Translations under genes and position numbers: made by a program
The notes under the pieces: generated by a model
The model's input: the letters and a program-made list of their open reading frames with translations, nothing else
The model's database searches: none
What the model was told of the DNA's origin: nothing
Part shown: one piece after another, positions 1 through 64,000 of the stretch
How positions within the stretch are numbered: the first letter of the stretch is position 1
Layout: each line of letters starts with the position of its first letter
Assembly (NCBI RefSeq): GCF_003344865.1
Contig: NZ_CP031165.1
Location: 5,709,910-5,773,909 of the forward strand
Source of the DNA: Euzebya pacifica
GTDB lineage: Bacteria; Actinomycetota; Nitriliruptoria; Euzebyales; Euzebyaceae
Direction of reading: 5' to 3'
DNA length: 64,000 bases

Positions 1-179
1 TGTCCATTGGCTCCTGAGCCTTCCTTGCTCGGTCCGAGCGGCCCGCCGTGGCAGACCGTGCCCTCGCATGTGTCCGCCGCATGATAGGGAATGGGCTGGG
101 CCGGCCACGATTCCGTGTGACACCGGCTGGTGGCTCGTGTCTCGCGAGCGACCGTCTCGCCCGATGGAGGAGCAACGAC
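1..179. other. upstream region of the amine oxidase gene
   Basis: No gene is supported here. The amine oxidase frame stays open upstream to position 48, but that N-terminal extension lacks any family feature. A GGAGG ribosome binding site lies just before the ATG at 180, so this stretch is treated as leader or promoter DNA. Confidence 0.4.
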
Positions 180-1607
180 ATGGACACCGATGTGCTCGTC
201 GTGGGTGCAGGGCTGTCGGGGCTGGCGGCGGCCGACGCGATGGCTGCGGTGGGACGCGACGTCGTCGTGTGGGAGGCGCGGGATCGGGTGGGCGGTCGGA
301 CGCTGACCGAGGACGTCGACGGGGCCGCCGTCGACCTGGGCGCGCAGTGGCTGGGCCCGACGCAGTGGCGGATGCACGAGCTGGTCCAGCGGTTCGGGTT
401 GGCCACGTTCCCGACCCACACGACCGGCCGGTCGGTCCTGGTCGACGGCGACAAGCGGCGGAATTACCGCGGGACGGTGCCGCTGCTCGGCCCGCTGCAG
501 CTCGGCCGGATGGCGCTGGGCCTGGCCACCTTCCGTCGCCTGGCCCGGGCCGCGGATCGTGCCGGTACCCACGATGGGGTGGGTTCGGCCCCGATCGCGC
601 CGATGACGGCCACGGACGGCCGAGCGGATCGTGCCGGTACCCACGATGGGGTGGGTTCGGCCCCGATCGCGCCGGTAGCCACCGCGGACAGCCGCACCCT
701 CGCGAGCGTCCTCGACGGGCCGCTGGGTGACGGCAGCGCGCGGGCGGTCGTCGACGCGGCGATCCGGGTGATCTTCGGGGCCGACCCCGGCGAGCTGTCG
801 GCGGACTGGGTGGCCGCCTACGCCGCCGCGGCCGGTGGGGACCTGCTGGACCTCGCCGCGGTCGACGGCGGGGCGCAGCAGACCCGGCTCGTCGGCGGCA
901 CCCAGGCGATCGCGTCGGGGCTGGCCGAGGGGCTCGACGTCCGGCTCGGGCGAGAAGTCGTCGAGATCCAGCACGACGACGACGGCGTCACCGTGCACGC
1001 CCGATCCGGCGAGACGATCCGCGCCGCCCACCTCGTCGTCGCGGTCCCGGCGCCCCTTGTCGACACGATCGCCTTCGACCCGCCGCTGCCGTCATCCCGG
1101 CTGGCGGTGCAGCGACGCATGCCGATGGGGGCCACGGCCAAGGTCGTGGCCGTGTACGACGAACCGTTCTGGCGGGCCGACGGGCTGACCGGCGAGGCCG
1201 TCCTGACCGACGGTCCGGTGCAGGTGATCTTCGACAACACCTCCGCCGACGGGTCCGTGCCGGCGCTGCTGGCCTTCGTCACCGGCTCACCCGCGCACGT
1301 AGCCGCCCGTGGCACCGAGGACGCGCTGCACGACGCCGTCGTGGCCGCGATGGTCAGGGCGTTCGGGCCGCGAGCAGGGCGACCCACCCGCCTGGTCTCC
1401 AAGCAGTGGGTCCACGAACGGTTCACCGGCGGCTGCCCGGTCGCCAACCTGGCCCCGGGTGCGGCGATGCACGCCCCGGCGTTGACCCATCCGGTCGGGC
1501 GGATCCGATGGGCCGGAACCGAAACGGCAACGGAGTGGACCGGCTACATGGAGGGAGCGGTCGCCGCCGGCCGTCGTGCCGCGCAGGACATCGCGGCCGG
1601 TCGCTGA
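180..1607 (+). CDS. flavin monoamine oxidase family protein (FAD-dependent)
   Basis: 475 aa, inside the usual 450-500 aa range of bacterial monoamine oxidases, which oxidatively deaminate amines using FAD. An N-terminal Rossmann dinucleotide site reads VVGAGLSGLAAA (about residues 7-18), followed by the family motif WEARDRVGGRT. The C-terminus has the FAD-binding pattern RWAGTETATEWTGYMEGA. The ATG at 180 is chosen because GGAGG lies about 9 nt upstream and the Rossmann strand follows at once. Oddity: residues about 125-165 contain two in-frame 24-residue units (DRAGTHDGVGSAPIAP core), a 72-bp tandem duplication carrying a palindromic element; this segment looks inserted rather than native to the fold. 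The substrate cannot be deduced. No operon partner. Confidence 0.88.
   Translation: MDTDVLVVGAGLSGLAAADAMAAVGRDVVVWEARDRVGGRTLTEDVDGAAVDLGAQWLGPTQWRMHELVQRFGLATFPTHTTGRSVLVDGDKRRNYRGTVPLLGPLQLGRMALGLATFRRLARAADRAGTHDGVGSAPIAPMTATDGRADRAGTHDGVGSAPIAPVATADSRTLASVLDGPLGDGSARAVVDAAIRVIFGADPGELSADWVAAYAAAAGGDLLDLAAVDGGAQQTRLVGGTQAIASGLAEGLDVRLGREVVEIQHDDDGVTVHARSGETIRAAHLVVAVPAPLVDTIAFDPPLPSSRLAVQRRMPMGATAKVVAVYDEPFWRADGLTGEAVLTDGPVQVIFDNTSADGSVPALLAFVTGSPAHVAARGTEDALHDAVVAAMVRAFGPRAGRPTRLVSKQWVHERFTGGCPVANLAPGAAMHAPALTHPVGRIRWAGTETATEWTGYMEGAVAAGRRAAQDIAAGR
553..601 (+). repeat. 49-bp palindromic element, copy 1 (in-frame inside amine oxidase)
   Basis: The element begins CGGATCGTGCCG and ends GGCCCCGATCGCGCC. 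The middle 22 bp fold as ACCCAC-GATGGG-GTGGGT. Outer arms (GATCG/CGATC with inner GCC/GGC pairing) extend the hairpin with small mismatches and bulges. It is identical to copy 2, 72 bp downstream, over 51 bp (552-602 versus 624-674). It encodes DRAGTHDGVGSAPIAP. Confidence 0.75.
625..673 (+). repeat. 49-bp palindromic element, copy 2 (tandem)
   Basis: Exact second copy of the element at 553-601, offset by 72 bp (24 codons), so the reading frame is kept. The intervening 23 bp are not part of the palindrome. The identity suggests a recent tandem duplication. Confidence 0.75.
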
Positions 1608-1612
1608 CCGGT

Positions 1613-1645
1613 GGTTCCCCGTCCCCCCGTGGCAGAGGGGGAACC
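1613..1645 (+). terminator. hairpin after the amine oxidase gene
   Basis: GGTTCCCC and GGGGAACC form a perfect 8-bp stem with a 17-nt loop, starting 5 nt after the amine oxidase stop. There is no T-tract, so termination is inferred from position and stem strength only. Confidence 0.4.
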
Positions 1646-1732
1646 CCCGGCCGCCACCGTGACGCCACCCCCCATGGATTGCGCTACGGTGACGGCCGCC
1701 GACTGCGTCTTCCCTCGGTCTGGTCCGAGGTG

Positions 1733-1775
1733 CAGAACGTATCGACGTCCCTATCTTGGGTGGACGCACGTTCTG
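1733..1775. promoter_or_regulatory. inverted repeat upstream of the response regulator gene
   Basis: CAGAACGT (1733-1740) and ACGTTCTG (1768-1775) are perfect inverted 8-mers separated by 27 bp. They lie about 70-110 bp before the response regulator start, a position suited to a regulator binding site. No binding protein can be assigned from sequence alone. Confidence 0.35.
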
Positions 1776-1805
1776 AGTCGATCGTGCAGACCAGTCACTT
1801 CAGAA

Positions 1806-1823
1806 GGTGGTGCTAGCACCACC
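1806..1823. promoter_or_regulatory. 18-bp perfect palindrome (candidate operator)
   Basis: GGTGGTGCTAGCACCACC is its own reverse complement over all 18 bp and ends 23 bp before the TTG start of the response regulator gene. Candidate dimer-binding operator, possibly for autoregulation by the LuxR-type protein; this is inference. Confidence 0.4.
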
Positions 1824-1846
1824 ACTCGACCCGGGGCGGGGTTCGA

Positions 1847-2512
1847 TTGATCAGGGTTGCCATAGCCGAGGACGACTATCTCGTCCGCAACGGGATCGAG
1901 ACGGTCCTGAGCCGCAGCACGCGCATCGAGGTGTGCGGCAGCGCTGGTGCGCCCGAGGAGCTGCTGGACCTGGTCGAACACGTCGCCGTCGACGTGGTCG
2001 TCCTCGACATCCGCATGCCGCCGACCCACACCACGGAGGGCATCACGCTCGCCCGCACCCTGCGGGAGCACCGGCCGACGCTGGGCATCGTGATGCTCAG
2101 CCAGCACCACGACCCGGAGTACGCCCTGGAGCTGCTCGGCGAGGGCAGCGAGGGCAAGGCCTACCTGCTGAAGGAACGCCTCGGTGACGCCGACGAGCTG
2201 GTCAAGGCGGTGGAGGAGGTCCACGAGGGCGGTTCCGTCCTGGATCCCAAGATCGTCGACGCGCTGCTGACGGCGAAGTCCCGCCGGTCCCACGGCCGGC
2301 TGGCCGGGCTGACTCCCCGCGAGATGGAGGTGCTGGCCCTCATGGCGACGGGCAAGGGCAACTCAGCCATCGCCGACGCACTGGTCATCGGTGAACGCGC
2401 GGTCGAGAAGCACTCCAACGCCATCTTCCAGAAGCTGGGCCTGCGCGACGCCGACGACCTCAACCGGCGTGTCGCGGCGGTGCTGTTCTTCCTCCAGCGC
2501 TCCCACGACTGA
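1847..2512 (+). CDS. LuxR/NarL-family response regulator
   Basis: 221 aa. An N-terminal receiver domain (about 1-120) has the acidic pair ED(8-9), the phosphoacceptor Asp54 in VVVLDIRMPP, and the conserved Lys in YLLKE. A C-terminal LuxR helix-turn-helix begins at LTPREMEVLALMATG and includes a recognition helix near ERAVEKHSNAIFQKL. The start is TTG, directly before the typical first receiver strand IRVAIAEDD. Its 3' end overlaps the convergent histidine kinase gene by 150 bp, and that kinase is the obvious partner. Palindromes upstream suggest autoregulation. The targets are probably the adjacent transporter genes (inference). Confidence 0.9.
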   Translation: MIRVAIAEDDYLVRNGIETVLSRSTRIEVCGSAGAPEELLDLVEHVAVDVVVLDIRMPPTHTTEGITLARTLREHRPTLGIVMLSQHHDPEYALELLGEGSEGKAYLLKERLGDADELVKAVEEVHEGGSVLDPKIVDALLTAKSRRSHGRLAGLTPREMEVLALMATGKGNSAIADALVIGERAVEKHSNAIFQKLGLRDADDLNRRVAAVLFFLQRSHD

Positions 2513-4174
2513 CTCGGGCCCCAGCGGCACGACCACGGCGACGGCGGTCCCGACTCCGGGCTCGGACCTGATGCCGGCCAGCCCGCCGAGGGCCGCAGCC
2601 CGGTCACGGAGGTTCTGTACGCCCGACCCCCTGGTGCGGACGGCCGGGTCGAAGCCGACGCCGTCATCACAGACCAACAACGTCAGCAGGGCGCCGACCA
2701 CCTCGACGGTGACCCGCACCTCCTGCGCGTCGGCATGCTTGACACAGTTGGTGATCGCCTCGGCGACCATGAAGTACACGCCCCCTTCCACCGGCTCGGC
2801 GAAGCGCGGCAGCGGGTCGGGGGCCAGCGCCAGGTCGATGGGCAGCGGCGAGGTGCCCGCCAGCGAGTACAGCGCCCCGGTCAGCCCGCGGTCGGCCAGG
2901 ATCGACGGGTAGATCGCCTGGCTGGTCTCGCGGAGCTGCTCGATGACGGCCTCGACGGACCGCCCGACCTCCGCCAGCTCCTCGGGGGTGACATCGCCGT
3001 CCAGCAGCCGCACCCGCAGGCGGAGCATGACCAGCTGCTGCTGCACGCCGTCGTGAAGGTCACGGGCCAGCCGCCGCCGCTCGACGTCCCGCACGGTCGC
3101 GATGCGCTGCGAGGCACCCTGCAGCTCCTCGGACTGCCGGGAGATGATGCCGACCTGCTCCTGGAGGGTGGCGCGCATGTTCTCCAGCGTGGTCGCCAGC
3201 TCGCCAATCTCGTCCCGACCGCCGGTGGGGAACCGCTCACCCGCGTCACCGCGTCTCACGGCCTCGGCCGTCTCCGCCAAACGGGTCAGCGGTTGGGTCA
3301 GCCGCCGCAGGTAGGCGTAGCCGACGACCAACGCGACCAGCAGCACGGCGAGGAAGGTGGCCACTCCGGCAGAGGTCAGGCTTCGCTCGAGGTCCTCCAG
3401 CAACCGTGGGGTGACGACGGCCACCCAGGTGTCCGCGCCGACAGGCGCGAACCCGACCAGCGAGGTGCCCTCGGGCCGCATGATCTCGATCGCGTCGACC
3501 ATCCCCTCCTGAGCCGCATCCCCCAGCGCGTCCCGGACCAGCGACCGTTCGGCGATCGTGGACCCCACCACCGCCCCGTCGTGCAGCAGGACGACGTCGC
3601 GACCGATGAGGCGCCGCAGGGCGAAGGCCCGGGCATCGTCGACGGCGACGACCATGGTCAGCCACAGCCCGTCGGCAACCCGGACCGACAGGACCTCGAG
3701 GACCTGTCCCTCGCGGCCGGTGACGTACCGCGGCACCGCGGCGCTGCCCTGGGTCAGGGCGCCGATCGATCCCTCGGCGGGCGCGGCGCCCGCCTCGGCC
3801 AGGACCGCCCCCTCCTCCGAGGCGAACAGCACCCCGTCCACGCCCAGGTTGCGCTGTACCTCGCCGGCCATCCGCTGGAGGTCGACCGGGCCCGTGGTTC
3901 GGGACACCCCGTCGACCTGCAGGCTCTGTGCGTTGAAGCGCAACGACGTCATCAGACGACCTCGGTCGTCGGCCAACGAGCGAGCCGCGACATCCAGGTC
4001 GTTGGCCAGCAGCTGCTGGCTCTCCGCTCGGACGCGGGTGGACGTGACCTGGCGATCGACCAGCATGGACACCAGCGACGCCGCGGCGAGCGTCAGGCCG
4101 AGGGCCAGCAGCACCCTGGTGCGCAGGGAACGGGGGCGGCCGGATGCCGCCATCAGCGCCGTTCCGGCGGGCAC
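2363..4174 (-). CDS. sensor histidine kinase (NarL/HisKA_3 type) with HAMP domain
   Basis: 603 aa from a GTG start. TM1 is about residues 18-40 (VLLALGLTLAAASLVSMLV), followed by a roughly 230-residue extracytoplasmic sensor region with no family I recognise. TM2 is about 271-291, then HAMP, a coiled coil, the HisKA_3 phosphoacceptor motif ARDLHDGVQQQL (His near 374), and an HATPase_c domain with DDGVGFDP and GSGVQNLRDRAAALGG. The ATPase domain ends near residue 550; about 50 further residues are encoded opposite the 3' end of the response regulator gene. It begins 1 nt after the binding-protein gene stop, so it is co-transcribed with the transporter and may sense the ligand-loaded binding protein (inference). 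Confidence 0.88.
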   Translation of the reverse strand: MPAGTALMAASGRPRSLRTRVLLALGLTLAAASLVSMLVDRQVTSTRVRAESQQLLANDLDVAARSLADDRGRLMTSLRFNAQSLQVDGVSRTTGPVDLQRMAGEVQRNLGVDGVLFASEEGAVLAEAGAAPAEGSIGALTQGSAAVPRYVTGREGQVLEVLSVRVADGLWLTMVVAVDDARAFALRRLIGRDVVLLHDGAVVGSTIAERSLVRDALGDAAQEGMVDAIEIMRPEGTSLVGFAPVGADTWVAVVTPRLLEDLERSLTSAGVATFLAVLLVALVVGYAYLRRLTQPLTRLAETAEAVRRGDAGERFPTGGRDEIGELATTLENMRATLQEQVGIISRQSEELQGASQRIATVRDVERRRLARDLHDGVQQQLVMLRLRVRLLDGDVTPEELAEVGRSVEAVIEQLRETSQAIYPSILADRGLTGALYSLAGTSPLPIDLALAPDPLPRFAEPVEGGVYFMVAEAITNCVKHADAQEVRVTVEVVGALLTLLVCDDGVGFDPAVRTRGSGVQNLRDRAAALGGLAGIRSEPGVGTAVAVVVPLGPESVVGALEEEQHRRDTPVEVVGVAQAQLLEDGVGVLLDRAFTDDQCVGDG

Positions 4175-4175
4175 G

Positions 4176-5420
4176 TCACTGCACCTGGGCTTGCTCGGCG
4201 AGCTGCTGCGCGATGCCCAGCGCCTCGGCCGCCGACATCCGTCCCGACAGGACGTCGTCGACGGCGTCGGCGAACGCGTCCTGCGCCTCGGGGAAGGCGA
4301 TCAGCAGCTGGGGAGTGGCAGTGGTCAGCTGGGCGGCGACGGTGTCCAGCACCACGGGGTCCAGCCCCGCCTGCTCCAGCAGCGCCGGCTGCGTCGGCAG
4401 CCGTCCTTCGGTGCGGGCCAGATCGAGGGCGGCGTCGTCGTCGGTCAGGGCGAGGATGAAGTCCACGGCCTCCTGGCGGTTGGTTGACCCGACGCCGACC
4501 AGCAGGCTCGAGCCGCCCATCGCCGACCCGCCGATCGGGTCACCGGTTGCGCTCGGCATGGTTGCGGTCACGAAGGCGCGGTCGGGATAGACGGTCTGGA
4601 GGGTCGTGGTGTCCCACGTGCCGGAGGTCAGCACCGACGTCCGGCCCAGCCCGAACAGACCCACCTGGTCGTCGGCCACGTTGCGGGTCGTCGGTCCGTG
4701 GGCCAACCCGTCCGCGATCAGCCCGGCGAGGAAGTCCAGCGCCCGCACGTTCTCCTCCCGCGCGAGGGTGAAGCGGGCCGAGCCGTCGTCGTCGATCTCC
4801 ACGATCTCCCCGCCGAAGGCCTTGATCCAACCGTAGGTCTGCCATGCGCTGGCCCCGATCGACAACGCCCGTTCCCCATCGGTGGAGGCCGCCTCGGCGA
4901 AGGCACGGACCTCCTCGGGGGTACGGGGCACGCCGACCCGCTCCACGACCTCGGCGTCCAGCACCATGAACATGGCGTTGATGTCCAGCGGCACGCCGTA
5001 CACGGTGTCGCCCCAGGTCACGTCCTGCATTGCGCCCGGGAAGAACTCTTCGGCGTCCAGCCGTTCGGCCCACAGGTCGTCGAGCGGCTCGGCCTGCCCG
5101 CGTGCCGCGGCGGCGAAGGCGTGGCTGTGCACGACGTCGATGGGATCGCCGCTGGCCACGGATGCGGCAAGCTCGCCGTCGATCTGGCTGAACGGACGAC
5201 CGACGAGGCTGACCGTCACGTTGGGGTTGTCCGCCTCGAACCGGCGGACCACGTCCAGGACCGGGCGGGTGTCAGCCCAGTCGTCGGCCATCAGGACCTG
5301 CAGCACGATCGGTTCGGGGTCCTCCGTGCCGGCGCAGCCCGTCCCGAGGAGCGCGAACGCAGCCAGCGCAGCGCCCACCCCGACCAGGGGCGGCATCCGG
5401 CTCGTGATGCGGCCACGCAT
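4176..5420 (-). CDS. extracellular solute-binding lipoprotein, family 1 (sugar type)
   Basis: 414 aa. The signal peptide has lipobox LLGTGC near residue 28, so the protein is expected to be anchored outside the membrane. The mature part matches SBP_bac_1 (MalE/UgpB-like) architecture: VLMADDWADTRPVLDVVRRFEADNPNVTV, later GVPLDINAMFMVLDAEV, and a C-terminal region GGSAMGGSSLLVGVGSTNRQEAVDFILAL-like in layout. The ATG at 5420 gives a proper signal peptide; the open frame continues to 6095 only as a shadow of the permease gene. It lies between PotC-type permease and histidine kinase genes. The ligand is unknown. It is the second binding protein of the cluster and of a different family from the one at 10240-11418. 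Confidence 0.85.
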   Translation of the reverse strand: MRGRITSRMPPLVGVGAALAAFALLGTGCAGTEDPEPIVLQVLMADDWADTRPVLDVVRRFEADNPNVTVSLVGRPFSQIDGELAASVASGDPIDVVHSHAFAAAARGQAEPLDDLWAERLDAEEFFPGAMQDVTWGDTVYGVPLDINAMFMVLDAEVVERVGVPRTPEEVRAFAEAASTDGERALSIGASAWQTYGWIKAFGGEIVEIDDDGSARFTLAREENVRALDFLAGLIADGLAHGPTTRNVADDQVGLFGLGRTSVLTSGTWDTTTLQTVYPDRAFVTATMPSATGDPIGGSAMGGSSLLVGVGSTNRQEAVDFILALTDDDAALDLARTEGRLPTQPALLEQAGLDPVVLDTVAAQLTTATPQLLIAFPEAQDAFADAVDDVLSGRMSAAEALGIAQQLAEQAQVQ

Positions 5421-5461
5421 GTCGACATTCTCGCATCCACGGTCAACGACCGGGGGGAGTG

Positions 5462-6259
5462 TCACGCGCGCTGCCGTCGCCAGAGCAGCCAGGCCAGCCC
5501 CGAGGCGGCGAGCGCGATGAGCAGCAGCAGGCTGGACGCGGCAGCGACGTCGGGACGGACGGCGTGGCGGACCTGTGGCCACACGACGGTGGGCAGCGTC
5601 CGGACACGGCCGCCGGCGAGGAAGAGGCTCATCACCAGCTCGTTGAGGCTGGCCACGAACGCCAGCAGCCCGCCGACGGCGATGGCCGGGCCGAGCAGGG
5701 GGACGGTGACCTCCCACCCGGCACGCCACGCCGAGGCGCCGAGCGACCTGGCGGCCTCGCCCAGGCGGGGGTCGAGGCGATCGTGTGCGGCCTTCAGCAC
5801 CAGGAGTGCCAGCGGCAGGCCCCACATCGTGTGCGCGGCCACGACGGACAGCAGGCTGCCGCGGAGTCCGACGGCCTCGAACGCCACCAGGCTCTGCATG
5901 CCGAGGACGACGGTGGGGACGGTGGCCGGGATGACGACCAGCCCGCTGAGCGTCCGCAGCCGCGGGGTGCGAGCCATGGCGACGACGAGCGGCAGTGCGA
6001 GCACGACGGAGGCCACGGCGACCAGCACGCCGACCAGCAACGACGTCGTCAGCCCCTGCCGGTAGAGGGTGTCGGTCAGCACGACGCGGTACCACTCGAG
6101 CGTCACGCCGGTCGTCGGTGTCGGCACCCCGATGGAGCGCCCCGGGTTGAACGACACCAGCAGGCTGATGACGAACGGGGCCAGCACGAAGGCAACGACG
6201 GCAAGGGCGAAGGCGTGGAACGCCGCCCCGGCGGCACGCCGTCGGAGGCCGGCGATCAC
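5462..6259 (-). CDS. ABC transporter permease, PotC type
   Basis: 265 aa inner-membrane permease with about six TM segments. The EAA loop that docks the ATPase reads EAARSLGASAWRAGWEVTVP (around residues 165-185). The N-terminal FVLAPFVISLLVSFNP and the region after it resemble PotC-like permeases of spermidine/putrescine and iron-type importers. The ATG at 6259 lies 24 nt after the stop of the upstream permease gene. The stop is 41 bp before the binding-protein start. Substrate cannot be assigned. Confidence 0.87.
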   Translation of the reverse strand: MIAGLRRRAAGAAFHAFALAVVAFVLAPFVISLLVSFNPGRSIGVPTPTTGVTLEWYRVVLTDTLYRQGLTTSLLVGVLVAVASVVLALPLVVAMARTPRLRTLSGLVVIPATVPTVVLGMQSLVAFEAVGLRGSLLSVVAAHTMWGLPLALLVLKAAHDRLDPRLGEAARSLGASAWRAGWEVTVPLLGPAIAVGGLLAFVASLNELVMSLFLAGGRVRTLPTVVWPQVRHAVRPDVAAASSLLLLIALAASGLAWLLWRRQRA

Positions 6260-6283
6260 GACGCCACCATCACGGCGCCACCG

Positions 6284-7150
6284 TCACGGCGAGGTCCGGC
6301 GGAGGAGGAGCTGGGGCAGACCGAGGACGAGGCCGAAGGCGGCGACGCCCAGCACGGCCCAGCCGGCCGCCTCCACCCAGGCCAGGTCGACCAGCGCGCG
6401 GTCGTACACCTCCACGGCGACGGTCCAGTACGGCGGGTTGCCCATGACGAGGGGGCCGACGAACGCGCCGACTCCCCAGACGGCCGAGACGATCGTCGCG
6501 CCGACGACGGCGGGCCACGCGGGCCGCAGGACCGTTTCGACCCAGGCGCGTACCGGTCCGGCACCCAGCGACCGAGCGGCGTCCATCTGCGCCGGATCGG
6601 CTGCATGGAACGCCGCGACGAGCAGCAGTACCGGGTAGGGGAGGATCACCAGCACCTCGGTGAACACCACCGCGAAGAGGTTGCCGAACATCTGCAGCGG
6701 CTGGTCGACGATCCCCGTGCCGACCAGCACGTCGTTGATGACCCCCTGCCGTCCGAGGACCAGCAGCACCCCGTAGAGCAGCACCAGCAGGTTGACCAGC
6801 TTCGGCAGCGCGATGGCGCCGATCAGCGCGGCGCGCAGGCGGGGGCCGCGGGTGTGCACGTAGGCGGCGAACGGCACCGCGATCGCCATGCACACCACCG
6901 TGATGATGGCCGCGGTGCGGACGGTGACGCCGAGCACGCTGCGGAACAACGGGGTTGCCTGGACGGCCCGCAGGCTGTCCAGCGACAGCACCGAGAAGTC
7001 CACGAACGAGCCGGTGCCCGGTGGCGGGTCACCGGCCAGGGCCACGCGGACCACGCCGAGGAACGGCCCGACGAAGATCGCCAGGACGAAGGTCGTGGCC
7101 GGCAGCGCCAGCCACCCCGGGTGGCGCAGCCAGCCCAGCCGGCTACCCAC
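6284..7150 (-). CDS. ABC transporter permease, PotB type
   Basis: About 288 aa from GTG at 7150, which overlaps the ATPase gene stop by 8 bp (translational coupling). A longer frame to 7216 would overlap by 74 bp and adds Arg/Cys-rich sequence, so it is rejected. About six TM helices; EAA-type loop DAARSLGAGPVRAWVETVL; topology and position match PotB-like partners of the PotC permease that follows. It forms the heterodimeric channel with the 5462-6259 product. Confidence 0.85.
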   Translation of the reverse strand: MGSRLGWLRHPGWLALPATTFVLAIFVGPFLGVVRVALAGDPPPGTGSFVDFSVLSLDSLRAVQATPLFRSVLGVTVRTAAIITVVCMAIAVPFAAYVHTRGPRLRAALIGAIALPKLVNLLVLLYGVLLVLGRQGVINDVLVGTGIVDQPLQMFGNLFAVVFTEVLVILPYPVLLLVAAFHAADPAQMDAARSLGAGPVRAWVETVLRPAWPAVVGATIVSAVWGVGAFVGPLVMGNPPYWTVAVEVYDRALVDLAWVEAAGWAVLGVAAFGLVLGLPQLLLRRTSP

Positions 7151-8198
7151 CGGCCAGCCCGTCCGCCGGCAGCAGGCGAACCGCGTCGGCCAGGACCCGG
7201 ACCGCGACCCGATCACCCACCGCCAACGACGGCAGCCCGTCCGGCTGGGCGGCCCGGACGACCAACCGCACCGCGTCGACGTCGACCCGGTAGGTCGTCG
7301 AGCCGCCGGCGTAGGCCACCGCGACGACCGTTCCGGGGCCGTCCGGCCGGGCCATGACGTCCAGGGCCTCCGGGCGGACGCAGGCCAGCGACCCGTCCGC
7401 CGGCACGCCTCCGTGGACCGCCACCGCCCCGGGCAGGCCGGCCACCACGACCCCGCCGTCCACCACCCGAGCGGGCAGCAGGTTCATGTCCCCGAGGAAC
7501 GTCGCGACGACCGTGCTCACCGGGTTGCGCCACACGTCGGAGGGCGTGCCGACCTGCACCAGCCGGCCCTCGCTGAGCACACCGATCCGGTCGGCGAACG
7601 ACAACGCCTCCTCCTGGTCGTGGGTGACCAGCACGGTGGTGATGCCGACGGCGTCGGTGATGGCGACCAGCTCGTCACGGAGGTTCTCGCGCAGGCGGCG
7701 GTCGAGGTTGGCGAGCGGTTCGTCGAGCAGCAGGAGGGAGGGGCTGGGCGCCAGCGCTCGGGCAAGCGCGACCCGCTGGCGCTGGCCGCCCGACAGCTGG
7801 TCCGGGCGACGGTCGGCCTCGCGCGTCAGCCCGACGAGATCCAGCAGCTCGGCCACCCGGGCCCGGCGCGCCGGTCGGTCGACCTTGCGCATGCGGAGGC
7901 CGAACTCGATGTTCTGGGTGACCGTGCGGTGGGGGAACAGCGCGTAGTCCTGGAAGACCACGCCGACGTTGCGCCGTTCGGGCGGCAGGCCCGCGACGTC
8001 CTGTCCCGCGAGCACCACACGACCCTCGTCGGGCCGTTCGAACCCCGCGACCAGCCGGAGGATCGTCGTCTTGCCCGATCCGGACGGTCCGAGCAGCGCG
8101 AACCGTTCGCCGTCCGCCACCGTCAGGTCGACGCCGTCCACCGCCCGCACGTCGCCGTACCGGCGGTGCAGACCGTGGAGCTCCAGCGCGTCGGACAT
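7143..8198 (-). CDS. ABC transporter ATP-binding protein, PotA type
   Basis: About 351 aa. Walker A GPSGSGKT, Q-loop VVFQDYALFPH, signature LSGGQRQRVALARAL, Walker B LLLLDEPL, and H-loop VLVTHDQEEAL are all intact. A C-terminal TOBE-like regulatory domain (about 270-350) is typical of PotA/FbpC/MalK ATPases. The ATG at 8198 starts the conserved beta strand; a GTG two codons earlier (8204) is an alternative. It powers the PotB/PotC-type channel encoded next. Confidence 0.9.
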   Translation of the reverse strand: MSDALELHGLHRRYGDVRAVDGVDLTVADGERFALLGPSGSGKTTILRLVAGFERPDEGRVVLAGQDVAGLPPERRNVGVVFQDYALFPHRTVTQNIEFGLRMRKVDRPARRARVAELLDLVGLTREADRRPDQLSGGQRQRVALARALAPSPSLLLLDEPLANLDRRLRENLRDELVAITDAVGITTVLVTHDQEEALSFADRIGVLSEGRLVQVGTPSDVWRNPVSTVVATFLGDMNLLPARVVDGGVVVAGLPGAVAVHGGVPADGSLACVRPEALDVMARPDGPGTVVAVAYAGGSTTYRVDVDAVRLVVRAAQPDGLPSLAVGDRVAVRVLADAVRLLPADGLAGG

Positions 8199-8250
8199 CC
8201 TCACGAGCGTAGTTCGCGGCGTTGACCCGTGTGGTTTGGCCGAACCTGCG

Positions 8251-10179
8251 TCAGCGGTCGGTGCCCCCGACGAGCTGGGTCGTCAGGACGAGGCGACGGC
8301 TGATCATCCGCAGCAGCCCGACCGCCACACGGGGGTGGCGGTCCAGCAGCTCGGCCAGCACCGCAGTCGGCAGCAACCATGTCCGCACGTCGGTCCGAGC
8401 GGTGCAGCTCGAGGTGGCTGGCCCGTCGGTCAACGCCGACAGCTCGCCGACCGACTCACCGGGCCCGAAGGAGAACAGCGGGACCACCCCTCCCCGCCGC
8501 GTCTGGCTGACCTCGACCTGTCCGTCGACGATCAGGTGGATCCCGTCGGATCGCACGCCTGCGTCCACGATGGCCGATCCGGCGGCGTAGCTGCGGGCCT
8601 GCAGCTTCTCGGCCACCCGCAGCAGGTCGTCGGTGGCGACCTCGGTGAACAGCGCGGTGGACCGCAGGAACAGCACGCGGTCGATCAGGTCGTCCATGGC
8701 TCCGTCTCTCGTCGTCCGGTCCATCCGGGTCGCACACGTGCGCACCCACACATCGGGGTGTTCGGCCAGCAGGGATCGTGCCTGCTCGGCGGTGGGGACT
8801 GCGACCCCCGACGGGGTGGGGCTCCAGCCGACACGACCGGCCAGCTCGACCGTCCGTCGTTGGTGGTCACGCAGGGCCGCGGCCAGCTCGGGAACGGCAG
8901 CCACTTCGGACACGGCCAGGCACCGTTGGGCATCGTCGATGCTGGCCTGCCACTGCTGGCGCAGCGCGGCCATCGGCCGGTCCGGGAGGTCGCGCGAGGG
9001 GGCCGTACGACCCTCCACCACTGCCTCCAGGACCACCAGCTGCGGTGTCTCGCTGCGATCCAGCCAACGCCGCAGGTCCGCCCTGCGGTGGCGCGGCGAC
9101 TCGGACTGGACCACGTCGACGAAGTCGGCGGCCAGGTCGTCGCGGTCCGCATCCAGCAGCGCCTCGAGGATCCTGCCGGGGTCGTAGCCGGCGAAGGCCA
9201 GCTCGCGCAGGGCCAGTCCGCCGACGACGGGGTTGGTGCACGCCATGTCCACCAGGTGGTCCCGCGTGGCGTCGGGCAGGGCCGCCGCGGCGGCCCACTC
9301 CTGCTCCTCACCTCGCTCGGCCCAGTCAGTGATGCCGTCAGCGACCTCCCACGGCTTGAGGCTCAGGACGTCGACCAGGTCGGCGTGCACCGAGGCGTAC
9401 GCGTCGATCATCCCGGCCACCGCAGCTCGCTGCAGATCGGTGCGGGCGTGGATGAGCAGCGTGGCATGGGCCCATGCCCGGTCACGGGCGTCCATCAGCA
9501 GGCGCTGTCCGACCGCGGCGGTGATCCGGCTGACCAGCTTGTTGCCCAGCTTCAGCACCGACGCGAACTGGCCGAGCACGGTGTCCTGGATGACGGGGAT
9601 GGCGTCCCAGGCGATCTGGTTGATGACGAGGAAGTCGAGGTGCCGGACGTCGGGGACCCCCGTCCGCGAGACCGACCGCCAGGTGTCGGCGAGATCGTCC
9701 AGGTCGCCGGCGGCGCGACAGGAGCCGAGGGTGACGAACGCCAGGTCGTAGTGGATGTGGGCGTTCATGCCGAGGAACATCGACTGCAGCACGTTGGCAT
9801 CACCCGACTGTGCGCCCCCGAACGCGCGTGCCCACGCACGGCACTGCGTGGGATCGCCTTGCGCCCACCGGCGTGCCTGCAGCAGGTAGGCGTCGATGAA
9901 CCGGCACGACATGTCGGCGGCGAAGGCCACGTCGCTGAAACGGCCCTCGTCGAACCCCTTGCGGACCTGCCGGGAGAACGACAGGTAGGTCAGGTGGAAC
10001 ACCCCGCGACGGTCACCCGTGGCGACGAGGCGGTCCTGCTCGGCGGCGAGCGCGTCGATCCGTTCGTCGAAGCCCCGCAGGGTGTGTCCCCCCAGCGGCG
10101 GGGCCTCCTGGCAGAAGCCGTTCAGCGCGTCGGCCACCCCCGGCGGGGTGGCCGCGACGGCCCCGAACGGATCGTTCAC
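8251..10179 (-). CDS. DUF5995-like protein with C-terminal cyclic-nucleotide-binding domain
   Basis: 642 aa, no signal peptide or TM, so cytoplasmic. The N-terminal half (about 1-260) resembles DUF5995, including the motif MNAHIHYDLAFVTL; that family name is from memory. A helical middle part with HEAT-like character (about 330-520) follows. The C-terminal cNMP-binding (CAP_ED) domain has IHLIVDGQVEVSQTRRGG, a FGPGESVGELSAL phosphate-binding-cassette-like segment, and a final helix MISRRLVLTTQ. The catalytic or effector role is unknown. It sits between the PotD-like binding-protein gene (60 bp upstream) and the PotA gene (about 50 bp downstream), suggesting it links a nucleotide signal to the transporter (inference). 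Confidence 0.78.
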   Translation of the reverse strand: MNDPFGAVAATPPGVADALNGFCQEAPPLGGHTLRGFDERIDALAAEQDRLVATGDRRGVFHLTYLSFSRQVRKGFDEGRFSDVAFAADMSCRFIDAYLLQARRWAQGDPTQCRAWARAFGGAQSGDANVLQSMFLGMNAHIHYDLAFVTLGSCRAAGDLDDLADTWRSVSRTGVPDVRHLDFLVINQIAWDAIPVIQDTVLGQFASVLKLGNKLVSRITAAVGQRLLMDARDRAWAHATLLIHARTDLQRAAVAGMIDAYASVHADLVDVLSLKPWEVADGITDWAERGEEQEWAAAAALPDATRDHLVDMACTNPVVGGLALRELAFAGYDPGRILEALLDADRDDLAADFVDVVQSESPRHRRADLRRWLDRSETPQLVVLEAVVEGRTAPSRDLPDRPMAALRQQWQASIDDAQRCLAVSEVAAVPELAAALRDHQRRTVELAGRVGWSPTPSGVAVPTAEQARSLLAEHPDVWVRTCATRMDRTTRDGAMDDLIDRVLFLRSTALFTEVATDDLLRVAEKLQARSYAAGSAIVDAGVRSDGIHLIVDGQVEVSQTRRGGVVPLFSFGPGESVGELSALTDGPATSSCTARTDVRTWLLPTAVLAELLDRHPRVAVGLLRMISRRLVLTTQLVGGTDR

Positions 10180-10239
10180 CTTCGTCCCCCTGTTGCCTGC
10201 GCGGATCGTCGGGACCCTACTGCGACGACACGCCTGCGC

Positions 10240-11418
10240 CTATCGCAGCACCTCGTTGTCCCACACCTCGGCGATGCGATCGGCGTTGGCCGCGTAGACG
10301 TCGTAGGGGTAGTACTTCAACGCGTCGAACTGTGCCTCGGTCGAAGGGAACGCCGCGGCCCACAGCTCATCGGTGCCCGCGTAGTCCTCGGCGATGTCCT
10401 GCACCGCACAGGCGTACTCGCCGGACTCAGCCAGCGTCTGCTGGAACGCACGGCTACAGATGTGGTCGAGCGCGGCCAGCGACAGGTCGAGGTTGCGGAC
10501 CCCCTGCGGCACGCCGAAGAACAGCTGCACGTAGGCCTCGGTCCCGGGTGGCACCGTCCCGGTGACGGGTGCGCCGTCGCGGATGGGGGCCAGCAGGCCG
10601 TTGCCGTGGATGTTGCCTGCGGCGACCTCGCCGTTGACCAGTGCGTCCACCCCGGCCGACGTCGACGGCCAGTAGAAGCCCACCCTGTCGCCGTTGGCCG
10701 CCGCGAAGGACAGCACCCCCTCCAGGTCGCCCTCCAGCAGGTCACGACCCTGGCCGGGGTCCATGCCCTCGACCTCCGCCATCATCTCCGCGAAGGTGTA
10801 CAGCGACATGTAGGACAGGTTGTAGAGCATGAAGCCCTGCTCGGGCGTTCGTGCCAGGAGCTCGTTCCAGGTCGTGAACGGCTCGGCCAGCTCGGTGTTG
10901 GTGGCCAGCGTCATCGCCGAGGAGATGAACGGGATGCCGTACCCCTGGTCGTAGACCGTCGTGTCGAGCAGGCTCGGGTGGAAGTTGGCGGCCGCGTTGG
11001 GGACCCGTCCGGTGTCGAACTGCTGGAACAACCCCTGCTCGATGGCGGGCAGCCCCTGCGTCGGGTCGGTCAGGACCACGTCGAAGGGCGGTGCGTCGTC
11101 GGGTGCCGCCTCGAGGCGGGCGATGCCCTCGGTCCACGCCGAGTCGATCGTCACGGTCGCCCCCGTGAGCGCCTCGAACTGTGGGACGAAGTTGGCGCGG
11201 TACAGGTCCTCGGTCAGCCCCGAGTAGACCAACAGGGTGATCTCCTCTCCGGCGAAGTCCCCACCCCCGGCCGGGGCCGGCGCTTCGGTGGCCGTCGTGC
11301 CGATCGTGTCGTCCTCGCCTGCGCAGGCGCCCAGCAGGGGGATGGCACCGGCCGCGCCGGCCAGCAGGCTGCTGTGCCGCAGCACGTCGCGTCGGGAGAG
11401 TCTGGATCGCATGGACAT
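10240..11418 (-). CDS. extracellular solute-binding protein, PotD-like, Tat-type lipoprotein
   Basis: 392 aa. The N-terminus has a twin-arginine motif (SRRDVLRHSS) and lipobox LLGAC near residue 30, so it is probably exported folded and lipid-anchored. The mature sequence begins EEITLLVYSGLTEDLYRANFVPQFE and contains DVVLTDPTQGL and GIPFISSAMTLATN, like ABC binding proteins of the PotD/AfuA class (polyamine, iron or thiamine). The ATG at 11418 is preferred; ATG at 11412 is possible. First gene of the transporter cluster, and the binding protein that best matches the PotABC-type membrane parts. Confidence 0.85.
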   Translation of the reverse strand: MSMRSRLSRRDVLRHSSLLAGAAGAIPLLGACAGEDDTIGTTATEAPAPAGGGDFAGEEITLLVYSGLTEDLYRANFVPQFEALTGATVTIDSAWTEGIARLEAAPDDAPPFDVVLTDPTQGLPAIEQGLFQQFDTGRVPNAAANFHPSLLDTTVYDQGYGIPFISSAMTLATNTELAEPFTTWNELLARTPEQGFMLYNLSYMSLYTFAEMMAEVEGMDPGQGRDLLEGDLEGVLSFAAANGDRVGFYWPSTSAGVDALVNGEVAAGNIHGNGLLAPIRDGAPVTGTVPPGTEAYVQLFFGVPQGVRNLDLSLAALDHICSRAFQQTLAESGEYACAVQDIAEDYAGTDELWAAAFPSTEAQFDALKYYPYDVYAANADRIAEVWDNEVLR

Positions 11419-11526
11419 TCCTGGGGGGAGGAGGGAGGGGGACTGCTGTTGTTCGACGCGGTGGTGTGGACGGATCGGCCCGTGTCGGGCTCCGTCGGAC
11501 GGGGCCGCGCACCGCTGTCGCGGGGT

Positions 11527-11532
11527 TAGCAT
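11527..11532 (+). promoter_or_regulatory. -10 element TAGCAT, leaderless promoter
   Basis: TAGCAT ends 8 nt before the ATG at 11541, so transcription would start at or next to the start codon; no ribosome binding site is present. No convincing -35 was found. Confidence 0.45.
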
Positions 11533-11540
11533 CCCACACC

Positions 11541-12416
11541 ATGACTGACGTTCAGCGGTGGCGCCGACAGGGGCACGACCGCCTGCTCGCGGGTCGACGG
11601 ATCTTCACCGTGGACCGTCCGGCACAGGAGGAGGAGGACGGGCCGCCGCTGCTGCTCGTCCACGGCTTCCCGACCTGTGGCGCCGACTGGCGACACGTCC
11701 TGCCACTCCTCGGCCGCCGGCGCCGGGTCCTGGTGGTCGACCTCCTCGGCTACGGACTGTCGGAGAAGCCCGACCTGCCCTACTCACTGGACGTGCAGGC
11801 CGACGTGCTCGAGGCGTTCGTCGACGACGTCGGCCTGTCCGGCCAGCCGATCGTCCTGATCACCCACGACATGGGCGACTCCGTCGGCGGCGAGCTGCTG
11901 GCCCGGATCCTCGACGGTCGCTCGGCGGTCGTCGTGGACCGGCGGGTGCTGACCAACGGATCGATCTTCATCGAGGATGCGGACCTGCGGGTCGGCCAGA
12001 AGCTGCTGCTCGCCGTGGGCGACCGTGCGGTTCCGCTGCCCGCGGTGCAGGCGATGTTCCGTCGGGGGTTGCCCGAGGTGTTCGGGCCGCACACCCAGCC
12101 GTCGGAGGAGGAGATGGACCTGCAGTGGGCGTTGTTGTCCCACGACGGCGGCCAGCGGCTGTACCCACGGCTGATCCGCTACCTGCCCGAACGTCGGCGG
12201 CGACAGGACCGCTGGACCGGTGCGATCACGGCACATCCCAGCCCCCTCACCGTGGTGTGGGGTGCGCTGGACCCGGTTGCGGGGCTCGGCATGGCCGTGC
12301 ACCTGAAGCAGCAACGGCCCGACCTCGAGCTGGTCGTCCTGGACGACGTCGGGCACTTCCCGATGATCGAGGCGCCCGAGGCGTTCGCCGATGTGGTCCT
12401 GGCGGCCCTGACCTGA
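11541..12416 (+). CDS. alpha/beta-fold hydrolase, MEST/haloalkane-dehalogenase-like
   Basis: 291 aa. Oxyanion-hole motif LLLVHGFPTCGADW; nucleophile elbow ITHDMGDSVGGELL with Asp (not Ser) as predicted nucleophile, in the HDxGD arrangement I associate with MEST-like proteins and, more loosely, haloalkane dehalogenases and epoxide hydrolases; catalytic His in DDVGHFPMIEAPEAF; acid candidate in WGALDPV. The family's physiological substrate is unclear. The ATG at 11541 is chosen; the frame extends upstream to 11466 without support. Divergent from the transporter cluster. Confidence 0.82.
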   Translation: MTDVQRWRRQGHDRLLAGRRIFTVDRPAQEEEDGPPLLLVHGFPTCGADWRHVLPLLGRRRRVLVVDLLGYGLSEKPDLPYSLDVQADVLEAFVDDVGLSGQPIVLITHDMGDSVGGELLARILDGRSAVVVDRRVLTNGSIFIEDADLRVGQKLLLAVGDRAVPLPAVQAMFRRGLPEVFGPHTQPSEEEMDLQWALLSHDGGQRLYPRLIRYLPERRRRQDRWTGAITAHPSPLTVVWGALDPVAGLGMAVHLKQQRPDLELVVLDDVGHFPMIEAPEAFADVVLAALT

Positions 12417-12423
12417 CGGTGGG

Positions 12424-13932
12424 TCAAGCCTGGTCGTCGACGACGACGAACCGGACCTCGCCCAGCACATCGGCCTGGCCCGTGCGGGTGAACTGCAGCA
12501 CGTGTTCGCCGACCGGCCACCCACCTTCGAGCGGCACCTGGCGGCTGAACCGGCTGGTGTGGTCGCCGGCGACGAGGTCGACCTGTTCGGTGCCGAACGG
12601 GACACCGTCGACGGTCCAGTTCGCGATCAGGGCGTCACCCTCCTCGGCACCGGTGTAGGTGACGACGAAGGAGATCGGGTCGAAGGGGGTGGCCTGGGGG
12701 GCAGCGACCTCGGGGTCGGGGTCGGCACCCAGCCCGACGGCAACGCCGGTCTCCACCAGGGCCACACCGTCGGTGGCCGGGGCATCGGGCTCGGTGGCCG
12801 GCGCCTCACTGGAGGAGTCCTCGGTGGGCGATGCCTCGGTGGAGGATGCCTCGGTCGTCGGCGCGGGCACGTCGGAGTCGGCGGGCGACGGGGTGGACTC
12901 GGGGTCATCGGCGTCGGTGCCGGTGGGTTCCGGCGCAACAACGTCCGGTTCGCTCGGGTCGCTCTCGGGTGTGGTGCCGTCCTCGACGCTCGGCACCTCG
13001 AGGGTCGGTTCGTCACCGTCCCCTCCCGGCAGGGCGTCCTCGCCACGGCTGAACAGCAGGAACCCGACCGCAGCGATGAAGGCGATCCCGACGATCACCC
13101 AGACGAGGCTGCTCGACGTCCGTGGCGCACCGAGGGGCATCTCGACGTCGCCGACCTGGCTGGACAGGTCCACCTCCTCGGCGTCCGCGTGGTCCATGGG
13201 CGTCGAGGGCTCGGTCTCGGCGGCCGGGGGTGACCCGACATCGGCCAGCACGACCGGGATGCTCTCGAAGGGGTCGCCCTCGTCGCTGCGCTCGTCCCGG
13301 TGGGGGACCTCGTCGGTGTCAGCGCTGGTTTCGGCCTCGGTCTCGATGGGATCGGGTGCCGGCGAGAGGTCAACCGGTGGGCGCATCCCATCGGCGCCGG
13401 CGTCCTCACGTGCCCGGCGGACGACGTCGAGCACCTCGTCGGGCACCACGACACGGGACACGCTGACCAGCTCGTCACGGCCCTGGAGGATCAGGCGGCG
13501 CAGCTCACCGAGCGCAGGGTTCTGGCGGGCAGCGGCGACGTCGGCAGGGTTGCCGACCGCCAGGCCACCGAGGCGCTCGGGCTCGACGACGTTGACCTGG
13601 TCCTGGGCGCCGAGCGCCTCGAGCCGACCGTGGGCGAGCTCCGTTCGTGCCTCGCGGGAATCGATCATGGCCAGACCCGCTGCGGAGTCCAGCGCCAGGC
13701 CCATGCCGTCGTGCAGCAGGGCCAGCTCCGACGCCGGGCACATCGTCGGCTGCTCGATCGCCGCGGCCCTGACGCGACGCAGCAGGATCTCCACCCGCAG
13801 CGCGTCGTCGGCCCCGGGCACCTCGGGGCGGGCGACCGCCGCGAGGACGGCGGCTCGCGCCCTGGCCTCGTCCCCGGTCAGCCACCACGCATAGGTGTAG
13901 GCGAGCTCCGCCTCGTGGTCCTGGATGATCAT
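12424..13932 (-). CDS. hypothetical membrane protein: cytoplasmic N-domain, one TM, acidic Ser/Thr/Pro-rich stalk, beta-rich C-domain
   Basis: 502 aa, not recognised as a named family. Residues 1-150 are helical; the start (YTYAWWLTGDEARARAAV) loosely recalls sigma-factor region 2. Residues about 170-265 are acidic and low in complexity. A single TM, VWVIVGIAFIAAVGFLLF, lies near residue 280. A long Asp/Glu/Ser/Thr/Pro stalk (about 300-400) follows, then a C-terminal Ig-like segment with SFVVTYTGAEEGDALIANWTVDG and GEHVLQFTRTGQ. Predicted topology is N-in, C-out. Stand-alone, convergent with the hydrolase gene (7-bp gap). A signalling or anti-sigma-like role is only a guess. Confidence 0.7.
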   Translation of the reverse strand: MIIQDHEAELAYTYAWWLTGDEARARAAVLAAVARPEVPGADDALRVEILLRRVRAAAIEQPTMCPASELALLHDGMGLALDSAAGLAMIDSREARTELAHGRLEALGAQDQVNVVEPERLGGLAVGNPADVAAARQNPALGELRRLILQGRDELVSVSRVVVPDEVLDVVRRAREDAGADGMRPPVDLSPAPDPIETEAETSADTDEVPHRDERSDEGDPFESIPVVLADVGSPPAAETEPSTPMDHADAEEVDLSSQVGDVEMPLGAPRTSSSLVWVIVGIAFIAAVGFLLFSRGEDALPGGDGDEPTLEVPSVEDGTTPESDPSEPDVVAPEPTGTDADDPESTPSPADSDVPAPTTEASSTEASPTEDSSSEAPATEPDAPATDGVALVETGVAVGLGADPDPEVAAPQATPFDPISFVVTYTGAEEGDALIANWTVDGVPFGTEQVDLVAGDHTSRFSRQVPLEGGWPVGEHVLQFTRTGQADVLGEVRFVVVDDQA

Positions 13933-13999
13933 GATCGTCCGCAGCGTACCGACTCCGTGGCCAGAACCGCAGCGGCCCCCACGCCAAGCCGCACGTGGT

Positions 14000-16546
14000 T
14001 CACGAACCGATGGTCACCACGACGCCCTGCTGGTCGGCGTCGGGAATCGGCACCGGCGCAGCACCGACCCGTTCCTGCCCGTCGGGACCGCGCAGCACGA
14101 AGGACCTGATCTGCCCGACGTCCTGGGCCGCGTTGTCCACTACGCGCAGCGCCCACACCGTCCCGGCGCCGGGCGGGTAGTGATCGGCACAGGCACCGAG
14201 ATCCACGGTGGCCACCAGGTCGTCGCTGGCGTCCTCGGCGTCCGGTGTGACCACGTCGACCCGGCACAACGCCCCTCCCTCGGCGTCGAGCACCCCGACC
14301 TGGACCAGCAGGTCTCCGATGTAGGTGTGGGCGATGTCGATGTCGGCTTCGACGCCACCTGCGGCCACGGGTGGGGTGGCCGTCCCGTCCTCCGCTGCCA
14401 TGGGCTGGCTGTGGGAGGACAGGTCGGCGCCGACGGTCGCCACGATGCCCTGCGGGTCGGCATCGGGGATCGCCAGCGGCAGGCCGCTCGCGGCGTAACG
14501 GGTGCCGTCGTGGATGACGGCGAACTGGAAGAGCGTGCCGACGTCGATGTCGAAGGCGTCGACGACGCGCAGGACCCAGACGGCGTCCGGCCCGGGCGGC
14601 AGGTGCGCTGCACAGTCGGTCCCGGTCACGTCGTATCGACCGGTGATGTTGTCGGCGCCGTCCTGCCCGTCGGGGCTCTTCAGCTGCAGGTTGCACAGCA
14701 GCTGGCCGCTGGCGTCGACCACGCCGAGGTCCACCTGCAGGTCCCCGCGGAACGCATGGACGATCTTCAGCGCGACCTGGGCGTCGCTGCGGTCGAGGTC
14801 CATCAGATCACCCGGGCGCATGACCTGCACGCCGCTGGAGCCCTCGGCGGTCAGCCCGTGGGCGGCGAAGGCATCGAGGATGATCTGGGCGTTGCGGCTG
14901 TCGTTGAAGGTTGCGTCGCTGGCCGCGAAGGCGGCCGCGGCGTCGTTGAGGTCCAGCGCGGGGGTGAGGAAGGGGAGGCTGCCCAGCAACGTGCTGTACA
15001 CCTCGTCGCGGACGGCGTCGCACGGGTTGGCCTGGCGGTCCTGGCAGTCGGCGGGGATCAGGCCGGCGTCGCGGGCGAGCACCCCCTCGAAGACGTCCCA
15101 CACCGCACCGGTGTAGATCTCGGCGTCGAGGTGGACCTCGGCGACGAGGTCACCCGGGTAGGTCTTGACCGTGTCGATCCGGCGGATGCAGTTGCCCCGT
15201 TCGGCCCAGTGGAACAGGCACCCGACGTCGCCGTTGCGGAACTCCAAGGTGGTGAAGACGCTGACGAGGTCCGCGAAGCCCTCGTGGAAGGCGCCACCCT
15301 CGTCGCTGACGATGTTGGGCACGGCGGCCTGCAGCAGCGCATGGCCGTACTCGTGGATGATCCCCTGGGCGTCCTCGGCTTCGGTGACGCCGTCGGCGGC
15401 GCCGCCCATGTGGATGGTGTCGTCGGTGAACAGGTAGAAGGCGTTGTCCTGGAACTCGTCGTCGATCGGCACGAACTCGACGGGGTCCTGGGCGTGGTAG
15501 TCGTAGCCGAGGCCCTGCATGACCTGCTGGGTGTAGTCGATCCAGTAGTAGGTCATGCCCGCCTCGAAGGTCGGGTCCTGCCCTCCGCGGCCACCCTCGC
15601 CGAAGACGTTGTCGGGATCGCGGTACGTCGCCGCGACCTCGGGGGCGATGGCGGCGTAGCGGCCGACGAGGTTGCCGTCGCCCGGGTCGTCGAGGTTGGC
15701 CAGCGGGACGCCGACGAGGGTCTGGTTGGCCTGACCGGGGCTGATCGTCGTGCCGCCGGTGGCGTAGAAGGGGTCGACGACGAAGATGCAGGCGCTTGGC
15801 GGGGCGGGGGCGTTGCAGCCGCCGGCCTGGGCCACCTCGACGGTGCGCTGGGAGTCGGTGTGCCCGGCGTGTGCGTCGGTGGAGAGGCGGTCGACGCTGA
15901 GCACGTCGCCGGTGGTGGCGTCGACCACGACCGCCCAGTCGTCGATCGGGGCGGTGGTCGTGACCAGCACCTCCCAGCCGAGGCGAAGCTCCGCGCCGTT
16001 CTCCAGCCACGTGGCCATGACGGGAGGGGCTCCCACCGGTGTGCCCGGTACGGCCTTGATCGCGATGTCGACGGCTGCGGCCTCGTCGAGCTCCTGACTG
16101 GTGTCGCTGCCCGGGAGGGTGGTGGTCAGCGACTGGCTGGCGCCGAGCACCTCGCCGGTGTCACGGACGTGCACGATGAACTGGGCGCCCCGTACGGCGA
16201 CGTCGTCGTGCTGCTGGACGAAGGTCAGGTGGACCACGTCGCGGGTGGTGGAGACCTCGGCGAGGAACAGCTCCTCCTGGAGCATGTCGCTGAGGCCCGA
16301 CTCCTCCACGATCCAGGTGTGCGCGGCCTCGAGGATGTCGTCGTCGACGTCGATGTCGGCGCCGGCGACCTGCTGGACGCCGACGCTGCCGGTCGTCACG
16401 TCCGTCGAGCCGTCGGCGCTGGTGTCCTCGCCTTCGGATGCTGCCGGGGACGGCGTGTCGGGCGCGGGGTCGTCGGACCCGGTGCACGCGGCCGCGAGCA
16501 TGCAGAGGGCGACGAGGGCAGCGGACACGCGAGCCGGGACGATCAT
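14000..16546 (-). CDS. secreted zinc metalloprotease lipoprotein (M4/M36-like gluzincin) with C-terminal P-type domains
   Basis: 848 aa. Signal peptide with lipobox LAAAC near residue 21. The pro-region (about 60-235) has FTP/PepSY-like features (HLTFVQQHDDVAVRGAQFIVHV; VVDATTGDVLSVD). The catalytic domain has HEYGH (zinc ligands and catalytic Glu) followed by GGAFHEGFADL, giving the third ligand Glu as in M36/M4 peptidases. Two C-terminal beta domains resemble proprotein-convertase P domains (GDLLVQVGVLDAEG; IPDADQQGVVVTI). It has a paralogue at 17988-20624 with the same architecture. Secreted protein degradation or self-processing is likely; exact family M4 versus M36 is uncertain. Confidence 0.82.
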   Translation of the reverse strand: MIVPARVSAALVALCMLAAACTGSDDPAPDTPSPAASEGEDTSADGSTDVTTGSVGVQQVAGADIDVDDDILEAAHTWIVEESGLSDMLQEELFLAEVSTTRDVVHLTFVQQHDDVAVRGAQFIVHVRDTGEVLGASQSLTTTLPGSDTSQELDEAAAVDIAIKAVPGTPVGAPPVMATWLENGAELRLGWEVLVTTTAPIDDWAVVVDATTGDVLSVDRLSTDAHAGHTDSQRTVEVAQAGGCNAPAPPSACIFVVDPFYATGGTTISPGQANQTLVGVPLANLDDPGDGNLVGRYAAIAPEVAATYRDPDNVFGEGGRGGQDPTFEAGMTYYWIDYTQQVMQGLGYDYHAQDPVEFVPIDDEFQDNAFYLFTDDTIHMGGAADGVTEAEDAQGIIHEYGHALLQAAVPNIVSDEGGAFHEGFADLVSVFTTLEFRNGDVGCLFHWAERGNCIRRIDTVKTYPGDLVAEVHLDAEIYTGAVWDVFEGVLARDAGLIPADCQDRQANPCDAVRDEVYSTLLGSLPFLTPALDLNDAAAAFAASDATFNDSRNAQIILDAFAAHGLTAEGSSGVQVMRPGDLMDLDRSDAQVALKIVHAFRGDLQVDLGVVDASGQLLCNLQLKSPDGQDGADNITGRYDVTGTDCAAHLPPGPDAVWVLRVVDAFDIDVGTLFQFAVIHDGTRYAASGLPLAIPDADPQGIVATVGADLSSHSQPMAAEDGTATPPVAAGGVEADIDIAHTYIGDLLVQVGVLDAEGGALCRVDVVTPDAEDASDDLVATVDLGACADHYPPGAGTVWALRVVDNAAQDVGQIRSFVLRGPDGQERVGAAPVPIPDADQQGVVVTIGS

Positions 16547-16656
16547 GGAGGTGGATTCTCCACGGGATATCCTGACGGCGCTGGTGCGTGGACCGATTGT
16601 GTCGACGTTGTCAGCTGACCGACCTGTCGCACGTTCGCCAACGAGGAGTCATCGCC

Positions 16657-16803
16657 ATGCTGGACCCGGCCGTCATGTGGATCATCGGCGTGATCCTGGT
16701 GCTGCTGCCGCTCGTGCTGACCCTGTCGCTGAACGGCACGAACCAGTCCGACGTGCGTGGTCGGCGCGTGAGCCGCCGCTGGCGGGGAAAGTCCCTGCTG
16801 TAG
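16657..16803 (+). CDS. small single-TM membrane protein (48 aa)
   Basis: 48 aa: a hydrophobic helix WIIGVILVLLPLVLTLSL (about residues 7-24), then an Arg-rich cytoplasmic tail (VRGRRVSRRWRGK), so N-out/C-in by the positive-inside rule. A GAGGAG ribosome binding site is properly spaced before the ATG. The frame is open farther upstream, but the SD supports this start. Function unknown. It lies alone on the plus strand between two minus-strand blocks. Confidence 0.55.
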   Translation: MLDPAVMWIIGVILVLLPLVLTLSLNGTNQSDVRGRRVSRRWRGKSLL

Positions 16804-16840
16804 GCCTCGTCGCTGTAGGCCTCGCCGCGCTGGGTGTCGG

Positions 16841-17407
16841 TCAGAGGAGCGGCAGGCGCCAGACGGCTTCGGTGACCTGCTGGAAGGGTCGGTCCGGGGT
16901 GGGCTCGGACTCGCCCACGTAGACGAAGTCCAGGCCGATCGGGACCGATCGGCTGGCGTCGTTGCCCACGGCGTGGTGGATGGCGACGCCCTCGACCTCG
17001 GGCAGGTGGGTGCGTGTCGCCTCGATGAGGGCCGCTGTGGCCCGCCGCGCCAGGCGCTTGCCCGTGGAGGGCGTGCGGACCCAGTAGCCGATCTCGAGCC
17101 AGCCGGGTTCCAGCCGGTTGATCAGCCCGACGGTGCCGACGATCCGGTCGTCCTCGAGGATCACGTAGGCGAACCCGCCGCCCGCGGGCCACTGGTCGTC
17201 GCAGCCCTGCTGCCACTCCCGGGCTTCGGCGGGGCCGTAGTCGTCGATGGCCCAGGGCATCCACCGCTGCAGCTCGGGCAGGGACTCCTGAACGGCCTCG
17301 ACGAGCCCGTCGATGTGGTCGGCGTGGGCCCGCTGCAGCACGACGCCGTCCCCGGCGATGCGTTCGGGGGGTCGTGACTCGAGCCAGGTCACAGGGTGCG
17401 TCGTCAC
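16841..17407 (-). CDS. GNAT acetyltransferase, RimJ/RimL-like (second of a tandem pair)
   Basis: 188 aa. N-terminal VVLQRAHADHIDGLVEAVQESLPEL, beta strands FAYVILEDDRIVGTVGL, and LEIGYWVRTPSTGKRLARRATAAL, the acetyl-CoA pyrophosphate-binding region in degenerate form, match RimL-type N-acetyltransferases. The ATGA start overlaps the upstream paralogue stop by 4 bp. The two products align over most of their length (e.g. ESLPELQRWMPW versus TSLPELMRWLTW), so the pair arose by tandem duplication. Substrate unknown. Confidence 0.82.
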   Translation of the reverse strand: MTTHPVTWLESRPPERIAGDGVVLQRAHADHIDGLVEAVQESLPELQRWMPWAIDDYGPAEAREWQQGCDDQWPAGGGFAYVILEDDRIVGTVGLINRLEPGWLEIGYWVRTPSTGKRLARRATAALIEATRTHLPEVEGVAIHHAVGNDASRSVPIGLDFVYVGESEPTPDRPFQQVTEAVWRLPLL

Positions 17408-17991
17408 TGGTTGCCTTCTGGTGGGGTTCGGCGGAGGTGCAGCCGCCAGACGGCCTCCCGGGTCTGCTGGAACGGCCGGTCGGGCCCTGGGTCGACCTCG
17501 GCGACACGGGTGAACCCCGTGGCCCGGGCCACGGCGCTGCTGGCGCCGTGGGCAACGTCATGGTGGATCACGAGGCCGTCGACCTCCGGCAGGTGGTCGC
17601 GTGCGATGTCGACCAGCATGCCGGTGGTGCGGCGGGCGAAGCCCTCACCGGCGCGCGAGGTCCTGACCCACGTCCCGAGCTCCAGCCAGCCGGGCCCGAC
17701 GCGGTTGGTGTACCCCGTCGACCCAACCACCGCGGTGCCGTCGAGGATGGTGTAGGCGAAGTCGCGGCCGGCCGCCCAGTCCTCGTCGGCGTGCCGCAGC
17801 CACTCGCGTGTGTCGTCGCGGCCGAACCCGTCGAAGGGCCAGGTCAACCACCGCATCAGCTCCGGTAACGACGTCTGGATCGCCGCGGTCAACCCGTCGA
17901 CGTGCGCCTCGGCAGCGCGGGCGAGGACGATCCCCCCTGATTCGACCACCGCCGGTGGCCGTGACACGAGCCAGGTCGGGTCGACGGTCAT
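17404..17991 (-). CDS. GNAT acetyltransferase, RimJ/RimL-like (first of a tandem pair)
   Basis: 195 aa. Same architecture as its downstream paralogue: VLARAAEAHVDGLTAAI, FAYTILDGTAVVGSTGY, LELGTWVRTSRAGEGFARRTTGML. Its start overlaps the metalloprotease stop by 4 bp (ATGA), so protease and both acetyltransferases form one operon. Whether the enzymes modify the protease or another target is unknown. Confidence 0.82.
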   Translation of the reverse strand: MTVDPTWLVSRPPAVVESGGIVLARAAEAHVDGLTAAIQTSLPELMRWLTWPFDGFGRDDTREWLRHADEDWAAGRDFAYTILDGTAVVGSTGYTNRVGPGWLELGTWVRTSRAGEGFARRTTGMLVDIARDHLPEVDGLVIHHDVAHGASSAVARATGFTRVAEVDPGPDRPFQQTREAVWRLHLRRTPPEGNQ

Positions 17992-20624
17992 GGGTTCAGG
18001 AGGACCAGGGCGCCGTTCGGGTCGTTGTCGGGGATCTGGACGGGGACGTGGCCCTGACGGGTGATCCCGTCCGGGCCGCGGAGGGTGAACTGGGTGATCG
18101 TGCCCACGTCGATGGCGGCGTTGTCGATGGCCACCAGCGCCCAGATGTTGGACGGGCCGGGCGGGTAGTTCGCCGCGCAGGCGCTGACGTCGAAGGTGCC
18201 CGTGAAGTCCGAGGAGGCATCGGAGGGGTCGGACCGCAGGACCTCGACCGCACAGATGGCGTTGCCGGTTGCGTCGAGCACCCCGACCACCACGTCGAGG
18301 TCGCCGACGTAGGTGTGGCTGATGGCGATGTCGGCCTCCACGGCCCCTGCCGGCGGGGCCGGGGCCGGCGCGGGTGCGGGAGCCGGCGGAGGTGCGGGAG
18401 CCGGCGGCGCGGGGGCGGGCGCCGGCGGGGCGGGTGCCGGCGCGGGCGGTTGGGGGTCGGCCATCGGCACGGCGCCGATGTCGGTGTCGGGGATGGTGAC
18501 CACGATGCCCCGCCCGTCGGCGTCGGGGATGGCCTGTGGCAGCCCGCTGGCCCGGTACTCAACGCCATCGTGGAAGACGTTGAACTGGAACAGCTCGCCG
18601 AGCGCGCCGGCGGCGATGTCGACGACCACGAGCTGGAACACCTGGTTCGGGCCGGGCGGCAGGAACGCCTCGCAGGTCGACCCCGCCAGGTCGTAGCGGC
18701 CGGTCACGTTGTCGGCGGTGTCGGCCGTGTCCGGCGTCAGGAACGTCGAGAGGCACAACGGTTCGCCCGAGGCGTCGACGACCTGCAGCTCCACGGCCAG
18801 GTCCCCACGGTTCTCGTGGATGATCTTGAGCGCGACCTGGGACGCTGACCGTTCCTCGGCCATCAGCTCCATGGGCCCCGAGGCCATCATCACGCTGGGG
18901 TTGCTGGTGGTGTCCAGGCCGTGCTGGCCCATCACCTGGCTGATCAGGTCGGCGTTGCGTCCGCCGTAGAAGATCTCGTCGCTCAGCGCCATCGCGGCTG
19001 CCGCGTCGTTGAGCGTCACCTGCGGGGTGAGGAACGGCAGGCTGCCGAGCAGGATGCCCAGCACCTCGTCGCGCACCGCGTCGCACGGGTTGGCCGCCCG
19101 GTCCTGGCAGTCCTCGGGCACGAGCCCCGCGTCGCGCTGCAGCATCGCGGTGAAGACGTCCCACACCGCGCCGGTGTAGATCTCGCCGTCCAGGTGGACC
19201 TCGGCGAGGAGGTCCTGGGGATAGATCTTGTCGGTGTCGATCCGTCGAATGCAGCCGCCGGGCAGGCCCAGCTCACGGCCGAACCAGGCCGACAGGCAGC
19301 CGATGTCGCCGTTGCGGAACTCCAGCGTCGTGAAGATCATCAGGAGGTCGGCGAAGCCCTCGTTGAACGCCCCGCCCTCGGCTCCGAGGATGTTGGGGAC
19401 GACGGACTCCACGACCGCGTGCCCGTACTCGTGCACGACCACCTGCGCATCCTCGGCAAGGGTGATCGCCCCGTTGCTCGTGGTGCCCATCACGATGAGG
19501 TCGAAGATCGGCAGGTAGGCGGCGTTGTCGGTGAACGTGGGGTCGATCGGGATGACATCGACCGGATCGTCGCCGTGGTAGTCGTAGCCCAACGACTGCA
19601 TCAGCTGCTGGGTGTAGTCGATCCAGTAGTAGACCATCCCGCCCTCGAACGTGGGGTCCTGACCACCCCGACCGCCCTCCCCGAAGACGTTGTCGGGATC
19701 GATGTAGTCGGGGCGCACGTCCGGAAAGACCTGCACGTAGCGACCCACCAGGTTGCCGTCCGTCGGATCGGTCAGGTTCGCCAGCGGCACCCCGACCAGG
19801 GTCCGGTTGGCCTCCGCAGCGGTGATGGCGGGCGTCCCTGCCGCGAAGATCGGGTCGACGACGAAGATGCAGGCGCTCGGCGGTGCAGGGGCGGCACAAC
19901 CCCCCGCTTGTGCCACCTCCGCACCGTCGACCGCCGACCCCTCACCGGATGCGTCCGACTGCTGGGTCGAGGACAGCTGGTCGACGCTGAGCACGTCACC
20001 GGTCGTGGCGTCGACGACGACGGAGTAGTCGACCCGCTCCTCGGTGCTGATGCGCACCTCCCAGCCGAGCCGCAGCTCGGGGCCGTCCTCCAGCCAGGTC
20101 GAGAGCACCTCGGGCTCACCGATGATCGTGCCGGTGATGGCCTTCACGGCGATCTCCCGAGCCTCGTCCTGGGTCAGCTCCTCCGTGGTGCCCTCGCCGG
20201 GCAGCGTGGTGGACAGCGACTGGCTGGCCGCCAGCACCTCACCGGTGTCACGGACGTGCACGACCAGCTGGGCGCCACGGACGGCGACGCCGCCGTGCTG
20301 CTGCTCGTAGGTCAGGTGGTGCACGTCGCGGGTCATCGAGGCCGACGCCAGCACCAGCTCCTCCTTGAGCATCTCCGTCAGCCCGGACTCCTCGTCGATC
20401 CAGGTGGTGACCGCGTCGATGATGGCCGGTTCGACGTCGATCTCGGCGCCCTCGAGGACCGGGATCTCCAGCTCGGCCGACTCCTCGCCCCCGGGCGCAG
20501 CCCCCTCGCTGGCCGACGGGTCCGGAACCGGGTCGTCGTCCCCGCCCGTGCACGCGGCCGCGACCAGCGCCAACAGCACCATGCCGACCAGCAGACGGAA
20601 TCGAGACGAGGACAACGAGCGCAT
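17988..20624 (-). CDS. secreted zinc metalloprotease lipoprotein, paralogue with Pro/Ala linker
   Basis: 878 aa from ATG at 20624. Signal peptide with lipobox LVAAAC near residue 22. FTP-like pro-region; catalytic VVVHEYGHAVVES and GGAFNEGFADLLM supply HExxH plus downstream Glu. Two P-type beta domains follow, separated by a roughly 40-residue Pro/Ala linker absent from the 14000-16546 paralogue. Ends with IPDNDPNGALVLLNP. The 15 bases before ATG (GAATCCRCCTCC) are nearly the same in both paralogue genes, so the duplication included the 5' flank. No Shine-Dalgarno sequence is evident. Leads an operon with two GNAT genes. Confidence 0.82.
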   Translation of the reverse strand: MRSLSSSRFRLLVGMVLLALVAAACTGGDDDPVPDPSASEGAAPGGEESAELEIPVLEGAEIDVEPAIIDAVTTWIDEESGLTEMLKEELVLASASMTRDVHHLTYEQQHGGVAVRGAQLVVHVRDTGEVLAASQSLSTTLPGEGTTEELTQDEAREIAVKAITGTIIGEPEVLSTWLEDGPELRLGWEVRISTEERVDYSVVVDATTGDVLSVDQLSSTQQSDASGEGSAVDGAEVAQAGGCAAPAPPSACIFVVDPIFAAGTPAITAAEANRTLVGVPLANLTDPTDGNLVGRYVQVFPDVRPDYIDPDNVFGEGGRGGQDPTFEGGMVYYWIDYTQQLMQSLGYDYHGDDPVDVIPIDPTFTDNAAYLPIFDLIVMGTTSNGAITLAEDAQVVVHEYGHAVVESVVPNILGAEGGAFNEGFADLLMIFTTLEFRNGDIGCLSAWFGRELGLPGGCIRRIDTDKIYPQDLLAEVHLDGEIYTGAVWDVFTAMLQRDAGLVPEDCQDRAANPCDAVRDEVLGILLGSLPFLTPQVTLNDAAAAMALSDEIFYGGRNADLISQVMGQHGLDTTSNPSVMMASGPMELMAEERSASQVALKIIHENRGDLAVELQVVDASGEPLCLSTFLTPDTADTADNVTGRYDLAGSTCEAFLPPGPNQVFQLVVVDIAAGALGELFQFNVFHDGVEYRASGLPQAIPDADGRGIVVTIPDTDIGAVPMADPQPPAPAPAPPAPAPAPPAPAPPPAPAPAPAPAPPAGAVEADIAISHTYVGDLDVVVGVLDATGNAICAVEVLRSDPSDASSDFTGTFDVSACAANYPPGPSNIWALVAIDNAAIDVGTITQFTLRGPDGITRQGHVPVQIPDNDPNGALVLLNP

Positions 20625-20721
20625 GGAGGCGGATTCTGCACCACCGCTGGCGGGGGCGGGAGGGGCAAGTCGAAGGTGTTGTCCTCCCGTCACAACTGCG
20701 CGGGACGAGACTCCCGTCAAA

Positions 20722-20742
20722 CCTGAGTCCTATGCACTCAGA
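20722..20742. promoter_or_regulatory. HAIR operator (HspR-binding inverted repeat) upstream of dnaK
   Basis: CCTGAGT-N7-ACTCAGA matches the known actinobacterial HAIR consensus CTTGAGT-N7-ACTCAAG except at the second and penultimate positions, keeping the exact 7-nt spacer. It lies just upstream of the -35 of the predicted dnaK promoter, and HspR is encoded as the last gene of the operon, giving feedback control by DnaK/HspR. Confidence 0.85.
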
Positions 20743-20747
20743 TTTCT

Positions 20748-20776
20748 TTGCAGCAGTTGCGGCGCGTCGATAGGCT
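20748..20776 (+). promoter_or_regulatory. predicted dnaK promoter
   Basis: -35 TTGCAG, 17-nt spacer, -10 TAGGCT (20771-20776). It begins 5 bp downstream of the HAIR operator and about 75 bp upstream of the dnaK ATG. Confidence 0.6.
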
Positions 20777-20822
20777 GTCGCTCGAGATCAACCTGAACCG
20801 ATCAACACACAGGAGTACAGAC

Positions 20823-22664
<1,842 letters not shown>

Positions 22665-22669
22665 TTCGC

Positions 22670-23338
22670 GTGACCGACGACGCCACCACCGACCCCACGC
22701 CCGAGGCCCCGGATTCTTCGGGGCCCTCCGGCGAGGGCAACCCCGGCGCCGACCCGGCCACCCCTGCCGGTGAGGCTGCGCTGGGCGCCGAGACCGCACC
22801 CGAACACCACCCCGAGGGCCTGCACGACGTGTCGGAGGCGACGATCGACAGCGATGCTGCCGACGTCGACGGCCCGCCGTCGCTGACCCCGGAGGAGATC
22901 GCCCAGGTCGTCACCGAACGGGACGAGCTGACCGACCAGATGCTCCGCGCGCGGGCCGACTTCGACAACCTCAACAAGCGCCGCCAGCGCGAGGTCGCCG
23001 AGGCCCGCGACCGCGGTGCCGCCTCGCTGGTCGAGCGGCTGCTGGACGTGCTGGACAACTTCGGCTTCGCCCTGCAGGCCGCTGCGGTGTCGGAGGACAC
23101 CCAGCTGGCCAAGGGTGTGGAGCTGGTCCACGGCCAGCTGCTGCAGGCGCTGGCCGACGCCGGCCTGGAGGAGGTGCCCGGTACGGGTGCCGACTTCGAC
23201 CCCGCCCACCACGAGGCGCTGATGCACGAGGAGGACGGCGAGGAGCGCGACCACCCCGAGGTCGTGGAGGTCCTCCGCACGGGCTACCGCTTCAAGGGCC
23301 AGCTGCTTCGCGCCGCCTCGGTCAAGGTCGTGGGCTGA
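22670..23338 (+). CDS. grpE: nucleotide exchange factor GrpE
   Basis: 222 aa from a GTG start 5 bp after dnaK. A disordered acidic N-terminal tail of about 75 residues precedes the coiled-coil dimerisation helix (LTDQMLRARADFDNLNKRRQRE) and the beta-wing domain with PGTGADFDPAHHEALMHEE and TGYRFKGQLLRAASVKV, all typical of GrpE. It releases ADP from DnaK. Confidence 0.96.
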   Translation: MTDDATTDPTPEAPDSSGPSGEGNPGADPATPAGEAALGAETAPEHHPEGLHDVSEATIDSDAADVDGPPSLTPEEIAQVVTERDELTDQMLRARADFDNLNKRRQREVAEARDRGAASLVERLLDVLDNFGFALQAAAVSEDTQLAKGVELVHGQLLQALADAGLEEVPGTGADFDPAHHEALMHEEDGEERDHPEVVEVLRTGYRFKGQLLRAASVKVVG

Positions 23339-23377
23339 GGAGTGCCCCGACCCGGACGAACGACGAGGAGGTGAACC

Positions 23378-24538
23378 GTGTCACAGGCTGACTGGCTGGA
23401 GAAGGACTTCTACAAGGTGCTCGGCGTGTCGAAGACCGCCAGCATCGATGAGATCAAGAAGGCCTACCGCAAGGCTGCGCGTACCAACCACCCCGACGCC
23501 AACCCCGACGACCCCAAGGCCGAGGAGCGCTTCAAGGCCGCCTCGGAAGCCAACGAGGTGCTGTCGGACCCCAAGAAGCGGCAGGAGTACGACCACATCC
23601 GCGAGCTGGCCGCGTCCGGCGGCATCGGCGGGTTGGGCGGCATGCGCGGCGGGTTCCCCGGCGGTGCCGGCGGGCAGGCCAACTTCGACCTCAACGACCT
23701 GCTCGGCAGCATCTTCGGCGACGGCGCGTCGGCCCCCGGCGGGTTCGGCGGCGCTCGCCGGACCCAGACGGCCGCCCGCAAGGGTGAGGACCGTCGCGCC
23801 GAGGTGACCCTCTCCTTCGAGGACGCCCTCGCCGGCGCTGAGGTCACCCTCCGGGTCATGGGAACGGCCGTGTGCCAGGTCTGCAAGGGCACCGGCTCCA
23901 AGCCGGGCACCCGACCGGTGCAGTGCCCCCGCTGCAACGGCAGCGGCATGCAGGACCAGAACCAGGGCATGTTCAGCTTCAGCCAGCCGTGCAGCAACTG
24001 TGGCGGCCGTGGCGAGCTGATCACCGACCCGTGCACCAACTGCCACGCCAGCGGTGTGGAGGAACGCGCCCGCACCCTTCGGGTCCGTGTGCCGGCCGGC
24101 GTCAGCGACGGCCAGACCATCCGGCTGAAGGGCAAGGGCGAGGCAGGTCGCGGCGGCGGCAAGGCCGGCGACCTGTACGTCAAGGTCCACGTCGCCGATC
24201 ACCCGGTGATGCGCCGCAAGGGCGATCACCTGACGATGACGCTGCCGGTGACGTTCGCCGAGGCGGCCCTCGGGGGGAAGGTGACCGTACCGACCCTCGA
24301 CGGGCCGGTGACGCTCAAGATCCCCGCGGGCACCGAGTCGGGCCGGACCATGCGTGTCCGTGGCCGCGGGGCCCCCAGGGACAGCGGCGGGTTCGGCGAC
24401 CTGCTGGTCACCGTCCAGGTCACCGTGCCGCCCAAGCTGACCAAGACCCAGAAGAAGCTGGTGGAGGAGTTCGCCGCCATGGACGACTCCAACCCCCGCG
24501 CCCACCTCGACGAGATGCTGACGGGCGGGAGCAGCTGA
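23378..24538 (+). CDS. dnaJ: chaperone DnaJ (Hsp40, type I)
   Basis: 386 aa from GTG with a strong AGGAGG site. J-domain (about 10-75) with the catalytic motif written NHPDAN, i.e. HPD intact. Gly/Phe-rich region (about 85-125). Four zinc-finger repeats: [33 protein letters not shown]-terminal substrate-binding domains with [14 protein letters not shown]. Stimulates DnaK ATPase and binds clients. The stop overlaps the hspR start (TGATG). Confidence 0.97.
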
Positions 24539-24936
24539 TGCGCGAACGTGCCGTGTACATCATCTCCGTGGCCGCGGAGTTGGCCGGTGTGCACCCCCAG
24601 ACCCTGCGCACCTACGAGCGGCGCGGGCTGATCAAGCCCGCCCGGACGTCGGGCGGGACCCGGCGGTACTCCGCACGTGACGTCGAGCGGGTGCAGCTGA
24701 TCCAGGAGCTGACCCAGGGCGATGGCGTCAACCTGGCCGGCGTCCTGCGGATCCTGGCGCTGGAGGACCGGCTGGAGCAGATGGAGGCCAAGCTCGCCGA
24801 GGCGCAGGAAGAGGTCCGGCAGGTCCGCGTCGAGGCGACCCGGACACTTCGAGCCATCCAGGACTCGTCCCGCTCGGAGATCGTGCTGTACCGGCCGCCG
24901 CAGATCGAACGCCACCGCGGATCCCGCCGCCGCTGA
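24538..24936 (+). CDS. hspR: heat-shock repressor HspR (MerR family)
   Basis: 132 aa. N-terminal MerR helix-turn-helix: YIISVAAELAGVHPQTLRTYERRGLI and wing RTSGGTRRYSARDVERVQLIQELTQ. A coiled-coil follows (LEDRLEQMEAKLAEAQEEVRQV). Established role: DnaK-dependent repressor binding HAIR inverted repeats; the HAIR site upstream of dnaK in this window supports autoregulation. Overlaps the dnaJ stop by 1 nt. Confidence 0.95.
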   Translation: MRERAVYIISVAAELAGVHPQTLRTYERRGLIKPARTSGGTRRYSARDVERVQLIQELTQGDGVNLAGVLRILALEDRLEQMEAKLAEAQEEVRQVRVEATRTLRAIQDSSRSEIVLYRPPQIERHRGSRRR

Positions 24937-24976
24937 CCCATGGGGGCACGGGCCCACCAGGGAGCCCTGAACTGTG

Positions 24977-25004
24977 CAGCTCGGCCGGGATACGGGCCGA
25001 GCTG
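24977..25004. terminator. hairpin between hspR and the convergent secretion-type operon
   Basis: CAGCTCGGCC and GGCCGAGCTG form a perfect 10-bp stem with an 8-nt loop, 40 bp after the hspR stop and 123 bp after (in its direction) the convergent hydrolase-gene stop. No T-tract. A bidirectional terminator is the simplest reading; the rest of this 190-bp gap holds short imperfect repeats. Confidence 0.5.
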
Positions 25005-25126
25005 ACCAACTCGTCCGTGGTCTCGTGCAGGTTGGCCAACACGGCGGCCGACCTGCACATCGTCGGGCACCCCAGCGCCGCGGGGCCGACCCGCACATCG
25101 CGTCGGGCACCCTGCGCCGGGTGCGC

Positions 25127-26197
25127 TCAGTGGCCCGGGCAGGCCGCGGCCAGGAGGGGGTAGGGGTTGGTGTCCGTGCCGTGTCGGCCGGCGGGTCGCC
25201 ACTGGATGTGCAGGTGAGGGGGTGTGTCGACCGCGTTGCCGGTCCGACCGACGAAGCCGATGACCTCACCACGTTCGACCTCGCGACCCGGTACCGCCGA
25301 GCGGGCGAAGGCCGACAGGTGGGCGTAGTACCAGGCCTGCCCGTCATCGGTCCGCAACCAGATGATGTTGCCGCCGAGCCCCGCGCCCGATCGCACCTCC
25401 TCGATCGTGCCGTCGGCAAGGGCGACCAGCGGCTGGCCCTCGGCGGCGAACATGTCCTGCCCCAGGTGCACGCGACCGCCGGGCCGCGGGAAGTGCCAGG
25501 AGTCGATGAAGGTGACCGGCGCCACCACTGGACAGCCGATGGGTCCGCTGCCCGGGAACAGGGTGTCGGTCAGGTGCGTGGCCTCGGCCAGGTAGGTCGC
25601 GGCGATGGCCAGGACCTCGTCGACGTAGGCGCTGCTGCGGTTGTAGGACAGCACCGCCGCTCGAGCCTCGGAGGCGTCGGTCAGGTCGAGGGAGGAGTGG
25701 CACAGGTAGGCCGCGGCTGACCGGGCGACGTCGTGGATGTCCTGCGGGTCGGCCCGGTCGTCGCCGTCGCCGTCGCGCCCCCATCTCGACCAGGTACTCG
25801 GGATGAACTGCATCGGTCCGACCGCTCGGTCCCACACGGGGTCACCGTCGAGCTGCCCGCCGTCGGTGTCACGGATCGCCGCGGTGTTGTTGGTGCCGTC
25901 CAGCGGGATGCCGATGATGGGTGGAGTCGCGCGACCGGCAGGGTCCAGCTGGCTGCTGCCGTGTCGTCCGTGGTCGCTCTCGACCTTGCCGATGGCGGCG
26001 AGGAGTGACCAGCTGATCGCGCAGGGCGGCTCGACTTCGGCGGCGGCCGCGGCCGCATCGACGTAGGCCTGCAACGCCACCGCCGGGATGTCTGGATGTC
26101 GGAGGCCGCCACCGCTGGCGTCGTCGACGCCGATGAAGAGGATCGGCATCGCCAGCACACCCAGCACGGGCAGCCCCGCGGCCAGCAGCGCCTTCAC
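25127..26197 (-). CDS. bifunctional cell-wall hydrolase: lytic-transglycosylase-like domain plus M23 peptidase
   Basis: 356 aa from GTG at 26197, with GGAGG upstream and a 4-bp overlap with the preceding stop. N-terminal TM (ALLAAGLPVLGVLAMPILFIG). Transglycosylase-like domain: SWSLLAAIGKVESDHGRHG with the presumed catalytic Glu in KVESDHG, then RAVGPMQFIPSTWSRWGRDG, as in MltB-type goose-lysozyme folds. C-terminal M23 (LytM) domain: RVHLGQDMFAAEG and PPHLHIQW supply the HxxxD and HxH zinc ligands. Such enzymes open peptidoglycan for conjugation machines. Last gene of the secretion-type operon. Confidence 0.85.
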   Translation of the reverse strand: MKALLAAGLPVLGVLAMPILFIGVDDASGGGLRHPDIPAVALQAYVDAAAAAAEVEPPCAISWSLLAAIGKVESDHGRHGSSQLDPAGRATPPIIGIPLDGTNNTAAIRDTDGGQLDGDPVWDRAVGPMQFIPSTWSRWGRDGDGDDRADPQDIHDVARSAAAYLCHSSLDLTDASEARAAVLSYNRSSAYVDEVLAIAATYLAEATHLTDTLFPGSGPIGCPVVAPVTFIDSWHFPRPGGRVHLGQDMFAAEGQPLVALADGTIEEVRSGAGLGGNIIWLRTDDGQAWYYAHLSAFARSAVPGREVERGEVIGFVGRTGNAVDTPPHLHIQWRPAGRHGTDTNPYPLLAAACPGH

Positions 26198-28578
26198 CGG
26201 TCGCCTCCGGGTCGCCCGAGTCGACGAGTGGACGGCCCCCGGGGATCGGGTGCGTCCGGCGTCGTGGCTGCTGCGGCTCGTTGCCCCATCTCCGCGGCCC
26301 GGCTGGCCGGCGGCGTCGAGCCGGCACGGGGCCCTCGCGGCTGGTCCGGAGCGTCCACCGGTCGACGATCCGCTCCCGCACCGGGTTCGCCCGAACCGAG
26401 GGCCGCTGGGCTCTCGAAGGCAAGGGCCAGGGAACGCTCCAGGCCCATGCCCTCCACGTCCCATCCGCCTCCCCGCTCGGGCAGCATGCGGACGGGTACC
26501 CCCGACCAGGCGGCCCCGGGGGATCGGGTCGCGGCCGGCCGACCGGTGGTGTCCGTTGGCCTGTCGGGGCGGCGGCTCGCCGTCGACCCGTCGAGCGCCG
26601 CGACCATCCAGGCCTGGCTGGAGGTGGATCTGCGCGCAGCGAGGCCGGCGACCGCTCCTGTGGCGGTGCCACGTGGAACGCCGGCGCCCCTCACCCCTGC
26701 CTGCGAGCCTGCCCCCGCCTCCGAGCTCATCCTTGCCGGAAGGAGAATGCGGCTGGGCAGGGATGGTGTGACCGCGACAGGGAGGAACCCACCCGTGCCG
26801 TTGCCGTGCGCCACGGGTTCGGGGACGGCCCGCCCACGTGCGTCGACGGGTGGCGACAGCTCGCGAGGCCCCCCTGTCCCGCCCGGGGCCGGTGCCGACC
26901 CAGCAGCCGTGGGGGTGGCAGCCGTTGTCGATGGCAGCGCGTTCCTCGGGGCCCCTGCCGTGATCGCGGCGCCTGCCGTTGTCGCGGTCGTGCGCGCCGG
27001 AGGGGAGGTCGTGGGCCCGGTCGTGGCGGCTGGAGGCGCACTTCGGACCGCTCCGGCTGCCGCCACGGTGGTCGTCGACGTGCGTGCGGCTGCGGCGGCG
27101 ATCAGCAGTCGTTGACCACGTCCGGCGGTCTGGACGCCCTCGCCGCTGCCACCCCGACGCATGGCGGCGAGCGCAGACGCCCCGCCGGTCTTCAGCGCGA
27201 CGGCCGCGCCGACGGCTTGCGTGGCGATCCCCCCGATGCGCTGCTCGGGGTCGTTGCCGACCGCACCGACGTCGGCACCGGGACCCGCGGCCCTCGCCGC
27301 CACGCTCTGGGCCGCGAACCGCATCGACCCGAACACCTGCTTGCGCAGCACGACGGCCGTCCAGGCCGCCGCAGCGCTCGCCAGCATCCGCATCGCCACC
27401 GGCTGGTCCTGCATCCCCGCCTGCAGGGCGTGGACCGTCTCCACCATCAGGACGAGCAGGGCCGCCGAGCCCAGGAACAGCACCGCCACCTTCAGGACCG
27501 CATGCCCCCAGCGGGCCAGCAGCTCGCGACCGGCGCCGGGTGCGATGCCGGCGGTCAGGGCGAAGGGCATCACCATCACCAGGAGGGCGCCGGCGACCTG
27601 GCCGGTCAGCAGCATGACCGCCACGATCCCCACCGCGGCGGCGAACGCCAAGCAGGCCAGCAGGTGGGCAAGCGCCCCGACGAGCCGGTCCACGCCCATG
27701 TGCGCGTTGAAGACCGCCTCGTCCTCGCAGCCAGCCTCCTCCATCTGGTCGCGCGGGAAATCGTCATCGCCCCAGGGCCCCTTCCGTACGAGCGCATCGG
27801 CGACCTGGCGACACCCACCGGTGGGGACGGACCCCCACTGCAGCGTCATCCAGGGATCGACGACGAACGTGTCGCGCGCCGTGGCCGAGAAGCTGGTCGG
27901 CAGGGCTGACCCCTGTGGTTCGCCGCACACGCCGGGTTCGCGGTCGGCCCCGCCGGTACCGAGCTCGACGACGGCACGAGTTGTCCCGGCGAGTACGCGT
28001 AGGCCCTCGCACGCTGCGGTCGTTGGTCGGGCCATCACCGTGGTCGCCATGGCCGTGATGGTGAGCGCCACGGCGAGCTCGGCCGCACCGGCGTGTGCTC
28101 GCTGGCGCAGCAAGAGCCAGCCGCCCCGTGCGACGGCGACGAGCAGGGCCAGGTGGATCAGCTGCAGGCCGCCGACGACGTCAGTGGCGTAGACCCCCGC
28201 GATCCGGCCGGCTGGGTCCACGAGCATGCGGCCGAGGTCGAACCCGAGGACCCACTCGACGAGATGGAGGCCCAGCGCGAGGACCCATCGGGCCATGGTG
28301 AACAGGCTGCGGGCCTGCAGCGCGACGATGCGGTCGACGACCCCGACCGACGCGCCGAGCTCGTAGTGGGACAGGGGGACCTCGCCGGCCCGGACCCCGA
28401 ACATCGCACCGAGCAGGTCCTGTCCAGCTCGGTCGGGCGGATCCTCCCGCTCGATCGCCTCGAGGACGTCGGCGACGTCTGCTGCACTGGGCTGTGCACC
28501 CGCCGGGTCGGCCAGGGCCAGCCCCACCGCCATCGCCAGCAGGGCCGCGACGAGCCACGACCGGGGTGCCGGTCTCAC
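26194..28578 (-). CDS. TrbL/VirB6-like multi-pass membrane protein of a type IV secretion-type system
   Basis: 794 aa from GTG at 28578, overlapping the upstream ATPase stop (GTGA). Signal-like segment ending ADPAGAQPSA. A loop with Cys residues (TTAACEGL; VCGEPQ; VPTGGCRQ; EEAGCED) is predicted extracellular. A cluster of at least five hydrophobic helices follows (e.g. GIVAVMLLTGQVAGALLVMVMPFAL), then a roughly 350-residue disordered Ala/Pro/Thr-rich cytoplasmic tail. The architecture matches TrbL/VirB6 channel proteins; sequence assignment rests on topology and neighbours. Confidence 0.7.
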   Translation of the reverse strand: MRPAPRSWLVAALLAMAVGLALADPAGAQPSAADVADVLEAIEREDPPDRAGQDLLGAMFGVRAGEVPLSHYELGASVGVVDRIVALQARSLFTMARWVLALGLHLVEWVLGFDLGRMLVDPAGRIAGVYATDVVGGLQLIHLALLVAVARGGWLLLRQRAHAGAAELAVALTITAMATTVMARPTTAACEGLRVLAGTTRAVVELGTGGADREPGVCGEPQGSALPTSFSATARDTFVVDPWMTLQWGSVPTGGCRQVADALVRKGPWGDDDFPRDQMEEAGCEDEAVFNAHMGVDRLVGALAHLLACLAFAAAVGIVAVMLLTGQVAGALLVMVMPFALTAGIAPGAGRELLARWGHAVLKVAVLFLGSAALLVLMVETVHALQAGMQDQPVAMRMLASAAAAWTAVVLRKQVFGSMRFAAQSVAARAAGPGADVGAVGNDPEQRIGGIATQAVGAAVALKTGGASALAAMRRGGSGEGVQTAGRGQRLLIAAAAARTSTTTVAAAGAVRSAPPAATTGPTTSPPARTTATTAGAAITAGAPRNALPSTTAATPTAAGSAPAPGGTGGPRELSPPVDARGRAVPEPVAHGNGTGGFLPVAVTPSLPSRILLPARMSSEAGAGSQAGVRGAGVPRGTATGAVAGLAARRSTSSQAWMVAALDGSTASRRPDRPTDTTGRPAATRSPGAAWSGVPVRMLPERGGGWDVEGMGLERSLALAFESPAALGSGEPGAGADRRPVDAPDQPRGPRAGSTPPASRAAEMGQRAAAATTPDAPDPRGPSTRRLGRPGGDR

Positions 28579-31049
28579 CGCAGCACAGGGGGGTCGGTCG
28601 TGGCGGCCGCCAACCGTTCCGGCGGGGACGATGCATCGGGTGTCGGGTCGGCATCCCGCGCCATCGGGGTGGTGTCCAGCGCGGCCCGGATGGCCGGGTC
28701 CGCGGGCGGCAGCACCTGCACCAGCCCGACTCGGTCGGCGACGTCGCGCAGCAGGCACTGGCCGGTCCCCAGCTCGCCCGTGACCAGCTCGACCATGGAG
28801 TCAGTGGCCGGCAACCCCATGAACTCCAGGGCTGCCGCGGCCGCCCCGCGGGACTGGCGGAACAGCGCCCGCATGCCGAGCAGGTCCCGCAGCGCGTCCT
28901 CGCCGAGGTCGGTCGGGTGCTGCGACAGCACCCAGACCGCGGCGTTGTGCTTGCGTCCGTCGCGGATGGTGTCGAGCAGCAGCTGGCGACCCTGTGGGCT
29001 GGCCGTCAGCGCCCACGCCTCGTCGACCAGCACCGCGCCGAAGCGGTCGTCGGCGAACACGAGGGTTCGTGAGACGGCCGCGACCAGGTACAGCAGGGCC
29101 TGGCCGAAGACCTGCTCGGGCAGGAGCTGCTTGGCCAGGTGCTCCAGCCGCATGGCGTCGCGGTCGGGCAACGCCAGGCCCGGGGCGTGGAAGCAGATCA
29201 GGTCGGCGTCCAGCGCCAGCGGCGGCCGGTCGGCGAGGACCAGCTGGGACAACGGGTGATCGCGATAGGCCTGGAGCTTGCGGCGCAGGACCCGCGCCTC
29301 GGGTTCGGCCGAGTCGCCCAGCTGATCGAGGACGTCGACCAGCCGACCGTCCCGCGCCGCAACGGCACGAACGGCCGCGGCGAGCACGGCGCCGTCGACG
29401 TCGGTGGGGGTGGTCCGGGTCAGGATGCTGAGGAATCCCAGCGCCACCCGGACGCGGTCCTCCCCACCGAAGACACGCAGCGGGTCCATGCCCACGGGCG
29501 CCGACGGATCCAGCTCGACCACCGCCGCGGTGCCGTCGACGGCGTCGGACAGGCGGACGTACTCACCGGCAGTCGTGCGGTCGAGGGTGACGACGCGCCC
29601 ACCCCGGGCGACGGTGCCCAGCACCATCCGCTTCACGAAGTACGACTTGCCGCTGCCCAGCGCGCCGAAGACGCCGAGCGAGCCCGAACGGTTCGTGGCA
29701 GGCCCGTGAGCGGGGTCCAGGAGGACGGCCTCCGGCAGCGCACCCGCGATGGACACCCCCATCGGGATGCCCTGAGGATCACCGACGCTGGCCCCGGCGA
29801 ACGGGGCACCGGCGGCCAGGTCGCGGGGCAACATGAACTGCACGTAGTCGCGACACACCGCGGGGGCCGGGACACCGGGCAGTCCGGCGGCGAACAGCGG
29901 GAGCTGCCCACCGGTTGGACGGTGGACGGCATAGCCCCAGGGTTCGAGCAGGTCGCCGAGCTGCGAGGCGCGGGCGTCGACCTGCCCGACGTCCTCACCC
30001 CAGACGGTGAACCCGATCGTGACCTCCAGCTCGGGGTCGCCGGGACTGGCGGCCAGCGCCGACTGCTCGTCGCGGATGCCGTGCAACGCATCGGCGAGGG
30101 TGTCGGGCGGACCGGTGGGCTCGCCGTCGTACTCCGCGACCTGGGCGGTCAGCTGGCGCTGCTGACGGCGGGCACGGGTCTGGGCTGCCGCGTTGGGCAC
30201 GGCGTCGAGTCGTGCGACCCAGTCGACCGGGAACGGGGCGAGGTCGGCGACGGCGAACCACTCGCCCCCACCCGGGTAGGCGAACGCCGGGGGCATCTCC
30301 GAGACGACGAGGGTGGTCTGGAACGACGTGCCCTGCTCGTTGTCGATGCGCAGGTACCGACGGTGCCGCCCTCGCCCGGGGTCGTGGGCCGTGCCCCCCT
30401 CGTGCAGGACGGCGTCGCCGAGGCTGCCGGCGAGCGGGCGGGGGACCTGGTCGGCCGTTGGATGCCCTGCAGCCGGAGGGGTCGGGTCGGCGACCCCCCG
30501 CAGGAAGGCCCGCTGATGGAGCCAACGCATCTCCGCGGAGTGCGCTGGCCGTACGCCGATGGTCCTGGCCATCCGAGCGCCCAGCTCCTCGGCCCGGCGG
30601 CGGGAGGTGCGGTCATCGATCCGTGACGGCCCGGGCCCCTCGACCCCGAGCACGTCGCCGACGAGCGCCATGGCGCTCTCGACGAGGGTCCGGCCGTGTG
30701 GATCGACGATGCGGGCGGCGATGTAGACCCGGCGTTCGACCGGACCTCTTGCCAGCAACGCCCGGGCGTCGGGCCCAGCCGAATCTCGCCACCGGGGCAA
30801 CCGGTCGGGCCGGACGCCACCGCTGAGGGCCTCGCCCAGCTCACGGGCCCCGACGCGGCGATGCACCCCGATCAGCTGTGCGTGCCGGGGCAGCGTCGTC
30901 AGCGCCGCGCGAACGCGACCGTGCAGCGCCAGCTTCGCGTCGTCGGACAGGAAGGGATAGCTGGGCAGCTCGACCCTCCAGACCGCCCAGACAGCCCCGT
31001 CATGGGTCCACAGGCGATTGCCGGCAACGGCACGGGCAGGAAGCCTCAT
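28575..31049 (-). CDS. VirB4/TraC-type secretion ATPase
   Basis: 824 aa from ATG at 31049, which overlaps the upstream stop by 4 bp (ATGA); the frame is open farther but lies over the upstream gene. Walker A GVFGALGSGKSYFVKRMVLG (around residue 455), Walker B AVLVDEAWAL, and a downstream motif VLSQHPTDLGEDALRDLLG fit the VirB4 family, the motor that assembles type IV secretion channels. The N-terminal half (about 1-400) carries the regulatory domain seen in VirB4/TcpF-like proteins. No separate coupling protein (TcpA/VirD4) is encoded in this window. Confidence 0.87.
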   Translation of the reverse strand: MRLPARAVAGNRLWTHDGAVWAVWRVELPSYPFLSDDAKLALHGRVRAALTTLPRHAQLIGVHRRVGARELGEALSGGVRPDRLPRWRDSAGPDARALLARGPVERRVYIAARIVDPHGRTLVESAMALVGDVLGVEGPGPSRIDDRTSRRRAEELGARMARTIGVRPAHSAEMRWLHQRAFLRGVADPTPPAAGHPTADQVPRPLAGSLGDAVLHEGGTAHDPGRGRHRRYLRIDNEQGTSFQTTLVVSEMPPAFAYPGGGEWFAVADLAPFPVDWVARLDAVPNAAAQTRARRQQRQLTAQVAEYDGEPTGPPDTLADALHGIRDEQSALAASPGDPELEVTIGFTVWGEDVGQVDARASQLGDLLEPWGYAVHRPTGGQLPLFAAGLPGVPAPAVCRDYVQFMLPRDLAAGAPFAGASVGDPQGIPMGVSIAGALPEAVLLDPAHGPATNRSGSLGVFGALGSGKSYFVKRMVLGTVARGGRVVTLDRTTAGEYVRLSDAVDGTAAVVELDPSAPVGMDPLRVFGGEDRVRVALGFLSILTRTTPTDVDGAVLAAAVRAVAARDGRLVDVLDQLGDSAEPEARVLRRKLQAYRDHPLSQLVLADRPPLALDADLICFHAPGLALPDRDAMRLEHLAKQLLPEQVFGQALLYLVAAVSRTLVFADDRFGAVLVDEAWALTASPQGRQLLLDTIRDGRKHNAAVWVLSQHPTDLGEDALRDLLGMRALFRQSRGAAAAALEFMGLPATDSMVELVTGELGTGQCLLRDVADRVGLVQVLPPADPAIRAALDTTPMARDADPTPDASSPPERLAAATTDPPVLR

Positions 31050-31456
31050 CCGGCTGGCACCCGCCGTTGCCCTGGGCGGCCGACCGGGCCGGCACCGATG
31101 AGCACCGGTCGTGTGGGGCGAACCGGTCGGCCGGCACGGGAGCCACGTCGGGGACGCAACAGGTAGGTCAGCACCCCCACCGCGAACCGCATGGGCGACC
31201 GTCCCTCCACCACCGCGTGTCGGACGGCCCAGGCAGCGGCAACGGGCAGCAGGAGGGCCACGACCAGGTCCAGCGCGCCGGGCAGCCTGGCCCAGACGTG
31301 CCGCGTGGACAGCTCGATCGCCGCAACACCGACGAGGGCAACGACCTGCGTCGGGGTCAGCGGGGTCGGCAGGGCGTAGCCGCCGATGCGGCCGATCACG
31401 ATGGGGAACCGACGAGCATGGGTGTAGGTGCGGCACTGCAGCATCGGACTGCTCAT
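31046..31456 (-). CDS. PrgI/TcpE-like small membrane protein of the secretion-type operon
   Basis: 136 aa from ATG at 31456. The N-terminal motif RTYTHARRFPIVIGRIGGYALPTPLTPTQ is characteristic of TcpE/PrgI-like conjugation proteins. Two hydrophobic helices follow (VVALVGVAAIEL; LDLVVALLLPVAAAWAV), then a basic tail. It directly precedes the VirB4 gene, the usual order for PrgI-VirB4 pairs in Gram-positive conjugative systems. 4-bp overlaps on both sides. Confidence 0.78.
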   Translation of the reverse strand: MSSPMLQCRTYTHARRFPIVIGRIGGYALPTPLTPTQVVALVGVAAIELSTRHVWARLPGALDLVVALLLPVAAAWAVRHAVVEGRSPMRFAVGVLTYLLRPRRGSRAGRPVRPTRPVLIGAGPVGRPGQRRVPAG

Positions 31457-31680
31457 GGCGCCATCCAGTCGGTGGAGTCTGCAGCCACGCGACCTTCGAG
31501 GACGTCGACGTTGCCGGCAGCCCAGACGACCACCGCCGCCAGGATGATGGCTGTCATGGTGGGGACCAGCGCCTTGGTCTTCCACCAGACGCTGGCGACG
31601 TAGACCGCAGCCGCGGCGGCGATGGCCGCGGTGATGACGTCGCTGACGTCACCGATCATGTTGCTGAGGAAGTCGATCAA
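31453..31680 (-). CDS. small two-TM protein, pilin/VirB2- or TcpD-like position
   Basis: 75 aa. Two hydrophobic segments (ITAAIAAAAAVYVASVWW and VPTMTAIILAAVVVWAAG) joined by a short basic turn KTK. No sequence family recognised; size, topology and gene position resemble VirB2/TcpD-type subunits. The stop overlaps the TcpE-like start by 4 bp. The gap to the upstream TcpC-like gene is 37 bp. Confidence 0.6.
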   Translation of the reverse strand: MIDFLSNMIGDVSDVITAAIAAAAAVYVASVWWKTKALVPTMTAIILAAVVVWAAGNVDVLEGRVAADSTDWMAP

Positions 31681-31717
31681 TTCGGTTCACCTCGAGTTGC
31701 GTGGGCGGGCATGCGGA

Positions 31718-32542
31718 TCAGGGGCCGGTTGGCGCCAGCGGGAGGGCGGGCAGCACACGGGCCACCTCGATCCGGCCCTCCCGTTCGGCGAGGAGCAGGG
31801 GGTACTGCGCGAGCAGGGCGCTGCCGTCGGCGCGACGCAGCTCGACCTCGGCCAGGACCGCGACGCTGGTCGTCGACACGCGGTTCCGGGCGATCCGGCG
31901 CAGCGTCATCTCGGCGACGGGGTGGTCGAGCACGGGAACTTCGACGTCGACTGCGGTCCAGCGGTCGACCTCGCCCATCCCGAGCAGCACGGCACGAAGG
32001 AACCCCTCGACCGTCGCCGCCAGGGGGTCATCGGAGGCGGGGGCCCGCGGCGCATCCAGGGCGAGTGCTGCGGGGGCCTCCGCTCGGGGCGTCGGGACCA
32101 GCGCGGGCAACCCTTCGACGGCCGGGCCGCCCGGCGTCTCCGCGACGGTGACCTGCCACGCCTCGACCGTCGCGTCGCGGCCCAGGACGAGGACCGTCAC
32201 GCCCCAGCGGCCGGGTCCGGCGGGGGTGGCCGTCACAGCTGCCACGTCCACGGGTCCCGGACCGGGCAACGCAGTGGAGGCGTCCGCGGTGACGTCGTGG
32301 ACCGGCAGCAGCTGCTGGCGCACGGGCTGCAGCCGAGTCGGGGGAACCGTCCCGCCCACGAGGTGCTGCAGGACCGCGACCTCGGCCATCGACGTGACGC
32401 CGACACCGGGAACGGCCGGTGGTGGCTGCTGCCGTCCCGCGCTGGTGGCCACGACGAGCGCGGCCACCCCGAGGACCGGGCCGGCGGCGACGGCGATCCA
32501 CAGGCCGAGCTGCAGGATGCGCACGGGGGCGGGGGGCGTCAC
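31718..32542 (-). CDS. TcpC/VirB8-like conjugation protein
   Basis: 274 aa. Short cytoplasmic N-terminus, one TM (LGLWIAVAAGPVLGVAALVVAT), then an extracytoplasmic part with two predicted NTF2-like folds. The first is about residues 50-150. The second has DDPLAATVEGFLRAVLLGMGEVDRW and ends LLLAEREGRIEVARVLPALPL. This layout is that of TcpC, the Gram-positive counterpart of VirB8. The start overlaps the LysM-protein stop by 4 bp. Confidence 0.72.
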   Translation of the reverse strand: MTPPAPVRILQLGLWIAVAAGPVLGVAALVVATSAGRQQPPPAVPGVGVTSMAEVAVLQHLVGGTVPPTRLQPVRQQLLPVHDVTADASTALPGPGPVDVAAVTATPAGPGRWGVTVLVLGRDATVEAWQVTVAETPGGPAVEGLPALVPTPRAEAPAALALDAPRAPASDDPLAATVEGFLRAVLLGMGEVDRWTAVDVEVPVLDHPVAEMTLRRIARNRVSTTSVAVLAEVELRRADGSALLAQYPLLLAEREGRIEVARVLPALPLAPTGP

Positions 32543-33426
32543 GGCTGCGCGGCCTCGGCGGTGGATGGCAGCACCAGGCGCTCACCGGGGTGGATCAGGT
32601 TCGCGTCCCCGCTGCGGAGCGTCGACAGGTTGTCGTGGATGAGCCGCGTCCAGTAGGCGTGAACCTCCGCGTCACGCGGCGCCGGCTGCCCGTCCGCGAG
32701 CAGGTGCGCCCGCGCGATCACCCAGAGGTTCTCACCCGGGGCCACGACATGGACCCCCGGATCCGCGCCCGCATCGGCCTCATCAGGCGCGCCCTCATCA
32801 GCAGTGTCCGGAGCAGCAGTGCCCGCAGCAGGAGAACCCTCACCAGTCGCGTCGTCAACAGCGGGGTCCACGGTGTCGGGGTGCACGGGTTCGGTGGTGG
32901 GGCCGGGTGCGCTGTCGGTCGGCCGAACGGGTGGCTCCAGCGGCGGGACGGGCAGCGCCCACGGCCCCGGCGGGATCGTCCCCATCACCGCCGAGTCGGC
33001 ATCAACCGCCTCCTCCGACAGGTCCGCCAGCGACCGGAGACCGGGCTCGCTGAAGTCCGGAGAGACCTCGGACAACGCCATCGGCAGGTCGGCAGGCGTC
33101 ACGGCCGTGGCGGGGCCGGCCATCACGCCGACGAGCAGGACCGTGCCGAGTGCCTGGTCCACCACCCGTCTGACCCAATGCGGCGCCACTCGACGCACGC
33201 CCCCGCCGCGGACCGCCATCACGAGGTCGACCAACGTGATGACCAGCAGCCACGCCGAGGCCAGGGGTGTGGCCCCGAGCAGGAGCAGGCGCGTCAGCAC
33301 CCCCGCGGTGGCGTCGGCCAACGTCGCCGGCTCGGCCAGGGCCGCGGTGACCTCCGGAGCAGCGAGTCCGACAAGCCATGCGGTCGCGGCGACCTGGACC
33401 ATCAGGAGAACGAGCAGTCGTGTCAT
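32539..33426 (-). CDS. LysM-domain membrane protein, first gene of the secretion-type operon
   Basis: 295 aa. N-terminal hydrophobic helices (LLVLLMVQVAATAWLVGLAA; LLLLGATPLASAWLLVITLVDLVMAV; a third near ALGTVLLVGVMAGPATAV), then an acidic Pro-rich linker. A C-terminal LysM-like domain (about 235-290) has HVVAPGENLWVIARAHL and NANLIHPGERL-type ending (GDANLIHPGERLVLP), expected to bind peptidoglycan. ATG at 33426. Membership of the operon is shown by the 4-bp overlap with the TcpC-like gene. It probably anchors the apparatus to the wall. Confidence 0.75.
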   Translation of the reverse strand: MTRLLVLLMVQVAATAWLVGLAAPEVTAALAEPATLADATAGVLTRLLLLGATPLASAWLLVITLVDLVMAVRGGGVRRVAPHWVRRVVDQALGTVLLVGVMAGPATAVTPADLPMALSEVSPDFSEPGLRSLADLSEEAVDADSAVMGTIPPGPWALPVPPLEPPVRPTDSAPGPTTEPVHPDTVDPAVDDATGEGSPAAGTAAPDTADEGAPDEADAGADPGVHVVAPGENLWVIARAHLLADGQPAPRDAEVHAYWTRLIHDNLSTLRSGDANLIHPGERLVLPSTAEAAQP

Positions 33427-33511
33427 CGCGAAGCACGTTAAACCTTCTTATGCCGTCTTGTACATGGCGATGATCCACAGAGCAGTGGAAAACCCGCACG
33501 GTCCTGCGCGG

Positions 33512-33517
33512 TAGCCT
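33512..33517 (+). promoter_or_regulatory. -10 element TAGCCT upstream of the SDR gene
   Basis: TAGCCT lies 47 bp before the SDR ATG, leaving a short leader with a GAGG ribosome binding site. Same hexamer class as other promoters in the window. Confidence 0.4.
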
Positions 33518-33564
33518 CCGCGCAACCCCCGTTTCACCGAACACACCAGCGAGGTCACAGAGCC

Positions 33565-34431
33565 ATGGCAGGAGTCGAAGGACGCGTCGTCGCCATCACC
33601 GGAGCAGGCGGAGGGCTGGGCCGCCAGCACGCCCTGCTGTTCGCATCGCGCGGCGCGAAGGTGGTCATCAACGACCTCGGCGGGTCGCGCGACGGCACCG
33701 GCGCAGGCAGCGCGATGGCGGACCAGGTCGTCGAGGAGATCAAGGCCGCCGGCGGCGAGGCGGTCGCCAACTACGACAACGTGGCCACCGAGGAGGGCGG
33801 CGCCGCTGTCATCCAGACCGCCCTCGACACGTTCGGCCGGATCGACGTCGTCGTGAACAACGCCGGCATCCTGCGCGACGGCACCTTCCACAAGATGACG
33901 GCGGACAACTGGGACTCGGTGCTGAAGGTCCACCTGTACGGCAGCTACAACGTCACTCGCGCCGCCTGGCCGCACTTCCGCGACCAGTCCTCGGGCAAGG
34001 TCATCATGACCACCTCGACCTCCGGGCTGTACGGCAACTTCGGACAGGTCAACTACGGGGCCGCCAAGCTCGGCATGGTCGGGATGATGAACTCCCTCGC
34101 CATGGAGGGCGCCAAGTACAACATCAAGGTCAACTCCGTGGCCCCCATCGCCGCCACTCGCATGACCGAGGACCTGTTCAACGACGAGATGCTCAAGCAG
34201 TTCGACCCGGCGTACGTCTCACCGCTGGTCGTGCACCTCGGCAGCGACGAGATGACCGACTCGGGCTGGATCGTCCTGGCCGGTGCCGGTCAGTACGCGC
34301 GGGTGCACTTCTCGCAGGCCAACGGCGTGCACTTCGACGAGGTCCCCACCCCCGAGGCGCTCGGCGAGAAGTGGGGCGAGATCACCGACATGACCGGCGC
34401 GCCCCTCGGCAAGCCGTTCGGCACCGAGTAA
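33565..34431 (+). CDS. SDR-family oxidoreductase, MFE-2 / 3-hydroxyacyl-CoA dehydrogenase-like
   Basis: 288 aa. Cofactor motif TGAGGGLG, NNAG at NNAGILRD, catalytic Ser in TSTSGLYG and YGAAK. The stretch LLFASRGAKVVINDLGGSRDG is typical of the dehydrogenase part of peroxisomal multifunctional enzyme type 2, where the Gly-Gly loop favours NAD(H), and of related actinobacterial proteins. Likely acts on 3-hydroxyacyl-CoA in beta-oxidation. Stand-alone. Convergent with the coiled-coil gene, 3 bp apart. Confidence 0.87.
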   Translation: MAGVEGRVVAITGAGGGLGRQHALLFASRGAKVVINDLGGSRDGTGAGSAMADQVVEEIKAAGGEAVANYDNVATEEGGAAVIQTALDTFGRIDVVVNNAGILRDGTFHKMTADNWDSVLKVHLYGSYNVTRAAWPHFRDQSSGKVIMTTSTSGLYGNFGQVNYGAAKLGMVGMMNSLAMEGAKYNIKVNSVAPIAATRMTEDLFNDEMLKQFDPAYVSPLVVHLGSDEMTDSGWIVLAGAGQYARVHFSQANGVHFDEVPTPEALGEKWGEITDMTGAPLGKPFGTE

Positions 34432-34434
34432 CGG

Positions 34435-34926
34435 CTACGGCGACGGGGGCAGGCGGCGAAGGATCTCCTGCACCCCGTCACTGAGACCGTCCAGTCGACC
34501 CTCCACACCCTCGAGTCGACCCTCCACACCCTCGAGTCGACCCTCCACACCCTCGAGTCGACCCTCCACACCCTCGAGCCGACCCTCCACACCCTCGAGC
34601 CGACCCTCCACACCCTCGAGCCGACCCTCCACACCCTCGAGCCGACCCTCCACACCCTCGAGCCGATCCTTCACCGCACCGAGGTCGTCCTCGACGCGGT
34701 CGAGGCGGGCGTCGGTCTCGACGGCATGACGTTCCAGCGAGGTGAAGCGCCGGTCCATCTCGCGGCCCATGTCGGAGACGGTGTTCAGGATGGCGGTCTC
34801 CGTCATCGTGATCCGCTCTCGGACCTCCTTCTGGAACTCGGTCATGCGGCGCTGCTGCACGTGCAGCTCGTCCGACACGCTCGCGCGGAATTCGCGCACG
34901 ATCGTGCGCAGGTCCTGTTCGGTCAC
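34435..34926 (-). CDS. coiled-coil protein with eight identical heptads
   Basis: 163 aa from GTG at 34926 (VTEQDLRTIVREF), chosen for the GAGGGG sequence about 8 nt upstream; an ATG at 34977 is an alternative. Apart from the first residues the whole protein is predicted coiled coil. The C-terminal half repeats LEGVEGR eight times, encoded by a 21-bp tandem array, before ending LSDGVQEILRRLPPSP. No enzymatic motif. Function unknown; the repeat number may vary between strains. Confidence 0.7.
   Translation of the reverse strand: MTEQDLRTIVREFRASVSDELHVQQRRMTEFQKEVRERITMTETAILNTVSDMGREMDRRFTSLERHAVETDARLDRVEDDLGAVKDRLEGVEGRLEGVEGRLEGVEGRLEGVEGRLEGVEGRLEGVEGRLEGVEGRLEGVEGRLDGLSDGVQEILRRLPPSP
34500..34667 (-). 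repeat. tandem 21-bp heptad-coding repeat, eight units
   Basis: Eight head-to-tail 21-bp units with plus-strand core CCTCCACACCCTCGAG. The first three units (plus-strand order) continue GTCGA and the last five continue GCCGA, so two homogenised subfamilies are visible. Each unit encodes LEGVEGR on the minus strand. No spacers, so not CRISPR. Confidence 0.9.
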
Positions 34927-35002
34927 CTTGTCCACCCCTCTACTGTAGGCCCATCGCTCATCCAGCGATCCTGCCATCGAGTGGATCCGGGCGTCCCGAG
35001 TT

Positions 35003-35031
35003 GTCCACAGGCCCGATGTGGGCCCGTGGAC
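35003..35031 (-). terminator. hairpin directly after the M28 peptidase gene
   Basis: GTCCAC-A-GGCCC, loop GATGT, GGGCC-C-GTGGAC: 11 paired bases with one mismatch, abutting the peptidase stop at 35032. No T-tract; assigned by position. Confidence 0.5.
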
Positions 35032-37569
35032 TCAGCCGTCGAGCAGCGCGGCCAGCACTGCGTCGCTGATCGCCGCGGTGCCGCCCGCGACATGGATCGT
35101 GCCGATCTCGGCGGCGTGCTGGCGGAACAACCCGGTCGTCTCGGGTGAGCCGGTGGGGTCCTGCCCGTCGATCAGGACCAGCGGCACGCCGGCGTGACCG
35201 GCGGCCGCACCGGCGACCAGGCCGTCGGGGAATCCTCGGCCGGTAGCAAGCCACACCCCGTCCATGGAGAGACCGTCGGCCAGGCCCGCCTCGGCGATGG
35301 CCGCCGACGTGCCGTAGCGGGTCGTGCCAGCGATCCGCTCGACGGTCGCGCCGGTGTCGGTGACCGCCCCGGACACCGCCGCCGACAGCACGCCCTCGCC
35401 GCCGACCAACGTCACCTCGACCCCGTCGCCGATGCGTGAGGACACCTCTTCCGGCAGGTCAGCGGCCCGGGAGAGCAGCACGGGGGTGCCAGCGGCCGCC
35501 GCAACGGCCGAGGCCGACAGGGCGTCGGGGAACACCTCACCGGAGGCCACCACGGCCGCGTCCTCGATCCCCACCCGGTCGGCGATCAGCCCTGCGGTGG
35601 CGTAGCGGGTGTCCCCGCCGATCCGTTCCACATCCAGCCCCAGCGCCTCGAGGTCGTCGGCCACGGTCGGCGACAGCGCCGCCTCCCCTCCCAGCAGCAC
35701 GGCGTCGGTCGCACCCAGCCGGTCGATCTCGGCCTGGGTCGCCATCGACAGCGCATCGGGTTCGGTCAGCAGCAGCGGCGCCCCCTCGGCCACCGCGAGC
35801 GGCGCACCGGCAAGGGCGTCGGCGAACGTGGCAGCCGTGGCGATCACGACGGTGTCAGCGCGGTCCAGCGCCACACCCGAGACCGCCGCCGCGGTCGAAA
35901 CGCGGTCGTGTCCGGCGTGCCGGAGGAAGGGTCCCTCGACCACGTCAACGGTGGCGTACCCCTCGGCGGCGTACAGGTCCTCGTCGACCGACACGGTCAG
36001 CCAGTGCTCGCCGATGTCGTCCAGCAGCATCCCGTCGATGGTCGTGGTGTAGACGCCGTCACCGACTTCGGTGGCGTCCTGCCGCACGACCGGCCAGTGG
36101 TCGTTCTCGTTGACCAGCACGGTGGGCTCGAGCCCGGTGGCAGCCTGGCCGGTGGGCTGGGTGACGGTGATCGTGACCTCAAGCGGCACACCCGTCGGGT
36201 GCTGGTCGGGCACGTCCACGGTGACGGTCGGGACCTCGCGCAGCTCCAGCAGCTCCGGCGGCACGTTCTGCACGTCCAGCAGGAACCGGGTCAGGAACTC
36301 GGTCACCCGCTCGTGGGACCCGGCGGGGATGTGCTCGGTGGTGTCCTCGTGGGTGTGGTAGTACGCGCTGCTGGAGAAGGTCGAGAAGCCCTGCACCCCC
36401 GCGGTGTAGAAGGGCTGGAGGTCCGTCGGGATCAGCCCACCCTGGATCGAGCGGATGAGGGGTGCCGTGATCGGGGCGCCCACGTGCCCGGTCTGGGCCA
36501 GCGACGTGGCGATGATCGCGTTCATGCCGGGGCTGAGCGTGCCGAAGATGAGGTTGACCAGCGCGGCGTCCAGCTCGGTGTCGCCGAGCTGCGTGGCCGC
36601 CGACGTCATCTCGAGGTTCTCGTTGACGACGATGTTGGCGACCAGGTCGGGATGGTTGCGGACCCAGTCGTAGCTGCCCACCAGCCCCACCTCCTCGGCG
36701 TCCCATGCGCCGAACATCACGGTGTAGGCCGGGTCGACGTCGGCCAGGGCCTCGACCATCTGCAGCATCGAGCCGATGGCGGAGCAGTTGTCGACTGCGC
36801 CGTCGAACCACGAGTCGTAGTGACCCCCGACCATCACGATCCGGTCGGGGTAGGTGGTGCCGACCTTGGTGCCCAGCACGTTCACGCCGACCGCGTCGTT
36901 GGTCTCGGCGTCCACGGTGAGGCGCATCCGCAGGGTCCCCTCCTCCGCGAGGGCCTGCAGGTCTGCCCCGTCGTCGGACCCCACGGTGACGGTGGGGATG
37001 GGGGAGTGGGGGTGCTGGGCGAAGCGCACGGCACCGACCTGGACGAGGTTGTCCGGGGCGCCCGAGACGTAGAGCATCGCCACGCCGCCCTGGGCCAGGA
37101 TCTCGTTGAGCTGGGCGGAGCGGTGGAACGTGGTGTCGCGGTCGACCATGACGATCTTCCCGTCGGCATCCACACCCGCGTAGTCCTGGGCCCGTCCGGC
37201 CCCGACGTAAACGACGTCGCCCTCGACCGTGCCGGCCCCGCCATAGGCGAAGGAGGTCGCGCCGGGCACGTCACCGGCGGCGGACTCCGGCGCGAGGACC
37301 GTGGCGGCGGTGGCCTCGACGTCGAAGACCGGCAGGTGGAACTCCTCGCGCTCGACCTGCAGGCCGTTGGCCTCGAAGAACTCGGCGATGTGGTCGGCCA
37401 TGGCCGCGTCAGCGGGTTCGCCGGGCTGCTTGCGGCCGAGGTCAGCGCACCACTGGGTCTCCCGGATCACCGTGGCCACGTCGTCCTGAGCGACGGCGGC
37501 GGTGGGCAGGAGCAGGCCGACGGCGAGGATGCTCGTGAGCAGGCGGGCGGTGAGGGCGAACGAACGCAC
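35032..37569 (-). CDS. secreted M28-family aminopeptidase with PA domain and three CWB2 cell-wall-binding repeats
   Basis: 845 aa from GTG at 37569 with CGGAGA upstream; a signal peptide follows (LTARLLTSILAVGLLLPTAAVAQ). PA-like insert near 130-230. M28 zinc-site motifs: GGHYDSWFDGAVDNCSAIGS and WDAEEVGLVGSYDW, later YYHTHEDT. A beta-sandwich linker precedes three C-terminal CWB2 units, each with the DRVSTAAAVS / DTRYATAGLIA / TTRYGTSAAIA pattern and FADALAG-, FPDALSA-, FPDGLVA-type motifs. It releases N-terminal amino acids from peptides at the cell surface, held by the CWB2 domains. Confidence 0.87.
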   Translation of the reverse strand: MRSFALTARLLTSILAVGLLLPTAAVAQDDVATVIRETQWCADLGRKQPGEPADAAMADHIAEFFEANGLQVEREEFHLPVFDVEATAATVLAPESAAGDVPGATSFAYGGAGTVEGDVVYVGAGRAQDYAGVDADGKIVMVDRDTTFHRSAQLNEILAQGGVAMLYVSGAPDNLVQVGAVRFAQHPHSPIPTVTVGSDDGADLQALAEEGTLRMRLTVDAETNDAVGVNVLGTKVGTTYPDRIVMVGGHYDSWFDGAVDNCSAIGSMLQMVEALADVDPAYTVMFGAWDAEEVGLVGSYDWVRNHPDLVANIVVNENLEMTSAATQLGDTELDAALVNLIFGTLSPGMNAIIATSLAQTGHVGAPITAPLIRSIQGGLIPTDLQPFYTAGVQGFSTFSSSAYYHTHEDTTEHIPAGSHERVTEFLTRFLLDVQNVPPELLELREVPTVTVDVPDQHPTGVPLEVTITVTQPTGQAATGLEPTVLVNENDHWPVVRQDATEVGDGVYTTTIDGMLLDDIGEHWLTVSVDEDLYAAEGYATVDVVEGPFLRHAGHDRVSTAAAVSGVALDRADTVVIATAATFADALAGAPLAVAEGAPLLLTEPDALSMATQAEIDRLGATDAVLLGGEAALSPTVADDLEALGLDVERIGGDTRYATAGLIADRVGIEDAAVVASGEVFPDALSASAVAAAAGTPVLLSRAADLPEEVSSRIGDGVEVTLVGGEGVLSAAVSGAVTDTGATVERIAGTTRYGTSAAIAEAGLADGLSMDGVWLATGRGFPDGLVAGAAAGHAGVPLVLIDGQDPTGSPETTGLFRQHAAEIGTIHVAGGTAAISDAVLAALLDG

Positions 37570-37690
37570 GAAGTTGGTCTCCGGGGGGTGGACGAACGGT
37601 GAGGGAGGGGTGACGGGGCGTCGATGGTGACACGATCGGCGTTGCCGCCTCGTTACGGCAGCCGGCGGATCACGAGGTCTACTCGGGTGC

Positions 37691-38269
37691 ATGAGCGAGA
37701 ACCGATGGCTGGCCAAGCGCGACAACGTGCCCCGCGGACCCGACTACGACGCCCGCATGGCCGCGGTGGAGGAGCGCGGCCAGTACATGCACGGCGAGGC
37801 CGACCGGGTGCAGGTGTACGACCCCCGCACCGTCCTCGACGCCGGCTGCGGGACCGGGAGGGTCGCCGTCGAGCTGGCGCGCCGCGGGCTGGAGGTCGTC
37901 GGCGTGGACCTCGACCCGTCGATGCTGGAGGTGGCACGGGCCAAGTCCGACGCGGTGGAGTGGGTCGAGGCCGACCTCGCCGACCTGGACCTCGGACGGA
38001 CGTTCGATGTCGTGGTCGCGCCGGGCAACGTCATGATCTTCCTGACCCCGGGGACGGAGGCGGCGGTGACCGAACGCCTGGCCGCCCACGTCGCGCCGGG
38101 AGGAACGCTGGTCTGCGGCTTCTCGCTGGCCGGTGACCACCTGTCGCTGGAGGCCCACCACGCCAACTGCGCCGCAGCGGGGCTGGAGCCCCTGGAGGAC
38201 TTCGCCACCTGGGAGGGGCAGCCGTACGGCGGCGGCGACTACGTCGTCAGCGTGCACCGCCGGGACTAG
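37691..38269 (+). CDS. class I SAM-dependent methyltransferase
   Basis: 192 aa. SAM motif I VLDAGCGTGRVAVELA, acidic loop VVGVDLDPSMLEVA, motif II-like FDVVVAPGNVMIFL, and motif III APGGTLVCGFSLAGD. A compact Methyltransf_25-type enzyme. Substrate unknown. Its stop TAG forms part of the predicted -10 of the following gene. Confidence 0.83.
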   Translation: MSENRWLAKRDNVPRGPDYDARMAAVEERGQYMHGEADRVQVYDPRTVLDAGCGTGRVAVELARRGLEVVGVDLDPSMLEVARAKSDAVEWVEADLADLDLGRTFDVVVAPGNVMIFLTPGTEAAVTERLAAHVAPGGTLVCGFSLAGDHLSLEAHHANCAAAGLEPLEDFATWEGQPYGGGDYVVSVHRRD

Positions 38270-38272
38270 GCT
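38267..38272 (+). promoter_or_regulatory. -10 element TAGGCT, leaderless promoter of the alaX-like gene
   Basis: TAGGCT overlaps the methyltransferase stop codon and ends 7 nt before the ATG at 38280, with no ribosome binding site, so a leaderless transcript is predicted. Confidence 0.45.
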
Positions 38273-38279
38273 CGCGCAC

Positions 38280-39014
38280 ATGCCGGAACCCACCGAGGAC
38301 CTGTTCTCCACCGACGCCTACCTCCGCACGTTCGAGGCGGTCGTCGCCGACGTCGATCCCGACGGCCACCGGGTGGCGCTGAGTCGGACGGCGTTCTATC
38401 CCGGCGGTGGCGGGCAACCGGCCGACCGCGGGGCCGTGGTGTGGGACGGCGGCACGGCGCAGGTTGCCAAGGTCGGCAAGGACAAGGGCGTCATCTGGCA
38501 CCAGCTCGAGGAGGGGGACCCGTTGCCCGACCCGGGCACCGAGCTGGAGGGGACGCTGGACTGGGACCGCCGGCACCTCCTCATGCGCACCCACACCGCG
38601 CTGCACATCCTCTGCGGCGTCATCTGGGCCGACTTCGGGGTGGCGGTCACGGGCGGGAACATGGAGCCCGGCAAGGGACGGCTGGACTTCGAGCTGGACG
38701 CGATGTCCGCGGAGCTCGGCGAGCGGGCCGAGAAGCGGATGAACGACGAGATCGCCGCCGCCCGCGAGATCCTCGTCGAGTTCGTGGGCCGCGAAGCCGC
38801 CGACGCCGACCCCGCCCTGATCCGCACCAAGGCCAACCTGATCCCCGCCTTCATCGACCCGCTGCGCGTCATCGACATCCGCGGCCTGGACAAGCAGGCC
38901 GACGGCGGCACCCACGTGGCCACCACGGCCGAGGTCGGACGGGTCGAGGTGACCAAGACCGAGTCCAAGGGCAAGGCCAACAAGCGCATCCGCCTGGCCG
39001 TCCACGACGCCTGA
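38280..39014 (+). CDS. AlaX-type alanyl-tRNA editing protein
   Basis: 244 aa. It resembles the editing half of alanyl-tRNA synthetase: SRTAFYPGGGGQPADRG, zinc-site motif HTALH in RTHTALHILCGVI, and C-terminal DGGTHVATTAEVGRVEV. These proteins hydrolyse mischarged Ser- or Gly-tRNA(Ala). In the second zinc motif the usual Cys (CxGTH) is replaced: the sequence reads QADGGTH, so one metal ligand differs. Length fits stand-alone AlaX. The ATG at 38280 is chosen over a longer open frame lying on the methyltransferase gene. Confidence 0.85.
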   Translation: MPEPTEDLFSTDAYLRTFEAVVADVDPDGHRVALSRTAFYPGGGGQPADRGAVVWDGGTAQVAKVGKDKGVIWHQLEEGDPLPDPGTELEGTLDWDRRHLLMRTHTALHILCGVIWADFGVAVTGGNMEPGKGRLDFELDAMSAELGERAEKRMNDEIAAAREILVEFVGREAADADPALIRTKANLIPAFIDPLRVIDIRGLDKQADGGTHVATTAEVGRVEVTKTESKGKANKRIRLAVHDA

Positions 39015-39032
39015 CCACCCCCGCGTGTCGCC

Positions 39033-39115
39033 CCACTCGACCCCCTCGCCACTGATCCAACACACCTCCCAGGTGTGTTGCGCCACTCGACCCCCCTGCG
39101 ACTGATCCGACACAC
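39033..39115. repeat. 33-bp direct repeats flanking a perfect hairpin
   Basis: Two 33-bp copies (39033-39065 and 39083-39115) beginning CCACTCGACCCCC and ending CACAC differ at four positions. Between and partly within them lies AACACACCT-CCC-AGGTGTGTT (39059-39079), a perfect 9-bp stem. It may terminate the alaX-like gene, or be a small repetitive element. Confidence 0.55.
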
Positions 39116-39158
39116 AACGGGGCGACGCCCCCTCGACCACGACGACATGGAGCCGACC

Positions 39159-39841
39159 GTGAGCAACGAGCCGTTGCTGCCCGCCGTGGCCGACCACTGG
39201 GACGGCCGAGCCGACACCTTCGACGACGAACCCGACCATGGGCTGCGGGACCCGGTCACCAGGGCGGCGTGGGCCGAGCGCCTGACCGCGTGGTTGCCCG
39301 AGCCGCCCGCCACCGTGGCCGACCTGGGCTGCGGGACGGGCAGCCTGTCGGTGCTCCTCGCCGAGGCCGGTCACGACGTCGTTGGCGTCGACCTCTCCTC
39401 CACCATGGTCGAGCTCGCCAGGATCAAGGGGGAGGGGACCTCGGCCCGCTTCGTGGTCGGCGATGCCGGCGACCCGCCCCTGTCCCCCGCGTCGGTCGAC
39501 GTGGTCCTGGTCCGACACGTCGTGTGGACGCTGCCCGAGCCCCACGCGGCGCTGCGACGGTGGGTCGAGCTGCTCCGGCCGGGCGGTCGGTTGGTGATGG
39601 TCGAGGGTCGGTGGGGCCAGCCCGACGCCCCCGCGGACCCGACGCCGATCACGGTGACTACACCCCGATCCATGCTCGCCTGCCCTGGTACGGCGGGGTG
39701 ACCCCAGCCGTGCTGACCGAGGCGCTGACGCCGTTGGTGGCCGACATCGAGGTGCACGACCTGGCCGGCGACGAGCGTCTGTGGGGGCACGCCGTGCACG
39801 ACATCCGCTTCGCCGTCGTCGCCCGGATCGCGACGACCTGA
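39159..39841 (+). pseudogene. SAM-dependent methyltransferase, frameshifted near 39630
   Basis: The first frame (GTG 39159 with GGAG upstream, or ATG 39147) encodes a Methyltransf_11-type domain: VADLGCGTGSLSVLLAEAGHDVVGVDLS, VVLVRHVVWTLPEP, RPGGRLVMVEGRWG. It then runs into unrelated residues and stops at 39701. The natural C-terminus (DADHGDYTPIHARLPWYGG to VARIATT) is in the -1 frame and ends at 39841. Adding one base in the CCCCC run at 39628-39632 restores a single roughly 227-aa protein. Either a sequencing indel or a true frameshift mutation; programmed shifting is less likely. Confidence 0.75.
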
Positions 39842-39887
39842 CCACGCGGTTCCCCTGGGATCACCCACGCTGCCAGTCCCGACTGGT

Positions 39888-39893
39888 TAGGCT
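39888..39893 (+). promoter_or_regulatory. -10 element TAGGCT upstream of the bimodular reductase gene
   Basis: TAGGCT sits 66 bp before the ATG at 39960. It is the same hexamer as in the dnaK and thiolase promoters here; no clear -35. Confidence 0.4.
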
Positions 39894-39959
39894 GCCGGTC
39901 GCGGAGCAGGCACGCGGAGTCGAATCGTCGTGCCGCAGAACACAGGGGCACCCACACAC

Positions 39960-41972
39960 ATGAGCTACTTCGTCACCGGCGGCACCGGGTTCATCGGCCG
40001 TTTCCTCATCGAGAAGCTGGCGGAGCGCGGTGAGACCATCCACGCGCTGGTGCGCGAGTCGTCGGTCGACAAGCTCGACGCCATCCGCGAACGCTGCGGG
40101 GTGGACGAGACGCAGCTGGTCGCGGTCGTCGGGGACCTGTCCCAGCCGCGCCTCGGCCTGGACGACGGCCAGGTCGCCGAGCTCCGCGGACAGGTCGACC
40201 ACCTGTTCCACCTGGCGGCCATCTACGACCTGAAGGCCGACGCCGAACGCCAGCGGATCGCCAACGTCGACGGCACCCAGCACATGGTCGAGCTGGCCCA
40301 CGCCATCGGGGCCGGGGTCGTCCACCACGTGTCCTCCATCGCGGCGGCTGGCGACTTCCGTGGCTGGTTCCGCGAGGACATGCTGGACGAGGCCACGGGC
40401 CTGAAGGACCCCTACTACCGCACCAAGCACGAGTCGGAGAAGCTTGTGCGCGAGGAGTGCCAGCGGCCGTGGCGGATCTACCGGCCCGGCATCGTCCTCG
40501 GCCACTCCCGGACGGGGGAGATGGACAAGGTCGACGGGCCCTACTACGTCTTCCCGCTGCTCAAGCGGCTGCGCCATGCAATGCCGGGGTGGCTGCCCCT
40601 GATCGGCCTCGAGGGCCGGCGGATGAACATGGTCCCGGTCGACTACGTCGCCGAGGCCATGGACCACATCGCCCACCTCGACGCGACGTGGAACGGCAAG
40701 GCCTTCCACCTGACCCAGGCCAAGCCCAAGTCGGCTGGCGAGATCATGAACGCCTTCGCCCGAGTTGCCGGGGCGCCCGAGTTCGGCATCCGCGTCGACC
40801 CGGCCGTGTTCGAGCTCATCCCGCCGGCGGTGAAGACAGGGCTGGGTTCCCTCCCCCCGGTCAAGCGGATCGTCAACACGACCATGGACAGCCTCGGGAT
40901 CCCCAAGCAGCTGCTCACCTACATGTCCAACCCGACCAAGTTCGACATGACCAACACGAACGCGGCGTTGGAGGGGACCGGCATCGAGGCGCCGGACGTC
41001 GAGGACTACGCCGACCGCGTGTGGGACTACTGGGCGCGCAACCTCGACCCCGTGCTGTTCCTCGACAAGTCGCTGGAGGGGGCGGTCAAGGGCAAGCGCA
41101 TCATGATCACCGGGGCGTCGTCCGGCATCGGCGAGGCGGCGGCCATGCAGGTGGCCGAGGCGGGTGGCACTGTCCTGCTCGTCGCCCGGAGCGCCGACAA
41201 GCTCGAGCTGCTCAAGACTCGGCTGGAGGAGATGGGTGGCACGGCCTTCGTGCACCCCTGCGACCTGACCGACGGCGAGGACATCCAGCGCATGGTCGAG
41301 GAGGTGATCGCCGAGCACGGCGGCGTCGACGTCCTGGTCAACAACGCCGGCCGCTCGATCCGCCGGTCGATCAAGCTGTCCTACGACCGCTTCCACGACT
41401 TCGAGCGGACGATGCAGCTGAACTACTTCGGTTCACTGCGGCTGATCCTCGGCTTCCTGCCGGGCATGCGCGAACGGAAGTTCGGCCACATCATCAACAT
41501 CAGCTCGATCGGCTGCCAGACCAACGTGCCGCGGTTCAGCGCCTACGTGGCGTCGAAGTCGGCGCTCGACGCGTTCTCGCGGTGCGCGGCGACGGAGATC
41601 ATCGACGACAACTGCCACATCACGACGATCTACATGCCCCTGGTCCGTACCCCGATGATCGCCCCGACCAAGATGTACGACGCGTTCCCGGCCATCACCC
41701 CCGACGAGGCCGGCGAGATGATCACCACCGCGATCATCCAACGTCCCAAGCGGGTCGCGACGGGCCTCGGCAACACCGCCATGGTCGGCCACGCCGTGGC
41801 CCCCAAGCTGATGGATGCCATCCTCAACACCGGCTACCACCTGTTCCCCGACTCCACGGCAGCCAAGAAGGGCGAGGACGCCGTCACCGACGTCACCCCC
41901 GCGAAGCCCGAAGAAGAGGCGTCCAGCGAGGGCCTCGCCTTCGCCTACCTCCTCCGCGGCGTCCACTGGTAG
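39960..41972 (+). CDS. bimodular SDR, fatty acyl-CoA/aldehyde reductase type
   Basis: 670 aa in two SDR modules. The N-terminal extended SDR (about 1-350) has TGGTGFIGRFLIEKL, YRTKHESEK as the YxxxK site, and MVPVDYVAEAM, like male-sterility-type acyl reductases. The C-terminal classical SDR (about 380-640) has ITGASSGIGEAAA, NNAGRS, and SAYVASKSALDA. This arrangement is that of mycobacterial AcrA1/FcrA-like enzymes (e.g. Rv3391) that reduce fatty acyl-CoA to aldehyde or alcohol. Single gene. Suggests wax-ester, ether-lipid or envelope-lipid synthesis; substrate unproved. Confidence 0.85.
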   Translation: MSYFVTGGTGFIGRFLIEKLAERGETIHALVRESSVDKLDAIRERCGVDETQLVAVVGDLSQPRLGLDDGQVAELRGQVDHLFHLAAIYDLKADAERQRIANVDGTQHMVELAHAIGAGVVHHVSSIAAAGDFRGWFREDMLDEATGLKDPYYRTKHESEKLVREECQRPWRIYRPGIVLGHSRTGEMDKVDGPYYVFPLLKRLRHAMPGWLPLIGLEGRRMNMVPVDYVAEAMDHIAHLDATWNGKAFHLTQAKPKSAGEIMNAFARVAGAPEFGIRVDPAVFELIPPAVKTGLGSLPPVKRIVNTTMDSLGIPKQLLTYMSNPTKFDMTNTNAALEGTGIEAPDVEDYADRVWDYWARNLDPVLFLDKSLEGAVKGKRIMITGASSGIGEAAAMQVAEAGGTVLLVARSADKLELLKTRLEEMGGTAFVHPCDLTDGEDIQRMVEEVIAEHGGVDVLVNNAGRSIRRSIKLSYDRFHDFERTMQLNYFGSLRLILGFLPGMRERKFGHIINISSIGCQTNVPRFSAYVASKSALDAFSRCAATEIIDDNCHITTIYMPLVRTPMIAPTKMYDAFPAITPDEAGEMITTAIIQRPKRVATGLGNTAMVGHAVAPKLMDAILNTGYHLFPDSTAAKKGEDAVTDVTPAKPEEEASSEGLAFAYLLRGVHW

Positions 41973-42352
41973 GAGGGGGAAGGGGAGGGGGTGTGTAGCT
42001 GTCGAGGTCTGGCGGCCGAGCTGGCGTGTGCGATGAGCGCCTCGGAGCGTGGCCCAACGCACCCGGGGTGAGAGCTCGTGCGACATGGCCACCTCCCGCC
42101 GACGTGCATGCCCCACATCGGCCGAGGGTGGGTGCGATCAGCAGCACCTGGAGCGGGGGAACGCACACACCGGTCGTGTGCGCAACGCACCGAGGTGCCA
42201 ACGCACCGCCGCAGGGCGCCGGCGAAACGCGAGCGAGGCTCGCAGTGCCCGATGCGAAGCGAGGGTCTTCTCGCGAAGCGGGGCCGAGAATCGAGGGAGT
42301 GATTCGTCGGGTCAGAGCCCGAGGACCCGACGAGCGAAGCGAGGACCAAACT
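41973..42352. other. 380-bp hairpin-rich gap between convergent genes
   Basis: No gene is supported. A purine-rich stretch (41974-41990) is followed by a series of hairpins: CGCACAC/GTGTGCG (42162-42182), GCGAGC/GCTCGC (42229-42243), TTCTCG/CGAGAA (about 42271-42293), and the strong stem at 42305-42332. GCGAAGCGAGG-like motifs recur at about 42250 and 42335. Confidence 0.5.
42305..42332. terminator. bidirectional terminator hairpin
   Basis: CGTCGGGTC and GACCCGACG form a perfect 9-bp stem (10 with the flanking T-A pair), 10-nt loop, 20 bp from the acetyltransferase stop and between convergent genes. No long T-tract. Confidence 0.55.
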
Positions 42353-42838
42353 TCACAGCGTCAGGCTGTAGCCCTCCGCGCGCACGCCGGGGGCGGGCTC
42401 GTGGTCCAGCTCGGGGGCGCGTTCGAAGCCGAGCTTGTCGGCCATCTCGCGCAGGGTGTCCATGACCTGCATGGCGGTCAGGACGAGGCGTTCCTTGTTC
42501 GCCGACTTGGCCTCGTCGATGGCCCACTGCATCAGCGACTTGCCGACGCCGGTGTGCCGCTCGGTCGGGGGGACGGCAAGCATGCGCATGGCCATGGTGT
42601 CCTGCTGCGCGCCCCGCCAGTCGCGGAACACCGTGACCGACCCGACGATCTTGTCGTCGCGCACGGCCACGACGATCTCGCCATCACCTCGCCGGCCGTG
42701 CACGTTGGCGATGTCCTGGGCGAACATCGACCAGGCGTCTGGCGACATCGTCGCGGCGAACTCCGCGTAGGCGTCGACGATCAGCGACGCGACGATGTCG
42801 AGCTCGGTGTCCTCGGCATGGCGGATGGTGACAGTCAT
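42353..42838 (-). CDS. GNAT family N-acetyltransferase
   Basis: 161 aa. TIRHAEDTELDIVASLIVDAY start, strand DDKIVGSVTVFRDWR, and the acetyl-CoA pyrophosphate loop written TERHTGVGKSLMQWAIDEA, then LGFERAPELDHEP. Standard GNAT length. Acceptor unknown. A TAGGAT -10 lies 8 nt upstream of the ATG, so leaderless transcription is predicted. Confidence 0.85.
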   Translation of the reverse strand: MTVTIRHAEDTELDIVASLIVDAYAEFAATMSPDAWSMFAQDIANVHGRRGDGEIVVAVRDDKIVGSVTVFRDWRGAQQDTMAMRMLAVPPTERHTGVGKSLMQWAIDEAKSANKERLVLTAMQVMDTLREMADKLGFERAPELDHEPAPGVRAEGYSLTL

Positions 42839-42846
42839 CGTCGCGC

Positions 42847-42852
42847 ATCCTA
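42847..42852 (-). promoter_or_regulatory. -10 element TAGGAT (minus strand), leaderless promoter of the GNAT gene
   Basis: On the minus strand TAGGAT is followed by 8 nt and then the ATG at 42838, with no ribosome binding site. Confidence 0.4.
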
Positions 42853-43034
42853 CCCACGTCTCGGGACCGTCTGGGCGGTCGATTCGTGTGGCCCACCCAA
42901 TGACCGGCCCCTTCGCGGCTCGAACCGCAGCCGGGCACGGTCGCGAGGGCGCACGACGCGTGACCCCTGTCGCCGCCGGGACAAACGGGGACCCGGCGGC
43001 CTCAGCGGGCTGTCACGAACCGGTCCGGGGCAGG

Positions 43035-43040
43035 TAGCCT
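43035..43040 (+). promoter_or_regulatory. -10 element TAGCCT upstream of qcrC
   Basis: TAGCCT lies 44 bp before the qcrC ATG. The leader includes an AAAGGA ribosome binding site. Confidence 0.4.
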
Positions 43041-43084
43041 CCGTGGGGAATCCCGCCCTGACGTGCTGAAAGGACCGCAGCGAG

Positions 43085-44008
43085 ATGCTGGCCGCCAACC
43101 GTCGATCGCTGGCTGGGTGGCTCGTCGTGGTGGCAACCGCAGCGGCCGCCGCCCTGTTGTTCTGGCCGTCCGCCTTCGCCTCGGAGGGGGAGCAGGAGCT
43201 CGCGGACTCCTTCGCCGTGGAGAGCTACGCCCAGAACTGCTCGAGGTGCCACGGCCTGGATGGCCAGGGTGGTGAGGTTCCGACCGACGGCCGTCCCGTG
43301 CCATCGCTGCGCAACAACGACGACCTGACCGTCCCCTACCTCGACCTGGTCCTGCTGACCGGCCGCATGCCCCCGGCCGGTGACCCGTTCGACAACCGCG
43401 AGCGCCACGTCTTCTACGACGACGCCGAACGGCAGGCCATGGTGGAGTGGATGGCCGACGAGTTCGACATCCCGGGTGAGGTCCCGGAGGTCGACGAGGG
43501 CGAGGTCTCCCGTGGCCTCGAGGTCTTCGCCCGCAACTGCGCCCACTGCCACGGCAACGCCGGCGCCGGCGGGACCGCCGGCCGTCAGGCGTGGACCCCG
43601 CAGGTCAACAACCTCCCGGGTATCGCCGTCGCCGAGGCCATCCGCGTCGGACCCTTCGAGATGCCTGCCTTCTCCGCCGAGGTCATCCCCGACGAGGACG
43701 TCGACGCCGTCGTGGCCTACCTCGAGGCCGTCGACGAGGAGCGGGGCACCCCGTTCCTCGGCCTGGTCGAGCTGAACCCCGTCTTCGCGTCCGGGTTCGT
43801 GGGCCTGCTGTCCCTCGCCCTGCTGGGCTCGCTGGTCTACATCGGCAGCCGCCCCGTGCGCCTGGAGGACCTGATCGACGAGGGGTCACAACCCGAGGCC
43901 GGCGTGACGCCCGCCAGCGGACGTCGAGGGAACACCGACGATCCCGACCACGACGACTCCGCCGATCCCGACCAGCACGACCAGCACGACGAGGAGCCCC
44001 GGCCGTGA
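43085..44008 (+). CDS. qcrC: diheme cytochrome c subunit of the bcc complex (QcrC)
   Basis: 307 aa. N-terminal TM/signal (WLVVVATAAAAALLFWPSAFA). Two c-type heme motifs: CSRCH (Cys near 52) and CAHCH (Cys near 152). Predicted axial Met candidates lie in GRMPPAGD and PFEMPAFS. A C-terminal TM (FVGLLSLALLGSLVYIGS) and an Asp/His-rich cytoplasmic tail follow. Carries electrons from the Rieske centre to the terminal oxidase in actinobacterial bcc-aa3 supercomplexes. The stop overlaps the qcrA GTG. The ctaE gene, often upstream in actinobacteria, is absent here. Confidence 0.93.
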   Translation: MLAANRRSLAGWLVVVATAAAAALLFWPSAFASEGEQELADSFAVESYAQNCSRCHGLDGQGGEVPTDGRPVPSLRNNDDLTVPYLDLVLLTGRMPPAGDPFDNRERHVFYDDAERQAMVEWMADEFDIPGEVPEVDEGEVSRGLEVFARNCAHCHGNAGAGGTAGRQAWTPQVNNLPGIAVAEAIRVGPFEMPAFSAEVIPDEDVDAVVAYLEAVDEERGTPFLGLVELNPVFASGFVGLLSLALLGSLVYIGSRPVRLEDLIDEGSQPEAGVTPASGRRGNTDDPDHDDSADPDQHDQHDEEPRP

Positions 44009-44943
44009 GCCAGGACCCGACCACGACCCCACCTCCCGCCGACGACCCCACCGAACCGCCCGCCCTCAAACGGCACGTGCTGGAGATGCACGTCCCCGAC
44101 CCCAGCCGCGCCAACGACGCGTTCGTCGCGTGGACCGCGGGACTGGGTGGCGTGCTGGCCGTGGCGTTCGCGCTGGTCCTGCGCCTCGGTGGCCCCCTGC
44201 CCGTCTACTCCGGCTGCCTGGCCCTGTCGTTGTTCCTGCTCGGCCTCGCTGTGCGGCGGTACTTCTTCGACCGGTTCCCCGAGGTCGTCGCGGCCGAGCC
44301 CCGGGAGGTCGTGGAGGAGGTGCGTGTCCCGGTCACCGCGGCCGTGGACCCCCGCGACGACGAGGACGACGACTACGCGTTGATCAAGCCGTTGGAGCGC
44401 CGCGGGTTCCTGACCCGCATCATCGTCGGCGCCTTCGGCGCGCTGGGCATCTCCCTCCTCTCCCTCGTTCCCTCCCTCGGCCCCAACGTCGGCAACACGC
44501 TGCGCCAGACCCCCTGGGCCCGCGGCGTCCGCGCCGTGAGCAACGACGGCGAACCCCTCCGGCCCGAGGACCTCGCGGTCGGCAACATCGCGTCGGTCTG
44601 GCCCGACGGCGCCATCGGCTTCGAGCGTGCCGCCGTGGTCATCATCCGGCTGTCCGAGCCGCCGAAGGAACCCACCAACATGGCGTGGGTGGTGGACGAG
44701 ACGGTGGTCGGCTACTCCAAGATCTGCACCCACGCCGGCTGTCCGGTGGCGCTGTACCGCGAGCAGGACCAGTCGTTGTTCTGCCCGTGCCACCAGTCGA
44801 CCTTCGACGTGCCGCACGCCTGCAAGCCCACCTTCGGGCCAGCCGCCCGAGCCCTTCCCCAGCTGCCGCTCGGTGTCGACGACGAGGGGTACCTGATCGC
44901 GATGGGCGACTTCGAAGAGCTCGCCGGACCGTCGTTCGGATGA
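44005..44943 (+). CDS. qcrA: Rieske iron-sulfur subunit of the bcc complex (QcrA)
   Basis: 312 aa from GTG at 44005 overlapping the qcrC stop (GTGA). Three hydrophobic segments (ending near YALIKPLERRGFLTRIIVGAFGALGISLLSL) as in actinobacterial QcrA. The [2Fe-2S] site is CTHAGC and CPCHQS, with both Cys/His pairs intact. Oxidises menaquinol at the outer face and passes the electron to QcrC. Middle gene of qcrCAB. Confidence 0.93.
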   Translation: MSQDPTTTPPPADDPTEPPALKRHVLEMHVPDPSRANDAFVAWTAGLGGVLAVAFALVLRLGGPLPVYSGCLALSLFLLGLAVRRYFFDRFPEVVAAEPREVVEEVRVPVTAAVDPRDDEDDDYALIKPLERRGFLTRIIVGAFGALGISLLSLVPSLGPNVGNTLRQTPWARGVRAVSNDGEPLRPEDLAVGNIASVWPDGAIGFERAAVVIIRLSEPPKEPTNMAWVVDETVVGYSKICTHAGCPVALYREQDQSLFCPCHQSTFDVPHACKPTFGPAARALPQLPLGVDDEGYLIAMGDFEELAGPSFG

Positions 44944-44983
44944 TGCTCCACCCACCCCGTACCCCAACAGGAGGGCTCGCGCC

Positions 44984-46369
44984 ATGACGCCGTTGTTCAG
45001 TGCCCTGCTCGACGCCCTCGACCGGCGCATGCACCTGTCCGGCCCGACGAAGAAGGCCGCCAACAAGGTCTTCCCCGCCAACTGGTCGTTCCTGCTGGGC
45101 GAGGTGGCGATGATCTCCTTCGCCGTCCTCGTCCTGACCGGGATCTTCCTCACCCTCTTCTTCCGGCCTGCGGTCGACCCGGTCGTCTACACCGGCGCCA
45201 ACGAGTTCTTCGCCGATGTGGAGCTGCCCGCGGCGTTCGAGTCCGTCGTGCGGCTGTCCACCGACGTGCCCGGCGGCCTGCTGATGCGCCGGATCCACCG
45301 GGCCGCCAGCCACCTGTTCATCGCCTCCATGATCCTGCACATGTTGCGGATCCTGCTGACGGGGGCGTTCCGCAAGCCGCGGGAGGTCAACTACTACGTC
45401 GGCGTCGGCCTGCTGACGATGGTCCTCGGCGAGGGGTTCCTGGGCTACTCGCTGCCCTACGACTCGCTGGCCGGCACCGGCATCCGGGTCATGTACTCCA
45501 TCATCCTCTCGATCCCGTTCGTCGGCGAGAACGTGGCCTTCTGGATCTTCGGTGGCGAGTTCCCCGGCGAGGCGATCATCCCGCGCTTCTACGCCCTGCA
45601 CGTGTTCGTGCTGCCGTTGCTGCTGGCGGCGCTGATCGGGGCGCACGTCTTCATCCTTGTCCGCCAGAAGCACACGCAGATGCCGCGGCCCGACGTCGAC
45701 GGGCATTCCTATGTCGTGGGCAAGCCGCTGTGGCCGGGCCAGGCTGCGGAGTCCACCACGCTGGTGCTGTGGATCGGTGGCCTGCTGGCCCTCTCGGCCA
45801 CGATCATCCCGTGGAGCGACGTCGAGCTGCTGGGCCCCTACCTCCCCGGTGAGGTCGGCAACAACGCCCAACCCGACTGGTTCCTGTTCTGGACCGACGG
45901 CCTGCTGCGAGCCATCCCTGCCTTCGAGCTGAACATCCTCGGCACGACCATCAACAGCCTGTTCGTCGCCGGTGCGCTGATCCCCGGCGTGCTGTTCGGC
46001 CTGCTGTTCGCCTACCCGACCCTGGAGCGCAAGGTCTACGGCCTGAAGGGCGAATGGCACGTGCTGACCAACCCGCTGGACATCCCCCTGCGGGCGGCCA
46101 TGGTGATGGGGACCTTCTCCTTCGTCCTGCTGGCCTCGGCCAACGCCACCAACGACATCATCAGCCGGATGGTGGGCATCCCCATCGAGGACCTCGTCTT
46201 CGTCTTCCGGCTGCTGATGGTCTTCGCGCCGCCGCTGCTGGCCTTCGGTGTCTATCGGTACGCCCGACGTCGCCTGGACGCGGTCGGCACCGACGTGGCC
46301 CAGACCGAGGAAGAGGCGGAGAGCCGCTTCCAGTACGTCGGCATGGGAGACCCCGAGCCCCTCGAGTGA
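44984..46369 (+). CDS. qcrB: cytochrome b subunit of the bcc complex (QcrB)
   Basis: 461 aa with about eight TM helices and an AGGAGG site. Heme b ligands: RIHRAASHLFIASMILHMLRI, and His pair in YALHVFVLPLLLAALIGAHVFILVRQKHTQ. Quinol-oxidation-site motif appears as PDWFLFWTDG, the PDWY-type variant seen in actinobacteria (family knowledge). Forms the quinol-oxidising core of complex III. Confidence 0.95.
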   Translation: MTPLFSALLDALDRRMHLSGPTKKAANKVFPANWSFLLGEVAMISFAVLVLTGIFLTLFFRPAVDPVVYTGANEFFADVELPAAFESVVRLSTDVPGGLLMRRIHRAASHLFIASMILHMLRILLTGAFRKPREVNYYVGVGLLTMVLGEGFLGYSLPYDSLAGTGIRVMYSIILSIPFVGENVAFWIFGGEFPGEAIIPRFYALHVFVLPLLLAALIGAHVFILVRQKHTQMPRPDVDGHSYVVGKPLWPGQAAESTTLVLWIGGLLALSATIIPWSDVELLGPYLPGEVGNNAQPDWFLFWTDGLLRAIPAFELNILGTTINSLFVAGALIPGVLFGLLFAYPTLERKVYGLKGEWHVLTNPLDIPLRAAMVMGTFSFVLLASANATNDIISRMVGIPIEDLVFVFRLLMVFAPPLLAFGVYRYARRRLDAVGTDVAQTEEEAESRFQYVGMGDPEPLE

Positions 46370-46406
46370 CTCGGCGGGCTGCGGCCCCGGGCACGAGGGG
46401 GAGGGG

Positions 46407-48734
46407 TCAGCCGCCGATCGCGGTCACCGCCGCGTCGGCCACGTCATCGCTGACCACGCCGACCCCGCCGTAGACGTAGACCCTGCTCGTGGTGGCGGCG
46501 ACCCCCTCGAGGTAGGCCTCGACCGCTGCGGAGAAGCTGCTGCCGTCCGTCAGCAGGATGGGCCCGCCCAGCCGGGCGATGTGGGCACCCCCGGCCAGCG
46601 CGTCGGGGAAGTCGGCACCCGTGGCAAGGCCGGCAACGGTCGGCGCGGAGAAGAACGCCTCGGCCACCATGACCGCGGTCTCGAACCGGCTCGCCCCGAC
46701 GATCGGGGTGGCGTCGGGTGCCGCGCCGGCGGCCGGACCGCCGATGGCGAACACCGTCGCACCGGGCATCCCGTCGAGGTAGGCCTGCGTGGCCGGCGGC
46801 ACGGTCGTCCCGGCCGTCAGCAGCACGGCCCCGTCCACCGCGGCGGCCGCGACCCCGGCGCCGAGCGCATCGGGGAAGTTGTCCCCGGTGGTCAGCAGCA
46901 CCGTGTCGGGACTGTCCAGCCCTTCCTCGGCGATGACGGCGGCCGTCTCGGTCCGGCTTGCCCCGCCCAGCCGACGAACGGTGTAGCCGAGGGCCTCGAC
47001 GGCATCGGCGACGTCGGCGGACAGGGCGGCCTCACCGCCCAGCAGGTACACGGTGGCCCCGCTCGGCACGGCCCGTTCCAGCTCGTCGGCGGTCACCGAC
47101 GACAGCGCGGTCGAGCCGGTCAGCAGCAGCGGACCGTCGACCTCCGCGGCCAGCGGGGTACCGGCGAGGGCGTCGGGGAAGGCATCGGCCCGGGCCAGGA
47201 CGGCGGCGGATGCCGCCCCGTCTGCGTAGCTGTCCCCGGCGACCTGGACGGCAGTCAGCTCTCGGCCCGTCCCGGACAGGCGGACGACCGCGTCGGACGG
47301 GGTCGGCGTGTCCCCGGCGAGCGTGACACGGGTGGTCGCGGTGAAGGGGGTGCCGTCGGCGTCGGTGGCGGTGGCGCGGACCAGATACTCACCCGGTGCC
47401 ACGCCGGTCGTGTCCCAGGTGATGGACGAGCCGGGCACCCCGCCGAAGGCGCGGTCACCGCTGGGAATGGCCACCTCGTCGGCGTCGGCGGTCGGCGAGA
47501 CGTGGATCATCCGGTCGAGGACGACGTCGACCGGGTCGGTCGCCTCGGTCCATGGTGGGTCGTACTGGGCCTGCCCGTCCGGGCCGACGGTGATGGACTC
47601 CACCAGGCCGCTCCACGGGTCCATGATGTTGACGACGGTCGAGCCGTCCTCGAGCCGCGTGACGTTCTCCACCGCAACACGGTGGGCGAAGCCCTCGCCG
47701 TAGACGCCGAGCAGGACGTCCTGGCCGCGGCCGAACTCGGTGCTGATCTCCGCCAGCGATGGGTCCTCGTCGAGCTCCACCTCGAAGTCGTCGTCGAGGT
47801 CGTTCTCCTCCAGGTAGTCCTCGATCGCCTTCTTGAGTCCCTCCACCGACGTCCCGTCGTCGTCGGTACCGGCCAGCTCGCCGATCCGGTCGGTCAACGC
47901 CTTCATCTGCGCGGCCATCGTGTCCCCGGCGGGCAGGAGTCCGCCGAAGTCCTCGGCGTTGTCCATGGCGAACCAGGCCAGGCTCGACGCGGCGGCGGTC
48001 GGGGCGCAGGAGGAGTCACCGGTCCTGCCGTCGTCGTCGTTGTCGCCGGAGAGGTCTGCGCCCTCCACGTGCTGGTCCTTCAGCGGCAGGCCCTTGCCGC
48101 CGAGGAAGCTCACGGGCTGGAAGGTCCAGGCGACGAGGGCGGGGGCACCGATCGGGTCGGCCTCGACCACGAGCGCCACCTCGTCCCCGATGTCGATGAC
48201 CGTGTCGGGGGCGGGTTCGACGATCTCGACGAACGGTGGGGTCAGGTCGACGAAGACGTCGAAGAAGGAGTCGATCCGGAGGACCTCGCACTCGGGGAAC
48301 GGCGAGTCGGGCTGGGGGCAGATGAAGACCTCCAGGCCGAGCGCTTGTGGTCCGGTGGGTGAGTCCTCGAACGGTTGCCAGGTGAAGTGCCACACCCCGT
48401 CGACGACGCAGCCGCCGGGGAACAGGTCGCACCGGGGTGACTCACCGATGGCCACCCCGATGTCGTCGAAGCCGACGAAGAACCGTTGCTCGGTCTCGGT
48501 GCGGGGGTCGAAGAACTCGTTGAAGAACGAGACCTGGCGCACGAAGGGACCGTCGGGGCCGAGCTGTCGAGGCAGGTCGACGGCAACCTCGACCTCTTCG
48601 GTGACGAGCTGTCCCTGGGCGGGCGTCAGCGGTCGCGGTTCGGCGCCGAACGTCGGTTGCGCCAGCGCCGCCGGGGTCACCCCCATCACCAGCAGGACTG
48701 CGAGAAGCGGACCGAACCTGTGATGACGGGTCAT
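46407..48734 (-). CDS. secreted protein with C39-like cysteine-peptidase-like domain and three CWB2 repeats
   Basis: 775 aa. Signal peptide ending TPAALAQ. Residues about 20-220 are beta-rich and unrecognised. Residues about 240-385 look like a papain-like C39-type fold: SSCAPTAAASSLAWFA (candidate Cys), GEGFAHRVAVENV (candidate His), NIMDPWSG (candidate Asp). An Ig-like segment (ITWDTTGVAPGEYLVRATATDADG) leads into three CWB2 units with FPDALAG, FPDALGA and FPDALAG motifs. Proposed wall-anchored protease or peptidase-like protein; activity unproved. Convergent with qcrB. Confidence 0.75.
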   Translation of the reverse strand: MTRHHRFGPLLAVLLVMGVTPAALAQPTFGAEPRPLTPAQGQLVTEEVEVAVDLPRQLGPDGPFVRQVSFFNEFFDPRTETEQRFFVGFDDIGVAIGESPRCDLFPGGCVVDGVWHFTWQPFEDSPTGPQALGLEVFICPQPDSPFPECEVLRIDSFFDVFVDLTPPFVEIVEPAPDTVIDIGDEVALVVEADPIGAPALVAWTFQPVSFLGGKGLPLKDQHVEGADLSGDNDDDGRTGDSSCAPTAAASSLAWFAMDNAEDFGGLLPAGDTMAAQMKALTDRIGELAGTDDDGTSVEGLKKAIEDYLEENDLDDDFEVELDEDPSLAEISTEFGRGQDVLLGVYGEGFAHRVAVENVTRLEDGSTVVNIMDPWSGLVESITVGPDGQAQYDPPWTEATDPVDVVLDRMIHVSPTADADEVAIPSGDRAFGGVPGSSITWDTTGVAPGEYLVRATATDADGTPFTATTRVTLAGDTPTPSDAVVRLSGTGRELTAVQVAGDSYADGAASAAVLARADAFPDALAGTPLAAEVDGPLLLTGSTALSSVTADELERAVPSGATVYLLGGEAALSADVADAVEALGYTVRRLGGASRTETAAVIAEEGLDSPDTVLLTTGDNFPDALGAGVAAAAVDGAVLLTAGTTVPPATQAYLDGMPGATVFAIGGPAAGAAPDATPIVGASRFETAVMVAEAFFSAPTVAGLATGADFPDALAGGAHIARLGGPILLTDGSSFSAAVEAYLEGVAATTSRVYVYGGVGVVSDDVADAAVTAIGG

Positions 48735-48804
48735 CGTCGTTCTCCCTCAGAGACGAGTTCGAGTGTCCTCCCATCGGCAGCTCGTGTCGAGGCCGGGTTG
48801 AACC

Positions 48805-49173
48805 TCATTCAGTAGCGAGTGCACGAACCTCGTCGACCAGGTCGGCCATGACGCGCCCGGTGCGGACGATCCTCGTCGGGCCGGGCGGCAGCTCGAGCTC
48901 GTCGTCGGGATGCCAGGCGACGGCGACGACCGGCTGCGTCAGCCCAGCGCGGCGCAGGTCGTCGAGAGTGGGGTCCCCGGGAGCGAGGGTGACGACCACC
49001 CGCAGGCCAGCCAGGTCGTCCGGGGAGGGGCGGACGGTCGCGGCCGGGTCGTCGGCGGCCCACGTGACGGCCACCGACAGCCCCTCGGCGCGCAGGTGCT
49101 CGGCCAGCACGTGGACCACACCGGCATACCGCCCGAGCACGGCCACTCCCGTATCGGCACGTCGCTGCTGCAT
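48805..49173 (-). CDS. hypothetical protein (122 aa), Rossmann-like
   Basis: 122 aa from ATG at 49173. Alternating strands and helices (VVHVLAEHLRAEGLSVAVTW; LRVVVTLAPGDPTLDDLRRAGL; PVVAVAWHPDDELELPPGPTRIVRTG) suggest a small alpha/beta receiver- or Rossmann-like fold, but no family is recognised and no catalytic motif is visible. Leaderless -10 TAGCCT upstream. Divergent from the GT87 gene. Confidence 0.6.
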   Translation of the reverse strand: MQQRRADTGVAVLGRYAGVVHVLAEHLRAEGLSVAVTWAADDPAATVRPSPDDLAGLRVVVTLAPGDPTLDDLRRAGLTQPVVAVAWHPDDELELPPGPTRIVRTGRVMADLVDEVRALATE

Positions 49174-49180
49174 CGTCGGG

Positions 49181-49186
49181 AGGCTA
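49181..49186 (-). promoter_or_regulatory. -10 element TAGCCT (minus strand), leaderless promoter
   Basis: On the minus strand TAGCCT ends 7 nt before the ATG at 49173; no Shine-Dalgarno sequence. Confidence 0.4.
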
Positions 49187-49220
49187 GACGGGCTGGGCAC
49201 GATCGACGGTCTGCCTTGGC

Positions 49221-51188
49221 ATGATCCAACCCGTGTCGACACCCGCTGCGCTCCGCCGGGCTGCCCCGGGCTGGCCGCTGTGGGTCGCGCTGGCCGTCGT
49301 GCTCGCCGCCGGGACCGCGGTGAAGGTGGCCTGCACGTCCGGCGGGCTGGTCGGCAGCGAGCTCGGGCTGCCGGGGTGCTACAGCGATGTCGTCGCGATC
49401 GCCCGGGCCCGTGGGTTGTCCGACGACCCCGCGGTCTATCGCCAGGTGTTGACGGAGTATCCGCCGCTGACAGCGCTGCAGTGGGTGCTGGCGATGATGC
49501 TGTCGTCGTCGGTCGTCGGGTTCCTCTGGGTGACCGCCGGGCTGGCCGCGGTGGCCAGCGGGCTGTCGGCGTGGTTGCTCGTCCGGCTCGGGGCCGGGCG
49601 CCGCGTCTGGCTGTGGCTGGCGTCGCCGGCGGTGTTGCTGGCCACCCTGATCAGCTGGGACCCGGTGCCGGTGGCGCTGCTCCTGTCGGCGGTCGCGCTG
49701 CACCGGTCGGGGCGGGACGTGGGTGCCTGCATCCTCGCGGCGCTGGGCGGCCTGGCCAAGCTCTTCCCCTTCGTCCTCGTGCCGTTGGTCGTGTGGTCGG
49801 CGTGGTCGCGTGGACGGCGGGACGTGGCGATCCGGGCAGGCGCCGCGGCGCTGGCCGTGGCCACGGTGGGGATGGGGCTGGCCACCGCATGGGGAGGGCC
49901 GGAGGCCTGGGCGTTCGTCCGCCTGAACACCGAGCGGGCCGCGGACTGGGACACGGCCTGGTTCGCCGTGAACGTCGTGCTGGACCGGGTCGGATCGGCA
50001 GCGGTGCCGGTGGAGGCGATCAACGTGCTGGTCGCCGCCGTGACGCTGGGGGGCTGGGCCGTCGTGCTGTGGAGGGGACGGTCGGTGCCGCCGTCGGAGC
50101 GGTGGCGACTGGCCCTCCCCCTCCTGGTCTGGTTCGTCCTGGCCGGCAAGGTCTACTCGCCCCAGTTCAGCCTCTGGCTCCTCCCGCTGATGGTCCTGCT
50201 CGGTACGGATCGTGCCGATCGTCGGGAGGAGGCGACGCAGGCCCCGATCGCGCCAACCGACGGGCCGACGGGGCCGGTCGTGCCGGTCGTGCCGACGTGG
50301 CTGGTGGGGGCATTCGTGGTGGCCGATGCAGCCGTCCTCCTGACCCGCTTCCCGTTCCTCGCCGGGTTGCAGGGGTTCACCCCCTCCCTGCCCTACGAGG
50401 TGTTCGCCGTGGCGCTGGCCGCGCGGGGGCTGGTGCTGGTCGGGGTGCTGACGACATCGATCCCGGTCTGCCCGCCGGTAGCGCTAGGGTCCACCCGTGC
50501 GTCGCCTTCGACAGCTCAGCGGAACCGACCTCGCCTGGCTCGGCGGGCAGGGAGTGCTGTTCCTGCTGGCCTTCGTGCTGGTGCCCCGTGCCGACGGTGG
50601 CCCCGGACGCGTCGACGTGCCCGGGTCCCGGGCAGCCGGAACCACCGTCTTCGTGCTCGGCGCCGTGCTCGGCCTGGCCTCCTTCGTCGCGCTCGGCCGG
50701 CAGCTGGTGCCGCAGCCCACACCCATCGAGGGCGGCGAGCTCGTCGACCGGGGGCCCTACGGCGTCGTTCGCCACCCCATCTACACCGCCGTCCTCCTGA
50801 TGATCGTCGGGGGCCTCTCCCGGACACCGAGCGCCACGGGGGCTGCTGTCGCCCTTGCCTCGGCGGCGTTCTTCGACCGCAAGTCCGCCCACGAGGAACG
50901 GCTGCTCGTGGCCGCTTATCCGCAGTACGGCGACTACGCCGAGCGGGTGCGATGGAAGCTGCTGCCGGGCGTGCGCTGACCGGTCGGGGTCAGGCCTCCA
51001 CGTGGGGCAGCTGGTACCAGCCCTCGGTGGGATCGAGGGACCGGACGACGGTGACGCGGTCCACCGGCGAACCGGCCAGCCAGGACAGGGTGTGGTTGCG
51101 CTGCCGGTGGACGATGCGAGTGCCCAGCCGCTCCAGCGCCCTCGCGCGACCGGGTTTGTCCGCCGGCACGTTGACCTCGCCGAAGTAG
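49221..51188 (+). CDS. GT87/DUF2029-type polyprenyl-phosphate mannosyltransferase, with unusual open 3' extension
   Basis: The recognisable part is about 420 aa (to around 50480). It has about ten hydrophobic helices and loop motifs like YREVLTEYPPLTALQW-type (here YRQVLTEYPPLTALQW), AALGGLAKLFPFVLVPL, and KVYSPQFSLWLLPLM, typical of DUF2029/GT87 mannosyltransferases that use lipid-linked mannose outside the membrane. The frame then stays open to 51188 through the ICMT-like gene in another frame, giving an Arg-rich tail of about 235 residues that looks non-native. Codons 329-346 hold a copy of the 49-bp palindromic element. M. tuberculosis has a similar gene (Rv0051) near ponA1. Confidence 0.75.
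   Translation: MIQPVSTPAALRRAAPGWPLWVALAVVLAAGTAVKVACTSGGLVGSELGLPGCYSDVVAIARARGLSDDPAVYRQVLTEYPPLTALQWVLAMMLSSSVVGFLWVTAGLAAVASGLSAWLLVRLGAGRRVWLWLASPAVLLATLISWDPVPVALLLSAVALHRSGRDVGACILAALGGLAKLFPFVLVPLVVWSAWSRGRRDVAIRAGAAALAVATVGMGLATAWGGPEAWAFVRLNTERAADWDTAWFAVNVVLDRVGSAAVPVEAINVLVAAVTLGGWAVVLWRGRSVPPSERWRLALPLLVWFVLAGKVYSPQFSLWLLPLMVLLGTDRADRREEATQAPIAPTDGPTGPVVPVVPTWLVGAFVVADAAVLLTRFPFLAGLQGFTPSLPYEVFAVALAARGLVLVGVLTTSIPVCPPVALGSTRASPSTAQRNRPRLARRAGSAVPAGLRAGAPCRRWPRTRRRARVPGSRNHRLRARRRARPGLLRRARPAAGAAAHTHRGRRARRPGALRRRSPPHLHRRPPDDRRGPLPDTERHGGCCRPCLGGVLRPQVRPRGTAARGRLSAVRRLRRAGAMEAAAGRALTGRGQASTWGSWYQPSVGSRDRTTVTRSTGEPASQDRVWLRCRWTMRVPSRSSALARPGLSAGTLTSPK
50206..50254 (+). repeat. 49-bp palindromic element, copy 3 (in-frame inside the GT87-type gene)
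   Basis: Same 49-bp length, same first 12 bp (CGGATCGTGCCG) and last 15 bp as the copies at 553 and 625. The central 22 bp differ almost completely but still pair: CGTCG and CGACG replace ACCCAC/GTGGGT. It sits in the same codon phase (starts at codon position 2) and encodes DRADRREEATQAPIAP. Confidence 0.75.
50485..50490 (+). promoter_or_regulatory. -10 element TAGGGT, leaderless promoter of the ICMT-like gene
   Basis: TAGGGT ends 6 nt before the GTG at 50497; no ribosome binding site visible. Confidence 0.4.
50497..50979 (+). CDS. isoprenylcysteine carboxyl methyltransferase (ICMT)-like membrane protein
   Basis: 160 aa from GTG. Three or more TM helices (GGQGVLFLLAFVLVP; GTTVFVLGAVLGLASFVALG; AVALASAAFF). 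The SAM-binding C-terminal core has the family motif GPYGVVRHPIYTAVLL and EERLLVAAYPQYGDYAERVRW. Bacterial members methylate unidentified small or lipid substrates. Overlaps the open tail of the GT87-type frame in a different frame. Confidence 0.82.
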   Translation: MRRLRQLSGTDLAWLGGQGVLFLLAFVLVPRADGGPGRVDVPGSRAAGTTVFVLGAVLGLASFVALGRQLVPQPTPIEGGELVDRGPYGVVRHPIYTAVLLMIVGGLSRTPSATGAAVALASAAFFDRKSAHEERLLVAAYPQYGDYAERVRWKLLPGVR

Positions 51189-51688
51189 CCCGGCAGGCCG
51201 GCCTCGCGGACCACTCGGTCCGCATGGTCGGCCAGGCGGAATCCGGCCACTGCCCCTCGCCGTGCGCCCTCCACGTTGAAGTGGAAGTGCGCCGGCATCG
51301 GTGGCGACGTTCCACGTGTCACCGCCACCACACCGTCCAGCAGGCGCCGACGCGAGAAGGCCGCCGCCGTCCCGAACGGCGCGCTGACCAGCGTCTGCAG
51401 GGCCCGGCCCGTCCAGGCCAGCGCCGGCCGCCTGACCCAGCGTTCGTAGGCGGCGTGGTCCAGGGCGACCATGGCGTAGCCCACGACCCGGTCGTCCTCG
51501 AGGTAGACGCCGCACGCCGACCCGTCCTCGGCGAGGTAGTAGTCCAGGCACAACGACACGTAGGCGTCCAGGTCCCGGTCGGGCAGCGACAGCGGCTCGC
51601 CCAGCGCTGCCGTCGCCACGAACAGTCGCCGGACGTCCTCGGCATCCCCGGGCGCCAGCGGACGTACCCGGCCGGTCACCGCGGGCAC
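50990..51688 (-). CDS. GNAT-like acetyltransferase
   Basis: 232 aa from GTG at 51688 with AGGA 9 nt upstream; the start is 5 nt past the upstream glycosyltransferase stop. N-terminal GNAT pattern VRPLAPGDAEDVRRLFVATAAL, strand GVYLEDDRVVGYAMVALD, later HFHFNVEGARRGAVAGFRLADHADRVV and GYFGEVNVP, longer than the 150-190 aa GNAT average. It shares the minus-strand operon with the two GT4 genes. Substrate unknown. Confidence 0.72.
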   Translation of the reverse strand: MPAVTGRVRPLAPGDAEDVRRLFVATAALGEPLSLPDRDLDAYVSLCLDYYLAEDGSACGVYLEDDRVVGYAMVALDHAAYERWVRRPALAWTGRALQTLVSAPFGTAAAFSRRRLLDGVVAVTRGTSPPMPAHFHFNVEGARRGAVAGFRLADHADRVVREAGLPGYFGEVNVPADKPGRARALERLGTRIVHRQRNHTLSWLAGSPVDRVTVVRSLDPTEGWYQLPHVEA

Positions 51689-51693
51689 CGCCG

Positions 51694-52827
51694 TCAGTCC
51701 TGGGGGGAGTGCTGCGGTGCCGCAGCCAGGCCGTGCAGGCCCAGCATCGCGTCGATGGATGCCTGCCACGGGTACCGCTCGGCCTCCGCCCGCGCGGCCT
51801 CACGTGCGAGCCGGCCGTTCTCCAGCAGCTCCATGGCCGCCGTCGCCATGGCCGGTCCGTAGTTGTAGGCCGGGATGCCGAAGGGTGGACGCAGCAGCTC
51901 GGCGATCGCCCCGAAGCGCGACGACACGACCGGGGTGCCCGACGCCATCGCCTCCAGCGCCGCCAGCCCGAAGGTCTCGATGGGCCCGGGGCAGATCGCC
52001 ACGTCGGCGGCCGCGAGCAGCTCGGCCACGTGGTCGCGGCCCTGAAGGTGTCCGAGGAACGTCACCGGGAGGCCCTCGGCGGCCCGACGGAGCCCGCGGT
52101 CGCTCTTGCCCGTTCCGGCGATGACCAGGCGGGCGTTGATCCCTCGCGCCCGGAGCGCCTCGAGCGTCGTGATGGCGCTGTCGGGTCGCTTCTCCGGGGA
52201 CAGGCGACAGACCATGACCATCAGGACGTCGGCGTCACCGAGCAACCGCCGACGCAGCACCGCGCTGCGGCGGTCTGGGTGGAACCGATCGAGGTCGACG
52301 CCCCAGCTGACGACTTCGCTGTTGTCCACGCCAGCACGGACGAACTCCTGCGCAGCCCACGCCGAGGGGGACACCACGGTGTGGAAACGCGCGGCCACGG
52401 CGGCGTTGTCGCGACGGGCGATCATGCCGGGACGCACGACCCAGGGGACGTACATGCCGACCAGCCGATCGAGGCGTTCGTGGATGACCGCCATGGCCGG
52501 GACGTCGTGTCGGCTGGCCCAGTCACCGACGGCGCGCAGCGTGAACCGATCGTTGACCTCCAGCCGGTCGGGCTGCAGGTCCTCCAGCGTCCGGTAGACG
52601 GTGCGGATGTCGACGATCATCCGGTAGCCGCCGGACCGGGGGATCCTCGGCGCGCCGACGCGGACGACCAGGCCGTCCTCGGTCCGCTCGGTGTGGTCCC
52701 TCGGCCCGGGGATCACCAGCACCGACTCGTGGCCGGCGTCCTCGTAGCCGTTGCGGAGGCGCGCGAGCGTGGTGCGGATGCCGCCCGAGGTGGGCGAGAC
52801 GAAGTTGGCGATCTGGACGATGCGCAC
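51694..52827 (-). CDS. GT4-family glycosyltransferase
   Basis: 377 aa from GTG at 52827 with AGGGA upstream, 8 bp after the previous stop. GT-B fold: N-terminal IVQIANFVSPTSGGIRTTLARLRNGYEDAGHE, C-terminal donor site VCRLSPEKRPDSAI and the EX7E motif in PGPIETFGLAALEAMASGTPVVSS. A retaining transferase that probably uses NDP-mannose or glucose on an envelope lipid. Paired with the MgtA-like gene. Confidence 0.87.
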   Translation of the reverse strand: MRIVQIANFVSPTSGGIRTTLARLRNGYEDAGHESVLVIPGPRDHTERTEDGLVVRVGAPRIPRSGGYRMIVDIRTVYRTLEDLQPDRLEVNDRFTLRAVGDWASRHDVPAMAVIHERLDRLVGMYVPWVVRPGMIARRDNAAVAARFHTVVSPSAWAAQEFVRAGVDNSEVVSWGVDLDRFHPDRRSAVLRRRLLGDADVLMVMVCRLSPEKRPDSAITTLEALRARGINARLVIAGTGKSDRGLRRAAEGLPVTFLGHLQGRDHVAELLAAADVAICPGPIETFGLAALEAMASGTPVVSSRFGAIAELLRPPFGIPAYNYGPAMATAAMELLENGRLAREAARAEAERYPWQASIDAMLGLHGLAAAPQHSPQD

Positions 52828-52835
52828 GGGGATCC

Positions 52836-53984
52836 CTACAGGCCGACGACGGACGGAACCGGCGGCGCCATCGCGTCCTCCGGGGTGAAGCCGACCATCG
52901 CCTGGGCGTAGTGGCCGACGAGCTGCTGTGTGAGGGCCGACCACGTGCGACCCACCACGCCCGGGCGAGTGCGTGCGGCCATGGCGTCGCGGCCGGCACG
53001 GTCGCCCGACAGCTGGGCCACCGCGCGGCGCAGGGCTCGTCGGTCGCCGGGGCGGTACAGCAACCCGTTGCTGCCGTGCCGGATCAGGTCCAGCGGCCCG
53101 CCCACGGCCGGGCCGATGACGGGGACGCCGCTGGACAGCGCCTCCTGGATCGTCTGGCAGAACGTCTCGTGGGCACCGGTGTGGACGAACACGTCGAGGG
53201 AGGCGAACAGCTTGGACAGCTCGACCCCGCCCTTGTAGCCGGTGAAGTGGGCGCGAGGCAGCGCGCGCTGCAGCGCCTGTCGGTCGGGGCCGTCACCCAC
53301 GACGACCAGCCGCACCCCTGGCAACCCCTTCAGGGCACGGAGGAGCGACACGTTCTTCTCGGGGGCGAGGCGACCGACGTAGCCGACGAGCATCTCGCCT
53401 TCTGGCGCGAGCTCCGCACGCAGGACCTCGTCGCGACGACAGGGGTGGAAGCGGTCGGCGTCGACGCCGCGACCCCACAGGCGCACCCGGGGGACGCCGT
53501 TGCGACGCAGGTCCCATGCGGCAGCGCTCGACGGGGCGAGGGTCACCTCCGCCATGGAGTGGATGCGGCGCAACCACCGCCAGGCAAGTCCCTCGGCTGC
53601 GCCCACCTTGTAGTGGCGCGCGAAGCGAGGGAAGTCGGTCTGGTACAGCGCAACGGACGGCACGCCCAGCCGTCGGGCGGCGGACAGCCCCCAGGCGCCC
53701 AGCGCCACCGGACCGCCGATGTGCATCACATCGGGTGCGAACGCGGCGAGGTCGGCGTAGGTGCGGGTGGTGGGCATGCCGACCGGGATGGCCTGGTAAC
53801 CCGGGAGCGGCATGGCCGCCGTACGGACGACGCGAGAGTCGGAGAACCGATCGGGTCCCTTGCCAGGTGCGACGATCAACACCTCGTGTCCGGCGATCTC
53901 CAGTTCCTCGGTCACGCGGGCAACGGAGTTGCTGACTCCGTTCACGGTGGGCAGGAAGCTCTCGGTGACGATGGCGACACGCAT
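52836..53984 (-). CDS. GT4-family alpha-mannosyltransferase, MgtA-like
   Basis: 382 aa. Starts MRVAIVTESFLPTVNGVSNSV, close to actinobacterial MgtA/PimB-type GDP-mannose-dependent mannosyltransferases. Also TDFPRFARHY, VGYVGRLAPEKNVSLL and EX7E motif HETFCQTIQEALSSGVPVIGPAVGG. MgtA mannosylates glycolipids such as glucuronosyl-diacylglycerol in corynebacteria; specificity here is inferred. First gene of a three-gene operon; TAACCT (minus strand, 54027-54032) is a candidate -10. Confidence 0.88.
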   Translation of the reverse strand: MRVAIVTESFLPTVNGVSNSVARVTEELEIAGHEVLIVAPGKGPDRFSDSRVVRTAAMPLPGYQAIPVGMPTTRTYADLAAFAPDVMHIGGPVALGAWGLSAARRLGVPSVALYQTDFPRFARHYKVGAAEGLAWRWLRRIHSMAEVTLAPSSAAAWDLRRNGVPRVRLWGRGVDADRFHPCRRDEVLRAELAPEGEMLVGYVGRLAPEKNVSLLRALKGLPGVRLVVVGDGPDRQALQRALPRAHFTGYKGGVELSKLFASLDVFVHTGAHETFCQTIQEALSSGVPVIGPAVGGPLDLIRHGSNGLLYRPGDRRALRRAVAQLSGDRAGRDAMAARTRPGVVGRTWSALTQQLVGHYAQAMVGFTPEDAMAPPVPSVVGL

Positions 53985-54109
53985 GTGGCGATGCTCCGGG
54001 CTGTTGGGGCACGCCGGGCGATCACTAGGTTACGGCGCAACCAACAACTCGCGAATGCCGGGTCGGACGGGCCGCCACGACAGCCACACAGCCTTCCCTG
54101 GAGGGTCGT

Positions 54110-54141
54110 CGCCCCCACCTCCGGGGAAGGAGGCGGGGGCG
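54110..54141 (-). terminator. GC-rich hairpin between ponA-like and mgtA-like genes
   Basis: CGCCCCC-A-CCTCC, loop GGGGAA, GGAGG-C-GGGGGCG: 12 pairs with one mismatch. It lies about 120 bp downstream of the penicillin-binding-protein stop on its strand. It could also be in a long mgtA leader if the promoter at 54226-54255 is used. Confidence 0.4.
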
Positions 54142-54225
54142 TCCGGACACCGACCTGACGGGGGATGGATCGGATCCGCTGACGACCGCACGGGTGACGG
54201 GGATGACCCCGTGAGATCAGCGCTG

Positions 54226-54255
54226 AGTACAACCCATAGGACAGAGCGTAGTCAA
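54226..54255 (-). promoter_or_regulatory. weak candidate promoter with palindrome, upstream of the mgtA-like operon
   Basis: On the minus strand TTGACT (-35), 18-nt spacer, TGTACT (-10). The -10 abuts a 10-bp palindrome TCAGCGCTGA (54217-54226). It implies a leader of about 230 nt containing the 54110-54141 hairpin. Confidence 0.3.
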
Positions 54256-54262
54256 GGGTTCG

Positions 54263-56446
54263 TCAGTCCGACGCGTTCGTCGGCGGGGTCGAGCCGCCGT
54301 CCGACGTCCCGGCCCGCCCGGTTGCACCGCCGTCCGCCGCCGTCGGGGCGGGCGCCGGCTCGGGTGGGTCAGTCGGTTCGGGCGGCTGGGTGGGCTCGGG
54401 CCGGGTCGCCGTGGGGGTGGGGCGGGGTTCGGTCGGCAGCGGCGCAGGCGTGGCCGAGGGGGTCGGGACCCTCGTCGGGGCGGGGATCGGGGCCTCGGTC
54501 TCGGTGTCGGTCTCGGTCGGGGTGGCCGATTCCGACGGGGTGGCGGTCTCCGTCGTCGTCGGCGTGGCCGTGGGCGTCGCCGTTTCGGTCGGCTCGACGA
54601 CCGCGTCCTCGGGCGCGCGCCCGGACGGTGTCGGGAACTCCATCACGTCCAGGCCCTCGTGGACCGCGCCCATGAAGGATGCGAACGTGCGGGCCGGCAG
54701 CCCACCACCGGTCTCGTTGCCCGGCAGGGTCGCGCGGTTGTCACGGTTGCCCATCCAGATCACGGTGGCGACCTGGGGGGTGTAGCCGGCGAACCAGGCG
54801 TCGCCGTAGTCCTGGGTGGTTCCGGTCTTGCCCGCGACGGGGCGGCCGATTCCGGCGGCCTGGGCGGTGCCGTTGGTCACGACACCGCGAAGCACGTCGG
54901 TCAGGATCGCGGCGTCGTCCTCGCCCATGACGCGTTCGCCGCTCGTGTCGGCGCGGTACAGCACCTCCTCGCCCCGGCGGATCTCCTGGATGGCGTGGAC
55001 CTCGTTGCGGACGCCCTCTGCGGCGAAGGTGCCGTAGATGCCGGCCATGGTCAGCGGCGACGTCTCGGTCGTCCCGAGGACCAGGGAGGGGTTGGCCGGG
55101 TGTTCCCCGGGCCTGCCGGTCAGGGTGTCGGCCATGGCGGCGATGCGGTCGGGCCCGAGCTCGACGGCCATCTCGGCGTAGGCGGTGTTGCTGGAACGCC
55201 AGGTCGCCTGGCGCAGCGAGAGGGTCCCCAGGTCGCTGCCGCCGTAGTTGGAGACGGTCCAGTCGTTGCCGGCGTCGGCATCGGGAAGGGTCACGCTGCT
55301 CGGGGCCCGGAAGGGTTCCTCCGCCGAGCGGCCGTCGGCCAGCCACGCGGCCAGGGCAACGGGCTTGAACGTCGAACCCGGCTGGCGGTTGGCGAGGGCC
55401 AGGTTGAACTGGTCGTTGGTGTAGTCGCTGCCGCCGACGAGGGCCAGCACGCCGGCAGTGGTGGGGTCGACGGCGACGATCGCCCCCGACGCCTCGATGC
55501 CGTTGAACGCCTCGGCGTGGGCGCGTTCGGCGTGTCGTTGCACACCCAGGTTGAGGGTTGTCGTGACCGTCAGGCCGGCACCGTCGGCGAATCCGAGTGT
55601 CTCCAGCTCGCGTCTGACGACGTCGGTGAACCATGGGGCATCGTCCCGGGCGACGCTGCGACGGGGGTTCGTGGGTGGCTGCTGGGACAGCAACGTGTCG
55701 CGTTCGGCGGCGACCAGGGTGCCCTGCTCGACCATGCGGCCGAGGACGTAGCGGTACCGCGCGTGCGACGCGGCGTTGTCGACGAGCGGGTCGTAGATCG
55801 ATGGCGCCGGCAGCACTCCGGCGAGGACCGCGGACTGCGCCAGCGTCAGGTCGATGGCGTCGATCCCGTAGTAGGCCTGCGCCGCTGCCTGGATACCGTA
55901 GGCCCCTCGACCGAAGTACACGGCGTTGAGGTACATCACCAGGATCTCGTCCTTGGTGTGGGTGCGCTCGAGCTTCAGGGCCAGCGCCGCCTCCGTGAGC
56001 TTGCGCCAGACGGTCTGGGCGTTGTCCCCGGACGCGACCTTGATGTACTGCTGGGTGATCGTGGAGCCGCCCTGGCTGACCTCGCCGGACCGCAGGTTGG
56101 CGACCACCGCCCGGCCCACGCTGACCGGGTCGATACCGATGTGGTCGTAGAACTCGCCGTCCTCGGCGGCCAGCACCGCATCGATGGTGTGCTGGGGGAT
56201 CTGCTCCAGCGTGATGTCGCGCTGCAGGAACTCGCTGGTGAGCTGCGTGAACTCCGTGCCGCTGGAGTCCAGCAGCACCGCGGGCGCGCCCGGCTGGGGC
56301 GGGAGCGGAAGGGACACGAACAGGACGGCGAGCAGCGCCACGAGGGCCAGCACGGCCACGAGCGCGGGGAAGCCAGCCAGCCACCACAGCCACCGCGGCA
56401 CGCGGCGGCGGCGGCCGCCGCGCATGGGGGGAAGGTCGTCGGTCAC
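54263..56446 (-). CDS. class A penicillin-binding protein (PonA-like, GT51 plus transpeptidase)
   Basis: 727 aa from GTG. Basic cytoplasmic N-terminus, TM about 20-48. GT51 glycosyltransferase motifs: AAEDGEFYDHIGIDP (catalytic Glu), GGSTITQQYIK, RKLTEAALALKLE, YLNAVYFGRGAYGIQ. Transpeptidase motifs: PGSTFKP (active Ser), SSN in WRSSNTAYA, KTGTT. A C-terminal Thr/Pro/Glu-rich tail of about 120 residues reaches into the wall. Polymerises and cross-links peptidoglycan. Upstream of it is DUF5318, as around M. tuberculosis ponA1 (Rv0049-Rv0050). Confidence 0.94.
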   Translation of the reverse strand: MTDDLPPMRGGRRRRVPRWLWWLAGFPALVAVLALVALLAVLFVSLPLPPQPGAPAVLLDSSGTEFTQLTSEFLQRDITLEQIPQHTIDAVLAAEDGEFYDHIGIDPVSVGRAVVANLRSGEVSQGGSTITQQYIKVASGDNAQTVWRKLTEAALALKLERTHTKDEILVMYLNAVYFGRGAYGIQAAAQAYYGIDAIDLTLAQSAVLAGVLPAPSIYDPLVDNAASHARYRYVLGRMVEQGTLVAAERDTLLSQQPPTNPRRSVARDDAPWFTDVVRRELETLGFADGAGLTVTTTLNLGVQRHAERAHAEAFNGIEASGAIVAVDPTTAGVLALVGGSDYTNDQFNLALANRQPGSTFKPVALAAWLADGRSAEEPFRAPSSVTLPDADAGNDWTVSNYGGSDLGTLSLRQATWRSSNTAYAEMAVELGPDRIAAMADTLTGRPGEHPANPSLVLGTTETSPLTMAGIYGTFAAEGVRNEVHAIQEIRRGEEVLYRADTSGERVMGEDDAAILTDVLRGVVTNGTAQAAGIGRPVAGKTGTTQDYGDAWFAGYTPQVATVIWMGNRDNRATLPGNETGGGLPARTFASFMGAVHEGLDVMEFPTPSGRAPEDAVVEPTETATPTATPTTTETATPSESATPTETDTETEAPIPAPTRVPTPSATPAPLPTEPRPTPTATRPEPTQPPEPTDPPEPAPAPTAADGGATGRAGTSDGGSTPPTNASD

Positions 56447-56512
56447 CCGCCGATTGTCACATCATCCGACGGGGCCGCAGCGCTGCGGCATGGCCCCTCG
56501 GCCATCCCCGGG

Positions 56513-56950
56513 TCAGCCGCCACCCTCGAGCCGGGCGGCGAGGTCACGGCCGGGTCGGTGGTCGGTACCGTGCAGCTCGGCGGTGACGAGATGGCTCCAC
56601 GCACAGACCAAGCAGCACTCCACGCGGTAGGCCGTGAAGCTCGGGTACTTCTCCGCGAGGAGCCGCAGCTCCTCGTCGTCCCACACCACATGGCCCTGCC
56701 GCTGCCGAAGCGACGAGCCGTAGACGTAGGTGACCTCGCGCAGGGTCGTCTCCGCATCGATGGGGACGTCGGCCCGATCGTCGGCCATCCGGCAGATCGG
56801 GCACGTGCGCGCCGTCTCGGTACCGATGTTGCGGGCGGCACGCAGCAGCTCGGGGTGCGCATCGCAGACGTCCTGCACACCGACCAGCCCTCGGGTCACC
56901 TGGCGCACCAGCGCGCGCTTGGCCATCCGGTAGTCGATGCGTCCCTGCAT
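56513..56950 (-). CDS. DUF5318 family protein
   Basis: 145 aa. Basic N-terminal helix MQGRIDYRMAKRALVRQV. Zinc-ribbon-like pairs CDAHPELLRAA / CPICRM and CCLVCAW; core LREVTYVYGSSLRQRQGHVVWDDEEL, which I recognise as the actinobacterial DUF5318 signature. No known biochemical function. Genetically tied to ponA in actinobacteria and here 66 bp upstream of it. ATG at 56950 chosen (GGAT upstream); MTM two codons earlier is possible. Confidence 0.8.
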   Translation of the reverse strand: MQGRIDYRMAKRALVRQVTRGLVGVQDVCDAHPELLRAARNIGTETARTCPICRMADDRADVPIDAETTLREVTYVYGSSLRQRQGHVVWDDEELRLLAEKYPSFTAYRVECCLVCAWSHLVTAELHGTDHRPGRDLAARLEGGG

Positions 56951-57079
56951 GGTCATCCAAGTGTGCCAGAGGCCCGCAACGGCGGCGGCGACAGCCCGGC
57001 CCGACCGCGTCGCGGGCCGGCCGGCACGGGGCCGAACGGTGACGTCGGGGTGTCGCCCATTGGTACCGGGGGCGAATTC

Positions 57080-57139
57080 TTGACGACCTATCACCGCGAT
57101 GTATCGTGGAACCTATCGGGGTGATATATCGCCGCGATA
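57080..57139 (+). promoter_or_regulatory. promoter and operator region of padR-ino1
   Basis: -35 TTGACG (57080-57085), 16-nt spacer, -10 TATCGT (57102-57107). Overlapping it are palindromes CGATGTATCG (57097-57106) and TATCG-CCG-CGATA (57127-57139), sharing the half-site TATCG; another half-site TATCGGGG lies at 57114. The arrangement suits repression by the PadR-type product of the first gene. Confidence 0.6.
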
Positions 57140-57307
57140 CACGACCGTCACACGGCGGTTCCGGATCCCACGGGATGCCGGAACGCTCCGCAGGGCGGTC
57201 GATCGACAGCCCCACAGGTCCGGCCTGTGGGGTCGGTTGTGCGTGACCCGGACCACGGCCACCACCACGACGACCACCGAAGACCCCGACACGGAAGGAG
57301 GCGACTG

Positions 57308-58012
57308 ATGCTCGAGCTGGCAGTCCTCGGCCTGCTCAAGGAACGAGCCATGCACGGCTACGAGCTCAAGCGCCAGCTCGGCCAGCGGCTCGGGTTCTTC
57401 TGGACCGTGTCCTTCGGATCGCTGTACCCCACGCTGAAGAAGCTGGAGGGGAAGGGTGTCGTCGAGCGTGTTCCCGACACCGACGGACGCTCCCGTCGGC
57501 GGCAGGTCTACAGGATCACCGAGGCCGGCGAGGCCGAGTTCCTCGAGCTGATCGGCCAGGGATCCACGAGCGCGTGGGAAGAAGAGAAGTTCCCGCTGCG
57601 TTTCGCGTTCTTCCGGTACCTCAACACCGAGACACGTGTGTGGCTGCTCCAGCGACGACGTGACTACCTCGAGGACCGGCTGCTCCAGGGCCGCACCGCC
57701 CTCAACCGGGCCCGCCGCGGACGTGCAGACCCCTACACGCTGTCCCTGATGCGTCATGGCATCGAGACCACCGAGCACGACCTCAAGTGGATCGAGGAGC
57801 TGCTGACCGCCGAGGCCAACCCCGGCCGGCCAGACGACCCCCACGACGACATCACTCCCTACTACGACCTGCCCGACGAGGACCGGCCCACCGGCCCCGA
57901 CCGGGCACCCCAGCAAGCGCCCGAATCACCAACAGAACCCCCCGCCAGCGTGGCGGACACCTCCGAGCCGCACACGTCGCCCACCCCAGCCACCCAGGAG
58001 TCATCCAGATGA
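57308..58012 (+). CDS. PadR-family transcriptional regulator
   Basis: 234 aa from ATG at 57308 with GGAGG spaced 6-8 nt. Winged-helix domain [59 protein letters not shown] long C-terminal helical and disordered Pro/Thr tail follows. Family members repress by binding palindromes; TATCG repeats lie on its own promoter. Its stop overlaps the ino1 start (ATGA). The pair mirrors M. tuberculosis Rv0047c-Rv0046c, so it probably controls inositol synthesis. Confidence 0.88.
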
Positions 58013-59160
58013 GCGCAGCAAAGAACAGCCAGGTACACGAAGGAAAGGTCCGCGTTGCCATCGTGGGCGTTGGCAACTGCGCCAGCTCCCTCGTGCAGGG
58101 CGTGACCTACTACGCCGACGTCGACCCCAACGACAAGGTCCCCGGCCTGATGCACCCGGAGCTCGCCGGGTACCACGTCGGTGACATCGAGTTCGTTGCC
58201 GCCTTCGATGTCGACGCCAAGAAGGTCGGTCGCGACCTCTCCGAGGCGATCGTTGCCGAGCCGAACAACACCATCAAGTTCGCCGACGTCGCCCCCACCG
58301 GTGTGACCGTCCTGCGCGGCCCGACCCACGACGGCTTCGGCGAGTACTACGCCATGGTCGCCGAGGAGTCCGACGAGCCCGTCGTCGACGTCACCCAGGA
58401 GCTGCGTGACTCCGGTGCCGACGTGCTGGTCTGCTACCTGCCCGTGGGCTCGGAGAAGGCTGCCAAGTTCTACGCGCAGTGCGCCATCGACGCCGGTGTC
58501 GGCTTCGTCAACGCCCTGCCGGTCTTCATCGCCACCAACCCGGAGTGGGCGCAGAAGTTCGCCGACGCGGGCGTGCCGATCATCGGTGACGACATCAAGT
58601 CCCAGGTCGGCGCCACCATCACCCACCGCCTGCTGACCAAGCTGTTCGAGGACCGCGGCGTCGCCATCGACCGCACCTACCAGCTGAACTTCGGCGGGAA
58701 CATGGACTTCATGAACATGCTGGAGCGCTCGCGCCTGGCATCCAAGAAGATCTCCAAGACCCAGTCGGTGACGTCGCAGATGGTCGACGGCATCCCCGCG
58801 GAGAACATCCACATCGGGCCGTCGGACCACGTGCCGTGGCTCGAGGACCGCAAGTGGGCCTACATCCGCATGGAGGGTCGCAACTTCGGTGACGTGCCCC
58901 TCAACGCCGAGCTCAAGCTCGAGGTGTGGGACTCCCCCAACTCCGCCGGGGTCGTCATCGACGCCGTGCGCTGCATCAAGGTCGCGCTCGAGCGCGGCAT
59001 CGGCGGCCCGCTGCTGGGCCCGTCGAGCTACTTCATGAAGTCCCCGCCCGTGCAGTACTCCGACGCCGTCTGCCACCAGATGGTCGAGGAGTTCATCGCC
59101 GGCTCGTTCTCCGACGACGAGTTCCTGACCAGCCAGGCGGCCGCCAACTCCGAGGCGTAG
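58009..59160 (+). CDS. ino1: inositol-3-phosphate synthase
   Basis: 383 aa, the compact actinobacterial/archaeal form. NAD-binding [17 protein letters not shown]; core [63 protein letters not shown]. Converts glucose-6-phosphate to myo-inositol-3-phosphate, the first step towards phosphatidylinositol and its mannosides (and mycothiol where made). ATG at 58009 overlaps the padR stop by 4 bp; GGAG lies upstream. A strong terminator follows. Confidence 0.95.
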
Positions 59161-59171
59161 CACCACTCCTC

Positions 59172-59208
59172 ACGAAACCCCGACGTCCTCGTGACGTCGG
59201 GGTTTCGT
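59172..59208 (+). terminator. terminator after ino1
   Basis: A perfect 16-bp inverted repeat (ACGAAACCCCGACGTC with its complement), 5-nt loop CTCGT, 12 bp after the ino1 stop. The strongest hairpin in the window. It has GTTT within the right arm but no long T-tract. Confidence 0.8.
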
Positions 59209-59234
59209 CCTGTTCAGGGGTCGGTGGGTGGGTC

Positions 59235-59240
59235 TAGCAT
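59235..59240 (+). promoter_or_regulatory. -10 element TAGCAT upstream of the FG-GAP lipoprotein gene
   Basis: TAGCAT lies 73 bp before the ATG at 59314, with a GAGGGA ribosome binding site in the leader. Confidence 0.35.
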
Positions 59241-59313
59241 CAGCCGGGCTGGTATCAGGACGGGCGTGACGCGCTCATGATCGTCAGCAGGCTGATCTGA
59301 GGGAGGCCATCCG

Positions 59314-61584
<2,271 letters not shown>

Positions 61585-61600
61585 TCGCCCCGAACCGGGC

Positions 61601-61606
61601 TAGGCT
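61601..61606 (+). promoter_or_regulatory. -10 element TAGGCT upstream of the thiolase gene
   Basis: TAGGCT lies 33 bp before the thiolase ATG. The short leader contains AGGAGG. Confidence 0.5.
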
Positions 61607-61639
61607 GGGTTGCAGCCGCGAACTCAGGAGGGCCCGTTC

Positions 61640-62929
61640 ATGTTTCCGCTCAGCACCAGTGGTCAGCGCATCGCCGTCGTCGACGGCATCCGTACCCCGT
61701 TCACCAAGCAGGGGGGCGCGCTCCGGTCGATGACGACGCTCGACCTGTCCGTCGCCGTCGTGGGGGAGCTGGCCAAGCGCCTCGAGCTGTCCCCGGAGGT
61801 CATCGGTTCGCTGGTCCTGGGCAGCGCCATGAACAACCCGGCGGTGCCGTACCTGGCCCGTGAGACCGCGATCGCGCTGGGCTGGGACAACGTGAACGCC
61901 TACAGCGCCGAGACCGCCTGCGCGACCTCGGCGCGGACGGTGGCCAACGCCGCGTACGAGCTGCTGTCGGGCGAGGCGGAGATCGCCATCGCCGGTGGTG
62001 CGGAGTCCATGTCGAACCTGCAGCAGCTGGCGTCGCGCAAGGCCGGGGCCGCGTCGGCCATGCTGGCCCGCAAGCCCGAGCAGGGCTTCGAGATGCTGAT
62101 GAACCTGACCATGGGTGACCTGGTCCCACCGGCACCCGTCGTGGCCGAGCCGTACTCCGGCCTGACCCTGGGCGAGCACGCCGAGGAGATCGTGGAGGAG
62201 TGGGGCGTCACCCGGGAGTGGGCCGACGAGATCGCCGTGCGCTCCCACCTCAACGCAGCCCGCGCCATCGACGAGGGTCGGCTGCCGGCCGAGACGATGG
62301 CGGTGCAGACCCCCGACGGGACGGTCAAGGAGGACGCCATCGTCCGGGCCGACACCTCCATGGAGGCCGTCGCCAAGCTGCGTCCGGTCTTCAAGTCCGC
62401 CGAGGACGGTGGCACGGTGACGGCGGCCAACGCCTCGCCCCTGACCGACGGTGCCTCGGCGGTGGTCCTCGCGACCGAACGGGCCTGCGAAACCCACGGC
62501 CTGACCCCGAAGGCGTGGATCCGTTCCTGGGCGTTCACGAGCCACGCGCCGAAGAAGGGTGTGCTGCTCGGCCCGACCTACGCCACCCCGCTCGCCCTGG
62601 AGCGCGCAGGGCTGACGATGGCCGACATCGGCCTGTTCGACATGCACGAGGCCTTCGCCGGCCAGGTCGCGGCCAACCTCGCCGCCATGGACTCCGACGA
62701 GTGGGCCCAGCAGGAGATGGGCCGTGAGTCGGCGATGGGCCGCCCGTCCGACGACATCCTCAACGTCAACGGCGGCTCGGTCGCGATCGGCCACCCCTTC
62801 GGCGCCACCGGCACCCGCATCATCATCCAGCTGATGAACGAGATGCAGCGCCGCGACGTCCGCTACGGCGCCCTCGCCATCTGCGCGGGCGGCACCCGCG
62901 GCGCCAGCATGGTGCTTGAGCGGGTCTGA
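61640..62929 (+). CDS. acetyl-CoA acyltransferase (thiolase, FadA/FadI-like)
   Basis: 429 aa from ATG at 61640 behind AGGAGG. N-terminal RIAVVDGIRTPFTKQGGAL; nucleophilic Cys in AYSAETACATSART; AGGAESMS; catalytic His in DMHEAFAGQ and GHPFGATGTR; C-terminal Cys in AICAGGTRGASM (CAGGTRG instead of the usual CxGGGxG). Cleaves 3-ketoacyl-CoA in fatty acid beta-oxidation or the reverse condensation. Single gene; a trifunctional-enzyme alpha-subunit gene is not adjacent within the window. Confidence 0.9.
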   Translation: MFPLSTSGQRIAVVDGIRTPFTKQGGALRSMTTLDLSVAVVGELAKRLELSPEVIGSLVLGSAMNNPAVPYLARETAIALGWDNVNAYSAETACATSARTVANAAYELLSGEAEIAIAGGAESMSNLQQLASRKAGAASAMLARKPEQGFEMLMNLTMGDLVPPAPVVAEPYSGLTLGEHAEEIVEEWGVTREWADEIAVRSHLNAARAIDEGRLPAETMAVQTPDGTVKEDAIVRADTSMEAVAKLRPVFKSAEDGGTVTAANASPLTDGASAVVLATERACETHGLTPKAWIRSWAFTSHAPKKGVLLGPTYATPLALERAGLTMADIGLFDMHEAFAGQVAANLAAMDSDEWAQQEMGRESAMGRPSDDILNVNGGSVAIGHPFGATGTRIIIQLMNEMQRRDVRYGALAICAGGTRGASMVLERV

Positions 62930-63236
62930 GAATCGGAGCCCGCGACGAAGGAGCGCTTGCGAGGTTCGGAAGACCCGCGTGGGGGGTCGAAGGGGGGCGG
63001 TAGCCCCCCTGGGAAACGGAGCGGGTCTAGCCCCGAGCGCCACCCGGGATGGAATCGACTCCCATCGCGGATGGAATCCTTGAAGGACGCCGGCCGCCGA
63101 GACGTTGACCTGCGGAAACGCGTGGAATCGCCTCCACGGCCGCTGGTGCCAGCGAGGTACGGAGGCCATTCCATCCGTGGTGGGCCGCGGCGCAGCGTCG
63201 GCCGGGTAGCGGCGCCGGCGGTGCATGATCGTCGAC
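62930..63236. other. 307-bp repeat-rich intergenic region
   Basis: No gene is supported. It contains a GGGGGGC/GCCCCCC hairpin (62992-63009, likely thiolase terminator), two direct GGATGGAATC motifs (63047-63056, 63069-63078) with an inverted ATTCCATCC at 63168-63176, and a CGTGGA/TCCACG hairpin (63121-63138). Confidence 0.5.
62992..63009 (+). terminator. G/C hairpin downstream of the thiolase gene
   Basis: A perfect 7-bp GGGGGGC/GCCCCCC stem with loop GGTA, 63 bp after the thiolase stop; no T-tract. Confidence 0.4.
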
Positions 63237-64000
63237 ATGGCCGATCTCGAGCACGGTGAGGGCGTCAGGACACGGCAGGTTGCAGGGCTGGAGGTGCTCT
63301 CGGCGGGGGAGCCCTCCGAACGGCCACCGGTCCTGCTGGTCCACGGTGCGTGGCACGGGGCGTGGTGCTGGGCCAGGCACGTCATGCCGTACCTGGCCGA
63401 TGCGGGTTGGGAGGTCCATGCCCTGAGCCTGCGTGGCCACGGCGGTTCGCCCGCGGACTCCTTGAACCGGCTGCGGCTGCGTGACTACGCCGATGACGTG
63501 GCGACGGTTGCCGCGGACCTCGGCCGCGTGGTCCTCGTCGGCCACTCCATGGGGGGAGCGGTGGTCCAGCGGCTGCTGTGCCGTCGGGACCGTCCACCGG
63601 TTGCTGGCGCCGCCCTGCTGGCATCGGTCCCGCCGAGGGGCGTCATCCGCGTCACGACCCAGGTGGCTCGCGAGGAACCCGGGGTGTTCGCGATGACCAA
63701 CCTGACCGCCGATCTCGGCCGCTTGGTGGCCACCCGCGAGCAGGTCCGCAACCTCTTCCTCTCCGCAGACGCCGACCACGAGGTGGTCGACTGGTTGCAC
63801 GAACGGGTGCAGCAGGAGTCCTACCTCGCCTTCCTCGACATGTTGACGCCTCACCGCCCCCGCCGGCGCCCGTCCCTGCCGGTACTGGTGCTGGGTGCAG
63901 CTGACGACCGCATCTTCACGGTGCCCGAGGTCGAGGCGACCGCCGCCGCGTGGGGGACCACGGCCCACATCGTCCCCGAGCTCGCCCACGACGTGATGCT
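63237..64000 (+). CDS. alpha/beta-fold hydrolase (cut by the window end)
   Basis: At least 254 residues; the 3' end lies outside. ATG at 63237 (ATG at 63225 also in frame). Oxyanion-hole motif VLLVHGAWHGAWCW, nucleophile elbow VGHSMGGAV with Ser, acid candidate LGAADDRIFTVPE, and the start of the His motif near ELAHDVM. Resembles small-molecule esterases and hydroxynitrile-lyase-like alpha/beta hydrolases. Substrate unknown. Confidence 0.82.
   Translation, partial: MADLEHGEGVRTRQVAGLEVLSAGEPSERPPVLLVHGAWHGAWCWARHVMPYLADAGWEVHALSLRGHGGSPADSLNRLRLRDYADDVATVAADLGRVVLVGHSMGGAVVQRLLCRRDRPPVAGAALLASVPPRGVIRVTTQVAREEPGVFAMTNLTADLGRLVATREQVRNLFLSADADHEVVDWLHERVQQESYLAFLDMLTPHRPRRRPSLPVLVLGAADDRIFTVPEVEATAAAWGTTAHIVPELAHDVM

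Follow-up and report, generated by a model that had tools for sequence, protein, structure and literature searches.

A type IV secretion core at a fixed chromosomal place in Euzebya, probably domesticated from a conjugative element

Can the transport core of a conjugation system be kept in a bacterial chromosome apart from the genes that process and mobilize DNA? The question is raised by a locus of Euzebya pacifica (order Euzebyales; genome of 5.80 + 0.57 Mb), read here in a window of 64,000 nucleotides, by which we mean the whole stretch of DNA that was analysed. Seven genes, all on the minus strand, span exactly positions 25127-33426 of the window (Table 1). An earlier note, made from the window alone, had described a seven-gene type IV secretion-like operon at this place; gene limits and family tests show that the operon is real and that its coordinates were right. 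The gene junctions, described there as 4-bp or near overlaps, are 4-bp stop/start overlaps in five of six cases, while the step from the VirB8-like gene to the small two-TM gene is a gap of 37 bp, the only non-overlap in the block. Contig 1 starts with dnaA-dnaN-recF-gyrB, as read from the translations, which places the block ~60 kb from oriC.

Table 1. Genes of the operon and of its two borders, in window coordinates
Feature	Position	Strand	Description
LysM-type protein	32539..33426	-	295 aa; first operon gene; N-terminal hydrophobic segments, C-terminal LysM-like domain
TcpC/VirB8-like protein	31718..32542	-	274 aa; single N-terminal TM; overlaps LysM gene by 4 bp
Small two-TM protein, TcpD-like	31453..31680	-	75 aa, read from a TTG start; two helices joined by a basic turn
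TcpE family protein (VirB3 role)	31046..31456	-	136 aa; C-terminal tail basic; overlaps the genes on both sides (small protein, VirB4)
VirB4/TcpF ATPase	28575..31049	-	824 aa; Walker A GALGSGKS, Walker B VLVDEAW
VirB6/TrbL-like membrane protein	26194..28578	-	794 aa from overlapping GTG start (GTGA overlap)
Membrane-anchored wall hydrolase	25127..26197	-	356 aa; SLT lytic transglycosylase + M23 peptidase
hspR-like MerR regulator	24538..24936	+	last dnaK-operon gene; left-hand border of block
SDR oxidoreductase	33565..34431	+	PF00106 150 bits; right-hand border of block

Judged by its predicted products, the operon encodes a complete type IV secretion core of the MPF-FA type, similar to those of pCW3 and ICEBs1. 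The ATPase matches AAA_10 in Pfam with 187 bits, its profile finds the solved VirB4 structure 4ag5 in the PDB (E 6.7e-17), and its Walker A and Walker B residues are invariant across nine relatives. Its best NCBIfam family is TcpF (E 2.5e-41), yet the score of 141 bits compares with a cut-off of 1100 for this narrow model. The gene immediately upstream of virB4 encodes a protein that matches TcpE (PF12648, 44 bits, E 3.2e-11, cut-off 29.9). It had earlier been labelled TcpE/PrgI-like, with a basic tail; the match identifies it as TcpE and not PrgI, and the basic C-terminal tail is indeed present. The wall hydrolase scores above the Pfam cut-offs for both M23 (70 bits) and SLT_2 (35 bits) and carries the catalytic motifs GKVES, HLGQD and HLH.

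The remaining four products are assigned by less direct routes. The VirB8-like protein itself has no Pfam match. It is identified as TcpC/VirB8 because homologues exceed the TcpC cut-off, among them the orthologous L020 protein with 36 bits (PF12642), and because comparison of the VirB8-like profile with the TcpC-matching profile gives a probability of 98.8%. For the VirB6-like protein, TrbL (PF04610) reaches 16.2 bits (E 0.009), under its cut-off of 25.9, and a VirB6/TrbL assignment fits the predicted size, the TM segments and topology, and the position, with homologues at the same place. This protein combines a TM core with a low-complexity tail of about 350 residues, which had been singled out as noteworthy. 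The VirB6 proteins of MPF-FA systems normally have 700-900 residues with unstructured domains (PMC12857230), so that the tail would be an ordinary trait of the class. The LysM-type protein scores 16.8 bits against LysM in Pfam (E 0.0066), under the cut-off of 20.9, and its putative assignment leans on size, topology and position; homologues occupy the same operon position in three further genomes of the genus (G001-G003) and in G010, G150 and G238.

Size, topology and position likewise suggest that the 75-aa protein is TcpD-like; in MPF-FA systems, TcpD and TcpE lie just upstream of VirB4 (PMC12857230). It has a two-helix, pilin-like topology, and its single-sequence model is a helical hairpin (pLDDT 76, pTM 0.40) with no meaningful match in the PDB. 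In an alignment of 13 homologues, one matches TrbC/VirB2, at an E of only 0.066. PDB profile searches with the alignments of the VirB8-like and the small protein returned chance matches only.

To place the operon in its lineage, we compared four genomes of the genus (G000, the present one, to G003) and the single genome available for the sister genus (G004). Several of the genomes are drafts (completeness about 94-98%); in the relatives, genes were delimited with a simple codon-usage caller and not taken from annotation, and absences hold for the families searched and the search sensitivity used. The earlier note had proposed checking whether the block keeps its chromosomal position in relatives, and it does: all four genus genomes have it, intact and constrained by purifying selection, with hspR (dnaK operon) on one side and the same SDR/AlaX genes on the other. 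In G000, G002 and G003 it sits directly between hspR and SDR with AlaX beyond, G003 having one small extra gene before the SDR gene; G001 has the same two borders, but an insertion of ~11 kb, made up of ordinary genes, separates hspR from the block. None of the seven frames is interrupted in G000 or elsewhere in the genus. No tRNA genes were found in the window and no att-like repeats flanking the block. The sister genus carries its block elsewhere, flanked by YibE/F and pfkB-like genes, with TcpC, the small protein, TcpE, VirB4, VirB6 and an M23 protein lacking SLT; the LysM gene is missing. As a side observation on the right-hand border, the window holds at 34435-34977, on the 3' side of the SDR gene, a small, coiled-coil-like protein in which a unit of 7 residues (RLEGVEG) recurs in tandem; the corresponding gap in G002 is only 104 bp (L017:5412-5515), in which no gene of that size fits.

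The locus had also been described as free of mobility and DNA-processing genes, and we agree: relaxase, coupling protein and integrase were all not found near the block. Inspection and Pfam reveal no relaxase among the block and flanking genes, the nearest TrwC matches lying far off in the genome. The genome-wide relaxase search covered two families, PF13814 and TrwC. PF13814 is absent from G000-G004 and from G150 and G238, while the same search is positive in G010, G060, G157, G411, G183 and G213. The candidate coupling ATPase of the related integrative elements has no relative in G000-G004, G150 or G238 and is found in G010 and G060. The label of this ATPase (L050:953-3541, L020:3156-4991, L045:13232-15466, L047:15867-18494 and L048:9586-12210) is probable, being drawn from its position, a membrane portion at the N-terminus and the Walker-type motifs GKT and FLDE; it has no usable Pfam or PDB match. 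The earlier note had called for a genome-wide search for relaxases and coupling proteins; TrwC relaxases and VirD4-type proteins are present elsewhere in the genomes of the genus.

Relatives outside the family display what the Euzebya locus lacks. G010 carries a whole ICE, with a ParB-like gene, a PF13814 relaxase, the coupling candidate, hydrolase, VirB6, VirB4, TcpE, small protein, TcpC and LysM, followed by an excisionase-like HTH_17 gene and a tyrosine integrase. In G010, G060 and G157, the homologous core lies beside a PF13814 relaxase and a coupling-ATPase candidate; the cores of G010 and G411 adjoin integrases, that of G411 also a VirD4-type coupling protein. Linear plasmids of Streptomyces and Kitasatospora (NZ_CP108405, NZ_AP018366) have the same gene order and carry a "replication-relaxation family protein" and an "ATP/GTP-binding protein". 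VirB4 identity is 43-47% to G010 and G060, 27% to G157 and about 35% to the plasmids. Outside the family, its nearest kin are thus ICEs and Streptomyces plasmids equipped with relaxase and coupling protein, which makes an ordinary conjugative element the ancestor of the block. The arrangement named beforehand as the mark of such an element, a core next to relaxase, coupling protein and integrase, is seen in relatives, but only outside the family (G010, G060, G157, G411) and not within the genus or sister genus.

VirB4 relatives are sporadic, occurring in 10 of 66 genomes in the class and 20 of 396 in the phylum (E 1e-20), and a VirB4-profile search of wider genome contigs returned four loci only. 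In the VirB4 tree, G000-G003 and G004 form one clade (support 97/99), G004 having a long branch and a flagged composition; this tree, on which the point depends, makes vertical descent at the family level likely. In two genera of another family (G150, G238), the same core occurs at one fixed place beside lgt, again without PF13814; it adjoins a ferredoxin-like gene there as well (L044 in G150, L043 in G238). In G016 (L023), a related core adjoins contractile-injection-like genes (Pvc16_N) and a BTAD-type regulator.

From the parts observed, we infer assembly, cargo and direction as follows. The block is probably the core of an ancient actinobacterial conjugative element that became domesticated, moving cargo for the host and not its own DNA. 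The relaxase, coupling protein and integrase of the ancestral element would have been lost or left behind, and the channel core fixed in the chromosome before the genus radiated, to be inherited vertically ever since. ATP-driven VirB4 hexamers, bound to TcpE and the TcpD-like protein, would work a VirB6/VirB8 membrane channel, the SLT-M23 enzyme would open the peptidoglycan, and the LysM protein would hold the assembly on the wall. Cargo would enter the channel without a dedicated coupling protein; it could be a protein, DNA or another macromolecule, carried through the monoderm envelope to serve the host. We see no gene for a cargo, effector or partner linked to the block; protein export is our first choice, held tentatively. 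The fixed position in four of four genomes and the missing DNA-handling and mobility genes together indicate that the host probably kept the channel for its own job. The reading as domesticated and not mobile, which the earlier note had offered as a possibility, fits the genus and sister genus, while the ancestry is that of an ordinary ICE.

The likeness to known systems is closest with the MPF-FA elements (pCW3 Tcp, ICEBs1 Con, ICESt3, Tn916), which share TcpC, a two-TM protein, TcpE, VirB4/TcpF, a putative long-tailed VirB6 and a wall hydrolase in one operon (PMC12857230); the Euzebya block differs in having no relaxase, coupling protein or integrase at its locus and in its fixed place in the genus. 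The Replic_Relax-type ICEs (G010, G060, G157) and the Streptomyces and Kitasatospora plasmids have a homologous VirB4 and the same gene order, but retain the PF13814 relaxase and the coupling-ATPase candidate, and in G010 also the tyrosine integrase. Patescibacteria harbor type IV secretion systems that are monoderm, chromosomal, mostly relaxase-less and thought to be co-opted, some of them near dnaA (PMC12102498). The Euzebya block, about 60 kb from oriC, resembles them in being monoderm, chromosomal and relaxase-less; theirs are described as MPF-FATA systems with VirB2-like pilins, and VirD4 homologues occur in many of their genomes (PMC12102498). Relaxase-less monoderm systems are hence already known, and what is new here is a monoderm core without a coupling protein. 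In the literature on domesticated actinobacterial type IV secretion systems, we found no description of the Euzebya operon.

Systems that work without a coupling protein have been described for Bordetella (Ptl), Brucella (VirB), Helicobacter (ComB) and Bartonella (Trw), all of them diderm (PMC12857230). These share with the Euzebya block the use of a type IV core without VirD4, but they serve diderm envelopes, several of them in two steps via the periplasm, and represent separate domestications. A bolder reading, which we regard as possible but somewhat doubtful, is that Euzebya has a monoderm system in which VirB4 is the sole motor and neither a coupling protein nor a relaxase takes part, retained by the host to export or take up material, and that G150 and G238 hold a second instance. 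If true, such a VirB4-only monoderm machine would be a Gram-positive counterpart of Ptl, ComB and Brucella VirB. A vertically kept core without DNA-processing parts raises the question of how transport through an envelope with one membrane could be powered by VirB4 alone.

The parallel with ComB leads to an unlikely alternative, in which the block would be a DNA uptake machine bringing DNA to a ComEC-type membrane channel. A set of VirB3, VirB4, VirB6 and VirB8 without VirD4 or relaxase matches the logic of ComB (PMC12857230), and the block is conserved, single-copy and chromosomal. It is set against this that there is no competence gene in the block or its close flanks, and that a monoderm has no outer membrane to cross.

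Similarly improbable, by analogy with cmdABCDEF of Streptomyces coelicolor (SCO4126-4131), is a wall or developmental complex that exports nothing and acts in segregating chromosomes, in septation or in building the envelope. The cmd operon is chromosomal and contains a VirB4 gene, and its loss disturbs sporulation while transfer of the tested plasmid is unaffected (PMC2782261); the two operons thus share a conjugation-like, chromosomal nature with a VirB4-like ATPase and, in cmd, a host function. The wall-acting LysM and SLT-M23 genes, the adjacent dnaK operon and the nearby oriC speak for such a role in Euzebya as well. However, by the authors' own comparison (PMC2782261), cmdB resembles SCO6878 of the SCO6871-6884 cluster, apparently a different branch.

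Help from elsewhere in the genome has to be weighed as well. VirD4-type proteins (PF02534) give one match each in G000, G001, G003 and G150, two in G002 and none in G004 or G238; the PF02534 and PF01580 matches of G000 all lie away from the block. FtsK-type matches in G001 and G003 are limited to a single protein each, of ordinary FtsK size; G000 and G002 additionally hold a large multi-ATPase protein about as long as EccC. TrwC relaxases occur in each of G000-G003 (at least five loci in G000, about a dozen matches for G001) and are absent from G004. Since the genus genomes have TrwC as well as VirD4-type coupling proteins (one or two per genome) away from the block, occasional DNA transfer in trans may occur within the genus.

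A further alternative, to which we give little credence, extends this possibility: the core would be a resident mating bridge that lends its channel, in trans, to the many small integrative mobilizable elements of TrwC type. The number of TrwC loci would suit this arrangement, most of those read having no type IV secretion system nearby. A more natural partner, however, exists in a second conjugation module with its own VirD4-type protein near TrwC. This separate ICE-like module of G000 (G000:C1:2414435-2429522; L026, L005) contains TrwC, TraG/VirD4, a PrgI/EccE-like protein and a VirB4-like ATPase; its VirD4 locus lies 13 kb from TrwC and beside the second VirB4-like ATPase, indicating that it has its own machinery. 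The corresponding distance is about 15 kb in G001 and about 30 kb in G003. Moreover, G004 retains the core though it has no PF13814, PF08751 (TrwC) or PF02534 member, so that help in trans would be excluded in this genome only, and for the families searched. The TrwC (MobF) relaxase genes read in G000 lie at about 1.30, 1.31, 1.75, 2.41, 2.88 and 4.60 Mb of G000:C1 (L054-L059), with L060 and L061 in G003; some of these loci adjoin an integrase and HTH_17, like small mobilizable elements.

Selection and composition bear on whether the block is functional at all. Purifying selection acts on all seven genes. In the comparison with G002, dN/dS is 0.05 for the small protein (96% identical to its counterpart), 0.09 for TcpE and 0.11 for VirB4; it is 0.21 for the SLT-M23 enzyme, 0.25 for VirB6/TrbL (core 0.18, tail 0.31), 0.28 for LysM and 0.31 for VirB8. 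The inner motor and small membrane proteins are hence the most constrained and the outward-facing parts the least. The composition, previously called like the rest, is so in GC (0.65-0.76 per gene vs 0.71), but GC3 is lower (0.82-0.90 vs 0.917 +/- 0.030) and no other part of the window has so large a tetranucleotide distance (0.160 vs 0.102 +/- 0.007, maximum 0.117; 40 windows). This deviant make-up fits a foreign origin, though low-complexity protein sequence may contribute to the deviation. That the block is a decaying, functionless ICE remnant is very unlikely: the lost relaxase, coupling protein and integrase, the G004 block without SLT domain and LysM gene, and the deviant composition would agree with decay, but seven open frames, dN/dS of 0.05-0.31, conserved catalytic motifs and retention in four of four genus genomes argue against it. 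Apart from the chromosomal loci, the 0.57-Mb replicon carries an 823-aa AAA_10 ATPase (G000:C2:514890-515864; L025) near a ParB_N protein and proteins with no Pfam match.
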